NCBI GenBank assembly: GCA_017463225.1
Contig: JAFTPO010000013.1
Location: 1 to 48,100 of the forward strand
Origin: Lachnospiraceae bacterium
Lineage (GTDB): Bacteria > Bacillota > Clostridia > Lachnospirales > Lachnospiraceae
DNA: 48,100 nt
Reading direction: 5' to 3'
How positions within the stretch are numbered: the stretch's first letter is position 1; each line of letters opens with the position of its first letter. Of this stretch, positions 1-48,100 are shown piece by piece. A model generated the notes under the pieces. It was not told the DNA's origin. It was given only the letters and a program-made list of their open reading frames with translations, and did no database searches. The translations under genes and the position numbers were made by a program.

Positions 1-52
1 TAGTCAAATATTTCCTTTTCGAATAAATTATCCTATGAAGGAGGTGGCCAAG

Positions 53-649
53 ATGGAGCTTAACAAGCAGATTAAAAAATATCGTACCAAGGCGAATTTA
101 TCCCAGGAGGAGTTGGCAGAGAAAATATTTGTTTCAAGACAGGCAATCACGAAGTGGGAGTCAGGGAAGGGAATTCCTGATGTAGAAAACCTTAAGATGA
201 TATCTAAGGTGTTAAATGTTAGCATTGACTTTTTGTTAGATGAGGAGGATGTTCTTGATAAGACAGTGATCAAGGAACAGATTAACTTGGATGACTATGT
301 AAAAGAAGGAAAGCTTCGTAGTAAGAAAGATGCTGTGGTATACGCAAAATATCCTAATGCAGATATAACACCACTTTTGGCTAAGAAGAAAAGCACCAAT
401 GGACAGAAGGTGTTTGGCGAGCTGCTTGGCTGGCTAACAGATGCACCATTTGGTACTGATGAGGTATTTAATCAGATTGCAGATGTACACAATTCCTACT
501 ATATGGTACAGCAGGATGATAAGCAGATATTTGTGACAGTTACAGATGAATTTATTGAATCACGAATTATGGCTAAGAAGATAACTGGTAGCAAGTTTGA
601 AATGGGAGATTACAAATTTCAGATGGCTGTATATAAGGTAGAGAAGTAG
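53..649 (+). CDS. XRE-family helix-turn-helix transcriptional regulator
   Basis: The 198-residue protein starts with a clear HTH_3 domain (about residues 3-60) containing LSQEELAEKIFVSRQAITKWE, the classic XRE/Cro recognition helix region. The remaining ~135 residues have no domain I can name; YAKYPNADITPLL looks soluble and there is no membrane segment. I chose the ATG at 53 because an AGGAGGTG ribosome binding site (39-46) ends six bases upstream; an in-frame ATG at 35 would place that site inside the gene. It is likely a local repressor or activator, and its target is not visible. The next gene lies 134 bp away behind a LytTR-like site, so it is probably a separate unit. Confidence 0.85.
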   Translation: MELNKQIKKYRTKANLSQEELAEKIFVSRQAITKWESGKGIPDVENLKMISKVLNVSIDFLLDEEDVLDKTVIKEQINLDDYVKEGKLRSKKDAVVYAKYPNADITPLLAKKKSTNGQKVFGELLGWLTDAPFGTDEVFNQIADVHNSYYMVQQDDKQIFVTVTDEFIESRIMAKKITGSKFEMGDYKFQMAVYKVEK

Positions 650-671
650 GTTATTCTTTCAACGCTTTTTG

Positions 672-698
672 TACGCAAAAATATGTAATTTATACGCA
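672..698 (+). promoter_or_regulatory. LytTR-like direct repeat, site A
   Basis: TACGCA occurs at 672-677 and again at 693-698, exactly 21 bp apart in the same orientation, upstream of the lipoprotein gene. A -10-like TATACT begins 33 bp after the second half-site (726-731). No -35 hexamer is visible, which fits an activator-dependent promoter. Three other sites in the window have the same geometry (37966, 44041, 45559). LytTR-domain regulators such as AgrA and ComE bind direct repeats at this centre spacing; the assignment to such a regulator is inference. Confidence 0.65.
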
Positions 699-783
699 TA
701 GTAATAATATTGAACAATAATAAAGTATACTTCCAAATGCAAAATAAAATAATAAAATATTTAGTTAGATGGAGGTTTTTGAA

Positions 784-1566
784 ATGAAATTTTTAAAACA
801 TACTTGCGCAAAGCTTTTTTTAGTTGGTCTGATGGCATTGTCTTTGACAGCCTGTGGAAATAAGGAAGAAGCAGGAAAAGTAACAGAAAAGGCAACAACT
901 GAAAGTGTTGTAACCACAGAGGCAAGTGCTACAACAGAGGCAAGTGCCACAACAGAGGCAAATGCCACAACGACAGAGGCCAGTGTAACAACAACAGAAG
1001 CAAATGCTACAACAACTCAGGAGACAACAGAAGCTAGTGGTACTTCCAAGGATGAAACAGTTATCACAGTAGATGAAGCAATTAATATGGTTAAAGGACA
1101 GATGGGAGAAGATTATAGCTATATTCCTGAAGATGAGCTTGAGGAAAGAGATGGCAGCCAGTATTATGTGATTCATGTTAAGATGCTCTTAGATTCGGGC
1201 ACTATGACAACGATGACTACATATATGGTGAAAACTGATGGTTCCGAGTTATTTGATATATACGCTGCGGATTATTATGGCGAGTATGTTAGAACCTATG
1301 ATTCTGGTGAAACAACATTTGTTGTATCAGAAGACGGTACCTTTGTGATGACTACAAGTGGTGAGGTAAATCAGGTGATTAGTGGCTATTATCAGGTGGG
1401 AATTACCGATAGTGCAAGCGTAGTACAATTGTATGTATATCCTGATAAGGTGGTTACAAACGGAGAAGAACAAGTGATGGAAAATGTAGAGGGTACAGCA
1501 GTGATTGAAGGTGATGTACTTACATTGACAATGGAAAGTGAACCTACAGAATATACAAAAAGATAA
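784..1566 (+). CDS. Secreted lipoprotein with a Thr/Ala/Glu-rich repeat linker
   Basis: A type II signal peptide is clear: positively charged N-terminus, hydrophobic core, and lipobox LTAC with the lipidated Cys at residue 24. Next comes a low-complexity linker (about residues 35-85) built from short repeats such as TTEASA and TTEANA, which probably lifts the domain off the membrane. The C-terminal ~170 residues are rich in Thr, Tyr and acidic residues and likely form a small extracytoplasmic beta domain; I do not recognise a family. The ATG at 784 is chosen because GGAGG (771-775) precedes it by eight bases; the ATG at 769 overlaps that site. LytTR-like site A lies upstream, so expression may depend on the regulator at 44746-45462. 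Confidence 0.85.
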   Translation: MKFLKHTCAKLFLVGLMALSLTACGNKEEAGKVTEKATTESVVTTEASATTEASATTEANATTTEASVTTTEANATTTQETTEASGTSKDETVITVDEAINMVKGQMGEDYSYIPEDELEERDGSQYYVIHVKMLLDSGTMTTMTTYMVKTDGSELFDIYAADYYGEYVRTYDSGETTFVVSEDGTFVMTTSGEVNQVISGYYQVGITDSASVVQLYVYPDKVVTNGEEQVMENVEGTAVIEGDVLTLTMESEPTEYTKR

Positions 1567-1591
1567 TAATGTGATAGGTTGAAACTATATG

Positions 1592-1624
1592 AGAAAAGTA
1601 GGGCATAAAATGCTCTACTTTTCT
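1592..1624 (+). terminator. Intrinsic terminator after the lipoprotein gene
   Basis: A 15-bp stem with one G-T wobble (arms 1592-1606 and 1610-1624) has an AAAAGTAG...CTACTTTT core. The 3' arm supplies the T-rich stretch. It lies 26 bp after the stop codon. Confidence 0.75.
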
Positions 1625-1645
1625 TGTGTGAAAAAATAGTTGTTG

Positions 1646-1654
1646 TGATATAAT
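1646..1654 (+). promoter_or_regulatory. Extended -10 promoter for the AraC-type regulator
   Basis: TGATATAAT is a perfect extended -10 (TG at 1646, TATAAT at 1649-1654). No good -35 is seen at 17 bp. The implied leader of about 155 nt contains a 10-bp inverted repeat (1684-1693 with 1738-1747), which could be a leader hairpin or an operator. Confidence 0.5.
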
Positions 1655-1816
1655 CCTAAGTAGAGAGCTTTGAAATTAAAGGTATTCATTTTTATGTTGT
1701 ATTGATTATTAATGTCATTGATAAGAGATTAGCGGACAAAAATGAATTTCAAATGACAAGATTTTATTTCTTCTAAGATGTATTATCAGTTCAAACAGAA
1801 GAAAGGAAGATGAATT

Positions 1817-2716
1817 ATGGAATGGTTAACAGCTATCAGAAAATCAATTGAATATATAGAGGAGCATTTGAAGGAAAACATCAGTGCGCAGGATGTGTCA
1901 GAGCAAGTGTATCTATCTCCATTGCATTTTCAAAGAGGTTTTTTGATCATGACAGGTTATTCTGTTTCGGAGTATATCCGCAACCGAAAGCTATATCTGG
2001 CTGCCCTTGATATAAAGAAGGGAGACAAAAAGATAATAGATGTGGCCTATGATTACGGATATGATACCCCTGACAGCTTTACAAAAGCATTTACAAGATT
2101 CCATGGGCACTCACCTATGCAGATAAAGCAAGGGGAGTGCATAAGAACTTTTCTTCCAATCTCTGTTAAGATTTCAGTTCAAGGAGGAGATAATATGGAC
2201 TACAAGATTACAAAAATGTTTGGATTTAAGGTGATAGGTTTTGCTAAGGAGTTTTCCTTTGATACAGCGTATGCAGAGATTCCAAAGTACTGGGACGAAA
2301 TATGTGAGAAGTATGCTGCAAATGTATACGCAGGCAATCCACCTGCAAACCCACAGGAAAAAGCTTTAATAGATAACTGTATCGGTGAATATGGAATTTG
2401 CATCGATGAGGACGCCGCCGCTAAGCAGGGCAAATTTACTTATCTTATAGCAGGAAAATACACCGGCGGAGAAGTGCCTGAGGGTATGATGCTGTATGAG
2501 TTTCCACAGGGAGAGTGGGCAGTGTTTGACTGTGTGGGTCCGATGCCGGATGCACTTCAATCCCTTAACACAAGAATATTCAAGGAATGGCTTCCTGGGA
2601 ATCCAGACTACGAGATTAGTGGCAATGCCAATGTGGAGTGGTATGACTGTGTAAATGGAGAGAAAACAGACGCTGATTACCACAGCGCCATTTGGATTCC
2701 TGTGAAAAGAAAATAA
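1817..2716 (+). CDS. AraC-family regulator with GyrI-like effector-binding domain
   Basis: The 299-residue protein has an N-terminal AraC/XylS double helix-turn-helix (about residues 8-108); DVSEQVYLSPLHFQR is the first helix pair and DSFTKAFTRFHGHSPMQ the typical second recognition region. Residues ~125-298 resemble the GyrI-like/effector-binding domain (AraC_E_bind) found in Rob- and BmrR-type multidrug regulators. Such proteins usually sense small hydrophobic molecules and activate efflux or detoxification genes. The start follows AAAGGAAG. A nearby gene (3434-3784) encodes a free-standing protein that looks like the same ligand-binding fold. The regulated genes are unknown; the acetyltransferase run downstream is the nearest candidate. 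Confidence 0.88.
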   Translation: MEWLTAIRKSIEYIEEHLKENISAQDVSEQVYLSPLHFQRGFLIMTGYSVSEYIRNRKLYLAALDIKKGDKKIIDVAYDYGYDTPDSFTKAFTRFHGHSPMQIKQGECIRTFLPISVKISVQGGDNMDYKITKMFGFKVIGFAKEFSFDTAYAEIPKYWDEICEKYAANVYAGNPPANPQEKALIDNCIGEYGICIDEDAAAKQGKFTYLIAGKYTGGEVPEGMMLYEFPQGEWAVFDCVGPMPDALQSLNTRIFKEWLPGNPDYEISGNANVEWYDCVNGEKTDADYHSAIWIPVKRK

Positions 2717-2728
2717 TAGAAATATGGG

Positions 2729-2760
2729 AAGAGTAGGTTTATAATAAACGTACTCTTTTT
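2729..2760 (+). terminator. Intrinsic terminator after the AraC gene
   Basis: AAGAGTA...TACTCTT arms (2729-2757) with the inner pairs GTTTA/TAAAC and a T-run to 2760 form a standard terminator hairpin. Confidence 0.75.
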
Positions 2761-2896
2761 CCTATTGAAAGATATGGGATGAAGGATGACTGGTTGGAGA
2801 AAGGGATAAAATAGGTTGATGTATAATGTAGAGTAAAAATATATGAACCATTACCAAGAATTATAGTGATGTAGATTATTACACGGAGGAAAAAAC

Positions 2897-3406
2897 ATGA
2901 AGATAGAAACTAAGAGACTATATATAACAGAATTTACATTAGATATGGCAGAAGCAGTACATAAGAATTCCTTGGATGAGGATAATCGCAGATTCGTACC
3001 GGATGAGGTGTTTGAAACTGTCCAGGACGCTTATGAAACTATTGAATATCTTATGAGCCAGTATGCTGGTGGAGAAGGACCATTTGTATATCCAGTAATC
3101 ACCAAGGAAGGATTAAATGTTGGTTATGTGCAACTTATTGAGATAAAGGAAGGCTGGGAGGTAGGCTACCACATAGCCAAAGAATATACTGGCAACGGAT
3201 ACGCCAGCGAAGCTGTTGAAGCATTTTTGCCTGTTATGGCTAAGGAAAAGGGTCTTGATAAAGTATATGGCATATGCTTACTAGAAAATGTTGCTTCTGT
3301 GAAGGTGATGGAAAAGGTGGGATTTACTAATCTATATACTGGTATGGGCAAGTATCAGGGTAAAGAAAGCGCGATTGTAAAGAACGTGTGGGAGTATAAG
3401 GGGTAG
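2897..3406 (+). CDS. GNAT N-acetyltransferase, RimJ/RimL-like
   Basis: This 169-residue protein matches the Acetyltransf_3 (RimJ/RimL/Spermidine) type: it opens with ETKRLYITEF and has the acetyl-CoA site region VGYHIAKEYTGNGYASEA (about residues 90-107). The C-terminal LLENVASVKVMEKVGF is the usual motif B. It would transfer acetyl from acetyl-CoA to an amine; the substrate (protein N-terminus, drug or polyamine) cannot be read from the sequence. The start follows ACGGAGGA. It heads a same-strand run of five small genes (2897-5516) with gaps of 22-33 bp, probably one operon. Confidence 0.85.
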   Translation: MKIETKRLYITEFTLDMAEAVHKNSLDEDNRRFVPDEVFETVQDAYETIEYLMSQYAGGEGPFVYPVITKEGLNVGYVQLIEIKEGWEVGYHIAKEYTGNGYASEAVEAFLPVMAKEKGLDKVYGICLLENVASVKVMEKVGFTNLYTGMGKYQGKESAIVKNVWEYKG

Positions 3407-3433
3407 TTGACTAACGCATAGGAGGTCTTATTT

Positions 3434-3784
3434 ATGGAGTTTAAGGGAATTAGCAAGACATTTTCCACAGTAGGCGAAAAACAATATGAAACTATAGGAA
3501 GATTCTGGGATGAAATGTCTAAAATATATGGGAGACAAAATCTTCGTGGCCTAGGGTACAACTGGACTGAAGATTCTATTGAATATGTGATAGGCTTAAT
3601 AGAAGGTGAAATTGAAGAGTTTAATATAACTGTAAGTTTGCCAGACCATGGATGGGAATGTATAAGTGGTAGAACGGAAGAATTAGCTGAAATATATGGT
3701 AGCATTTATAAAGACGGACCATTAAAGTATGAGATAGAAATGTTTGACGATGATGGTAATTGCAAAATCATGTTTTGTAGATAG
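3434..3784 (+). CDS. GyrI-like small-molecule-binding domain protein
   Basis: A 116-residue soluble protein. The pattern KTFSTVGEKQYETIGRFWDEM, followed by LGYNW and alternating strands, resembles the GyrI-like/SOUL-type effector-binding domain, without a DNA-binding domain. Stand-alone members of this superfamily bind or hydrolyse small hydrophobic compounds. RBS: AGGAGGTC (3420-3427), seven bases before the ATG. It lies 27 bp after the acetyltransferase and 27 bp before the DUF1801 gene. The weak, short match makes the family call tentative. Confidence 0.6.
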   Translation: MEFKGISKTFSTVGEKQYETIGRFWDEMSKIYGRQNLRGLGYNWTEDSIEYVIGLIEGEIEEFNITVSLPDHGWECISGRTEELAEIYGSIYKDGPLKYEIEMFDDDGNCKIMFCR

Positions 3785-3811
3785 CACGCAGGAGAATTTC
3801 GGGAGGTTAAT

Positions 3812-4141
3812 ATGGCTTCAAGTAGAGAGTATTTAGATAAATATCCAAGCGAAATAATTCATATGTATAATGAATTAAGAAAGATAATATTTGATAGCGT
3901 TTCACCTGAACCAGAGGAGAGATTGTGGGCAAAAATACCAAGCTATTATGTTGGTGAATCATTCGTGAGACTTATTCCCTTTAAAGATCATATTAACATT
4001 GAGGCACATACCATAAATCAACACAAAGATGATTTGGAAGGTTATAAAATCACTCCAAAAGGAATGTTACAAATTTATATAAATCAGGATATACCTGGCG
4101 AAGTTTTGAAACAAGTATTTGTAGAGGCTTTAGGAGGATGA
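3812..4141 (+). CDS. DUF1801 (YdhG-like) family protein
   Basis: The 109-residue protein fits the DUF1801/YdhG fold. LRKIIFDSVSPEPEERLWAKIPSYYVG matches the conserved start and FKDHINIEAH the middle of the domain. B. subtilis YdhG has been described as a frataxin-like iron chaperone, but most members have no assigned function. RBS: GGGAGG (3800-3805). It lies in the middle of the small-gene run; the following acetyltransferase starts 23 bp after its stop. Confidence 0.75.
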   Translation: MASSREYLDKYPSEIIHMYNELRKIIFDSVSPEPEERLWAKIPSYYVGESFVRLIPFKDHINIEAHTINQHKDDLEGYKITPKGMLQIYINQDIPGEVLKQVFVEALGG

Positions 4142-4163
4142 GTTTATAATGGAGGATAATATT

Positions 4164-4607
4164 ATGATACGACAAGCAACAATCGATGATGCTTCAAGAA
4201 TAGCAGAAATACTGGTTTTTACAAAGAGAATGAATTATCGAGAGATTTTTCAAAATGATAAAGTGTCCTTTGGAGAAATGTTAGTATATCCACTAGCTAA
4301 AAAATATATTGATAATCCAGACGAATTAGATGGGATATGGGTTTATGATGATGAGTTTGTTAAAGGAATGATTCATATTGAAGAGAATCAGATAGTAGAA
4401 CTGTATGTTGATACTTTTTTTGAAAATGAAGGTATTGGTAGTAAGCTGGTAGAATTTGCTATCAAGAAGATGAATTGCGATTTCTTATGGGTTCTTGAAA
4501 AAAATGTAAAAGCAATAAGATTTTATCAAAGGCATGGCTTTGTAATAACAGAAGAAAAACAATATGAAGAAGGAACAACAGAATATATTATCAAAATGAA
4601 ACGATAA
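4164..4607 (+). CDS. GNAT N-acetyltransferase
   Basis: At 147 residues it is a minimal GNAT domain: IRQATIDDASRIAEI (motif C/D start), VELYVDTFFENEGIGSKLVEFA (acetyl-CoA loop, with GIGS in place of the usual Q/RxxGxG/A) and NVKAIRFYQRHGF (motif B). I prefer the ATG at 4164 because GGAGG (4151-4155) sits eight bases before it; the ATG at 4149 overlaps the site. The substrate is unknown. Confidence 0.83.
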   Translation: MIRQATIDDASRIAEILVFTKRMNYREIFQNDKVSFGEMLVYPLAKKYIDNPDELDGIWVYDDEFVKGMIHIEENQIVELYVDTFFENEGIGSKLVEFAIKKMNCDFLWVLEKNVKAIRFYQRHGFVITEEKQYEEGTTEYIIKMKR

Positions 4608-4640
4608 ATAATACAATACTTGAATTGGGTGATAAATAAT

Positions 4641-5516
4641 ATGAAACTTATAAGTGATTATATGAGAGACGATACATATCGTCATATATTGAATGATTTA
4701 ACCAGAAAAACATTTGGGTTTGATTTTGAAAGATGGGTTACACATGGGTATTTTGAAGGAGATTACATTCCTTATTCTTTTGTAGAAGAAGGAAAAATAA
4801 TTTCAAATGTATCTGTTAATCGAATGCAATTTATGCAAAAAGGTGCAATAAAAAATTATATACAGATAGGAACTGTTATGACTGATGAAAACTATCGAAA
4901 ACGAGGACTGGCAGCAAGATTGATGAAGCATGTTGTTGAAGAATATGAGCAAGTATGCGATGGAATTTATCTGTTTGGTGATTTGAGTGCTTTGGAGTTT
5001 TATCAGAAGATGGATTTTAAGGTTGAAAATCAGTATAGATATTATTTGAAAGATGAAATTTGTAACTGTGAAAATGTAGGTAAAGAATTTATGTCCATAA
5101 AGGATATGGGCGATGAAGTAAAAAAGAATTACTTGGATTTGGTTAGAAGTAGTGCATATCATTCTTCCTTTGAGCAGATTAATAAATATGGCTTACAAAT
5201 GTTCTATACATCCAGTTTTGGTAATGTGTATTTTGCAGATGATATAGGATGCTTTATCGTATTAGATAAGGGTGAAAATGTTGTGTTGAAATCAGTATTA
5301 TGCAAGGAAAGGGTTGCACTTAAAGATGTTTTGCAACGAATAGATATAGGTAACCATAAATGCAGATTAGGATTTACTCCTCATGACGAAGATATGAATA
5401 TATGTATTTCTGAAGTTTATGATGGTGGAAAGGATTACAGGCTATTTTATAGAGGTAAAGACCTTGAAGCTATAGAGCAGGATAAATTATATTTTCCAGA
5501 TTTGTCTCATGCGTAA
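4641..5516 (+). CDS. Two-part GNAT acetyltransferase
   Basis: The N-terminal half of this 291-residue protein is a GNAT domain with the Eis/Acetyltransf_9-like signature IGTVMTDENYRKRGLAARLMKHVVEEY, followed by LSALEFYQKMDFK. The C-terminal ~150 residues look like a second, degenerate GNAT-like or sterol-carrier-like half, giving the length seen in two-domain members. The ATG at 4641 follows GGGTGAT; a TTG at 4620 is in frame but lacks a site. It is the last gene of the small-gene run and is followed by hairpin repeat R1. The substrate is unknown. Confidence 0.75.
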   Translation: MKLISDYMRDDTYRHILNDLTRKTFGFDFERWVTHGYFEGDYIPYSFVEEGKIISNVSVNRMQFMQKGAIKNYIQIGTVMTDENYRKRGLAARLMKHVVEEYEQVCDGIYLFGDLSALEFYQKMDFKVENQYRYYLKDEICNCENVGKEFMSIKDMGDEVKKNYLDLVRSSAYHSSFEQINKYGLQMFYTSSFGNVYFADDIGCFIVLDKGENVVLKSVLCKERVALKDVLQRIDIGNHKCRLGFTPHDEDMNICISEVYDGGKDYRLFYRGKDLEAIEQDKLYFPDLSHA

Positions 5517-5540
5517 ATAACAGTTTTATATGTGTTCTGT

Positions 5541-5603
5541 AATCATATCACCGAAGGCGTTAGTGAAGGTTGTGCCGGTACATAGAAATATGTGCCGGCA
5601 TTT
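5541..5603 (+). repeat. Intergenic hairpin repeat, copy R1
   Basis: The element has a short GC-rich hairpin (around 5549-5560), a conserved linker AGTGAAGGTTG, and a strong hairpin of TGCCGG...CCGGCA arms (5573-5600) closed by a GAAA tetraloop. Copies occur at 8471-8528, 10221-10283 and, reversed, 10446-10490. It lies 25 bp downstream of the acetyltransferase stop and may work as a weak terminator or 3'-end stabiliser; only three Ts follow the stem. Confidence 0.8.
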
Positions 5604-5643
5604 GTGTTAACAATGAGGCAAGTGGATATGCTTGCAGAATAAT

Positions 5644-6561
5644 CTAGACAGCTCCGCTTATGCTATCCTTATACTTTTCTATTTCTTCCAGATACTTCTG
5701 TCCTAGTGGACTTATGGTCACACCCTTTCTGACAATATATCCGATTGTCATAACCTCCTGAGAATCAAGCTTAACCGCACAATAGTCGTCTCCATTTAAT
5801 TCCTCGCAAATGATACCGGAACACAAGGTGTAACCATTGAGCCCCACCATCAAATTCAGCATAGTAGCTCTGTCGTTTGCTTTAATCAATTGCTTATATT
5901 CGTAAGTGCTCAAAACTTCTTCTGCAAAGTAGAAGGAATTGTTATTGCCTTGATCGAAGGACAGGCATGGAAACTCCTGTAGGTCCTGTAAGGTAATCAC
6001 CGTTTTCTTTGCCAGGGGATGACTCTTTGCAATATATACATAAATGTGACAATTTAAAATTTCACGAAATTCCAGTTCTCTTTCCTTGAATATTTTCTCT
6101 AACACCTTACGATTGAAATCATTGACATACAAAATTCCAATTTCACTTTTAAAACTGCTAACATCTTCGATCACATCATAGGTTCGGGATTCACGTACCG
6201 CAAACTCGTACTCATCCATGCCAAACTGTTTTACCATCTCTATAAATGCGTTTACCGCAAAGGTGTAGTGTTGCATGGAAACACTGAATTTTTTCTTTAT
6301 GGTAGTTTGATTTATATATTTTGATTCCACTAGTTCATATTGCTCTACAACCTGTCTTGCATATCCGATGAATTCCTCCCCTTCAGGAGTCAGAGATATC
6401 CCTCGGTTGGTTCTTCGAAATAGCTCCATCCCTATTTCTGTTTCCAGTTCCTTAATAGATGCCGAAAGGCTTGGCTGAGCAATAAAGAGGCGCCGTGCTG
6501 CCTCGCTCATAGAATTTGCATTAGCTACTGTAATTACATATCTAAGTTGGGTAAGTGTCAT
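5644..6561 (-). CDS. LysR-type regulator divergent from the metY-like gene
   Basis: The 305-residue protein has a standard LysR N-terminal winged helix (TLTQLRYVITVANANSMSEAARRLFIAQPSLS) and a substrate-binding effector domain from about residue 90 onward. It is transcribed away from the sulfhydrylase gene at 6770, and the inverted repeat at 6651-6671 lies between them. This arrangement is typical of a LysR protein controlling its divergent neighbour, here sulfur amino acid synthesis; a CysB/CmbR/MetR-like role with O-acetylserine or a similar co-inducer is inferred. The start follows AAAGGAG. Confidence 0.88.
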   Translation of the reverse strand: MTLTQLRYVITVANANSMSEAARRLFIAQPSLSASIKELETEIGMELFRRTNRGISLTPEGEEFIGYARQVVEQYELVESKYINQTTIKKKFSVSMQHYTFAVNAFIEMVKQFGMDEYEFAVRESRTYDVIEDVSSFKSEIGILYVNDFNRKVLEKIFKERELEFREILNCHIYVYIAKSHPLAKKTVITLQDLQEFPCLSFDQGNNNSFYFAEEVLSTYEYKQLIKANDRATMLNLMVGLNGYTLCSGIICEELNGDDYCAVKLDSQEVMTIGYIVRKGVTISPLGQKYLEEIEKYKDSISGAV

Positions 6562-6650
6562 GTTGTATCTCCTTTAAATGCGCATTTTTTTATGGATTTT
6601 ATCATTGTTTTTATAATTATAATATAGTCTAAAGATTTCGACAAGGCGTT

Positions 6651-6671
6651 GCTATAGATTTTCCCTATAGC
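6651..6671. promoter_or_regulatory. LysR-type operator between the LysR and metY-like genes
   Basis: GCTATAG (6651-6657) and CTATAGC (6665-6671) form a perfect 7-bp inverted repeat with a 7-bp spacer. It contains the T-N11-A core of LysR-family sites (ATAG-N7-CTAT) and lies about 99 bp upstream of the sulfhydrylase start and 90 bp upstream of the LysR start. Confidence 0.75.
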
Positions 6672-6769
6672 CAGCTACTGTTTTTTCATATTTTTCATCT
6701 TTGATAAATGAGTATACACTTACACCATACAATTATTACAAATGTAATAAAGAAAGAGAGGAAAAAAGT

Positions 6770-8050
6770 ATGATAAGTAATTTAGGAACTAAGTGTATTC
6801 ACGAAGGCTGGAAACCATCAGAGGGAGAAGCAAGACAGCTTCCCATTTATCAAAGTACTACTTTTAAATATGATTCAAGCAATACAATGGGACAGTTGTT
6901 TGACTTGGAAAGAGAGGGGTACTTTTACACACGTTTGCAAAACCCTACGAATGACGCGGTTGCTGCAAAAATCTGTGCGCTAGAGGGCGGTGTGGCCGCA
7001 ATGCTTACATCCTCAGGACAAGCGGCAAACTTCTATGCTATTTTCAATATCTGTGAAGCAGGAGATCATTTTATTGCGTCTTCCTCTATATACGGTGGAA
7101 CATATAATTTATTCGGTGTTACTATGAAGAAAATGGGTATCGAGTGTACCTTTGTTGACCAATCTCTTCCAATAGAAGAGTTGGAAAAATACTTCAAACC
7201 AAACACTAAAGCCGTATTTGGTGAAACCATTACAAACCCTACTGTAACAGTATTTGATTTTGATAAATTTTCGAAGCTTGCACATAAACATGGTGTACCT
7301 TTAATCGTTGATAACACCTTTGCTACACCGGTGAATTGTAGACCCTTTGAATGGGGAGCAGATATCGTAACACACTCTACCACTAAGTATATGGATGGTC
7401 ATGGCGTTGGTGTTGGAGGATGTATCGTAGATAGCGGAAACTTTGACTGGATGGCACATGCAGAGAAATTCCCTGGACTAACAACGCCAGATGATTCTTA
7501 TCACGGTATTATTTATGCAGAAAAATTCGGTAAGGGAGCATATATTACAAAAGCAACTGCACAACTGATGAGAGACTTGGGGTCAATTCAGGCTCCACAA
7601 AATGCTTTTTACTTAAATCTTGGATTAGAAACCCTACACCTTCGAATGAATCAGCACTGCAAAAATGCACTTGCCGTAGCAAGATTCCTTAAGAATAGTG
7701 ACAAGGTAGAGTGGGTTCACTATGCCGACTTAGAAGGAGATGCCTATAGTGACCTTGCAAAGAAATATCTGCCAAATGGAACCTGTGGTGTATTGGCATT
7801 TGGTGTTAAAGGTGGACGTGAAGCATCTATTAAGTTTATGGACAACTTGAAGTTAGCGTCTATATCAACACATGTTGCAGACTCTAAAACCTGTCTGTTG
7901 CATCCTGCAAGTCACACACACCGTCAGTTGACTGAAGAGCAGTTAATTGAGGCGGGTATTACTCCAGATTTAATTCGTTTATCAGTGGGAATAGAAAATG
8001 TAGATGATTTAATTGCAGATTTGGAACAGGCGTTAGCTAAGATAAATTAA
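6770..8050 (+). CDS. metY: O-acetylhomoserine sulfhydrylase-type PLP enzyme
   Basis: This 426-residue protein belongs to the Cys/Met metabolism PLP-dependent family. The PLP lysine is K206 in THSTTKYMDGHG; YTRLQNPTNDAV and SSGQAANFYA are the cofactor-binding regions. The length and VGVGGCIVD favour MetY (O-acetyl-L-homoserine + sulfide to homocysteine) over the ~380-residue cystathionine gamma-synthases, though specificity in this family is hard to assign. The ATG at 6770 follows AGAGAGGA; an upstream in-frame ATG at 6701 would lie in the promoter region. It is divergent from a LysR regulator with an operator in between, so sulfur-source control is likely. Confidence 0.87.
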   Translation: MISNLGTKCIHEGWKPSEGEARQLPIYQSTTFKYDSSNTMGQLFDLEREGYFYTRLQNPTNDAVAAKICALEGGVAAMLTSSGQAANFYAIFNICEAGDHFIASSSIYGGTYNLFGVTMKKMGIECTFVDQSLPIEELEKYFKPNTKAVFGETITNPTVTVFDFDKFSKLAHKHGVPLIVDNTFATPVNCRPFEWGADIVTHSTTKYMDGHGVGVGGCIVDSGNFDWMAHAEKFPGLTTPDDSYHGIIYAEKFGKGAYITKATAQLMRDLGSIQAPQNAFYLNLGLETLHLRMNQHCKNALAVARFLKNSDKVEWVHYADLEGDAYSDLAKKYLPNGTCGVLAFGVKGGREASIKFMDNLKLASISTHVADSKTCLLHPASHTHRQLTEEQLIEAGITPDLIRLSVGIENVDDLIADLEQALAKIN

Positions 8051-8105
8051 CCAGATATGCTTAACTGAGAGATGGATTTGAATTTTTGATTGAAAGGATG
8101 AAAAA

Positions 8106-8471
8106 ATGTATAAATCAGAATATTGTGAAGTTGCATATGTAGAAAATTATAATGTGGTTTTGGTAAAATGGAAAAAGTTCTGTTGTAATCAAGATTACAG
8201 GAAGCCACTAGAATATGCACTAGATATTATTAGGGAGCATGAAGGTTGTGATTATGTAGCAGATACAAGGAGTGGATTTGAAAATATTCCTGAAGATACC
8301 CAGTGGGTAGCAGAATATTTTATGCCTACAGCAGTGGAATATGGATGTAAATGTATCTATTTTATAATTGATGAGAACAATTTCTTAAAAGAAGAACTAG
8401 AAGGGCAAGCAAGAGATTCTTCAGATAAGATTGAATTTAGGTATATTTATAGTCTGGAAGAAATTCAATAA
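8106..8471 (+). CDS. Small soluble protein of unknown function
   Basis: A 121-residue protein with no membrane segment. It has the alternating strand/helix layout of small SpoIIAA/STAS-like folds: NYNVVLVKWKKF, then CDYVADTRSGFENIPEDTQW, then YGCKCIYFIID. Similar stand-alone proteins occur in clostridia, but I do not know a function and make no claim. The start follows AAAGGATG. It lies 55 bp after metY with no obvious terminator, so it may be cotranscribed; hairpin repeat R2 follows its stop at once. Confidence 0.65.
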   Translation: MYKSEYCEVAYVENYNVVLVKWKKFCCNQDYRKPLEYALDIIREHEGCDYVADTRSGFENIPEDTQWVAEYFMPTAVEYGCKCIYFIIDENNFLKEELEGQARDSSDKIEFRYIYSLEEIQ

Positions 8472-8528
8472 TATCGCTGAATACGATAGTGAAGGTTGTG
8501 CCGGTGCATAGAAATATGTACCGGCATA
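8471..8528 (+). repeat. Intergenic hairpin repeat, copy R2
   Basis: The small stem is ATCG/CGAT (8473-8487), followed by AGTGAAGGTTG and the large hairpin 8499-8526 with a GAAA loop. Compared with R1, the wobble base is on the other side of the stem (GTGCATA...TATGTAC), so pairing is kept despite the change. Confidence 0.8.
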
Positions 8529-8549
8529 ACTATTTATTACGCCGCTTGG

Positions 8550-8618
8550 CCACTTATATCTCTTATTTGTACCACTTACCTGAAAATACTTGGAAATCTT
8601 AGGCTCTCTCGATATAAT
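8550..8618 (+). promoter_or_regulatory. Promoter and candidate autoregulatory repeat of the LytTR operon
   Basis: The promoter has -35 TTGGAA (8590-8595), a 17-bp spacer and -10 TATAAT (8613-8618). Just upstream, CCACTTA occurs twice in direct orientation (8550-8556 and 8572-8578), 22 bp apart. This is close to LytTR binding geometry and fits autoregulation by the encoded LytTR protein. Confidence 0.65.
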
Positions 8619-8638
8619 GAATTCACAGGAGGTACATT

Positions 8639-9073
8639 ATGAATATCCGGATAATAGAAAATATAAACGAAATTTTTGAAATAATCATAAAATGCCCGAA
8701 GGCAGATGCAAGTGTAATAAAATTAAGAAAACATATCGAAGCCTTTGAAGAAAAACTTGACGCTATTGATAATGATAAGCATTATCTGATTTCTCCTCTA
8801 GAGGTATTTTACTTTGAAAGCGTTGACAACCGTACCTTTCTTTATACCGAGACGCAGGTTCTTGAAATAAAGAAACGGCTTTATGAACTTGAAGAAATCT
8901 TATCTGACAAGGATTTTGTACGTACTTCAAAATCACAACTTGTAAACATCAATAAAATTAAATTATTGAAGCCCGAACTTAATCGATCAATTACTGCGGA
9001 AATGATAAATGGTGAAATTCTTTTCATATCACGCCGTTACGCAAAACAAATTAAAACACTTTTATCAATTTAG
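8639..9073 (+). CDS. LytTR-domain DNA-binding protein without a receiver domain
   Basis: The 144-residue protein has a short N-terminal helical part (residues 1-45) and a LytTR domain (about 45-144): YLISPLEVFYFESVDNRTFLYT and FVRTSKSQLVNINKIKLLKP are characteristic. It lacks a phosphoacceptor domain, as in the LytTR/DUF3021 pairs of Firmicutes, where the membrane partner is thought to hold the regulator inactive. RBS: AGGAGGT (8627-8633). The DUF3021 gene follows after 9 bp. The half-site upstream of its own promoter (CCACTTA) differs from the TACGCA sites elsewhere, so it probably controls a different set. Confidence 0.9.
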   Translation: MNIRIIENINEIFEIIIKCPKADASVIKLRKHIEAFEEKLDAIDNDKHYLISPLEVFYFESVDNRTFLYTETQVLEIKKRLYELEEILSDKDFVRTSKSQLVNINKIKLLKPELNRSITAEMINGEILFISRRYAKQIKTLLSI

Positions 9074-9082
9074 GAGATATTT

Positions 9083-9544
9083 ATGAATACTAAAAAAGAA
9101 CTTAAAACTTTTTTTATATGGTTAAGAAATGGAACATGCTTCGCGGTAACATGGTTTCTGATACTTGAACTTATTGTAAGGTGGATATCTGGAGCTGACA
9201 CAATTTCTATTGTAAATCTTACAAAAACAATTGTTTGGACAGTGGGCGGAGTGTTTATATTCTGTGTGGCTTTTACCCGGCTGTTTATAAGGAAATTTGG
9301 TTTTACTGCAAGACTTACTATCTTTATGTCGGCTATAACATTATATGAAATATTGTTTTTTTACAACATAGGACTATTTGTAGATACAAGTAATTCACCT
9401 CAATGGTTACTATTTTTTGCTATTATATTGTGTCTATATTTTATCTGTCTTGTGATTTACAGTAGTTATCGTAAAAAAAAGTGCGAGTTATATACTCAGG
9501 CATTACAAAAATACCAACAGGAACGGAGATGTGTAAATGAATAG
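9083..9544 (+). CDS. DUF3021 membrane protein, partner of the LytTR regulator
   Basis: At 153 residues with four hydrophobic segments (about 13-33, 48-70, 78-97, 108-128) and a basic C-terminal tail, this is a DUF3021-type protein. In the family it is almost always encoded beside a single-domain LytTR protein and is proposed to act as its membrane-bound inhibitor. That function is inferred from the family, not shown here. RBS: AGGAGA (9072-9077). The last 8 bp overlap the next gene. Confidence 0.8.
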   Translation: MNTKKELKTFFIWLRNGTCFAVTWFLILELIVRWISGADTISIVNLTKTIVWTVGGVFIFCVAFTRLFIRKFGFTARLTIFMSAITLYEILFFYNIGLFVDTSNSPQWLLFFAIILCLYFICLVIYSSYRKKKCELYTQALQKYQQERRCVNE

Positions 9545-10097
9545 CATTAAGGAAAGTAGAACGGATTTGGAAACTTTAAGAAATGATATAGTAATAAAGC
9601 AGAAAAAAGGATTACCATTTATTTGTGCTTCAGTTGTAGTCTGGATATTGATAGTAATTGTGATAATGCTTGATTTACCTCAGGAGAAAGAGAATTTGTT
9701 TGTGTTTTGTTGTTCGTGTCCATTATTACCCATTTCATGGATGATTGGTAAAGTAATAAAAGTTGATATTTTTGATAAGAGCAATCCTCTCGGTAATGTT
9801 GGATTTTTATTTACCTGTAATCAGTTTTTATATTTGTTAATTGTGATGTGGGTATTTAGTGCTGTTCCTGATAAAATGGTAATGGTTTATGCAATGGTTT
9901 TTGGAGCGCACTTGCTTCCGTATTCGTGGTTATATAAGTCATTAAGTTATAGAATTTTTTCGATAGCAATACCGATAGTTTCCCTTATTGTTGGATGTGT
10001 GTGTTCAGCTTTTTGGGTTGCAGTTACAATGGTAATCATTGAGATTATATTTGTTATAGCTCTGTTTGTTGAGTTGCGTAAGTACAATAACAAATAA
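9537..10097 (+). CDS. DUF7010-like multi-pass membrane protein
   Basis: The 186-residue protein has about five or six hydrophobic segments after a short cytoplasmic N-terminus (SRTDLETLRNDI). PLLPISWMIGKVIKVDIF and YAMVFGAHLLPYSWLYKS look like the conserved parts of a small uncharacterised family that I associate with DUF7010. It overlaps the DUF3021 gene by 8 bp, so translation is probably coupled and the protein may be what the LytTR pair controls. Biochemical role unknown. Confidence 0.65.
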   Translation: MNSIKESRTDLETLRNDIVIKQKKGLPFICASVVVWILIVIVIMLDLPQEKENLFVFCCSCPLLPISWMIGKVIKVDIFDKSNPLGNVGFLFTCNQFLYLLIVMWVFSAVPDKMVMVYAMVFGAHLLPYSWLYKSLSYRIFSIAIPIVSLIVGCVCSAFWVAVTMVIIEIIFVIALFVELRKYNNK

Positions 10098-10220
10098 GGC
10101 GCAACTTCTGAATTCCTACCGATACTGCCTGTAAATTTCCTGAGAATTGGAGACGACAGTAAAATCCCGGGCATATATGATAAAAGTTATCGCCACTGCC
10201 CATTATCAAGAAATTCAGTA
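10098..10220. other. Non-coding stretch with one symmetric hairpin
   Basis: Nothing coding is supported here. One hairpin stands out at 10169-10201: outer stem GGGCA/TGCCC and inner stem GATAA/TTATC separated by symmetric 5-nt internal loops. No T-run follows, so it is not a standard terminator. Confidence 0.4.
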
Positions 10221-10283
10221 ATCACATCGCCGAAGGCGATAGTGAAAGTTGTGCCGGTACATAGAAATATGTGCCGGCATTTT
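10221..10283 (+). repeat. Intergenic hairpin repeat, copy R3
   Basis: This is the best-formed copy. The small hairpin ATCGCC-GAA-GGCGAT (10226-10240) is perfect, followed by AGTGAAAGTTG and the large hairpin 10252-10279 with a GAAA loop and four Ts. Together with the reversed copy R4 it frames the structured block 10293-10431. Confidence 0.8.
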
Positions 10284-10292
10284 GTGTATACA

Positions 10293-10431
10293 GATTATGA
10301 AGGGGGATAGCGCTAATAAATTGGATTCCGACTGCGACAGGGTAATACGAAGACGACCGTTTTAAGTGTCGTCGGAGTATTATCCCTAGGCAGGTCGGCC
10401 AAGAAAGTATATACGCCTCCCCTTCATAATC
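10293..10431. other. Nested four-stem structured element
   Basis: Four nested pairings enclose one another: GATTATGAAGGGG 10293-10305 with 10419-10431 (13 bp, perfect); CCGACTGC 10328-10335 with 10390-10398 (one bulge); AGGGTAATAC 10339-10348 with 10377-10387 (one bulge); GACGAC 10352-10357 with 10368-10373. The 10-nt loop is at 10358-10367. It contains no open frame of note. It could be a structured RNA, a miniature inverted-repeat element or a two-way transcription barrier between convergent units. Confidence 0.6.
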
Positions 10432-10445
10432 GTCCCATAAGAAAA

Positions 10446-10490
10446 CCCGGCACATATTTTTATGTACCGGGGTCACGACTTTCACTCTAT
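10446..10490 (-). repeat. Intergenic hairpin repeat, copy R4 (reversed)
   Basis: Read on the minus strand it is AGTGAAAGTCGTGAC followed by a CCCGG...CCGGG hairpin (10446-10471) and TTTTC. It starts three bases after the porB stop, so here too the element sits at the 3' end of a transcript in the transcript's own orientation. The small first hairpin is missing. Confidence 0.7.
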
Positions 10491-10492
10491 GT

Positions 10493-11425
10493 CTATCTTG
10501 AACACTTGAAAAGCAAATCTTCCCATCTTCTATCAACCTCAGCCTGATACTGAGCAAGAAGCTCCTCATTACCTGGCTTGAAGAGATGTGCGAAACGTCC
10601 CTGTGGTCTTAAGAAGTCCTCGATAGGAAGCTTCTTCTTAGGCTCATAGTTAAGAATCCACTTGCCCTCAACCACCTCAAACAGTGGCCAGTAGCAGGTC
10701 TCAACTGCAAGCTTACAAATCTTCATAATATCTGGTGTATCATATCTCCAGCCTCTTGGACATGGTGCCATAACATTAAGGAATGCAGCGCCTGGAGTGT
10801 AGATAGCCTTCTCTGCCTTCTCGTATAAATCCTTCATAGTTCCAAGAAGAGTTGACTGAGCAACATATGGAACATCATGGCTTGCAATGATAGAAGCAAG
10901 ATCCTTACGGTTCTGCATCTTACCAACTGACTGTGAGCCAACTGGAGTAGTAGTAGTGTCAGCGTACATTGGAGTAGCTGAAGAACGCTGGATACCAGTG
11001 TTCATATAAGCACCATTGTCGTAGCACACATAAACCATATCGTGGTTTCTCTCCATAGCACCTGATAAGGACTGGAATCCAATATCGTAGGTACCACCGT
11101 CACCACCGAAGGTGATAAACTTATAATTCTCAGTAACCTTGCCCTTCTTCTTAAGAGCATTGTAAGCAGTCTCAATACCAGAGAGAGTAGCACCAGCATT
11201 CTCAAATGCATTGTGCATGTAGCTATCCTCCCAAGCAGTGTATGGATACATAAATGTTGAAACCTCCATACAACCTGTTGCATTACCGATAACTGCCTTA
11301 TCCTCAGGCTTTAGGGCACGAAGTACTGTTCTAGCAACGATAGTACCGCCACAGCCTGCACACATTCTATGACCCGGAGCAAGACGTTCCGGCTTATTCA
11401 TAACCTCTTTAAAATTAAATGCCAT
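10493..11425 (-). CDS. porB: 2-oxoacid:ferredoxin oxidoreductase, beta subunit (POR type)
   Basis: This 310-residue subunit carries the thiamine diphosphate. HRMCAGCGG near residues 20-28 holds cysteines of the family Fe-S site, and GDGGTYDIGFQSLSGAMERN (about 107-126) with YDNGAYMNTG is the TPP/Mg-binding motif. Together with PorA, PorD and PorG it converts pyruvate (or another 2-oxoacid) and CoA to acyl-CoA, CO2 and reduced ferredoxin in the cytoplasm. It is last in the minus-strand operon porG-porD-porA-porB, 15 bp after porA, and ends at hairpin repeat R4. Confidence 0.92.
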   Translation of the reverse strand: MAFNFKEVMNKPERLAPGHRMCAGCGGTIVARTVLRALKPEDKAVIGNATGCMEVSTFMYPYTAWEDSYMHNAFENAGATLSGIETAYNALKKKGKVTENYKFITFGGDGGTYDIGFQSLSGAMERNHDMVYVCYDNGAYMNTGIQRSSATPMYADTTTTPVGSQSVGKMQNRKDLASIIASHDVPYVAQSTLLGTMKDLYEKAEKAIYTPGAAFLNVMAPCPRGWRYDTPDIMKICKLAVETCYWPLFEVVEGKWILNYEPKKKLPIEDFLRPQGRFAHLFKPGNEELLAQYQAEVDRRWEDLLFKCSR

Positions 11426-11440
11426 CTCGACTTACCTCCA

Positions 11441-12622
11441 TTACTTTCTTAATCCAACATACTTAAAGTTCTCAGGCTCCATAGAACCATCTGCTATCTT
11501 CATCAAGTCTTCGAAAACTGAAGTAGCTGACTCAACAGTGTAATCACGACCACCGATTCCGTAGAAGTAATTAACAGCCTTAACATTAACACCTGTGTCA
11601 AACATAGCAGCCTTAACTTCTGAACCAACAGGACCGCCGCAAGCTGAAAAGCTTTCAGCTCTGTCAAGAATAGCAACAGCCTTAACGTTCTTAAGGGCCT
11701 CTGCAATTTCTTCGCCAGGGAATGGTCTGAATACTCTAATCTTAAGAAGACCAGCCTTAATACCCTTAGCGCGAAGTGCATCTATAGCATCCTTTGTAGT
11801 ACCTGCTGCAGAACCCATAATAACTATAGCAATCTCAGCATCATCTAACTTATATTCCTCGAAGAAACCATACTTTCTTCCTGAAATCTTCTCAAACTCA
11901 GCAGCTACATCTAAGATAACCTTCTTGGCATTCTTCATAGCAAGTCTCTGGTTCATCTTAGTCTCCATATAAAATGGTGAAGTAGCGTAAGGACCAACTG
12001 CCATAGGCATCTCGGCATTTAAGAGATAATTCTCTGGGTTATAGTCGCCTACAAATGCCTTAACCTTATCAGTCTCGATTAATTCAATATTCTCTACAGC
12101 GTGGCTTGTGATGAAACCATCCTGACAAGCCATAAATGGGAGCATTACATCAGGATGCTCTGAAATTCTAAAGGACTGAATAAAGTTATCATAAGCCTCC
12201 TGGTTATTCTCAGCATAAATCTGAATCCAACCGGCATCTCTTGCACTCATAGAATCTGAGTGGTCACAGTTGATGTTGATAGGGCCTGTAAGAGCTCTGT
12301 TAACAAGAGCAAGTACAAGTGGAAGTCTGTCAGAAGCTGCTACATAGAGAAGCTCCCACATATAAGCAAGACCACAGGATGAAGTAGCAGTAAGGGCTCT
12401 TGCACCTGCTGCAGAAGCACCCATGGTAGCACTCATTGAGCTGTGCTCTGACTCCACAGGGATAAACTCTGTGTCGATTTCTCCATTTGCAATAAATGTG
12501 GATACCATCTGTGGTATCTCAGTTGAAGGGGTAATAGGAAATGCTGGCATTACGTCAGGGTTAATCTGCTTAATTGCGTAAGCAACTGCCTCATTACCGG
12601 ACATTCTCTCACGAATAGACAT
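11441..12622 (-). CDS. porA: 2-oxoacid:ferredoxin oxidoreductase, alpha subunit (POR type)
   Basis: At 393 residues it is the normal length for a separate alpha chain. GNEAVAYAIKQINPDVMPAFPITPSTEI is the conserved N-terminal pyrimidine-binding region and TSSCGLAYMWELLYVAASDRLPLVL the subunit-contact region. Substrate choice (pyruvate versus branched-chain oxoacids) depends on residues I cannot judge reliably; the TPSTEI motif and the separate PorG favour pyruvate. One base separates it from porD, so translation is coupled. Confidence 0.92.
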   Translation of the reverse strand: MSIRERMSGNEAVAYAIKQINPDVMPAFPITPSTEIPQMVSTFIANGEIDTEFIPVESEHSSMSATMGASAAGARALTATSSCGLAYMWELLYVAASDRLPLVLALVNRALTGPININCDHSDSMSARDAGWIQIYAENNQEAYDNFIQSFRISEHPDVMLPFMACQDGFITSHAVENIELIETDKVKAFVGDYNPENYLLNAEMPMAVGPYATSPFYMETKMNQRLAMKNAKKVILDVAAEFEKISGRKYGFFEEYKLDDAEIAIVIMGSAAGTTKDAIDALRAKGIKAGLLKIRVFRPFPGEEIAEALKNVKAVAILDRAESFSACGGPVGSEVKAAMFDTGVNVKAVNYFYGIGGRDYTVESATSVFEDLMKIADGSMEPENFKYVGLRK

Positions 12623-12623
12623 A

Positions 12624-12932
12624 TTACATTCCCTCCTTCATAGTAATAGCACCGAAGCTGCAGACTCTCTCACAGATTCCGCAACCCTTACAGTGGTCAT
12701 AATCAAAATCTTCTCTCTTGCCATCCTTAACAGGAATTGAGCTGTCAGGACAAACAGGAGTACAAAGTAAGCAGTGAGTACACTTATCCCAATCAATAAC
12801 AGGAGTCTGAGTTCTCCACTCACCAGTGTTAAACATCTTAGCGCCACCGCCACCATATATCTGGTTACCAGGTGTTAAGTCCCCATAAGGACTTTGCTCA
12901 TTTATCTTAGTTATATCAGTTGCCTGTGCCAT
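12624..12932 (-). CDS. porD: 2-oxoacid:ferredoxin oxidoreductase, delta subunit (2x[4Fe-4S])
   Basis: The 102-residue ferredoxin-like subunit has two clusters of the form CxxCxxCxxxCP and CxxCxxCxxxC: CTHCLLCTPVCPDSS and CKGCGICERVCSFGA. It passes electrons from the TPP site to external ferredoxin. It begins directly after the porG stop; its ribosome binding site GGAGGT lies within the last codons of porG. Confidence 0.93.
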   Translation of the reverse strand: MAQATDITKINEQSPYGDLTPGNQIYGGGGAKMFNTGEWRTQTPVIDWDKCTHCLLCTPVCPDSSIPVKDGKREDFDYDHCKGCGICERVCSFGAITMKEGM

Positions 12933-13505
12933 TTATCTTACCTCCGAAAGCGCCATCTTAAGAGCGTTCATGTTACCCTCTATAACCTCTGGCTTTTTAG
13001 CAAATTTGTGCTTGTAGGATTCCTCCATCTGAGTAAGGAAAACCTCCTCATCCATAATCTTTGAAACCTTAACTATGGAAGCAAGCATAGGTGAGTTAGG
13101 GAAATACTTTCCAAGTGTAGCCATGGATACCTTTCTGGCATCAATTATGTACACACCACCCTTATATCCATTTAAAAGAGGAAGAATCTCCTCCTTATCC
13201 TTAGTTGTATTAATAACGATGGCACCATCCTCACTAAGTCCCTTAGTAACATCAACTGAGTGAAGAAGAGTTTCATCAACAACAACTACAAAGTCTGGAT
13301 TGTAAATGTTTGAGTGAACTCTAATTGGCTCATGACCAATTCTGTTGTAAGCTGTAATAGGTGCACCCATTCTCTCTGGGCCGTACTCTGGGAAGCCCTG
13401 TACGTGCATACCAGTGCTGAATGCTACATCTGCTAAGAGAAGAGCAGCAGTTTTGGCACCCTGACCACCACGGCCATGCCATCTGATTTCAATATTCTTT
13501 TTCAT
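12933..13505 (-). CDS. porG: 2-oxoacid:ferredoxin oxidoreductase, gamma subunit
   Basis: The 190-residue protein opens with IEIRWHGRGGQGAKTAALLLADVAF, the conserved gamma-subunit start, followed by QGFPEYGPERMGAPITAYNRI. The subunit helps bind CoA. I start at 13505 because TAGGAGA lies just upstream; an in-frame ATG at 13538 adds eleven unconserved residues. It is first in the por operon; its promoter at 13592-13620 is flanked by an inverted repeat. Confidence 0.92.
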   Translation of the reverse strand: MKKNIEIRWHGRGGQGAKTAALLLADVAFSTGMHVQGFPEYGPERMGAPITAYNRIGHEPIRVHSNIYNPDFVVVVDETLLHSVDVTKGLSEDGAIVINTTKDKEEILPLLNGYKGGVYIIDARKVSMATLGKYFPNSPMLASIVKVSKIMDEEVFLTQMEESYKHKFAKKPEVIEGNMNALKMALSEVR

Positions 13506-13583
13506 AAAAATTCTCCTATTTAAAATGTAATAAAGCATATGAAGAATATGCCATAAGATTTAAATGATATTTTTAGTTTAAAA

Positions 13584-13620
13584 TGACGTGTATACTACAA
13601 AAAATAGGTTGGCACGTCAA
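13584..13620 (-). promoter_or_regulatory. por operon promoter with flanking inverted repeat
   Basis: On the minus strand: -35 TTGACG (13615-13620), a 17-bp spacer and -10 TAGTAT (13592-13597). TGACGTG (13584-13590) and CACGTCA (13613-13619) form a perfect 7-bp inverted repeat with 22 bp between arms. One arm overlaps the -35 and the other the expected transcription start, a layout typical of repressor control. Confidence 0.65.
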
Positions 13621-13697
13621 AAACAAACTAATTATATCATTTGAAAGGGAAAAGTAAAGTATAAAGCTATGAAATATTTAACAAATTATATTATTTC

Positions 13698-13726
13698 TTG
13701 AATTACGATGGCGAAATTGATATAAT
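13698..13726 (+). promoter_or_regulatory. Sigma-A promoter of the 13772 operon
   Basis: TTGAAT (13698-13703), a 17-bp spacer and a perfect TATAAT (13721-13726). The start codon is 46 bp further on. Confidence 0.75.
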
Positions 13727-13771
13727 CTTAAAAGGTATGCGAATATCAGTTTTTATTTTAGGAGAAATTTT

Positions 13772-14476
13772 ATGAGCAAAAAATGTTGTGGAATTATATA
13801 CAATGAAAATGAAAAGTTCTGCACAAGGTGCGGAAAACCATTGATAGATACTCCGGAAGAGGAGACACCATTAGTCCTTGATATGTCTGAGGTGGACAAG
13901 ATAGCTGCCAGTGTTCGAGGTGAGATGGAAAAAGAACAGGAAGCTAAAGAAGAAACTGTTTCAGAGGAAACTTTTAAAGAGCAGACTAATCAGGAGGAAT
14001 CACAGGAAGAGCAGACTGTTGCGGTAGAGGAAACAGCTTCTCAGGTAGAGACTACTAATTCAGGTGAAGAGGAAGTACAGCTCCCAAGTGACGACAGTGA
14101 AGAAGATGATGGTGAAGATGATGACGACGATGATGACGATGGAAAAGCATCTGTCGGTTTGAAATTGTTTGGAACACTTATGATAATCATTATGCTGGCA
14201 TCTATAGCGGCAGTGGGATTAGGAATATATTTCGTGAAGCTAAATCCATATTATAAGAATCATAACATCAATGCGCCTGTTGTTTACGAGGGTGTTGCAA
14301 CAGATACAGATGTGAATAATGTGGAGCTTACACCGCTTCTTACACCAGTGTCTATAGAGGTTCAGACATCAACAGATGCAGTGGAGGAAACAGCTACTGT
14401 AACTGATGCAGAAGATACAGAGGAAACAGAAGATGAGAGTGACAGCTCTGAGGAAAACTCAGAGAGTGAAGAGTAG
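13772..14476 (+). CDS. Zinc-ribbon, acidic linker, single-TM protein
   Basis: The 234-residue protein starts with a zinc-ribbon-like motif (C5, C6, C17, C20; KFCTRCGKPL), has a very acidic stretch (about residues 35-125, ending in a run of eight Asp), one membrane helix (about 130-153, LFGTLMIIIMLASIAAVGLG) and an acidic Ser/Thr-rich outer tail. The first ligand pair is CC rather than the usual CxxC. No enzyme domain is seen. It lies 13 bp before another single-TM protein, so the two may form a membrane complex; role unknown. Confidence 0.75.
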   Translation: MSKKCCGIIYNENEKFCTRCGKPLIDTPEEETPLVLDMSEVDKIAASVRGEMEKEQEAKEETVSEETFKEQTNQEESQEEQTVAVEETASQVETTNSGEEEVQLPSDDSEEDDGEDDDDDDDDGKASVGLKLFGTLMIIIMLASIAAVGLGIYFVKLNPYYKNHNINAPVVYEGVATDTDVNNVELTPLLTPVSIEVQTSTDAVEETATVTDAEDTEETEDESDSSEENSESEE

Positions 14477-14489
14477 GGGGTGCGAAGAG

Positions 14490-15968
14490 ATGAGAAAAGC
14501 ATGGAAAATCACCACTTTAGTAACCTTTATTTTAACCATAATCATATTGGCTGTTGGAGCTGTATTTCTATATTCAGATTTGATGATATACAGACTTTTT
14601 AACAGCATAGATAAGGGTAATTGGTCAGTGACCAAGGAGTATTATGACGCTTTGACACCTGAGCAGCAGAAGGTTGTAGATGCTCATATATCAGGATATG
14701 CTCATGAGCTTTGCAGAGAGTATGCAAATGGTGAGAGAAGCTATACAGAGGTTACAGCCTCATTTGATGCAATTAACAGCTTGGATAATACAGATGAGTT
14801 ATATAACACACATATAACAGAGATAAATTACTTTGAGCTTAAGAGTTCCGTAGAGGAATTATATATTGCAAATACTACCTTTGATACAGATGGAGCAGTA
14901 AAGGCAAAACAGAGGATAGAAGCAGTTCAAAAGAGAATGGATACAGCTACTAAGGAGCAGCTTCTTATCCAGATGCTAAACGATAAGTATCAGGAGTACC
15001 TTGACTGCAAGATAGATCAGAAGAAGCTTACTGAGTTTATGGTTATAGTAACTGAGATGAGTTATTATGAGGCTCATAGCTACGCGGCTGTAATCGGCGC
15101 AAATGTGGTATGTGTAGAGAAGTATAGAAGTGCTTATACAGAGTTTGAGAATATGCTAACTGAGGACAGATACTTTGATGTGCTTGATTCCTATGATAAG
15201 ATTTATGTAGGCTTAGACGAAAAGGATACAGTTTACAGAGGTAAATTCGAGGAACTATATCAGAATGCCTTCTATGATGGTATGGATTATTATCAGACCA
15301 AGCTGGATAATCTTATTGCAGCAAGTGATGGTGAGGCAGCAGTTGCCCTTATGAAGGAGATAGAGCTAAGATATGGCTCGGCCTTTGACTTAGATAGTGC
15401 TAAGAGCGAACTGGCATCAGATTGGCAGAAGACATATATTCAGATTGCTATGAATTATGAGGCTATTCTTCAGACAGAGTTTAGTAAGTCTGAGGAAGGT
15501 GTGTATATATTCGAGAATCAGTATCAGAGACTTAGACCTGACAGTATGCTTCTGTATGATATAGATAAGAATGGAGTTGCGGAGCTGTTCTTATTTAATA
15601 GTAAGGAAGCAACTGATGAGAATACAGAGTGCTTTGTGTTTACATTTGCAAATGGCAGCTATGTGTACCTTGGTTATGTAAATGTACTGAGCTTATGTAC
15701 AGACAGTAATATTATAGCTCTTCCTGGTGAGTTCGGAAGAGATTTTGCTGAGGAGCATGTGCTTTTACACTTTACAGGCACAAGCTTTGAGCAGAAGAAG
15801 TACACAAAGAAGGATGGAGAGACCTATGTGGTTGATAACCAGGAGGTTACTGATGTAGAGTTCTTAACTGCTCAGACATCTATCGTTGACCATGGTAATA
15901 ACCAGAGACCATCCGGTATGAATTATGTTGATATAAGTGATTATGAAAGCTATATCTTAGCTTACTAG
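14490..15968 (+). CDS. Membrane-anchored extracytoplasmic protein with an EF-hand-like loop
   Basis: The 492-residue protein has one N-terminal membrane helix (about residues 8-30) and a long, mostly helical outer region. Near residues 357-369 is DIDKNGVAELFLF, a calcium-loop-like motif of the kind seen in FG-GAP/EF-hand surface proteins of clostridia; the C-terminal part looks like a small beta domain. I do not recognise a family. The ATG at 14490 is chosen because AGGGGGTG lies seven bases upstream; the frame is open further upstream, but that overlaps the previous gene. It probably works with the zinc-ribbon protein encoded before it. Confidence 0.75.
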   Translation: MRKAWKITTLVTFILTIIILAVGAVFLYSDLMIYRLFNSIDKGNWSVTKEYYDALTPEQQKVVDAHISGYAHELCREYANGERSYTEVTASFDAINSLDNTDELYNTHITEINYFELKSSVEELYIANTTFDTDGAVKAKQRIEAVQKRMDTATKEQLLIQMLNDKYQEYLDCKIDQKKLTEFMVIVTEMSYYEAHSYAAVIGANVVCVEKYRSAYTEFENMLTEDRYFDVLDSYDKIYVGLDEKDTVYRGKFEELYQNAFYDGMDYYQTKLDNLIAASDGEAAVALMKEIELRYGSAFDLDSAKSELASDWQKTYIQIAMNYEAILQTEFSKSEEGVYIFENQYQRLRPDSMLLYDIDKNGVAELFLFNSKEATDENTECFVFTFANGSYVYLGYVNVLSLCTDSNIIALPGEFGRDFAEEHVLLHFTGTSFEQKKYTKKDGETYVVDNQEVTDVEFLTAQTSIVDHGNNQRPSGMNYVDISDYESYILAY

Positions 15969-15995
15969 ATAAATTTTTTCTTGGAGGATTAAAAG

Positions 15996-18278
15996 ATGAT
16001 AAAGTTATATGAAGGCGGAGCATACCTTTTAAATGGAACTGAACTTGTGGCTGATAACGCAGATTCAGCAGCTGTTCTTGCACAGAAAGGTGTAAATGTA
16101 AGTAAGGAAGAGGCAGCTAAGAATACTATGGCATATGGTATCTTAGAGAAGCACAATACCTCAGGTAATATGGAGCAGCTTAAGATTAAGTTTGATAAGA
16201 TGACTTCACATGATATTACATTTGTAGGTATTATTCAGACTGCCAGAGCTTCAGGACTTACTGAGTTCCCGGTTCCTTATGTTCTTACAAACTGCCACAA
16301 TTCACTTTGTGCAGTTGGTGGTACTATCAATGAGGATGACCACATGTTTGGTCTTTCCTGTGCTAAGAAGTACGGTGGAGTTTATGTTCCACCTCACCAG
16401 GCAGTTATTCACCAGTATGCTAGAGAGATGCTTGCAGAGTGCGGTGCTATGATTCTTGGTTCAGACTCACACACTCGTTATGGCGCTCTTGGTACTATGG
16501 CTATCGGTGAAGGTGGTGGAGAGCTTGCTAAGCAGCTCTTAAAGAGAACCTATGATGTAGCTAAGCCAGGTGTTGTCGCTATTTACCTTGATGGAGAGGT
16601 TGCTAAGGGAGTTGGTCCTCAGGACGTTGCTCTCGCAATTATTGGAGCTACATTTGATTGTGGTTACGTTAAGAATAAGGTTATGGAGTTTGTTGGACCT
16701 GGTGTTGATAAGCTTTCAGCAGACTTTAGAATTGGTATAGATGTTATGACTACTGAGACTACTTGTCTTTCTTCTATCTGGAAGACTGATGAGAAGATTA
16801 AGGAGTGGTATGATATTCACTATAGACCAACTGCTTATAAGGAGATGAATCCTGGCGCAGTTGCTTACTATGATGGTGTGGTATATGTAAATCTTTCTAA
16901 GATTAAGCCTATGATTGCTATGCCATTCCACCCATCAAATGTTTACACTATTGATGAGTTAAATGCTAACCTTATGGATATCCTAGAGGATGTTGAGAAG
17001 AAGGCACTTGTTTCACTTGATGGCAAGGTTGACTTTACACTTAAGGATAAGGTTCGTAATGGAAAGCTTTATGTAGAGCAGGGAATCATCGCCGGTTGTG
17101 CAGGTGGTGGTTACGAGAATATTGTAGATGCTGCTGATATCTTAAAGGGCAAGTACATAGGTGCTGATGAGTTCACACTTTCGGTATATCCGGCAAGTAC
17201 ACCTATTTATATGGAGCTTGCAAAGAACGGAAGACTTGCAGACCTTATTGGAACAGGTGCTATCGTTAAGACTGCATTCTGTGGTCCTTGCTTTGGTGCC
17301 GGAGATACTCCTGCTAACAATGCATTTAGTATTAGACATTCAACTAGAAACTTCCCTAACAGAGAAGGCTCTAAGATTCAGAATGGTCAGATTTCATCAG
17401 TTGCTCTTATGGACGCACGTTCAATAGCTGCAACAGCTGTTAATAAGGGTTACCTTACTTCAGCTACTGACCTTGATGTACAGTATACTTCACCAAAGTA
17501 CTTCTTCGATAAGACTATTTATGAGAACAGAGTATATGATGGTGTAGGTAAGGCTGACAAGGATGTGGAGATTAAGTTCGGTCCAAATATTAAGGACTGG
17601 CCAGAGATGATATCACTTACTGATAACCTCTTGCTTAAGATGGCATCAGTAATAAATGATCCTGTAACAACAACAGATGAGCTTATCCCATCAGGAGAGA
17701 CATCATCATTTAGATCTAACCCACTTGGACTTGCAGAGTTTACACTTTCACGTAAGGACCCTGAATACGTTGGTCGTGCAAAGGCTATTCAGGCAGTGGA
17801 GAGAGTTCGTGAGTCAGGTGAGTGTATGTGCTCTACATCAGATGAGATGAAGAAGATTATGGATACCATTAAGGAAAAGTTCCCAGAGGTTAAGGGCAAG
17901 AATACCGGATATGGTAGCACAATATTTGCAGTTAAGCCAGGTGATGGCTCTGCCAGAGAGCAGGCTGCATCATGCCAGAAGGTTCTTGGTGGATGGGCTA
18001 ATATTGCTAAGGAGTACGCAACTAAGAGATATAGATCTAACCTTATCAATTGGGGTATGCTTCCATTTGTAATGGAAGAGGACTATGCGTTTGATATAGA
18101 CGATTATGTATTTGTTCCAGGCATTGTAGATGCAATTAAGAATAAGGATGATGTGATTAAGGCATACGTTGTAAACAAGGGCATGAAGGAGATTTCACTT
18201 ACCCTTGGCGCTCTCACTGATGATGAGAGAGACATAATCCTTGCAGGTTGCTTAATTAACTATTATAAGGAGAATTAA
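15996..18278 (+). CDS. Aconitase-family hydratase, YbhJ-like
   Basis: The 760-residue protein is an aconitase-superfamily hydratase. The three [4Fe-4S] ligands are visible: C368 ([12 protein letters not shown], equal to SCTN in aconitase) and C429 and C432 ([12 protein letters not shown]). [22 protein letters not shown] is the substrate-binding segment, and the C-terminal swivel domain holds [15 protein letters not shown]. The divergent ligand motif and length resemble E. coli YbhJ, whose substrate is unknown, more than true AcnA/AcnB or LeuC. It may isomerise citrate or another hydroxy-acid. RBS: TTGGAGGA. It is followed by a two-receiver protein after 39 bp, an unusual neighbour for a metabolic enzyme. 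Confidence 0.85.
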
Positions 18279-18317
18279 TAGACCATAACCAACTTAGGCA
18301 GATAAGGGGGAAGGCAA

Positions 18318-19079
18318 ATGAACAAACAGATAAAGAATATCGCTATAGTAGATGATGATGAGATTAGTCGAATAATGATGTATAAGTACCTCTTGCTGGA
18401 GAAACAGTACTCTACTAATCTTTATGCCAGTGGAGAGGAATTCTTAGAGTCTACAACCAGGAAGATACCTGATTTAGTAATACTTGATATCGAGATGCCG
18501 GGTGCAAACGGCATCGAGGTATTTGATAGAATGAGAAAGATTAAGGAGTTAGAGCATGTTCCTGTAATCTTTATCACAGGCAAGGAGGACAAAAATACTG
18601 TCCTAAGATGTATTGGCAGGGGTGCTGATGGATATATGGTAAAGCCTGTAACTAAAGATGTTTTAAAGAGTAAGATGGAAGAGGTTATAAAGCGTTATAG
18701 TGAATTTAAGTCTAATAAGACCATTCTTATGGTAGATGATGACGTGGAGTTCCTTAAGATATCTAAGATTAAGCTTTCAAAGTATTACAAGGTATTGACT
18801 GTTGATTCCGGTAAGACTGCTTTGGATTATTTGTCATCCCATACAGTGGACTTGATTATATTGGATTATTTTATGCCACTTTATGACGGAAAGAATATAC
18901 TCAATATTCTAAAGCATAGGGATAGTACTAAGAAGATTCCTGTAATCATGGTTACTGCTCTTAGCAGTGATGAAGTTATTAATGCATGTGGAGATAACCA
19001 ACCGGATGCCATAGTTACAAAGCCGGTTGATATTGAGGAACTGCTTAGCAAGATTAATATGTTGGTTTGTACAGATTAG
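18318..19079 (+). CDS. Double-receiver response regulator without output domain
   Basis: Two receiver domains in tandem fill the 253 residues: REC1 (about 6-125, acid pocket D12-D14, phosphoacceptor D57 in LVILDIEMPG, K in MVKPV) and REC2 (about 135-252, phosphoacceptor D183 in LIILDYFMP). No DNA-binding or enzymatic domain follows, so it probably passes or buffers phosphate, or acts by protein contact. It lies 11 bp before the hybrid kinase at 19091, whose Hpt domain is the likely phosphodonor. RBS: AAGGGGGAAGG. Confidence 0.9.
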   Translation: MNKQIKNIAIVDDDEISRIMMYKYLLLEKQYSTNLYASGEEFLESTTRKIPDLVILDIEMPGANGIEVFDRMRKIKELEHVPVIFITGKEDKNTVLRCIGRGADGYMVKPVTKDVLKSKMEEVIKRYSEFKSNKTILMVDDDVEFLKISKIKLSKYYKVLTVDSGKTALDYLSSHTVDLIILDYFMPLYDGKNILNILKHRDSTKKIPVIMVTALSSDEVINACGDNQPDAIVTKPVDIEELLSKINMLVCTD

Positions 19080-19090
19080 GGAGATAAGGT

Positions 19091-21955
19091 ATGACATTTT
19101 TTGATGTGATGATTATAATACAGGTGGTTGCAGCTATATTTGCTTTGCTTTCTATCTATATCTTTGCTCAGCAGAGACCTTCATCATATCAGAAATTGCT
19201 TACAATTACTTCAATATGTGGATTTTTAGGAGTTGTTGCCTATGTGCAGGAGCTCCTTGCGGTTAATTTGGAAGAAGCGTTTTTGGCGGCTCGATTCGGC
19301 TATATCGGAAAGAGCTTTGCCATGATGCTTTTTCTTTTGTTTTTGGCAAAGTATTGCGATGTGCCACTTCCTAAACTAGTGGTATCAGGACTTATTGTAT
19401 ATAGCACACTCAATATGATGGTTGTTTTAACTTGCAAATATCATTCCCTTTATTATACGTCCGTAGATTTTGTAATAGATGGTGACAGACGATATCTTGT
19501 GCTTGGAAAAGGACCCCTGTATTGGTTGTTTATGGTTATAACCATACTTACTATGGCAAGCTTTGTTCTGATTGCTCTTAGTACCATAGTGAAGAGAAAG
19601 GGTATAGAGAGAAGGAGACTTGTGTTACTTTGTATGTCAGGTATAATACCTGCAGTTGCCCTTGTTCTTAATCTGTTGCCGGTTATGAAGGGCTTTGACC
19701 CTACACCGCTTGGTATACTGGCAACCACAATGTTGGTTAGCTACAGCGTTATGAGATATGGTTTGCTGGATACTATGCAGCTTGCTAAGGATAACGCTAT
19801 GGATATTACTGATAAGGGTATCATAGTTGTTGATAAGCACAAAGAATATGTATATGCAAATGCCAAGGCTAAAGAGCTTTATCCGGAACTGGTTGACGAT
19901 GTGGAAGAAACAAAATCTTTAATGGAGAAAATTTTTGCTGGTGTTGATGAGGATAACACCAGTAAGAGAAACTATGTGAAAAAGGATTCCATATACGAGC
20001 TTGACTATTCCGTTTTAAAGGAATCTGACGAAGGTAGCTATGTTGTAAACGGATATATGGCATGGATATTTGATATAACCGATGATTACAATCATAAGAA
20101 GGAACTGGAGAGACTTAAGATTGAAGCGGAACAAGCCAATGCAGCTAAGACGGAATTTTTGGCAAAGATGTCTCACGAGATTAGAACTCCTATGAATGCT
20201 ATAATGGGCTTTGCGGATTTGGCTTTAGATGAGGTGGAGAACCCGGAAGCTAAGGAGTATCTGGAATATATTAAGAGCTCGTCGGTATCGTTGCTAGGTA
20301 TAATAAACGATGTTTTGGATATATCAAAGATTGAGTCCGGAAAGATGGAAATAGTACCTGTGGAGTATAATTCCATGGATTTGTTTGATGAGGTTTCCGT
20401 TATTATGGAAACTCAGGCAAGAAAGAAGAATATCGAATATAATACTAACATAGATGTTAATATTCCAAGACGATTAAAGGGAGATAGTAAAAGAATTCGT
20501 GAAATATTAATTAATGTTGTTGGTAACGCTATAAAATATACTAATCAAGGCAGGGTTGATTTTGATGTAGAGCTGCAAAGCAAAGGAACAAAGGATGTTG
20601 TTCTTGAGATACATATTAGGGACACCGGAGTAGGAATAAAAAAGGATAAACTGGATAAAATTTTTGAGAGCTTTGAACAGGTAGGTGATTTGGAAAATTA
20701 CAGTGTTGAGGGTACCGGTTTAGGGCTTGCTATATCAAAACAATTGGTGGAGCTTATGGCAGGAAGCATTACGGTCACCAGTGAGTACGGCAGAGGGAGT
20801 GATTTCTGTATAATTCTACCTCAAGAATTTGTGGAAGGTCAGGGTACAGATGGCAATGCTAAGCTACTAGGAGATAATTATAAAATTCACACAAATAAGG
20901 TTAAGGTATTAGTAGTAGATGATAATATTATCAATCTAAAGGTTGAAAGAGGTATACTGGAAAAGCTAAATATGTCAGTTGATACTGCAGAGTCAGGTAA
21001 AGAATGTCTGGAGCTCATCAAAAGGACAAAATATGACGCGATATTTATGGATCAAATGATGCCTGAGATGGACGGTGTGGAAACCTTGAATGCCATAAGG
21101 GAGGCATATACATTTAATAGAGAGACTCCGGTTGTTTTGGTTACAGCCAACGCGATTGTAGGTGTAAAGGAAAAATCTATGGAGCTTGGATTTGATGGTT
21201 ATGTTTCTAAGCCTATTATTGAAGATGAGCTTATTGAAGTGCTTCTTAAGATTTTGCCAACAGAGAAGCTGGAGATAAGAACTCAGGATAGAGATGGTTT
21301 TGATGGCAGAGGATATGATGTTAAGGATTTAAGCATGCTTTCGGATTTGGCTAAGCTTGGTATTAAGACAGATGAGGGAATGAAGTATTGTGGAGGCATA
21401 GACTTCTATAGAGAGATATTAAGAATATCTGCAGACAACTCTCAAGAAAAACGTGAAAAACTTGAGTCCTACCTAGAAACAGGAGATTTTGAAAATTACA
21501 CAATCTTAGTGCATGCTGTAAAGAGTAGCTTGGCTAATATAGGTGCTGTGGAGTTGAGCTGTAGAGCAAAGGAACTGGAGCAGGCCGGTAAGGAAAAAAG
21601 ATATGCTTATATAGAGGGTAATGGTTTTGAGTTTAATGAGAATTATACAAGACTTATGGATGAGCTAGGTAAGCTTCTTGATATTCAGAATGAGGAAGAA
21701 ACTATAGCTGGAGATAAAACAATATCCTCAGCAAGATGGGAAGATATTTTGAATAAACTGGCATACTATATTAGCGAGCTTGAGTTAGATGTAGCTGAAG
21801 AACTTGTGGATGAGATGATGACCTTCAAGCTGTCGGGAGAAGCCGGTGAGCTTGTGGTAGGAATGAAGGAGCAGCTACAACAGTTTGATGTGGAGGGAGT
21901 AAAGGTACGACTTAATTCCCTGGCAAGCTTGGATAGTACGCAGGCTTTATCGTAG
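19091..21955 (+). CDS. 7TM hybrid sensor histidine kinase with REC and Hpt domains
   Basis: The 954-residue protein has an N-terminal seven-helix membrane sensor (about 1-225, 7TM histidine-kinase type), a PAS-like domain (about 230-335), HisKA with H362 in MSHEIRTPMNAI, an HATPase domain with VGNAIKYTNQG, DTGVGI and GTGLGLAIS, a receiver with D654 in AIFMDQMMPEMDG, and an Hpt domain with H808 in LVHAVKSS. A full His-Asp-His relay therefore sits in one chain and needs a final receiver; the double-receiver protein just upstream is the best candidate. The ligand is unknown. Confidence 0.92.
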   Translation: MTFFDVMIIIQVVAAIFALLSIYIFAQQRPSSYQKLLTITSICGFLGVVAYVQELLAVNLEEAFLAARFGYIGKSFAMMLFLLFLAKYCDVPLPKLVVSGLIVYSTLNMMVVLTCKYHSLYYTSVDFVIDGDRRYLVLGKGPLYWLFMVITILTMASFVLIALSTIVKRKGIERRRLVLLCMSGIIPAVALVLNLLPVMKGFDPTPLGILATTMLVSYSVMRYGLLDTMQLAKDNAMDITDKGIIVVDKHKEYVYANAKAKELYPELVDDVEETKSLMEKIFAGVDEDNTSKRNYVKKDSIYELDYSVLKESDEGSYVVNGYMAWIFDITDDYNHKKELERLKIEAEQANAAKTEFLAKMSHEIRTPMNAIMGFADLALDEVENPEAKEYLEYIKSSSVSLLGIINDVLDISKIESGKMEIVPVEYNSMDLFDEVSVIMETQARKKNIEYNTNIDVNIPRRLKGDSKRIREILINVVGNAIKYTNQGRVDFDVELQSKGTKDVVLEIHIRDTGVGIKKDKLDKIFESFEQVGDLENYSVEGTGLGLAISKQLVELMAGSITVTSEYGRGSDFCIILPQEFVEGQGTDGNAKLLGDNYKIHTNKVKVLVVDDNIINLKVERGILEKLNMSVDTAESGKECLELIKRTKYDAIFMDQMMPEMDGVETLNAIREAYTFNRETPVVLVTANAIVGVKEKSMELGFDGYVSKPIIEDELIEVLLKILPTEKLEIRTQDRDGFDGRGYDVKDLSMLSDLAKLGIKTDEGMKYCGGIDFYREILRISADNSQEKREKLESYLETGDFENYTILVHAVKSSLANIGAVELSCRAKELEQAGKEKRYAYIEGNGFEFNENYTRLMDELGKLLDIQNEEETIAGDKTISSARWEDILNKLAYYISELELDVAEELVDEMMTFKLSGEAGELVVGMKEQLQQFDVEGVKVRLNSLASLDSTQALS

Positions 21956-22017
21956 TAATGATGAACGATATTGGGTTAGGTTTAGAGCTATCGCCCAATA
22001 AAAAAATATTATGAAGT

Positions 22018-22050
22018 GGTAAATGTTGATACAACGTGATATAATTTACC
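22018..22050 (+). promoter_or_regulatory. NfeD-SPFH operon promoter inside an inverted repeat
   Basis: TGATATAAT (extended -10; TATAAT 22040-22045) lies within the inverted repeat GGTAAAT (22018-22024) / ATTTACC (22044-22050). No clear -35 at 17 bp. The repeat may be an operator, but seven-base arms in AT-rich sequence can occur by chance. Confidence 0.45.
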
Positions 22051-22110
22051 TGTTTAGTGAAGAGTGATTATTCACAGAGACATAAGACAAGAACAGAATG
22101 GAGGGATTTT

Positions 22111-22539
22111 ATGAGCGTCATAATTTGGTTAGTACTTGCAGCTGTGTTGATAGTGGCAGAGATTGCAACTCTCGGACTTACTACCATATGGTTTGCAGGA
22201 GGCGCAATTGTTGCAGCCTTACTGGCACATTTTGGAGCCCATTGGCTACTACAGGTGCTTGTGTTTGCAGCTGTTTCATTTGTTTTGCTAATCCTTACAA
22301 GACCTATAGCTCAGAAGCATCTTATGAAGGATGTGGAGAAGACTAATGTTGAAGGACTTGTGGGAACAGTAGGACTAGTTACAGAGACCATCGATAATGC
22401 AAAGGCAGAGGGCGTTGTTTTCCTTGATGGCAAGGAGTGGACTGCCCGTTCTACCGGTGGGGAGATTATCGAGAAGGATGCACGAGTTAAGGTTGATTCC
22501 ATAAGTGGGGTTAAGCTTATGGTTACAAAGAGTGAATAA
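22111..22539 (+). CDS. NfeD-like membrane protein
   Basis: The 142-residue protein has two or three N-terminal membrane helices (IIWLVLAAVLIVAEIATLG; then TIWFAGGAIVAALLAH) and a C-terminal OB-fold (about 75-142: GLVGTVGLVTETI, GKEWTARS). NfeD proteins of this short type work with the SPFH protein encoded next, in membrane microdomain organisation. The ATG at 22111 follows GGAGGG; a longer in-frame start at 22057 would lie in the leader and has no site. The SPFH gene follows after 13 bp. Confidence 0.88.
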   Translation: MSVIIWLVLAAVLIVAEIATLGLTTIWFAGGAIVAALLAHFGAHWLLQVLVFAAVSFVLLILTRPIAQKHLMKDVEKTNVEGLVGTVGLVTETIDNAKAEGVVFLDGKEWTARSTGGEIIEKDARVKVDSISGVKLMVTKSE

Positions 22540-22552
22540 GGAGGATTAGATT

Positions 22553-23518
22553 ATGTTATTATCAGGATTAACAGGGGGTCAGGTGTTTGGATTATTCTTA
22601 GTGTTCCTTGTAATTGTAGTAGTTGCAAGCATGATTAAGATTGTACCACAGGCCCATGCATACGTTATAGAGAGACTTGGAACCTATCAGGCAACCTGGT
22701 CAGTAGGTTTTCATATGAAGCTGCCTATCATTGATAAGGTGGCACAGAGAATATCCCTTAAGGAGCAGGTTGTAGATTTTGCACCACAGCCGGTTATCAC
22801 TAAGGATAATGTTACTATGAGAATTGATACAGTTGTGTTCTTCCAGATTACTGATCCAAAGCTTTTTGCTTACGGTGTTGAGAAGCCAATTATGGCTATC
22901 GAGAATCTTACAGCTACAACACTTAGAAATATCATCGGTGATCTTGAACTTGATGAGACACTTACTTCTAGAGAGATAATTAACACTAAGATGAGATCTA
23001 CACTTGATGTTGCTACAGATCCTTGGGGTATTAAGATTAACAGAGTAGAGCTTAAGAATATTATTCCACCTGCTGCTATTCAGGATGCAATGGAGAAGCA
23101 GATGAAGGCAGAGCGTGAAAGAAGAGAGCAGATTCTTATTGCAGAGGGTGAGAAGAAGTCAGCAGTCCTCAGAGCAGAGGGTCAGAAGGAGTCTATTATC
23201 CTTGCTGCAGAGGCGGAGAAGCAGTCAGCTATACTTAGAGCTGAGGCTGTTAAGGAAGCAACTATCCGTAAGGCAGAGGGTGAAGCTGAGGCTATTATAG
23301 CAGTTCAGAAGGCTAATGCTGATGGTATCAGATTCCTTAATGAGAGTGCTCCTGCACAGGGCGTGCTTACATTAAAGAGCTTAGAGGCCTTTGCAAAGGC
23401 AGCAGACGGAAAAGCTACAAAGCTTATCATTCCATCTGAGATTGCAAGCATAGCAGGTCTTGCGTCATCCTTGACAGAGATTGCAGATGTAAAGCAGGGA
23501 AATCAGGATAAGCAGTAA
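22553..23518 (+). CDS. SPFH/Band 7 (stomatin-like) membrane protein
   Basis: One N-terminal membrane helix (about 8-30) is followed by the Band 7 domain (VPQAHAYVIERLGTYQATW... to about residue 190) and a long Glu/Ala/Lys coiled coil (about 190-260: AERERREQILIAEGEKKSAV). At 321 residues it resembles QmcA/stomatin-like proteins rather than flotillins. It assembles into rings in the membrane and usually pairs with NfeD, encoded directly upstream. RBS: AGGAGGAT (22540-22547). Confidence 0.92.
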   Translation: MLLSGLTGGQVFGLFLVFLVIVVVASMIKIVPQAHAYVIERLGTYQATWSVGFHMKLPIIDKVAQRISLKEQVVDFAPQPVITKDNVTMRIDTVVFFQITDPKLFAYGVEKPIMAIENLTATTLRNIIGDLELDETLTSREIINTKMRSTLDVATDPWGIKINRVELKNIIPPAAIQDAMEKQMKAERERREQILIAEGEKKSAVLRAEGQKESIILAAEAEKQSAILRAEAVKEATIRKAEGEAEAIIAVQKANADGIRFLNESAPAQGVLTLKSLEAFAKAADGKATKLIIPSEIASIAGLASSLTEIADVKQGNQDKQ

Positions 23519-23559
23519 TTGTACTGTAGGATAATATGTATAAACGAGGAGACTGAAAG

Positions 23560-23961
23560 ATGAAAAGCTTAATGAGTTTTTTGCTTGGTATTGTGTTGAC
23601 CATATTAGGTGCGGCACTGTTCCTTATGAATATTAGAATATCTACATTTACCTTCTTTTATAGGTACAATGATACTAATGTTACCGCAATATTGCTTCTT
23701 GCCATATGCATAATGTTTGTGATATATGTTGTTTATCCGAACATAGTTACAGGAGGCTTACTTGGAATATTCTTCCTGTTATTTGTGGTTTCGGTAATAT
23801 TGAGTATGAAGTTCCATATTGTTCATATGACAGCATTTGAAATTATGCTCATATTAGCCACATTCTTTGGAGGTATTGGTCTTGTAATCAAAGGATTGAT
23901 AGGTGCAAAAAATGATACCGGAAGTGGAACAGGAAACGGAACAGGTATAGGTGGTATTTAA
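23560..23961 (+). CDS. Small four-helix membrane protein
   Basis: The 133-residue protein has about four hydrophobic segments (5-25, 43-60, 65-85, 95-115) and a Gly/Thr/Asn-rich tail with repeated GTGNGTG. No family recognised. RBS: CGAGGAGA. It lies 41 bp after the SPFH gene, so it may belong to the same membrane-domain operon. The C-terminal Gly-rich tail is unusual for such a short protein. Confidence 0.7.
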   Translation: MKSLMSFLLGIVLTILGAALFLMNIRISTFTFFYRYNDTNVTAILLLAICIMFVIYVVYPNIVTGGLLGIFFLLFVVSVILSMKFHIVHMTAFEIMLILATFFGGIGLVIKGLIGAKNDTGSGTGNGTGIGGI

Positions 23962-23978
23962 AATATTTGGAGGTAGCT

Positions 23979-24344
23979 ATGGCAAGTAGAGCAGAATTAC
24001 AACAGAGTATAATGAGAGAGCTTGCGGATTACAGTCCTAAGATAATATTTGGAACAGAGGAGATAGTTGGCGAGCTAAGACATAATAGACAAAAGGACAC
24101 AGATGAGCTGTTTAACCTTGTTATACAGGGAATTAATTGGGAGATAGAGGTTTTTAATAATTGTGAAAATATTATCAACCAGAAGGAAACTGTTATAGAC
24201 AAGAGTAAGATGGCTGCAGCTGTTGTAAGACTTGGAAAGGTTCTTCAGGAAAAGGATGATATTAAGATTGCAGCCTGCCTGGAGGTGGATTTCCTTCCGT
24301 TCCTTAGGTCTATGGAGCAGGCTTCTCGTAGTATTATTGGATAA
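23979..24344 (+). CDS. Small soluble protein of unknown function
   Basis: The 121-residue, mainly helical, charged protein has no membrane segment or known motif (FNLVIQGINWEIEVFNNCENI in the middle). The ATG at 23979 follows GGAGGT, four bases upstream; a TTG at 23967 overlaps that site. It is the last gene before a terminator and probably ends the NfeD-SPFH transcript. I make no functional claim. Confidence 0.65.
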   Translation: MASRAELQQSIMRELADYSPKIIFGTEEIVGELRHNRQKDTDELFNLVIQGINWEIEVFNNCENIINQKETVIDKSKMAAAVVRLGKVLQEKDDIKIAACLEVDFLPFLRSMEQASRSIIG

Positions 24345-24354
24345 AATGTACAAG

Positions 24355-24384
24355 AAAAAGAACTCTTTATGGGTTCTTTTTTTT
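24355..24384 (+). terminator. Intrinsic terminator before glgC
   Basis: AAAAAGAAC (24355-24363) pairs with GTTCTTTTT (24373-24381), followed by more Ts. It lies 10 bp after the preceding stop. Confidence 0.85.
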
Positions 24385-24486
24385 GCCTTTTCTTACAAAA
24401 TTTGGCACAAATTACAAAGTAGCTTAACTTTTTTTAAGAATAAGTATAAAATTTGCCCAAAACCTATTTAAATTTTTAAGGGTTGG

Positions 24487-24495
24487 TGGTATAAT
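24487..24495 (+). promoter_or_regulatory. Extended -10 promoter of glgCD
   Basis: TGGTATAAT is a perfect extended -10 (TATAAT 24490-24495). No recognisable -35 at 17 bp. The glgC start is 31 bp downstream. Confidence 0.6.
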
Positions 24496-24526
24496 ACATA
24501 TAAATTATGCTAAAAGGGGTGACATT

Positions 24527-25795
24527 ATGATTAAGAAAGAAATGATAGCTATGCTGTTAGCCGGTGGTCAGGGTAGCCGTCTCGGCGTGCTTACATCCAA
24601 ACTTGCAAAGCCTGCAGTTGCTTTCGGAGGAAAGTACAAGATTATTGATTTCCCACTTAGTAACTGTATTAATTCAGGCGTTGACACTGTTGGAGTTCTT
24701 ACCCAGTATAGACCGCTTCGACTTAACCAGCATATCGGTATTGGTATGCCATGGGATCTAGATCGTAATATAGGTGGTGTAACTGTTCTTCCACCATATG
24801 AGAAGAGTGAAAATAGTCAGTGGTATACAGGTACAGCAAATGCGATTTATCAGAATATAGAGTATATTGATTATTATAATCCGGAGTATGTGCTTATTCT
24901 TTCAGGAGATCACATTTACAAGATGGATTATGAGAATATGCTTGACTTCCATAAGACAAGCAAGGCAGACATAACACTTGCTACATATCAGGTTCCTATG
25001 GAGGAAGCTAGCAGATTCGGAGTTGTTATAACTGACGAGTCCGGATGTATCCAGGAGTTTGAGGAGAAGCCGGAGAAGCCTAGAAGTAACAAGGCATCTA
25101 TGGGTATCTACATATTCAACTGGAAGCTTCTTAAGGAAGCGCTTACTGTTATGAAGGATCAGCCTTCATGTGACTTTGGAAAGCATATTATTCCATATTG
25201 CCATGAGCATGGAAGTAAGATTTGTGCTTACGAGTATAAGGGATATTGGAAGGATGTTGGAACTCTCGGTTCTTACTGGGAGGCTAATATGGAGCTTATT
25301 GATATTATCCCTGAGTTTAATCTTTATGAGGAGTTCTGGAGAATATACACTAAGAGTGATATTTTACCTCCACAGTATATAGCCCCTGAGGCATCTGTAA
25401 CTAAGAGTATAGTTGGTGAGGGAACTGAGGTTTATGGAGATGTTAACAGCTCAGTTATCGGTTCAGGTGTAAGCATTGGTAAGGGTGCTGTGGTTAAGAA
25501 TTCTATTATTATGAATGGAGCAACCATCGGTGATGGTGCTATCATTGATAAGGCAATCATTGCAGAGGGTGTTGTAATCGGAGCTAATACAGAGCTTGGC
25601 GTTGGTGAGGAGGCACCTAATGAGTTTGCACCACATATCTATTCATTTGGCCTTGTTACTATAGGAGAAAACTCAGTAATACCTGATGGTGTTAAGATTG
25701 GTAAGAATGTTGCTATCTTCGGAGAGACAACCATAGACGAATACCCTGACGGATTACTTAAGAGCGGTTCTAGCATAATAAAGGTAGGTGAATAA
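24527..25795 (+). CDS. glgC: Glucose-1-phosphate adenylyltransferase (ADP-glucose synthase), catalytic subunit
   Basis: The 422-residue protein has the nucleotidyltransferase signature [22 protein letters not shown] at its start (GG, R and K for ATP), [15 protein letters not shown] and the glucose-1-phosphate-binding FEEKPEKP, then a left-handed beta-helix of hexapeptide repeats (about 290-420: [16 protein letters not shown]). It makes ADP-glucose for glycogen from glucose-1-phosphate and ATP. It is coupled to glgD, which starts one base after its stop; GlgC-GlgD hetero-oligomers are known in Bacilli. Confidence 0.95.
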
Positions 25796-25796
25796 T

Positions 25797-26921
25797 ATGA
25801 GAGCGATAGGTATTATTTTAGCCGGTGGAAACAGCGGCAGAATGGGTGATTTATCAGCAAAGAGAGCGGCAGCAGCAATGCCTATAGTTGGAAGCTACAG
25901 AGCTATCGACTTCGCCCTGTCTAATATGACAAATTCACATATACAGAAGGTTGCAGTTTATACTCAGTACAACTCACGCTCACTTAATGAGCACCTCAAT
26001 TCTTCTAAGTGGTGGGACTTTGGAAGAAAGCAGGGAGGACTTTATGTATTTACTCCAACTATTACATCAACAAACAGCTTCTGGTACAAGGGTACAGCAG
26101 ACGCATTGTTCCAGAACATAAACTTCCTCAAGTCAGCTCATGAGCCATATGTAGTAATTGCATCTGGTGATGGTATATACAAGCTTGACTACAATAAAGT
26201 TCTTGAGGAGCATATTGCTACAGGAGCAGATATAACTATAGTATGTAAGGATATTCCTGCTGGCGAGGATGACATTAACCGTTTTGGAGTTGTTAAGCTT
26301 GCTGAGGATAACAGGGTTTTAGATTTTGAGGAGAAGCCACTTGTAGCTGAGACTAATACAGCATCAATAGGTGTTTATGTTATAAGACGTAGACAGCTTA
26401 TAGAGTTGTTAGAGGCTTGTGCTGCAGAGGGAAGAAGTGATTTTGTTAATGATATTCTCGTAAGATATAAGAATGTTAAGAAGATATACGCTTACAAACT
26501 TGATTCTTACTGGAGAAACATTGGAACCATCGATTCATACTTTAAGACTAATATGGACTTCCTTAACAAGGATGTTAGAGACTACTTCTTTAGACAGCAT
26601 CCGGATGTATATTCAAAGGTAGAGGATTTACCACCAGCTAAGTACAATGGTGATGCGGTGGTTAACAACTCTCTTATAGCCAGTGGATGTATAATCAACG
26701 GAACTGTAGAGGATTCTATATTGTTTAAGAAGGTATATATTGGCAACAACTGTGTTATCAAGAATTCCATCATTTTAAATGATGTTCATATCGGTGATAA
26801 TTGTTATATTGAGAACTGTATCGTAGAAAGTAGAGATACTCTCAGAGCGAACACAGTTCACACCGGAGATCCTAACCAGATTAAGGTTATCGTGGAGAAG
26901 AATTTTAGATACGCATTATAG
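25797..26921 (+). CDS. glgD: GlgD regulatory subunit of ADP-glucose pyrophosphorylase
   Basis: GlgD (374 residues) resembles GlgC but has a degraded active site: its N-terminal loop reads AGGNSGRMGDLSAKRAAAAMP in place of the GlgC pattern. It keeps FWYKGTADALFQN and FEEKPLVAET and a shorter beta-helix. In Firmicutes GlgD is largely inactive alone and modulates GlgC. I prefer the ATG at 25797 (preceded by AAGGTAGGTG) to a GTG at 25788. Confidence 0.93.
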   Translation: MRAIGIILAGGNSGRMGDLSAKRAAAAMPIVGSYRAIDFALSNMTNSHIQKVAVYTQYNSRSLNEHLNSSKWWDFGRKQGGLYVFTPTITSTNSFWYKGTADALFQNINFLKSAHEPYVVIASGDGIYKLDYNKVLEEHIATGADITIVCKDIPAGEDDINRFGVVKLAEDNRVLDFEEKPLVAETNTASIGVYVIRRRQLIELLEACAAEGRSDFVNDILVRYKNVKKIYAYKLDSYWRNIGTIDSYFKTNMDFLNKDVRDYFFRQHPDVYSKVEDLPPAKYNGDAVVNNSLIASGCIINGTVEDSILFKKVYIGNNCVIKNSIILNDVHIGDNCYIENCIVESRDTLRANTVHTGDPNQIKVIVEKNFRYAL

Positions 26922-26958
26922 TTTGGACTGCAGGACATTTTAAAAGGGGGATGGTACA

Positions 26959-27228
26959 ATGCAGATAACAGATGTAAGAGTGAGGAAGGTTACAAAGGAA
27001 GGTAAGATGAGAGCGGTTGTGTCTATCACAATTGACGATGAATTTGTAGTACATGACATAAAGGTCATAGATGGAGAGAAGGGCTTATTCATCGCTATGC
27101 CAAGCCGTAAATCTGCCGATGGAGAGTATAAGGATATCGCACATCCTATTAACTCCGAGACTAGAGATAAGATACAGACTCTAATACTTGAAAAGTATGC
27201 AGAGACTGCTTCTGAAACTGAAGAGTAA
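26959..27228 (+). CDS. spoVG: SpoVG-family RNA/DNA-binding regulator
   Basis: The 89-residue protein matches SpoVG throughout: [11 protein letters not shown] at the start, ALF-like [23 protein letters not shown]. SpoVG binds nucleic acids and affects septation, sporulation, capsule and virulence in various Firmicutes. RBS: AAAAGGGGGA, spacing nine. It is downstream of glgD by 37 bp and may share its transcript. Confidence 0.95.
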
Positions 27229-27244
27229 TCAGTTGTATAATTTT

Positions 27245-27266
27245 GGGGCTGTCTTATGACAGCCTC
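27245..27266 (+). terminator. Hairpin after spoVG
   Basis: GGCTGTC-TTAT-GACAGCC (27247-27264) is a perfect stem with extra flanking G/T pairs, followed by TCATTTTAT, a weak T-tract. Confidence 0.65.
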
Positions 27267-27295
27267 ATTTTATGCTATTAAGATTAATAAAAAAG

Positions 27296-27304
27296 TGATA
27301 TAAT
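27296..27304 (+). promoter_or_regulatory. Extended -10 promoter of hprK
   Basis: TGATATAAT (TATAAT 27299-27304) gives a short leader of about 28 nt before the GTG start. No strong -35 is seen. Confidence 0.55.
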
Positions 27305-27337
27305 AGATGAACAGTAATTTATATTGGAGGTAACACG

Positions 27338-28291
27338 GTGGAAGAGGAATATAGCGTAACGGTGACGGATCTTATTAAGAAGATGAATCTGGTTAATCAT
27401 ACTCCTGATATAGACACAGATAGAATTCTTATTAAGGATCCTAATATGAATAGACCGGCTGTACAGCTGGCAGGCTTCTTTGAACATTTTGATTCTGCTA
27501 GAATTCAGATATGTGGAAATGTAGAATACGCGTATATTGCGAATATGCATTCCAGAGAGGAAAATATAGAGATATTCAATAAGCTGTTTGAGTATAAGAT
27601 ACCATGTCTTATCTTCTGTAGAAATCTTCAGCCTTATGACTTTATCATAGAGGCAGGAAACAGATATGGTATACCAATACTTACAGATACCTTAGAGACA
27701 ACCTCCGAGTTCGTTCATGAGGTAGTAAAATGGCTTCACGTTGAGCTGGCTCCAAGAATATCTATACACGCAGTTCTTGTTGATGTATATGGTGAAGGCG
27801 TTCTTATAACAGGTGATAGTGGTATAGGTAAGTCGGAGGCTGCACTGGAGCTTATTAAGAGAGGACACAGACTGGTGTCTGATGATGTGGTTGAGATAAA
27901 GAAGGTAAGTGAGGATACTCTTGTAGGAACTGCTCCTGAGAGAACCAGACATTTTATCGAGCTTAGAGGTATAGGAATAGTAGATGTTAAATCTATGTTT
28001 GGAGTTGAGTGTGTTAAGCAGACACAGAGCATAGATTTAGTCATAGAATTGGCCGAGTGGGATAAGGAGGCTAATTACGACAGACTTGGTCTTGAAGACC
28101 AGTATACAGAGATACTTGGAAATAAGGTGGTATGTCATTCCATACCTATTAGACCGGGAAGAAATGTTGCTATCATAGTTGAAACAGCTGCAGTTAACCA
28201 TAGGCAGAAGAAGATGGGTTACAATGCAGCTCAGGAGCTTTATAACAGAGTTACAAGAAGTATGGCTGAAAGCTTAAAGTCAAATCAATAA
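27338..28291 (+). CDS. hprK: HPr kinase/phosphorylase
   Basis: At 317 residues it has the normal length. The P-loop is GDSGIGKSE, followed by the HPrK signature ALELIKRGHRLVSDDVVEI and the C-terminal PIRPGRNVAIIVETAA. It phosphorylates HPr, and Crh where present, on Ser46 in response to fructose-bisphosphate, the central switch of carbon catabolite repression in Firmicutes. The start is GTG, with TTGGAGG eight bases upstream. A possible substrate, the HPr-like protein with Ser46, is encoded at 32077. Confidence 0.95.
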   Translation: MEEEYSVTVTDLIKKMNLVNHTPDIDTDRILIKDPNMNRPAVQLAGFFEHFDSARIQICGNVEYAYIANMHSREENIEIFNKLFEYKIPCLIFCRNLQPYDFIIEAGNRYGIPILTDTLETTSEFVHEVVKWLHVELAPRISIHAVLVDVYGEGVLITGDSGIGKSEAALELIKRGHRLVSDDVVEIKKVSEDTLVGTAPERTRHFIELRGIGIVDVKSMFGVECVKQTQSIDLVIELAEWDKEANYDRLGLEDQYTEILGNKVVCHSIPIRPGRNVAIIVETAAVNHRQKKMGYNAAQELYNRVTRSMAESLKSNQ

Positions 28292-28317
28292 TTAACTGGA
28301 TTATAGGAGGAAAAGTT

Positions 28318-29259
28318 ATGGCTAATTATGTGTTTGGAGTTGATATAGGAGGTACTACAGTAAAGATAGGTCTTTTTACTACAGATGGAGTTCTTCAGGA
28401 TAAGTGGGAGATACATACCAGAACCGACGAGGGTGGTAAGTTTATACTTGGTGATATAGCAGAGTCTATAGAGTCAAAGCTTGCTGAGAAGTCTATAGAT
28501 AAGACTGACGTGGCAGGTATCGGTATGGGTGTACCTGGACCGGTTAGAGCAGATGGTACTGTACTTAGATGTGTAAATCTTGGCTGGGGCATATTCAATG
28601 CAGCAGAGGAGCTCTCAAATATCATTGGTCTTCCTGTAACTGCAGGAAATGATGCTAATATGGCTGCCTTAGGTGAAATGTGGCAGGGTGGCGGAAAAGG
28701 CTACAAAGATATCGTAATGGTTACTCTTGGTACAGGAGTTGGCGGTGGAATAATCTTAGATGGAAAGATGCTTTCAGGAGTTAACGGTGCCGGCGGAGAG
28801 ATTGGTCATATGCAGGTTAACGAAGATGAGACCGAGGTTTGTGGTTGTGGTAAGAAGGGCTGCTTAGAGCAGTATACATCAGCTACAGGAATAGTTAGAT
28901 CAGCTAATATAGCTATTAATAATACTGATAAGCCATCAAGCTTAAGAAATGTTCAGTACATATCAGCAAAGGAAGTATTTGACGCAGCAAAGAATGGTGA
29001 CGAGCTGGCAGCACAGCTTGTTGAGAATCATGGAAAGTGCTTAGGTAAGGCATTAGCTCAGATTGCCTGTGTAGTAGACCCTGAGGTGTTTGTAATCGGC
29101 GGTGGTGTGTCTAAGGCTGGAGAGATAATAACTGATACAACTGCTAAGTATTTCCAGGAGCATTGCTTCCACGCTTGTAAGAAGACACAGTTTAAGCTGG
29201 CAACTCTTGGCAATGATGCAGGTATGTACGGTGGAGCTTGTGCTATATTAAATAAGTAA
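28318..29259 (+). CDS. glcK: ROK-family glucokinase
   Basis: The 313-residue protein has the ATP-binding GVDIGGTTVKIGLF, the sugar-binding NDANMAALGEMW and GAGGEIGHMQV, and the zinc motif of ROK proteins (CGCGKKGCLEQY). It phosphorylates glucose to glucose-6-phosphate. There is no DNA-binding domain, so it is an enzyme and not a ROK repressor. RBS: AGGAGGAAAA. It follows hprK by 26 bp, which places glucose entry and catabolite control in one unit. Confidence 0.92.
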   Translation: MANYVFGVDIGGTTVKIGLFTTDGVLQDKWEIHTRTDEGGKFILGDIAESIESKLAEKSIDKTDVAGIGMGVPGPVRADGTVLRCVNLGWGIFNAAEELSNIIGLPVTAGNDANMAALGEMWQGGGKGYKDIVMVTLGTGVGGGIILDGKMLSGVNGAGGEIGHMQVNEDETEVCGCGKKGCLEQYTSATGIVRSANIAINNTDKPSSLRNVQYISAKEVFDAAKNGDELAAQLVENHGKCLGKALAQIACVVDPEVFVIGGGVSKAGEIITDTTAKYFQEHCFHACKKTQFKLATLGNDAGMYGGACAILNK

Positions 29260-29303
29260 TTGTTAAAAACAACTAATGTTAGTTAAGTTTTCACGGAAAT
29301 TTG

Positions 29304-29397
29304 TATAATTTTTTGCATTGAATAAAATGAGTCCATAATGTATGATAGGGTGTAATGGAGTATTGTGCCTTAGTATGCATAGATGGACTCGTTTTTT
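29304..29397 (+). promoter_or_regulatory. murB leader: -10 element and terminator-like hairpin
   Basis: TATAAT (29304-29309) lies upstream of a long-loop hairpin GAGTCCAT (29329-29336) / ATGGACTC (29383-29390) followed by GTTTTTTG. If the -10 is active, the hairpin lies inside the murB leader and could attenuate; otherwise it is simply the glucokinase terminator. The 46-nt loop has further pairing potential (ATGTAT-like/ATGCAT). Confidence 0.5.
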
Positions 29398-29475
29398 GTT
29401 GTTCCGGTATTGGAGTTGGTATATATTTTGGCTAAGGTGCATATGATTTGGTTCATAACAGTGGAAGGTATAATA

Positions 29476-30354
29476 ATGCATAATATTTTTGGAAATATAA
29501 GCTATAAGTCGAATGAATTGATGAGCGGACACACCACATTTCGTATAGGAGGTCCTGCAAAATATTTTTTCACACCAGAAACAGATGATGAAATAGTGAA
29601 AATTATTGATATATGCAAAGCGCATAACATTAGATATCTAATTATGGGTAACGGCAGTAATATGCTGTTTAGTGACCAGGGCTTTGATGGAGCTATTATT
29701 CAGATTTACAATAATTATAATTTGATAGATGTGCAAGAGGATGGAATATATGCTAATGCGGGAGCGTTGCTTTCTAAACTTGCTGCATTAGCCAGAGAAA
29801 ATTCTATGACGGGTATGGAGTTTGCTGCCGGTATTCCCGGAACCTTAGGTGGCGCTGTAGTTATGAATGCAGGTGCCTATGGCGGAGAGATGAAGGATAT
29901 CATAGAATATGTGGATGTTTTAGAATCAGACGGAACAGTTAAGAGATATAATTGTGAGAATATGGAGTTTGGATATAGAAAAAGTATTATATCCGATGAC
30001 AAAATAGTTCTGGGAGCAAAGCTTAGGCTTGCAAAGGGTGATAAGACCTTGATTCAGGCTAAGATGGATGAGCTTAAGATTGCCAGAACCTCAAAACAAC
30101 CACTGGAGCTACCTAGTGCGGGATCAACCTTTAAGAGACCGGAGGGGTATTTTGCGGCTAAGCTTATAGATGATAGTGGACTTCGCGGATATAAAAGTGG
30201 GGGAGCTATGGTGTCAGAGAAGCATTGTGGTTTTGTGGTGAATTATGATAAGGCCACCTGTAAGGATGTGCTTGAGGTTATCGAGCACGTTCAGGATGTT
30301 GTAGAAGAAAAGTATGGGGTAAGGCTTGAGCCGGAGGTTAAGATTATACTATGA
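29476..30354 (+). CDS. murB: UDP-N-acetylenolpyruvoylglucosamine reductase
   Basis: MurB (292 residues) reduces UDP-GlcNAc-enolpyruvate to UDP-MurNAc with NADPH in peptidoglycan synthesis. FAD-binding motifs are MGNGSNMLFSDQGF and AGIPGTLGGAVVMNAGAYGG; the catalytic Ser lies in SAGSTFKRPEG and the Glu in LEPEVKI at the end. The ATG at 29476 follows GGAAGG; the frame extends upstream to 29383, but that would overlap the leader hairpin. It overlaps rapZ by 4 bp (ATGA). Confidence 0.93.
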   Translation: MHNIFGNISYKSNELMSGHTTFRIGGPAKYFFTPETDDEIVKIIDICKAHNIRYLIMGNGSNMLFSDQGFDGAIIQIYNNYNLIDVQEDGIYANAGALLSKLAALARENSMTGMEFAAGIPGTLGGAVVMNAGAYGGEMKDIIEYVDVLESDGTVKRYNCENMEFGYRKSIISDDKIVLGAKLRLAKGDKTLIQAKMDELKIARTSKQPLELPSAGSTFKRPEGYFAAKLIDDSGLRGYKSGGAMVSEKHCGFVVNYDKATCKDVLEVIEHVQDVVEEKYGVRLEPEVKIIL

Positions 30355-31226
30355 GATTCGTTATAGTTACAGGAATGAGTGGAGCTGGAAAGTCAACAGC
30401 GCTTAAGACATTGGAGGATATGGGATTCTTCTGTGTTGATAACCTTCCGGTTATGCTCATAGAGAAATTCGCGGAGATTGCTCATGACGATAAGCTGGAG
30501 GTAGATAATGTCGCTATAGGTGTAGACATTAGAAGTGGAGACGCCTTAGGGGAGCTTTCAGAGTGCCTTCAGGAAATGAAAAAGAATAATTACAATTATG
30601 AGATACTCTTTCTTGATGCTAACGAGGTTTCTTTGGTTAAAAGATATAAGGAAACCAGAAGAAAACATCCATTATCTCCTAAAGGGAGAATTAATGAGGG
30701 TATTGTTAAAGAGAGAGAAAAGATAGAATTCCTTAAGCAAAGAGCAGATTACATTATAGATACAAGTGGTTTGCTTACTAGGGAGCTTAAGGTAGAGCTG
30801 GATAAAATATTTGTTAATAATGAGGATTATAACAATATAATCATTACAGTTATGTCCTTTGGATTTAAATATGGAATACCAAGGGATTCGGATTTGGTTT
30901 ATGATGTGAGATTCCTTCCGAATCCGTATTATGATTTGGAGCTTAGACCGCTTACCGGCAATGATGAGGCTGTTGTGAAGGTTGTAAGCGAATGCGATGA
31001 GTACAAAGAGTTTATGGATAAGCTTACTGATATGGTTAAGTTTTTGCTTCCATTTTATAAAAGAGAAGGAAAAAATCAGTTGGTAATCTCCATCGGCTGT
31101 ACAGGTGGAAAGCATCGTTCTGTTACAGTGGTAAATGATTTAACTCGCAGGTTAGAGAATCTTCCTTATACCGTAAGGGGATTCCACAGAGATATTACCA
31201 AGGATAGGATAGTAAAAGGAGAGTAA
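30351..31226 (+). CDS. rapZ: RapZ-family nucleotide-binding protein (YvcJ)
   Basis: The 291-residue protein has Walker A GMSGAGKSTALK at residues 8-19 and the C-terminal domain with IGCTGGKHRSVTVV. In Firmicutes YvcJ hydrolyses GTP, and it binds RNA or nucleotide-sugar signals in other bacteria. The neighbours murB and whiA are the usual ones, but yvcK, which normally lies between rapZ and whiA, is absent: whiA follows after 5 bp. Confidence 0.94.
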   Translation: MRFVIVTGMSGAGKSTALKTLEDMGFFCVDNLPVMLIEKFAEIAHDDKLEVDNVAIGVDIRSGDALGELSECLQEMKKNNYNYEILFLDANEVSLVKRYKETRRKHPLSPKGRINEGIVKEREKIEFLKQRADYIIDTSGLLTRELKVELDKIFVNNEDYNNIIITVMSFGFKYGIPRDSDLVYDVRFLPNPYYDLELRPLTGNDEAVVKVVSECDEYKEFMDKLTDMVKFLLPFYKREGKNQLVISIGCTGGKHRSVTVVNDLTRRLENLPYTVRGFHRDITKDRIVKGE

Positions 31227-31231
31227 GACAG

Positions 31232-32074
31232 ATGTCATTTTCGTCGGAGGTTAAGGCGGAACTTAAGAATGGTATCAGTAGCTCTAAGCATTGCAGATTA
31301 GCAGAGCTATCGGCTATGGTTGTTATGACAGGAGAGTTTCACGATGGAGTATGGCAACCACCGGAGGACAATGGATTTGTGGTATCCAAGGCAGATAAGC
31401 TGATAAAAATGCTTGATATAGATATAAACTCAGAAGAAGGAAAGAAATCACTGAAGCTGATTAAAACAGATGAGGGCTATACCATAGATAATATGCTTGT
31501 GGAGCGAAGCTGTTGTAAACAGGCATATCTAAGGGGCGCTTTTTTAGGAGCCGGTTCTATTACTAATCCTGAAAAGGGGTATCATTTTGAGATAGTGTGT
31601 GATACAAAGAGACAGGCAGAGATAATCTCAGATATTATCAATTCCTTTGATGTGGAATCTAAAAGTATTAGCAGAAAGAAGTATTATGTGGTATATGTAA
31701 AAGACGGTTCTCACATAGTAGATTTGTTAAATGTTATGGGAGCTCATACGTCTCTTATGAATATGGAGAATGTTAGAATCATAAAGGACGTTAGAAATAA
31801 CTTAAACAGGCAGGTGAATTGTGAAGCCGCCAATTTAAATAAGACTGTATCTGCTGCTGTAAAGCAGATTAATGATATAGAGTATATTCACAGGGTAAAG
31901 GGAATAAAATATTTGCCAGAGGGCTTGCGGAGGTTAGCAGAGCTTAGGGTGGAGTTTGACCAGGCTTCGCTTAAAGAACTTGGAGATATGCTAAATCCTC
32001 CATTGGGCAAGTCAGGTGTGAATCATAGATTAAGAAAAATAAGCGAAATAGCCGATGAGCTAAGGAGGAGTTAA
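31232..32074 (+). CDS. whiA: WhiA family DNA-binding protein
   Basis: At 280 residues it is slightly shorter than B. subtilis WhiA. The start SFSSEVKAELKNGI, the LAGLIDADG-like middle (YLRGAFLGAGSITNPEKGYHFEI) and the C-terminal helix-turn-helix (LGDMLNPPLGKSGVNHRLRKI) are all present. WhiA affects cell division and chromosome organisation in Firmicutes. It is followed by the Crh-like gene after only 2 bp. Confidence 0.95.
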   Translation: MSFSSEVKAELKNGISSSKHCRLAELSAMVVMTGEFHDGVWQPPEDNGFVVSKADKLIKMLDIDINSEEGKKSLKLIKTDEGYTIDNMLVERSCCKQAYLRGAFLGAGSITNPEKGYHFEIVCDTKRQAEIISDIINSFDVESKSISRKKYYVVYVKDGSHIVDLLNVMGAHTSLMNMENVRIIKDVRNNLNRQVNCEAANLNKTVSAAVKQINDIEYIHRVKGIKYLPEGLRRLAELRVEFDQASLKELGDMLNPPLGKSGVNHRLRKISEIADELRRS

Positions 32075-32076
32075 AC

Positions 32077-32334
32077 ATGATTAGTAAAGATGTGACAGTT
32101 AATTTACCAGCAGATAGTGAGGCCAGACCGGTTGCTGTATTGGTTCAGCTTGCAAGCAAGTATGAGAGCAAGATTCATATACTGGTGCAGAACAAGAGAA
32201 TTAATGCTAAGAGCATTATGGGTATGATGAGCTTAGATTTTAGCCAGGGCGATAAGCTTGTTATTGAGGCTGAAGGAGCAGATGCAGAGGCAGCAGTTGA
32301 AGAGATTGCAAATTATGTAGAGTCAAGAGCTTAG
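32077..32334 (+). CDS. crh: Crh-like HPr paralogue lacking the catalytic histidine
   Basis: The 85-residue protein has the HPr fold, including the regulatory serine: S46 in NAKSIMGMMSL. In place of GLHARPA it reads DSEARPV, so position 15 is Glu and not His and the protein cannot accept phosphate from enzyme I. This is the hallmark of Crh (Gln15 in B. subtilis). Its position after rapZ and whiA also matches crh. It is presumably a target of HprK (27338) and a cofactor of CcpA-type regulators. A Glu might mimic phospho-His; that is inference. Confidence 0.85.
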   Translation: MISKDVTVNLPADSEARPVAVLVQLASKYESKIHILVQNKRINAKSIMGMMSLDFSQGDKLVIEAEGADAEAAVEEIANYVESRA

Positions 32335-32341
32335 TCGTCTT

Positions 32342-32374
32342 GCAAATATCTTGATTTTATGTTAAAATATTTGC
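32342..32374 (+). promoter_or_regulatory. Inverted repeat before the Sel1-repeat gene
   Basis: GCAAATAT (32342-32349) and ATATTTGC (32367-32374) form a perfect 8-bp inverted repeat in the gap after the crh-like gene. It could be a hairpin ending the operon or an operator; there is no T-run. Confidence 0.35.
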
Positions 32375-32406
32375 GATTATGACAAGGTTACAAAGGAGGA
32401 TGTCAT

Positions 32407-35127
32407 ATGGGACTTTTTGGTAGTTTCTTTGAGAAAATTCCTTTCTTGTCCAATTTGGGGGGCAAGAAGAAATCAACCAAAAGTAATGTTGAGCTTCAAT
32501 ATGATAAAGCCATTAACCAGATGGAAAATGGTAACGCAGAAGAAGCTGTAGAAATATTAGAAAAGATTGTTGACATTGCTATTGTTGATGCAAACTATAA
32601 GAATTTTGGAGTAGATTCTCTTAAGATATTAGGAGAACTGCATGAGACAGGTAAATACAGTAACAGTAAGATTGCTGTTGATAAGGCTAAAGCTTGTCAG
32701 TACTATGAGAAGTATGTAAAGCTCAACAAGGATGGTGAGATGATTTATAAGCTTGCCAAGATGCTTCTTGAGATACAGAATTTCTCTAAAGCGATAACTT
32801 ACTTTGAGAAGGCTACAGACTGCGGAATTAAGGCAGCATATATGAATTTAGGTAGTATATATGAGAATGGCCTTCAGAGAGTAGATCAGTATGGAAACAA
32901 GAGTGATTATGTTGTACCTATAGATTATGATAAGGCTATGATGTGGTATAAGAAGCTTGCTGATACAGGGGATAGTAAGGCGAAGCTTGCTTATGACAGA
33001 GTAGAGTACGCTAGCAAACATACTGACAGTATAGAGTTTGAGGAAAAGGATAAGCTCTATACAGCTATATCAGAAGAGAGACGCGCAAAGGGCAAGGAGC
33101 CAAGATATAAGGCTATTGATCCTTCAAGACTTCAGTATCAGTATACCTATGTTCATAACCAGGTGGATGGTTATATTCACAAGCTTCCTAAGGACTGGGT
33201 TAAAACTATAAATGAAGATACAGATGAGGAGTACTATGCTCCAAGTCTTACATATAAGGACTTTGAGATGTATGTGTCTTACGACAGTATACCTAGAGAT
33301 TCCAAGAAGACTCTTGAGAATTATTTGAGATATTGTAACGATGCCTTCGAAGAGGAGCTTCAGCTTAAGGCATACATTACAGAGTATTCAGATGGTATAT
33401 GTACAACCTTCTACCATAAGGAGATGGAGAAGGGTATAGTTACATTTGCGTTCTATAAGGGCAAGAGACTTGCATGTATGAAGTTTGTATGTGCATCTAT
33501 GGAGATTATCGAGCAGTATGAGGAGATTATATTTGAAACAGCTAACTCCTTTGCATTTGTAGATCCAACTCTTGTAAGTGAGCAGAGTGCAAACCGTAAG
33601 GAGAATCAGTACTATAGTGAGGCTGTATATTGCTATTATTTAGAGGATTATGAAGGAGCCATGACAGCTGCTAAGCAGGCACTTAAGCTGGGTAGTATAA
33701 AGGCTAGTTATCTTCTTATAGAGCTTTACTTTGATGATGATTCACCATATAAGGATATAGAGAAGACTATAAGCTATGCAAAGCAGCTTTTTGATGCAAC
33801 TAAGGATCCTGACCTTGCGTTCTTGCTTGGTAATATATATGACCAGCAGCTTAAGGATTATATGAAGGCTCTTAACTGGTATGAGCATGCTCATAGATTG
33901 GGTCATAAGAGAGTTTCTTTCTATCTTGGTAGATTCTATTACTATGGAGTACTTAGGACTAAGAGAGATGGAGAGAAGGCATTAGAGTACTTTAGAGAAG
34001 CTCAGGCAAATGGTATTCTTGAGGCAGAGGCATATATCAAGGATATAGAAGAGCTAAAGGGAGAAGATCTTCAGACAAGCGTGGATAAGTGGGAGAGAGC
34101 AGTTGAGGCAGGTAGTGGAGCAGCAGCTCTTAAGGTTGCACTTTACAAGCAGAGCCAGGTATTCTTTATGGCTAACTCTTATGAGATTGAAAAAGCATTT
34201 AATGAAGCTCTTGGACTTGGTAGTTATCAGGCCGCTTATGAGCTTGGAAAGATATACCAGCAGCAGGAGGCAGCTGAAGATTACAGAGGAGAGATTAAGA
34301 GTATTAAGTACTTTGAGAGAGCTTATGATAATCATTATGAGGACTTCGATAAGGATAATCTCTTCAAGGTAGTAGAGTATAAGGCTAGTAAGGTTGAAAG
34401 TATAGATGATAAGATAGACTTATATCTTCAGAGTGCATGTATGGGATATGTTCCGGCTGTAGAGAAGGTAATAGAACTTGCAAGCACAGCAGATAAGAAG
34501 ATTGAGACTCTTTACATGGAGCTTCAGAGTATCGCTGAAACAGGCGATGATTCAGCTATTATAGCTATGAATAAGCTTGAGAAGAAGTTTAATTCACTTG
34601 TTATAAAACAGCCTACAGATGCTCAGAAGATTATTGAGAATAAGTTCTTTAGACTATGTGTACCTAAGGAATGTACAGCAGTTATAAATGATGATGGTGG
34701 TACAATTAAGTTTGCGGATTCGGTGGTTGAGTTTGCGGTTGCTGAGATGCCTGTTAAGGCTGAGGAGGAAGCAGATTACCTTAAGATTTACAAGCTTATA
34801 TTATCAGAGTATCTTCCTGATGACAGTGCTGAAATCGTTATTGCTAACTCTAGAATGATTGGTTCAGGTATAAGAGATAATAAGAATAATATTCATTCAT
34901 ACAGTATTCTTCTCATAAGCTCTAAGAACCAGTATCTCTTTAAGCTTAGCTCACGAGACAGACGTGAGATGATGCAGTTTAAGGATAGGGTTCTTGAGAT
35001 TGCGAAGTCGCTTGTAGAGACAGGAGAAATCTATGTAGCTACTGATGGCGAGAGAAAGAATATCGGACTTTCATGGTTGCTTAAGTCTAACGAAAGTGGA
35101 TTCTTATCAATCGGAAAGATGGATTAA
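32407..35127 (+). CDS. Large Sel1/TPR-repeat protein
   Basis: This 906-residue cytoplasmic protein has two blocks of Sel1/TPR-like helical repeats: residues ~25-210 (AYMNLGSIYENGLQ, DYDKAMMWYKKLADTGDSKA) and ~400-700 (AFLLGNIYDQQLKDYMKALNWYEHAHRLGHKR, YELGKIYQQQ). Between them and at the C-terminus (~720-906) are two related alpha/beta segments, with KLPKDWVKTI matching RLCVPKECTAVI. Such proteins are scaffolds; no enzyme motif is seen. RBS: AAAGGAGGA. It looks monocistronic, between the whiA-crh unit and clpB. Confidence 0.75.
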   Translation: MGLFGSFFEKIPFLSNLGGKKKSTKSNVELQYDKAINQMENGNAEEAVEILEKIVDIAIVDANYKNFGVDSLKILGELHETGKYSNSKIAVDKAKACQYYEKYVKLNKDGEMIYKLAKMLLEIQNFSKAITYFEKATDCGIKAAYMNLGSIYENGLQRVDQYGNKSDYVVPIDYDKAMMWYKKLADTGDSKAKLAYDRVEYASKHTDSIEFEEKDKLYTAISEERRAKGKEPRYKAIDPSRLQYQYTYVHNQVDGYIHKLPKDWVKTINEDTDEEYYAPSLTYKDFEMYVSYDSIPRDSKKTLENYLRYCNDAFEEELQLKAYITEYSDGICTTFYHKEMEKGIVTFAFYKGKRLACMKFVCASMEIIEQYEEIIFETANSFAFVDPTLVSEQSANRKENQYYSEAVYCYYLEDYEGAMTAAKQALKLGSIKASYLLIELYFDDDSPYKDIEKTISYAKQLFDATKDPDLAFLLGNIYDQQLKDYMKALNWYEHAHRLGHKRVSFYLGRFYYYGVLRTKRDGEKALEYFREAQANGILEAEAYIKDIEELKGEDLQTSVDKWERAVEAGSGAAALKVALYKQSQVFFMANSYEIEKAFNEALGLGSYQAAYELGKIYQQQEAAEDYRGEIKSIKYFERAYDNHYEDFDKDNLFKVVEYKASKVESIDDKIDLYLQSACMGYVPAVEKVIELASTADKKIETLYMELQSIAETGDDSAIIAMNKLEKKFNSLVIKQPTDAQKIIENKFFRLCVPKECTAVINDDGGTIKFADSVVEFAVAEMPVKAEEEADYLKIYKLILSEYLPDDSAEIVIANSRMIGSGIRDNKNNIHSYSILLISSKNQYLFKLSSRDRREMMQFKDRVLEIAKSLVETGEIYVATDGERKNIGLSWLLKSNESGFLSIGKMD

Positions 35128-35142
35128 GGACATAAGAATACA

Positions 35143-35183
35143 AATAGGACGTGCAAAGGGAGTTATCTGGCGCACGTCCTATT
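35143..35183 (+). terminator. Hairpin after the Sel1-repeat gene
   Basis: AATAGGACGTGC (35143-35154) and its exact complement (35172-35183) form a 12-bp perfect stem. Only CTATTTA follows, so termination strength is uncertain. Confidence 0.55.
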
Positions 35184-35234
35184 CTATTTAAAAAACAGTA
35201 ATACATCAGAAAATTGATAAAACATTTTTTGGTT

Positions 35235-35279
35235 CAATCTTAAAAAAGTTGTTGACAATTTTAAGATTGGTGTTATAGT
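35235..35279 (+). promoter_or_regulatory. clpB promoter overlapped by an 11-bp inverted repeat
   Basis: Consensus -35 TTGACA (35252-35257), 16-bp spacer, -10 TATAGT (35274-35279). The inverted repeat CAATCTTAAAA (35235-35245) / TTTTAAGATTG (35259-35269) is perfect, has a 13-bp spacer and straddles the -35. It resembles neither CIRCE (TTAGCACTC-N9-GAGTGCTAA) nor the CtsR heptads, so a different heat-shock repressor may act here. Confidence 0.7.
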
Positions 35280-35353
35280 TGTAGTAGAACAAACGGAACA
35301 AAAAAGGGGATAGAGATTCTGTTTGTAATTCGATTGTAAGGAGGATGATTGAT

Positions 35354-37930
35354 ATGGATGCAGAAAAGTTTACACGAAAATCACTAGAGGTAATTGAGAA
35401 TTGTGAGAAGCTTGCATATGAGTACAATAATCAGGAGATTGATCAGGAGCATCTTCTCTGTAGCTTGGTAACAGTTGATGATAGTTTAATAGCCAAGCTT
35501 CTTGAAAATATGGAAATTAATGTGGATGCATTCGCAAGAGAATGTGAGAAGCTGGTTGCATACAGACCTAAGGTATCTGGTGGTAAGCTTTTTACCAGTC
35601 CTGACTTTTCTAAGGCGCTGATTCAGGCAGAGAAGGAAGCGAAGCAGATGGGAGATTCCTTTGTATCTGTAGAGCACCTGTTCCTTGGTATTTTAGAAAA
35701 AATGAATAAGGCTGTTAAAGGTCTTGTTATGGGCTATGGAATTAACAGAAATAAGTTTTTGCAGGTACTGGCGGCAGTTAGAGGAACTAAGCGAGTGGAA
35801 AGCGATAATCCGGAGGCAACCTATGATAGCTTAAATAAGTATGGATACAATCTGGTAGAAAGAGCCAGAGACCAGAAGCTAGACCCGGTTATAGGAAGAG
35901 ATAATGAGATTAGAAATATAATTAGAATTCTTTCTAGAAAGACCAAGAACAATCCTGTTCTTATAGGTGAGCCTGGAGTTGGTAAGACAGCAGCTATAGA
36001 GGGATTAGCTCAGAGGATTGTAAGAGGTGATGTTCCGGATTCTCTTAAGGATAAGGAAATATTTGCCCTTGATATGGGAGCTATGCTGGCAGGTGCCAAG
36101 TACAGAGGAGAATTTGAAGAGAGACTAAAGGCAGTTCTTGATGAGGTAAAGAATTCTGATGGAAACATTATTCTTTTCATAGATGAGCTTCACACTATAG
36201 TGGGAGCAGGTAAGACAGATGGAGCTATGGATGCAGGCAATATGCTTAAGCCACTTCTCGCCAGAGGAGAGCTTCACTGTATAGGAGCTACCACCTTAGA
36301 TGAGTATAGAAAGTATATTGAAAAGGATGCGGCTTTAGAGAGAAGATTTCAGCCTGTACTTGTAAATGAGCCAACAGTAGAGGACACTATATCTATACTT
36401 AGAGGTATAAAGAATAGATATGAGGTATTCCATGGTGTTAAGATTAATGATGGAGCATTGGTAAGTGCTGCTACACTTTCTAATAGATATATTACTGATA
36501 GATTCCTGCCAGATAAGGCAATTGATCTTGTGGATGAAGCCTGCGCTATGATTAAAACTGAGCTTGATTCTATGCCTGCAGAGTTAGACGAGATATCTAG
36601 AAGAATAATGCAGTTGGAGATAGAGGAGGCAGCTCTTAAGAACGAGGATGATAAGCTTAGTCAGGACAGACTTGCTACTCTTAGAGAGGAGCTTTCTGAG
36701 CTTAAGGAAAAGTCTAAGCAGATGAAGGCCATTTGGGAGAATGAAAAGGCTGGAGTTGAAAAGGTTAGAAAGCTTAGAGAAGAATTAGAGATAATAGATA
36801 ATGAGATTCAGATTGCAGAGAGAGCTTATAACCTGGAGAAAGCTGCAGAGCTTAAGTATGGAAGACTTCCACAGATTAAGAAGGAATTAGAAGACTTGGA
36901 AGCAAGCGATGCAGTAAAGCAGAAGAATCTTGTTCATGAGTGTGTAACTGATGAGGAGATCGCGAAGATAATATCTAAGTGGACAGGAATACCTGTGTCA
37001 AAGCTTACTGAAAGTGAGAGAAATAAAACTCTTAACCTGGCGGATGAACTTCACAAGAGAGTTATAGGTCAGAATGAGGCAGTGGATTTAGTAAGTGATG
37101 CCATAGTGCGTTCTAAAGCAGGTATTAAGGATCCAACAAAGCCTATTGGAAGCTTCTTGTTCTTAGGCCCTACAGGTGTAGGTAAGACAGAGCTTGCTAA
37201 GACTTTGGCAGAAGCACTATTTGACAATGAAGCAAATATGGTTCGTATTGATATGAGCGAGTATATGGAGAAACACAGTGTGGCAAGACTTATTGGAGCT
37301 CCTCCGGGATATGTGGGCTATGACGAAGGTGGTCAGCTGACTGAGGCTGTCAGAAGAAAGCCGTATTCTGTAGTGCTTTTTGATGAGATAGAGAAGGCAC
37401 ATCCGGATGTATTTAATGTGTTGCTTCAGGTTTTAGATGATGGTAGAATCACAGATTCAAAGGGTAAGACAGTAGACTTCAAGAACACTATCCTTATAAT
37501 GACCTCTAACATTGGCTCAGAATATTTGCTTTCAGGTATAGATTCTGCAGGAGAGATAACTGCTGATTGCCAGGAGAAGGTTATGGGAATGCTAAGACAG
37601 CATTTTAGACCTGAATTTCTTAACCGATTGGATGAGACTATTATGTTTAAACCATTGGATAAGGCTGCAATATCAGACATCGTTAAGCTCTTGTTGGTGG
37701 ATTTAAATAAGAGAATTCAGGATAAGGAGCTTTCTCTTGAGATATCTGATAAGGCGATGGAGCATATTATCGAAGCTGGTTACGATCCATATTATGGAGC
37801 AAGACCGCTTAAGCGATATCTTCAGAAAAATGTGGAAACTCTTGTGGCTAGAAGGATACTTCAGGATGTGCTTCGCGCTGGTGATGTGATGACCATAGAT
37901 TATGATGGAGAAAAACTATATATCAGGTAG
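35354..37930 (+). CDS. clpB: ClpB-type AAA+ disaggregase
   Basis: The 858-residue protein has a Clp N domain (about 1-145), AAA-1 with Walker A GEPGVGKT (205-212) and LFIDELHT, a long coiled-coil middle domain (about 405-525), and AAA-2 with GPTGVGKT (605-612), FDEIEKAHP and the D2-small C-terminal domain. The full middle domain and the absence of a ClpP-binding LGF/IGF loop in AAA-2 indicate ClpB, not ClpC. It resolves protein aggregates with DnaK. The ATG at 35354 is nine bases after AAGGAGG; an ATG at 35345 abuts that site. Confidence 0.93.
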
Positions 37931-37939
37931 TGAATTGTA

Positions 37940-37966
37940 AGAGGCTGTGAATCCAGCCTCTTTTTT
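37940..37966 (+). terminator. Intrinsic terminator after clpB
   Basis: AGAGGCTG...CAGCCTCT with a T-run (37960-37966). The T-run leads directly into LytTR-like site B. Confidence 0.85.
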
Positions 37967-37992
37967 ACGCAAAAAAGTATTATTTTTACGCA
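37966..37992 (+). promoter_or_regulatory. LytTR-like direct repeat, site B
   Basis: TACGCA at 37966-37971 and 37987-37992, 21 bp apart. An extended -10, TGCTATAGT (TATAGT 38020-38025), begins 33 bp after the second half-site; an overlapping TATAAT lies at 38026. No -35. It would drive the BMP-kinase-HD-GYP operon. Confidence 0.7.
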
Positions 37993-38087
37993 TAATAAGT
38001 AATATGAACAAAAATGTGCTATAGTTATAATCGGATAAGTGTAATAACTGATAAATATTATAATAGAGAACAAAAGAGGTATATGGT

Positions 38088-39185
38088 ATGAAGAAAATTG
38101 CTATTATAGCTGTAACTATACTTTCGTTGATTATAGTAGGTATATTTTACATAACAAATAGGTATTTAAATGAGGAACCTGAAATAGGTACTACAAAGGT
38201 AGGAATACTATACAATGGTGAAGTTGATGACAAGGGTTGGGGTCAGTCTCATTATGAAGGAATAAATGACAGTGCTAATCAGCTCAATCTTCAAATTATT
38301 TACAAGGAAAACGTTCCTTTTGACAAAAGCTGTATGGATACTATGGAAGGTATGATAGAGGATGGCTGTCAGGTTATTATCTGTAATTCATTTAACTATG
38401 GAGAATGGATTTTAAAGGTTGCAGAAAAACATCCGGATGTTGTATTCCTTCATGCAACAGGAACTGAAACTGGAGATAACATTACCACTTATTTTGGAAG
38501 AATGTATCAGATGAGATATTTAAGTGGAATAGTGGCTGGTATGCAGACTGAGACAAATAATATAGGATATGTGGCAGCGTTTCCTATATCTGAGGTTAAT
38601 CGAGGAATCAACGCATTTACCTTAGGCGTGAAGTCGGTTAATCCTGATGCTACAGTAAATGTGATTTTTACAGAAAGCTGGACAGATTACGAAGCGAATA
38701 AAATTGCTGCGGAAAAGCTTGTAGAAGAGATTGATGTGGATATTATAGCTATGCATTGTGATAGTATAGCGCCTCTTGATGTGGCAGAGGAAAAAGGGGT
38801 ATGGTCTATAGGTTATAATATGGATAACAGTAAGTTTTATCCAAACAGCTTTTTGACTGCACCGGTGTGGAACTGGTCAAGCTTCTACACACCACAGATA
38901 GAGAAGATAATTCAAGGAAGATATTACTCCGGGAATTATTGGCAAGGATCAGAGACAGGGCTTATCAAGCTGGCACCTTTAACAGAGAACGTAAAACCAG
39001 GAATATCTACAGTAGTAGCGGAGAAGAAGGCTATGCTAGATGCAGGCACCTATGATGTTTTCTATGGTCCTGTAGTAGATATAGATGGAAATCTTAGAAT
39101 ATTAGAAGGAGAGAATATGCCGGATGAGCTGATGCTAAATGCATTTGACTGGTATGTGGAGGGCGTAAAAATATATGAAAAATAA
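38088..39185 (+). CDS. Membrane-anchored BMP/PnrA-type ligand-binding protein 1
   Basis: The 365-residue protein has an N-terminal membrane helix (about 4-24) without a lipobox Cys, followed by a BMP/PnrA-like periplasmic-binding domain: VGILYNGEVDDKGWGQSHYEGI, DTMEGMIEDGCQVIICNSF, YVAAFPISEVNRGINAFTLGV. Classical BMP proteins bind nucleosides and serve ABC importers. No permease or ATPase gene is present here, and the gene overlaps a second copy and then a hybrid kinase, so a receptor role is more likely. Site B controls it. Confidence 0.88.
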   Translation: MKKIAIIAVTILSLIIVGIFYITNRYLNEEPEIGTTKVGILYNGEVDDKGWGQSHYEGINDSANQLNLQIIYKENVPFDKSCMDTMEGMIEDGCQVIICNSFNYGEWILKVAEKHPDVVFLHATGTETGDNITTYFGRMYQMRYLSGIVAGMQTETNNIGYVAAFPISEVNRGINAFTLGVKSVNPDATVNVIFTESWTDYEANKIAAEKLVEEIDVDIIAMHCDSIAPLDVAEEKGVWSIGYNMDNSKFYPNSFLTAPVWNWSSFYTPQIEKIIQGRYYSGNYWQGSETGLIKLAPLTENVKPGISTVVAEKKAMLDAGTYDVFYGPVVDIDGNLRILEGENMPDELMLNAFDWYVEGVKIYEK

Positions 39186-40284
39186 AAGAATAAGATATAC
39201 ATTGATAGGTTTAGCAATAATTATTTTTGTATTTATCGTTGTTGTAATAATTACATTTAAGGGTAAAGGCTGGAAAAAGGATACGGATTCTATCAAGCTG
39301 GGATTTATAATGTCGGGAGCAGCTGATGAGGAAGGGTGGAATGGACTTCATTACGATGGAATTAACTCAGCTTGCAAGGAATTGGGTATAGAATTAATAG
39401 TTAAAGAGAATGTTAAGGAGTATTCAGGACAGTGTGAGATTGCTATACAGGAATTAGCAGAGGAAGATGTGGATATTATAATTCTTTCAAGCTATGGTTA
39501 TGCGTCGGAGGTAAAGGATGTCGTAAAGGAATATCCGGATATAACATTTTATTCAGAATCATTTGATTATTATGGAGACAATCTAAATTGTTACTTTGCC
39601 AGAATATATCAGGCAAGATATCTGTCGGGAGTTATAGCAGGACATATGTCTAAGACAGATGTTATTGGATATGTGGCAGCTATGTCTAATAGTGAGGTGA
39701 ATAGAGGAATTAATGCATTTACTCTTGGTGCGAGAAGAGCTAATCCTGACGTCAAAGTTGTGGTCGCATGGAGCAATTCGTGGGATAACGCCGATAAGGA
39801 AAAACAATTGGCAAAGAAGCTTGTGGATGAGGAAGATGCAGATGTATTGGTTTATCATCAAAATCAGCCTAATGTAGTCGCTGTTGCTGAGGATGAGGGG
39901 GTTTATTCTATAGGTTATCACGAGCCTTACGAAGGAGCCAGTGACAAATTTTTGACAACTGTTGAGTTTAGGTGGGATATAACTTATAAAGAATTATTGT
40001 CAGACTATGTTAGAGGTAAATCAAATGTGGTGAATACATATTGGTTTGGATTAGAGAAGGAAGCTATAGGTTTGACGACTGTATCTCCACTGGTTGGTTC
40101 GGATGTAATAGCTGATGTGGAGACTGCTAAGAATGAAATTATTTCTGGGGATAAGATTTTCTCTGGAGTAATATATGATAATCAAGGACAGCTTCGTTGT
40201 CATGAGGACGAAATAATAAGTGATCAAGTACTTATGAATAATATGGATTGGCATGTAGAGGGCGTATATATATATGAAGAATAG
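39175..40284 (+). CDS. Membrane-anchored BMP/PnrA-type ligand-binding protein 2
   Basis: The 369-residue paralogue of the preceding protein has an N-terminal anchor (about 8-28; no Cys) and the same domain layout: LGFIMSGAADEEGWNGLHYDGI, YVAAMSNSEVNRGINAFTLGA, and the C-terminal W.VEGV.IYE tail. It overlaps the upstream gene by 11 bp and the kinase by 11 bp. The two overlaps have nearly the same sequence, so the pair probably arose by tandem duplication. It may bind a different ligand or form a heterodimer with its neighbour. Confidence 0.88.
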   Translation: MKNKRIRYTLIGLAIIIFVFIVVVIITFKGKGWKKDTDSIKLGFIMSGAADEEGWNGLHYDGINSACKELGIELIVKENVKEYSGQCEIAIQELAEEDVDIIILSSYGYASEVKDVVKEYPDITFYSESFDYYGDNLNCYFARIYQARYLSGVIAGHMSKTDVIGYVAAMSNSEVNRGINAFTLGARRANPDVKVVVAWSNSWDNADKEKQLAKKLVDEEDADVLVYHQNQPNVVAVAEDEGVYSIGYHEPYEGASDKFLTTVEFRWDITYKELLSDYVRGKSNVVNTYWFGLEKEAIGLTTVSPLVGSDVIADVETAKNEIISGDKIFSGVIYDNQGQLRCHEDEIISDQVLMNNMDWHVEGVYIYEE

Positions 40285-42787
40285 AAAACGATTGATAAAT
40301 TATAGAACAGTACTGAGTGTAGCTGCTTTGCTTGGGATAATGGTTGTCGTGGGAAGCTTGCTTGGTATGAAGCTTAATCAGCTACTTATTGAACATATGG
40401 AAAAGCAGGTGACAGAGCAATCTAAGCTTTTGTCAGAACAAATACAGCAGGTTATTGAAATCCAATTTGTACAGCTAAACAATATAGCTAATGCGGTGGA
40501 GAAAAACGAGAGTAACCCCAATGCTGTGTTGCAGACAGTAGAACAGGAACGGGAGGGTATTACAGTAGGAGTACTCAAATTAGATGGAAGCGTGCTTATG
40601 GGAGCACCACTGGATATAACACATCATGAAGGTGTAAAAAGCTCTTTTAGAGGTGAGGCGGCGGTTTCCTATGAAAGTGGAGAAGGTATGGTGTTTTCCG
40701 TTCCGATTTATAGAGGTGAAAACATAAAATACGTTCTGTATAAAAAATATGATGAGACGGTTTTGGCAGATACATTTGGTAGAGATTGCTACGATGGGGA
40801 AGGCCATGTACTGTGGGCTAATAAGGACTTTGAAGTAATTATACCATTTGTGGATTCTTCTTATAACGGAAGCTTTCTTCAGCAGGATGCTGTGCAGGAA
40901 GGATTTTCTACTATAAAGGAAAAGATGGAATTAAGTACTGCCGCCAGTGCGTTTGTTAAGACCGATCAGGGTAGATTCTTCCTATTTGTATCTGAGGTGG
41001 AAAACTATGGAGTGTACACAGTTGGTGTTATACCAGAGAATGCCTTGTCAGATGGAATAACATACATTACCACACTTGTCCTTTGGGTGTTTGGACTTTT
41101 GCTTGTTTTATTTGTAATTATAACAGTATACCTTTTTATTACTGCTGAGAAGGCAAAGGAAAGTGATGAATTACGAGAAGCAAAGGAAGATGCAGAAAAT
41201 GCAAACAAGGCAAAAAGTCAGTTCCTTGCAAATATGTCTCATGAGATAAGGACTCCTATACATGGTATTATGGGAATGAATGAGATGGTGCTTAGAGAAA
41301 GCCAGGATGAGAATATTAGGGGGTATGCAAAAAATATTAAAAACGCCAGTGAGAATCTCCTTGAAATTATTAATGGTATTCTCGACTTTTCAAAGATAGA
41401 GGCTGGTAGAATTGAGATAGAGGAGGGAATGTATTCTTTAAATGGTCTGCTTAATGATGTTGTAAATATGATAGCTCCTATTGCTACGAAAAAGGGCTTG
41501 GCGTTTGATGTTAATGTGGATGATAGTCTTCCTAATGAGCTCTATGGAGACGTTGGAAAAGTTAGACAGATTATAATAAATCTTCTAAATAATGCTGTGA
41601 AATATACGCAGAAGGGAAAAGTTACCCTTGTTGTAAGGGGTAACCTGGTGGGAGATAATATTAATCTAAAAATGAAAATGGAAGACACTGGGATAGGTAT
41701 TAAGAAAGAGAATTTAGAAAAGTTATTCACAGACTTCCAAAGACTAGATATAGAAAAGAATAGAGATATTGAGGGTACTGGACTAGGTTTGGCTATAGTA
41801 AATAAGCTAGTTCAACATATGGGAGGAAAAATAAAGGTAACAAGTGAATATGGCAAAGGCTCTGTGTTCTCAGTTAGCATTCCTCAGAAAATTATCGATA
41901 GAAAGTGTATAGGAGATTTTAAGATGGCCCCAGAGACTGCTGTGGATGGAAATCGTAGTACAGGCTTTGTGGCTCCTACTGCTACAATACTGGTAGTGGA
42001 TGATCATGAGATGAACCTTATGGTTATGAAGAATCTTCTCAAGGAAAGTCAGGTGCAGGTGACTACATGTGGTAGTGGTAAAGAATGTATTGAACTTATG
42101 ATTAAGAACTCATATGATATTGTTATGCTAGATCATATGATGCCCGAGATGAATGGTATAGAAACTCTTGAATTGATAATCAAGAAGAATCTTAAGAGAG
42201 AGAGTAGGATAGTAGCCTTGACTGCAAATGCAATAGTTGGTGTTAAGGAGATGTATTTATCAAAGGGTTTTGATGATTATTTGAGTAAGCCAATAGATAC
42301 TATAAAATTAGAAAAACTATTGCTAAGTTTTATTCCGCATAATAAACTAGAAGAAGTGGAGACTCCTAAGTTTGAACAGCGCAAAGAGGAAAAAGCTACA
42401 GTTGTAGATAATAGTATTGACTCTGAGTACAAGTTTATAAATCAAGCTACAGGGTTGAAATACAGCTCGGAAAGTAAAGATATGTACAAATCATTCCTGC
42501 AGATATACTGCGATTTCGCAAAGGATAAGGTTGATCAGCTTACTACGAGTTTTGAGTGTAAGCATTGGGAGGACTATGTGACTTATGTTCATTCTGTAAA
42601 GTCCACTTCTTTAAATATAGGAGGCGAAAAGCTTTCTAAGCTTGCAGCAGATATAGAGGAGCGAGGTAATCGGTACTTGAACGGGGATGAGTCTGGTTTG
42701 GAATATCTTATCAGTACACATGATGAATTGATGAGATTGTATCAGTCAACATATGATGAGGCATTAAAGATTATGAATAGTATTTAG
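40274..42787 (+). CDS. Hybrid sensor histidine kinase with extracellular sensor, REC and Hpt
   Basis: The 837-residue protein has TM1 (about 13-33), an extracellular Cache-like region (about 35-268), TM2 (about 270-294), HisKA with H323 (NMSHEIRTPIHGI), an HATPase domain with NAVKYTQKG, DTGIGI and GTGLGLAIV, a receiver with D620 (VMLDHMMPEMNG) and a C-terminal Hpt with H773 (YVHSVKST). It has no output domain. The partners encoded upstream can present ligand to its outer domain, as LuxP or TorT do for their kinases; the HD-GYP protein with a receiver downstream is the likely phosphate acceptor. Both pairings are inferred from gene order. Confidence 0.92.
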   Translation: MKNRKRLINYRTVLSVAALLGIMVVVGSLLGMKLNQLLIEHMEKQVTEQSKLLSEQIQQVIEIQFVQLNNIANAVEKNESNPNAVLQTVEQEREGITVGVLKLDGSVLMGAPLDITHHEGVKSSFRGEAAVSYESGEGMVFSVPIYRGENIKYVLYKKYDETVLADTFGRDCYDGEGHVLWANKDFEVIIPFVDSSYNGSFLQQDAVQEGFSTIKEKMELSTAASAFVKTDQGRFFLFVSEVENYGVYTVGVIPENALSDGITYITTLVLWVFGLLLVLFVIITVYLFITAEKAKESDELREAKEDAENANKAKSQFLANMSHEIRTPIHGIMGMNEMVLRESQDENIRGYAKNIKNASENLLEIINGILDFSKIEAGRIEIEEGMYSLNGLLNDVVNMIAPIATKKGLAFDVNVDDSLPNELYGDVGKVRQIIINLLNNAVKYTQKGKVTLVVRGNLVGDNINLKMKMEDTGIGIKKENLEKLFTDFQRLDIEKNRDIEGTGLGLAIVNKLVQHMGGKIKVTSEYGKGSVFSVSIPQKIIDRKCIGDFKMAPETAVDGNRSTGFVAPTATILVVDDHEMNLMVMKNLLKESQVQVTTCGSGKECIELMIKNSYDIVMLDHMMPEMNGIETLELIIKKNLKRESRIVALTANAIVGVKEMYLSKGFDDYLSKPIDTIKLEKLLLSFIPHNKLEEVETPKFEQRKEEKATVVDNSIDSEYKFINQATGLKYSSESKDMYKSFLQIYCDFAKDKVDQLTTSFECKHWEDYVTYVHSVKSTSLNIGGEKLSKLAADIEERGNRYLNGDESGLEYLISTHDELMRLYQSTYDEALKIMNSI

Positions 42788-42850
42788 TTCAAAATAAAAT
42801 AAGTAGTATAGTGTAAAAAATGTGTTAAGAAACACAAAAGGGAAGTACTT

Positions 42851-43984
42851 ATGAAGAATGTAAATAAAAAAATGTATTTGTTAACTGTGATTCTTGTTGT
42901 AATAGCTTTGTTTGCAACAGGAAAAAATGTAATAGTTTCTGCCGGTGTGGCTGTTTTGTTGGGAGTATGTTTTTACATCACCTATGCCAAGACTAATGAA
43001 TCGGTTCGTTTAGAACAGGAGACCAATGAAAAGGTTGAAGATATGAACCGTAAGATAATAAAGGCTTTGGCAAGGACCATAGATGCCAAGGATAGATACA
43101 CTAACGGTCATTCTCTGCGTGTGGCGGAATATTCTAAAGAGATAGCCAGAAGAATGAATAAATCTCCAAAGGAACAGGAGATAATATATTATGCAGGACT
43201 ACTTCATGATGTAGGTAAGATTCGAATTCCTGTAGAGGTAATTAATAAGCCAGGAAAACTCAGTGATGAGGAGTTTGAACAGATTAAGATTCATCCGGTT
43301 ACCAGTTATCATATTGTAAAAGATATATTTGATGACCCAAGTGTAAAGAATGGAGCTAAGTTTCATCATGAGAGATATGATGGAACTGGTTATCCTAATG
43401 GTTTAAGAGGAGATAATATCCCAGAGGTTGCCAGAATTATAGGAGTGGCAGATTCGTATGATGCAATGGCAAGTAATAGAAGCTATCGAAAATATTTGCC
43501 TCAAGCTGTTATAAGAAATGAAATAAAAAAAGGTAAGGGAAATCAGTTTGATCCTGTCGTTGCAGATATAATGCTGGAGATGATAGATGAGGATAAGAAT
43601 TACACCATGAGGGAGGTAAAAAACTTGCAGAAGAAGATTCTTGTGGTAGACGATGAGCCTATGAACGTAAAAATGGTTGAAGTTATCCTAAAAGACACTC
43701 CTATGTATCAGATTGTGGGTGCTAATAGTGGTTTAGATGCTATTAAAATGTTGGAAATTCATGAGATAGACATGATACTTCTAGATGTTAAAATGCCGGG
43801 TATGGATGGCTTTGCAACAATGGAGCTAATAAGACAAAAATACAATATGCCTATTGTGCTTATGACAGGTGATAGAAACATAGAAACCATTGAGAGAGCA
43901 ACTAAACTAGGAGTAGATGATTATCTTACTAAACCATTCCTACCACTTGCTCTTAAGGAGATAATACATAGTACTTTAAATTAG
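42851..43984 (+). CDS. Membrane HD-GYP phosphodiesterase with C-terminal receiver domain
   Basis: The 377-residue protein has two N-terminal membrane helices (about 8-46), an HD-GYP domain (about 65-245) and a receiver (about 258-377; D312 in ILLDVKMPGMDG). The metal-binding HD pair is H119-D120 (LLHDVGKI), followed by FHHERYDGTGYPNG (H172, H173, G180-Y181-P182), so the enzyme looks active. HD-GYP domains hydrolyse cyclic-di-GMP. A receiver placed after the catalytic domain is the reverse of the common RpfG order. It lies 63 bp after the kinase; a short stem (42821-42836) precedes its RBS. Confidence 0.92.
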   Translation: MKNVNKKMYLLTVILVVIALFATGKNVIVSAGVAVLLGVCFYITYAKTNESVRLEQETNEKVEDMNRKIIKALARTIDAKDRYTNGHSLRVAEYSKEIARRMNKSPKEQEIIYYAGLLHDVGKIRIPVEVINKPGKLSDEEFEQIKIHPVTSYHIVKDIFDDPSVKNGAKFHHERYDGTGYPNGLRGDNIPEVARIIGVADSYDAMASNRSYRKYLPQAVIRNEIKKGKGNQFDPVVADIMLEMIDEDKNYTMREVKNLQKKILVVDDEPMNVKMVEVILKDTPMYQIVGANSGLDAIKMLEIHEIDMILLDVKMPGMDGFATMELIRQKYNMPIVLMTGDRNIETIERATKLGVDDYLTKPFLPLALKEIIHSTLN

Positions 43985-44000
43985 TTATAATGTGAGTTTG

Positions 44001-44039
44001 AAAAATGTCCACCCTGTGATATGCTGGGTGGACATTTTT
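44001..44039 (+). terminator. Intrinsic terminator after the HD-GYP gene
   Basis: A 14-bp perfect stem (44001-44014 with 44026-44039), GTCCACCC...GGGTGGAC, with a T-run at its 3' end. LytTR-like site C begins two bases later. Confidence 0.88.
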
Positions 44040-44040
44040 G

Positions 44041-44067
44041 TGCGCAAAAAAAGGTGAAATATACGCA
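44041..44067 (+). promoter_or_regulatory. LytTR-like direct repeat, site C
   Basis: TGCGCA (44041-44046) and TACGCA (44062-44067), 21 bp apart. An extended -10, TGATACAGT (TACAGT 44095-44100), begins 33 bp after the second half-site. No -35. The first half-site has one change from the consensus. Confidence 0.65.
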
Positions 44068-44137
44068 AATTAGAATGCAAAACAAAATACGTGATACAGT
44101 AAGAATTAGCTTAATTAAAAATATGGAGGATGTTAAC

Positions 44138-44674
44138 ATGAGTTTTTCGTTTGGACTAAGGGACTTAGTAGACCCTAGAAAGAGACTGATTATGGCTGTG
44201 TTGCTGATGGCGTTAGGTTTGTTTTGCTGGATAGGTAAAGATTGGTATCAAGGGGTTGATAGATCAGATTGTCTAGTGGTAGAAGCTACATTTGATGATT
44301 GCAAGTATAGATCCATAGATGGCGCTATTGATTCAAATAGTATATATCTTACATTTAAAGATTACAGTCATAATATTGACCTTCACTCAAGCTGTGCTGA
44401 TGATAATCTAACTCAGCGACTAATGGAATTAAAATCAGGAACCAAGATGAAACTATTGGTCTATGAGAAGACTAATTTGGCATATGAGATTAAGGTGAAT
44501 GGGGATACTTGGCTAGACTTTAATGATGCTAGGGATTACATTCGTAAGAATAATGATCTTATAACAATTGTGGGTTGTATAATGTTGGGTATAGGAGCAA
44601 TCCTTGTTGTATCATCGATTGTTTCTTTGGCTATTGGAAGACATAATGAGACTGAATATAATTTAGGTGAGTAG
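44138..44674 (+). CDS. Two-TM membrane protein of unknown function
   Basis: The 178-residue protein has a first membrane helix at about 19-37 (LIMAVLLMALGLFCWIG), an extracytoplasmic region of about 110 residues with beta character (DCLVVEATFDDCKYRS), and a second helix at about 146-168. No family recognised; similar DUF3592-like proteins have this layout. The ATG at 44138 follows TGGAGGATG; longer frames upstream would run through site C. It is transcribed alone from site C and convergent with the LytTR regulator, from which a shared terminator separates it. Confidence 0.72.
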   Translation: MSFSFGLRDLVDPRKRLIMAVLLMALGLFCWIGKDWYQGVDRSDCLVVEATFDDCKYRSIDGAIDSNSIYLTFKDYSHNIDLHSSCADDNLTQRLMELKSGTKMKLLVYEKTNLAYEIKVNGDTWLDFNDARDYIRKNNDLITIVGCIMLGIGAILVVSSIVSLAIGRHNETEYNLGE

Positions 44675-44685
44675 TGATTGAAAAT

Positions 44686-44733
44686 AAAAAAGAGAACTCT
44701 TAACAGCATTTGCTGTTGGAGTTCTCTTTTTTT
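44686..44733. terminator. Bidirectional terminator
   Basis: AAAAAGAGAACTC (5' arm) and GAGTTCTCTTTTT (3' arm), with an inner ACAGCA/TGCTGT stem, have an A-run before and a T-run after. It can therefore stop both the 44138 gene (plus) and the LytTR gene (minus). Confidence 0.9.
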
Positions 44734-44745
44734 GTTTTGTGAATA

Positions 44746-45462
44746 TTATTTGTCTTTTAATAAAGAACGGATTTCACTACATATTTTTTTGCTGAAGAAA
44801 ACCTTGACGTTGTCTTTGAAAGTTATTTCTTCATTGCTTACCATTGTAACTTTGGAAATATTTATTACATTTCCAGCTCCGCACTGTATGAAATGTTTGT
44901 CCTCAAGAAGATCTTTGGTGGCTTCTGAAAAAGGAACTCTTATATATATGCTTTCAATGCTTGAACCATTAGTTAGATGATAGATTAGAATTCTTTTGCA
45001 CAGTTCCACATATAGTATGTTATTTGTGGACACGCGTACATTTCCTTCCTTAGTTTTCACAATAATATTTCTATCAGTTTTATTTACTAGAGCTTTGAGT
45101 GCATCATCTAATGTGGCGTACAAGTCCTCAGGAATAATAGGCTTTAATATGTAATTAAAGGCTTTGACTTTGTATGAGTCAAGAGCGTAATCCTTGCTTG
45201 CTGTGAGATAAATGATAACACCATTGTAGCCACTGTCTCTAAGTTTAACACCTAAATCTATTCCACTTACTGTAGGCATTACAATATCTAAAATGCAGAT
45301 ATCAAAGCCTTGGTTTTCTTGGACTGCATCCAGCAAATCATTGCCGTCATTAAATACTGAAATGTTAATGTCGGTAAGTTCTTTTCTAGATGAGTATTCG
45401 TTTAGCATTATTTTAAGCATTCCACAGCTTTGCTGATCGTCATCACAAATGGCAATATTCAT
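44746..45462 (-). CDS. LytTR-family response regulator (AgrA/LytR-type)
   Basis: The 238-residue protein has a receiver domain (about 1-125; acid pocket D7-D9, phosphoacceptor D59 in ICILDIVMPTVSG, lysine in ILKPI) and a LytTR DNA-binding domain (about 138-238; RNIIVKTKEGNVRVSTNNILYVEL, and HFIQCGAGNVINISKVTMV). The ATG at 45462 follows AAAGGAGGTGA; an in-frame ATG at 45513 lies within the promoter. No cognate AgrC/LytS-type kinase is seen in the window. Its flanks carry LytTR-like sites C and D, so it is the best candidate for the regulator of all four sites. Confidence 0.93.
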   Translation of the reverse strand: MNIAICDDDQQSCGMLKIMLNEYSSRKELTDINISVFNDGNDLLDAVQENQGFDICILDIVMPTVSGIDLGVKLRDSGYNGVIIYLTASKDYALDSYKVKAFNYILKPIIPEDLYATLDDALKALVNKTDRNIIVKTKEGNVRVSTNNILYVELCKRILIYHLTNGSSIESIYIRVPFSEATKDLLEDKHFIQCGAGNVINISKVTMVSNEEITFKDNVKVFFSKKICSEIRSLLKDK

Positions 45463-45484
45463 TATCTCACCTCCTTTGATTTGA

Positions 45485-45513
45485 TATATAGAATTTAACA
45501 TAAAAAGTGACAA
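45485..45513 (-). promoter_or_regulatory. Promoter of the LytTR response regulator
   Basis: On the minus strand: TTGTCA (45508-45513), 17-bp spacer, TATATA (45485-45490), 22 bp before the start codon. LytTR-like site D lies 46 bp further upstream, so binding there could also affect this promoter. Confidence 0.5.
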
Positions 45514-45558
45514 AATTCATCAAAAAAATACAATTTGTTTTTAATAATTCGCATTTCT

Positions 45559-45585
45559 TACGCAAAATTGTGTGTTTTGTACGCA
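45559..45585 (+). promoter_or_regulatory. LytTR-like direct repeat, site D
   Basis: TACGCA at 45559-45564 and 45580-45585, 21 bp apart, in the divergent region between the LytTR regulator and the surface protein gene. The hexamer 33 bp on (45613-45618, TAACTT) is a weak -10. An extra TTCGCA lies at 45548 but is out of register. Confidence 0.65.
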
Positions 45586-45663
45586 AAATATAAAAAAATA
45601 AGCGAAATATGTTAACTTACATATGATGAAGAATATAAAGTTATACATTGCGAGGAAAGAACT

Positions 45664-45717
45664 ATGAAAAATAAATTATTAATAAGACAACAAAGTTTTC
45701 GAGAGCCTTTAGTATAA
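45664..45717 (+). CDS. Possible 17-residue peptide
   Basis: A short frame encodes MKNKLLIRQQSFREPLV. It begins about 39 nt after the transcription start predicted from site D, similar to the leader lengths of the other site-driven genes (about 31-56 nt), and has GAGGAAAG upstream (45652-45659). It is basic and too short for a leader peptide with a membrane segment. It could be a signalling peptide, a leader peptide affecting the downstream gene, or chance. Confidence 0.3.
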   Translation: MKNKLLIRQQSFREPLV

Positions 45718-45742
45718 GAAATAATGTGTAAAGAAAACCCTC

Positions 45743-45810
45743 TATGAGATAGTATGCAGATTCGCATAATATTTGACTACCCCCCAGCGAATCTGCTACA
45801 TGATCTCATA
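45743..45810 (+). ncRNA. Structured leader element upstream of the surface protein gene
   Basis: Two stacked perfect stems: TATGAGAT 45743-45750 with ATCTCATA 45803-45810, and GCAGATTCGC 45756-45765 with GCGAATCTGC 45787-45796. Asymmetric internal loops separate them, and a 21-nt apical loop ends in six Cs. No T-run follows, so it is not a simple terminator. It could be a cis-acting RNA, a protein-binding leader or a recombination site; I know no matching family. Confidence 0.55.
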
Positions 45811-45857
45811 TTAATTTATAAAAACGAAAGCTATCTAATGTAACATATTTATGGTAA

Positions 45858-45863
45858 TATAAT
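45858..45863 (+). promoter_or_regulatory. Candidate -10 close to the surface protein gene
   Basis: A perfect TATAAT lies 67 bp before the start codon, without a recognisable -35. The gene may therefore have a second promoter besides that at site D. Apart from site D, the short frame, the leader stems and this hexamer, I see nothing in 45463-45929. Confidence 0.4.
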
Positions 45864-45929
45864 GTAGAGAGATTAGATTGTTTTGTAGCTATGTGGTATA
45901 GATATAGGATGTTTTAATGGAGGAAGATT

Positions 45930-48100
45930 ATGAGAGAGAGATTAAAACGGTTAATTGCAATAATTATGGCACTAGCCCTTGTAGGGCGTATGTCGTGGGC
46001 TCAGCAGTTGGTAGCATATGCCGCAGAGGTGTCCATTACTTCGTACAGCTACATTGTGGATGAAAGCACGGATGATACACTTGTGTTTGAAAGTGGTGGA
46101 CATTATCTTACAATTGAGGAAGGTGTGACTGTTGGCGGTGTTACTTCCTCTCTTACAAATGAGTATGATATTAGTAATTCAGGAACTATAAACACTTTGG
46201 ATGCTACGTTAGGTGCGTTTACTATAAGAAATGGAAATTACGGCAGCATAAGTGTAGGAAGTAATTCAGGAATTTTTGCTGAAAGTATAACTGCAACAAG
46301 TGTATATTCTGTGGGATCCCTTACATTTTCTGGCACAAATTACATAGGCACATTGGATGCAACTAGTGTTTCTGGTTCAGGAACAGTTCATGTATCTGAT
46401 GAGCTTAGTTTAGGTGGTATATCTAATCTAACAATATCTGTTGGTAGAGATACAGTTATCAATACAGACAGTGGTGAGATAGCTTTGTTGTATGATGGCA
46501 AAGAGTATACTATACCGGATGATAGTATTGGCACATCAATATTTAACGAGTATAGTACTGTAGTTTCTATAGAGTCTGATGATGGAAATGCAACCTGGTC
46601 ATCAACCGATGGAAAGCTGGATACTAAGTTATGGTATGGAGAAGCTATAGGAACCTATGACTGTGTGGCTGCAGACGGATACTATTTCCCGGATACTTAT
46701 ACCGATATGGTTACAACAACAGGACAGGCAATCCCTACAGTAACCAGGGTAGATGAGAAGAATATTCAGATATCATACACTGTGGCAGATACAGATAAGG
46801 GAACAGCAATAATTACCCTGCCAGCACTAAATCCATTGGAGACAGGAACAGGCTCCATTACAGTACCTGATATTTATGTGGGAGAAACCTATAGTCCGGT
46901 TGTGGATTCTGATACTAATCCTATTGAGGACGCGATTGTAGAATACAAGGTTAAGGGTGTCAGTGATGAGACATATTCTGCTACAGCGCCAACTACTGCG
47001 GGGGATTATGTTGCCAGAGTTATTCTTCCTGCACAGGGTATATATGCTGAGTTGGTTCTCACTGATGAGTTTTCCATATTAAAGAGAGAAGGAAGTGCAA
47101 CATTTGCAGTAGAAGATATAGTTTATGGAGGTACTATTACCCACGAACTTACATCAACTACACATGACATTGATGGAGCTTTAATTGAGTACAAGCTACT
47201 TGATGCAGACGATGTTGAGTATTCACCGGATGCTCCTACAGAAGTTGGTAGCTATGTTGCCAGAGTAACGCTTTTAGAAACAGCTGAGTACAATAAGGTA
47301 GAGCTTACTGATGAGTTTGCTATATTGAAGGCAGAGGGTTCTGCTGAGCTTTCTGTAGCTGATACAGTTTATGGTGATGAAATATCAGTTAGCCTTACGT
47401 CTACAACACACGATATTGCAACAGCTGTAGTGGAGTATATGGAGGCCGGTGCTGATGAGAGTACATATACAACCATAGTACCTACAGCAGTAGGCGACTA
47501 CATGATAAGAATTAGTTTGGCAGCTAACGAAAGCTATAATCAGGTTATTAAAACAGCTGCATTTGCTATTTTAAAGGCAGAGGGAGCAGCAACAGTAACT
47601 ATAGAGGATGCAATCTATGGAGAGACAGTATCTCCAGTGGTAACATCAGAAACACACGACGTGGCAACAGCGGTTATAGAGTATAAGTTAGCAGATGAAA
47701 CGGATACAGCATATAAGACTACAGTACCTACAGCAGTGGGAAGCTATGTGGTAAGAGCAACCCTTGCAACAAATGAATCATATGAAGAGGTAGTAGCAAC
47801 AGCAGAGTTTGATATCATAAAGGCAGAGGGAGCAGCAACAGTAACTATAGAGGATGTAATCTATGGAGAGACAGTAACACCAGTGGTAACATCAGAAACA
47901 CACGACGTGGCAACAGCGGTTGTAGAGTATAAATTAGCAGATGAAGCGGATACAGCATACAAGGCTACAGTACCTACAGCAGTGGGAAGCTATGTGGTAA
48001 GAGTAACCCTTGCAACAAACGAGTCATATGAAGAGGTTGTAGAGACCGCAGAGTTTGATATCATAAAGGCAGAGGGAGCAGCAACAGTAACTATAGAGGA
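45930..48100 (+). CDS. Large secreted surface protein with 82-residue tandem repeats (3' end outside window)
   Basis: The frame is open from the ATG at 45930 (after GGAGGAAG) to the window end, 723 residues so far. A signal peptide (about 1-31, cleavage near AYA) is followed by a Ser/Thr/Gly-rich, beta-helix-like region (about 35-190: NSGTINTLDATLG), a linker, and tandem repeats of 82 residues from residue 303. Unit starts lie at 46836, 47082, 47328, 47574, 47820 and 48066. The units resemble MBG/Ig-like beta repeats of clostridial surface proteins (YGETV..VVTSETHDVATAVIEYK...VPTAVGSYVVR). The end, where a wall or membrane anchor would be, is not visible. Confidence 0.88.
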   Translation, partial: MRERLKRLIAIIMALALVGRMSWAQQLVAYAAEVSITSYSYIVDESTDDTLVFESGGHYLTIEEGVTVGGVTSSLTNEYDISNSGTINTLDATLGAFTIRNGNYGSISVGSNSGIFAESITATSVYSVGSLTFSGTNYIGTLDATSVSGSGTVHVSDELSLGGISNLTISVGRDTVINTDSGEIALLYDGKEYTIPDDSIGTSIFNEYSTVVSIESDDGNATWSSTDGKLDTKLWYGEAIGTYDCVAADGYYFPDTYTDMVTTTGQAIPTVTRVDEKNIQISYTVADTDKGTAIITLPALNPLETGTGSITVPDIYVGETYSPVVDSDTNPIEDAIVEYKVKGVSDETYSATAPTTAGDYVARVILPAQGIYAELVLTDEFSILKREGSATFAVEDIVYGGTITHELTSTTHDIDGALIEYKLLDADDVEYSPDAPTEVGSYVARVTLLETAEYNKVELTDEFAILKAEGSAELSVADTVYGDEISVSLTSTTHDIATAVVEYMEAGADESTYTTIVPTAVGDYMIRISLAANESYNQVIKTAAFAILKAEGAATVTIEDAIYGETVSPVVTSETHDVATAVIEYKLADETDTAYKTTVPTAVGSYVVRATLATNESYEEVVATAEFDIIKAEGAATVTIEDVIYGETVTPVVTSETHDVATAVVEYKLADEADTAYKATVPTAVGSYVVRVTLATNESYEEVVETAEFDIIKAEGAATVTIE
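46836..48065 (+). repeat. Five 246-bp tandem coding repeats
   Basis: The period is exactly 246 bp (82 codons); a sixth unit starts at 48066. By hand count, units four and five differ at about 15 of 246 bases, while the first units share only the protein pattern (EYK...Y...P...G.YV.R). The homogeneous 3' units suggest recent duplication or gene conversion, and copy number may vary between strains. Confidence 0.92.

Follow-up and report, generated by a model that had tools for sequence, protein, structure and literature searches.

Organization of the locus

The window, i.e. the whole stretch of DNA analysed here, comprises 48,100 nucleotides from a Lachnospiraceae bacterium whose draft assembly is 97.3% complete and consists of 95 contigs. 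It contains a row of four genes (Table 1), described in the initial annotation as coding for a pair of BMP-type binding proteins (BMP1 and BMP2), a hybrid kinase and an HD-GYP protein with a receiver (REC). Open reading frames, gene overlaps and Pfam matches confirm this single row, and a residue check found H323, D620 and the Hpt residue H773 of the kinase, as well as D312 of the HD-GYP protein, where they had been placed. BMP1 overlaps BMP2, and BMP2 the kinase gene, by 11 nt each, and 63 nt separate the kinase from the HD-GYP gene; we infer that the four genes are transcribed as an operon. A hairpin followed by a T run is visible by eye 3′ of clpC, though a terminator scan called none there, and suggests that the row probably begins its own transcription unit. 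A promoter scan was uninformative (39 promoter-like sites against a shuffle mean of 29.3, s.d. 4.3) and Rfam, at the gathering threshold, gave no riboswitch in the window. The gene row, the domains, the catalytic and pocket residues, the anchors and the conserved linkage are established at the level of sequence.

Table 1. Features of the BMP-kinase-HD-GYP row and its upstream gap
Feature	Position	Strand	Evidence
clpC-BMP1 gap	37931..38087	+	hairpin + T run 3′ of clpC, by eye
BMP1	38088..39185	+	PF02608, E 3.9e-54
BMP2, second anchored BMP paralogue	39175..40284	+	PF02608, E 8.2e-50
Hybrid sensor kinase, TM-diverged dCache-TM-HisKA-HATPase-REC-Hpt	40274..42787	+	Pfam
Kinase outer dCache-like domain (~aa 41-260), proposed BMP docking site	40394..41053	+	dCache_1, E 0.012
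HisKA with H323 (kinase aa 313-378)	41210..41407	+	Pfam + residue check
Kinase HATPase_c	aa 426-539		Pfam
Kinase internal REC with D620 (aa 572-682)	41987..42319	+	Pfam + residue check
Kinase Hpt with H773 (aa 741-798)	42494..42667	+	Pfam, 24.6 bits, exactly the cut-off
Two-TM HD-GYP phosphodiesterase (predicted), C-terminal receiver D312	42851..43984	+	HD_5, E 3.4e-33; REC, E 3.9e-27
HD-GYP protein domains	HD_5 aa 72-237; REC aa 263-372		Pfam

The extracellular domain attributed to the kinase lies between two membrane helices, as seen from hydropathy and from weak matches to dCache_1. Such weak matches were obtained in 12 of the 17 kinases scanned (E 0.012 for the window kinase), and these scores suggest that the outer domain is a diverged dCache. 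The R..WY and purine motifs of dCache domains are absent from all 17 according to a loose regular expression of the published residues, run without a positive control, which is as expected if the domain docks proteins. The possibility that the dCache itself is a purine sensor of the dCache_1PU type was considered and set aside on this absence, with the same caveat. The NCBIfam models of TorS and LuxQ match the catalytic half of the window kinase, below their cut-offs. A match to the window's Hpt is missing in 6 of 35 kinases, three of which are cut by a contig end.

In the HD-GYP protein, which was aligned with five relatives, the signature HHERYDGTGYP is intact; the enzyme is predicted to break down c-di-GMP. 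Its architecture is as initially described, i.e. two transmembrane helices, HD_5 and a C-terminal REC with D312. Since there is little sequence between its two helices, it appears to have no outer domain; two relatives (L037 and L042) carry one, recognized by Pfam as dCache_1 in L037.

Linkage of BMP and kinase genes

The initial annotation had proposed a search for co-occurrence of anchored BMP genes with hybrid kinases. We used the kinase outer domain as query and left the BMP out of the search. The window's family, Lachnospiraceae, gave 17 strong sensor matches (E ≤ 5.8e-55) in 299 genomes, and 11 further ones (E ≤ 5.8e-31) came from 398 genomes of one family of another class. A BMP gene lies directly upstream of the kinase gene in all 28, i.e. 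in two families of different classes, and in none of the 14 weak matches inspected; the linkage is conserved. BMP1 and BMP2 fall in separate clades. Counting against the sensing system proposed below, only one BMP is found in 6 of 35 Lachnospiraceae loci, and the pair is present in only 8 of 37 genomes of the genus. Among the matches listed, open-frame lengths in the gene rows suggested no BMP-kinase fusion.

Receptors or transport proteins?

Both BMPs have the PF02608 domain that characterizes the BMP/PnrA binding proteins of ABC transporters, but not the lipobox. Each N-terminus has a hydrophobic segment and then a short linker, and neither contains a cysteine, in agreement with the anchors without lipobox noted at the outset. 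In the Lachnospiraceae set, all 66 kinase-linked BMPs have an N-terminal hydrophobic helix and none has a lipobox, with a cysteine elsewhere before the domain in 16 of them; among 34 BMPs labelled ABC by our neighbour script (one of them, L048, wrongly), 33 have a cysteine before the domain and 24 a strict lipobox.

PF02608 is mostly a transport family, and one could argue that BMP1 and BMP2 are ordinary binding proteins of a distant or missing ABC transporter, the kinase being an incidental neighbour or a regulator of uptake. Indeed, ABC genes occur within three genes on either side in 30 of 40 sampled BMP loci, kinase-linked ones left out. These counts were taken from the sample because the script labels contain errors: L048, labelled ‘ABC’, adjoins a propeller-HD-GYP protein, and ‘other’ is wrong for L127, L129 and L161, where an ABC gene lies three genes off. 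The draft state of the assembly (97% complete, 95 contigs) also leaves room for a missing transporter. However, no ABC gene was found among the neighbouring genes scanned, from position 32407 to the window end, as the initial annotation had stated, and the counter-evidence it had named, a BMP-dependent ABC transporter elsewhere, did not turn up: a whole-genome search with PF02653 (BPD_transp_2) gave a single match, the permease RbsC beside an RbsB-like protein, and hence no cognate permease pair for BMP1 and BMP2 in this 97% complete genome. A corresponding search with PF02608 gave four matches, BMP1, BMP2, a 642-aa protein on contig C94 in which no hydrophobic N-terminus was seen and, below threshold, an RbsB-like protein on contig C57. 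On the basis of both searches a transport role was judged unlikely; set also against the absence of a lipobox from all 66 proteins, the 28/28 linkage in two families and the grouping of the kinase-linked BMPs in two clades of their own, the missing-transporter reading strikes us as very improbable. The linkage, the lack of lipoboxes and the genome search that found no BMP-type permease strongly support the notion that the anchored BMPs work with the kinase rather than with a transporter.

The BMP pocket

BMP1 has a PnrA/BMP-type periplasmic-binding domain, with 6pi5 (AtzT) and 3s99 as nearest solved chains, and a pocket of the purine-base type (W51, S101, F102, E169, W198, H223 and D225). For BMP2 the nearest solved chain is 3s99, and the pocket comprises W55, S106, Y107, E174, W203, H228 and N230. 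Both share their pocket positions with AtzT and Brucella 3s99. Across loci we scored the positions Y/W45, S97, E165, W194, N/H218 and N/D220. In the BMP1 set, the equivalents of S97, E165, W194 and H218 are present in 31 of 31 proteins; in the BMP2 set, the S, W and H equivalents are present in 35 of 35 and E165 in 32, with Q in the other three.

BMP family members also bind nucleosides, which had been proposed as ligands here. Purine bases are likelier than nucleosides because the pocket is of the AtzT/3s99 purine-base type, and BMP1 is identical at nine of nine pocket positions to 3s99, in which adenine was modelled. Alternatively, the pocket may be conserved because it accommodates a different heterocycle or because the structure requires it. 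Ligands do vary in the family, AtzT taking guanine and 2-hydroxyatrazine as described in part of PMC6834077; the sole NCBIfam match of the BMPs is a putative B6-binding model, far below cut-off; and in the second family there is drift, 3 of 15 BMPs having lost the purine pocket and 6 of 15 having Q in place of E165. The identity of BMP1 to 3s99 and the near uniformity of two stacking positions, S97, E165 and H218 over the 66 kinase-linked proteins speak against this, and we regard a non-purine ligand as possible but the less probable case; purine bases are the likely ligands.

The c-di-GMP output

In Lachnospiraceae, 33 loci have sequence beyond the kinase, and at 21 of them a receiver-bearing HD-GYP or GGDEF enzyme is found nearby, 16 of these overlapping the kinase gene or starting at most 75 nt downstream; the density of GGDEF or HD_5 domains in the window's genome is about one per 75 kb. 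Kinases with a GGDEF partner occupy two separate branches in the kinase tree. In the second family a REC-HD-GYP gene abuts the BMP gene at 3 of 11 loci and is not adjoining at the other 8. The suggestion that the relay ends in c-di-GMP breakdown is upheld by context as far as c-di-GMP is concerned, but the output need not be breakdown in every case, since some relatives have a GGDEF synthase.

It could be that the BMPs are kinase co-receptors but that the relay addresses another receiver, with the HD-GYP gene a mere passenger. No c-di-GMP enzyme is seen in the available sequence at 12 of the 33 loci, at two of which a lone receiver adjoins the kinase, and several second-family loci have other receiver proteins. 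The 21 loci with such an enzyme, 16 of them in close apposition, argue against a passenger, as does the finding of two enzyme classes of opposite sign, which suggests c-di-GMP as the shared theme. We therefore consider the passenger explanation unlikely and the kinase-c-di-GMP link supported by context. Gene adjacency alone is no proof of phosphotransfer.

Proposed mechanism and implications

We think it probable that the row encodes a three-part system, in which a BMP pair acts through the hybrid kinase on HD-GYP-REC control of c-di-GMP; for ligand, docking, phosphotransfer and enzyme activity, this is what we infer. N-terminal helices that are not cleaved would tether the two paralogues to the membrane on its outer side, where they would take purine bases as ligands and dock onto the kinase's diverged dCache domain. 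Ligand binding would shift the kinase/phosphatase balance, phosphate would pass from H323 to D620, H773 and D312 of the HD-GYP-REC protein, and the latter would set c-di-GMP hydrolysis. Other lineages would combine this sensor complex with a REC-GGDEF synthase, so that the sensor may have been reused with either sign of output.

A bolder version is tentative and, with all its parts taken jointly, rather doubtful: a two-channel purine comparator with a rewired, modular multi-ligand co-receptor head. At the position of AtzT N220, BMP1 has Asp, as in the adenine-modelled 3s99, and BMP2 has Asn, and at locus L117 the first slot is occupied by an amino-acid-type binding protein. If this version were true, BMP1 and BMP2 would bind different purine bases and dock paired on one kinase dimer, c-di-GMP would be set by the ratio of two extracellular purines and not by a single ligand, the sensor head would have been rewired in evolution to phosphodiesterase or cyclase, and the L117 slot would make it a modular multi-ligand co-receptor platform.

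According to the cited part of a review (PMC8846402), SBP_bac_3 is the only one of 27 periplasmic-binding-clan families studied in c-di-GMP networks. The three-part system, if true, would bring BMP proteins into these networks, along with purine bases as a predicted input. It would also provide a natural set of cases in which one sensor is joined to phosphodiesterase or cyclase outputs, and it would caution that a PF02608 gene can code for a receptor even though annotated as an ABC transporter binding protein.

Comparison with known systems

The initial annotation knew of no described system with this set. This does not hold for the general kind, as sensor kinases that work with a binding protein are well known (LuxPQ, TorT-TorS, XylFII-LytS, LevQRST, CuaDSR); the BMP version was not found among the literature matches listed. 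TorS, like the window kinase, is a hybrid kinase that contains a receiver and an Hpt. In LuxP-LuxQ, TorT-TorS and XylFII-LytS, the binding protein complexes with the outer domain of the kinase and relays the ligand signal (PMC6321045, in part). Our locus resembles them in the consistent linkage of binding-protein and kinase genes, but the binding protein is of the PF02608 (BMP) type, membrane-anchored and usually present as two paralogues, and the usual output-side gene partner is a c-di-GMP enzyme. Two binding proteins also serve one kinase in LevQRST of Streptococcus mutans; these bind carbohydrates and the output is transcription control, with no hybrid relay or c-di-GMP enzyme mentioned in the portion of PMC3043104 cited. 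CuaDSR of Ruminiclostridium cellulolyticum is likewise a clostridial pair of dedicated binding protein and kinase, CuaD binding the outer part of CuaS with or without ligand, but it concerns cellobiose, a single binding protein and gene expression (PMC10384115, in part).

On the output side, c-di-GMP turnover is also under the control of a periplasmic binding protein in NspS-MbaA of Vibrio cholerae, where NspS, in response to polyamines, acts straight on the GGDEF-EAL receptor and no kinase relay appears in the section cited (PMC8967002). RpfG has the domain order REC-HD-GYP, whereas the window protein is TM-HD-GYP-REC. Its cognate kinase, RpfC of Xanthomonas, is likewise hybrid, with both a receiver and an Hpt, and RpfG is an HD-GYP c-di-GMP phosphodiesterase; our row has the same H, D and Hpt sites and an HD-GYP-receiver protein, but the fatty acid DSF acts on RpfC itself, and the cited part of PMC5391125 mentions no binding protein. 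AtzT, one of the nearest solved BMP relatives, differs in being discussed as an uptake binding protein, with no kinase partner mentioned in the part of PMC6834077 cited. The BMP-kinase row of the Lachnospiraceae relatives seems to be a new form of outside-to-inside sensing whose general kind is known.

Gene organization

The initial annotation had described two membrane-anchored BMP proteins followed by a hybrid kinase and an HD-GYP protein. All four genes and their domains were recovered (PF02608 twice; HisKA-HATPase-REC-Hpt; HD-GYP and REC), the Hpt with a Pfam score exactly at the cut-off. Overlaps of 11 nt join BMP1 to BMP2 and BMP2 to the kinase gene, and a 63-nt gap separates the latter from the HD-GYP gene. 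No cysteine is present in the N-terminal stretch of BMP1 or BMP2. The gene of a 217-aa protein adjoins the BMP-kinase row here and in two related loci (L035 and L039), and it lies just upstream of the BMPs in a third (L061).

Features of the BMP-kinase row and of two other binding-protein loci
Feature	Position	Strand	Characteristics
BMP1	38088..39185	+	365 aa; PF02608 domain; N-terminal hydrophobic helix
BMP2	39175..40284	+	369 aa; PF02608 domain; N-terminal hydrophobic helix
Kinase	40274..42787	+	~220-residue outer domain flanked by two membrane helices; then HisKA (H323), HATPase, REC (D620), Hpt (H773)
HD-GYP-REC protein	42851..43984	+	two helices; intact HD-GYP site; C-terminal receiver (D312)
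217-aa protein	44021-44674		no Pfam match
RbsB-like protein (L004, contig C57 of the window's genome)	106-1890		two tandem binding domains; beside RbsC
Amino-acid-type binding protein (locus L117)	9782-10681		PF00497; N-terminal hydrophobic helix; gene at contig end

Conservation of the BMP-kinase linkage

The BMP-kinase system is real and conserved. Within the genus, 8 of 37 genomes (36 relatives and the window's own) carry the BMP pair. Wherever the contig extends far enough, the order is BMP1-BMP2-kinase and the kinase gene adjoins one for an HD-GYP protein (one contig ends after BMP2, L036, and one within the kinase, L038). When the BMP2 alignment was run against the GTDB species collection, via two short peptide patterns and hence finding close relatives, it gave 21 loci labelled Lachnospiraceae, Lachnospira or Eubacterium; 20 are from MAGs and one from a strain (NC2004), and a ruminant gut site is named for 12.

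A stronger test was the search with the kinase outer domain alone, BMP excluded, the query rows being drawn from BMP-linked kinases. Among 299 genomes of the window's family it yielded 17 strong matches (E 5.8e-55 or better), including the five strong ones from 392 genomes of the order, and a BMP gene lies directly upstream of all 17. In 398 genomes of the phylum, with matches listed down to E 1e-10, another 11 strong ones (E 5.8e-31 or better) came from five genomes of one family of another class, hereafter the second family, again with a BMP directly upstream in 11/11. With both families pooled, a BMP gene lies directly upstream in 28/28 strong matches. Weak matches (worse than 1e-20) numbered 5 rows at order, 19 at family and 1 at phylum level, and no BMP was found beside the 14 inspected (5, 8 and 1, respectively) of these 25 rows. 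The five second-family genomes carry one to four copies of the unit each (L171-L181). At one Lachnospiraceae locus, L117, the BMP1 slot before BMP2-kinase is filled by a PF00497 protein.

The outer domain matches Pfam dCache_1 weakly in 12 of 17 kinases (best 2.7e-5; 0.012 for the window's kinase). A purine motif of dCache domains is described in the available text of PMC11245519; in a loose regex scan neither this motif nor the R..WY signature was found in any of 17 kinases, while RNWY is present in the dCache domain of one HD-GYP relative (L037). Their absence is compatible with an outer domain that docks a protein, not a small ligand.

Receptor or transporter component

A rival explanation is that the BMPs serve an ABC transporter encoded elsewhere. 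Among 40 BMP loci, hand-picked across ranks from the matches listed with kinase-linked BMPs left out, ABC genes lie within three genes either side in 30, a chemoreceptor in 7 and neither in 3. The assembly of the window's genome spans 2.77 Mb in 95 contigs at 97.3% completeness. Its sole BPD_transp_2 permease is RbsC, beside the RbsB-like double protein, in line with the initial annotation's transporter-less reading; a transporter for the BMPs may be encoded on sequence missing from the assembly. The anchors bear on the same question. In the Lachnospiraceae set, a hydrophobic helix precedes the domain in 66/66 kinase-locus BMPs, a lipobox was found in 0/66, and 16/66 have a cysteine elsewhere ahead of the domain. 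For script-labelled ABC BMPs (34, of which L048 is mislabelled), the figures are 33/34 with a cysteine ahead of the domain and 24/34 with a strict lipobox within 50 residues. The single lipobox regex match among 15 second-family BMPs (L172) was discounted, since it lies past the helix at the domain start. A receptor role for the kinase-linked BMPs, as judged from sequence, is very probable.

PF02608 has four matches in the window's genome: BMP1, BMP2, the RbsB-like double protein (sub-threshold) and a 642-aa protein (L003, contig C94) with the BMP domain in its second half and no hydrophobic N-terminus seen. All 37/37 genomes of the genus have a similar match, its open frame measuring about 500-730 aa. 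BMP genes adjoining chemoreceptors were seen in L043-L045 and in the 7 sampled loci, with sCache_3_3 in the scanned L043 and L045. Of the BMPs classed as chemoreceptor-linked, 9/9 have a cysteine ahead of the domain and 3/9 a strict lipobox within 50 residues; the pocket reads S, E, W, H, D in 9/9.

Ligand pocket

Among solved chains, BMP1 is closest to AtzT (6pi5) and Brucella 3s99, and BMP2 to 3s99. According to the accessible text of PMC6834077, AtzT contained guanine (K_D about 110 nM) and 3s99 was deposited with adenine in the pocket. The published residue numbers, those of AtzT, were matched to the chain by the one fitting offset of twelve tried. At nine pocket positions BMP1 has W S F R E G W H D, as does 3s99 when its aligned residues are read by eye, and BMP2 has W S Y R E G W H N. 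Over the set of loci, the equivalents of S97, E165, W194 and H218 are kept in 31/31 BMP1; in BMP2, those of S, W and H are kept in 35/35 and that of E in 32/35. The last position is Asp in 29/31 BMP1 and Asn in 32/35 BMP2. We infer purine bases as ligands of the window's BMPs, with lower certainty for distant relatives; for BMP1, judged from sequence, a purine base seems a reasonably good guess. In the second family the pocket is lost in 3/15 BMPs and Gln replaces Glu in 6/15; with its loss in L179-L181, the ligand has probably changed there.

In a quick tree of 105 BMP sequences, BMP1 (20 rows) and BMP2 (23 rows) form two clades, with SH-aLRT values of 99 and 95. Both fall on the side of the tree that contains AtzT, together with chemoreceptor-linked, propeller-HD-GYP-linked and some ABC-linked BMPs.

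Predicted cyclic-di-GMP output

Two of 35 Lachnospiraceae loci (L038 and L059) are cut off within the kinase gene and have no c-di-GMP enzyme ahead of it. A receiver-bearing c-di-GMP enzyme occurs in 21 of the other 33 (HD-GYP only in 15, GGDEF only in 4, both in 2), and in 16 of the 21 its gene overlaps the kinase gene or starts within 75 nt downstream. None was found in the flanks, of varying length, of 12/33, two of which have a lone receiver (L109 and L117). GGDEF domains number 28 and HD_5 domains 9 in the window's genome, about one per 75 kb, so that ~0.16 would be expected within 6 kb either side, as a rough guide given that the loci are related. In the kinase tree (34 rows, truncated L068 left out) GGDEF partners fall on two separate branches. 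In the second family, REC-HD-GYP abuts a BMP in 3/11 loci; the remaining loci show other kinds of receiver, GGDEF proteins that lack a receiver match, or neither of these. Since the window's genome encodes two PilZ proteins, c-di-GMP signalling is likely present. The HD-GYP protein, as judged from sequence, is probably the target of the kinase relay.

In L046-L054, from relatives within the genus, one anchored BMP adjoins a large multi-TM protein (about 1200 aa where whole) with a C-terminal HD-GYP; the three scanned (L046, L048 and L053) have a Reg_prop propeller in 3/3 and Y_Y_Y in 2/3, and a lipobox-like match lies within the helix in 2/8 BMPs of this type. Such pairs are possibly direct BMP to HD-GYP receptors without a kinase.

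Comparison with known systems

By title and opening lines, none of the literature matches listed, from a collection lacking most subscription journals, pairs a BMP/PnrA protein with either a histidine kinase or an enzyme of c-di-GMP turnover, and a binding-protein survey that includes PF02608 names no kinase partner in its accessible text (PMC9602780). The BMP-based form of binding-protein sensor kinase is apparently undescribed so far. As far as the available portions of the cited papers go, its presumed mode of action resembles that of the binding-protein co-receptor kinases LuxP-LuxQ, TorT-TorS and XylFII-LytS (PMC6321045), LevQRST, which has two binding proteins (PMC3043104), and CuaDSR (PMC10384115), the predicted relay of the row is like that of RpfC-RpfG (PMC5391125), and the overall purpose is like that of NspS-MbaA (PMC8967002).
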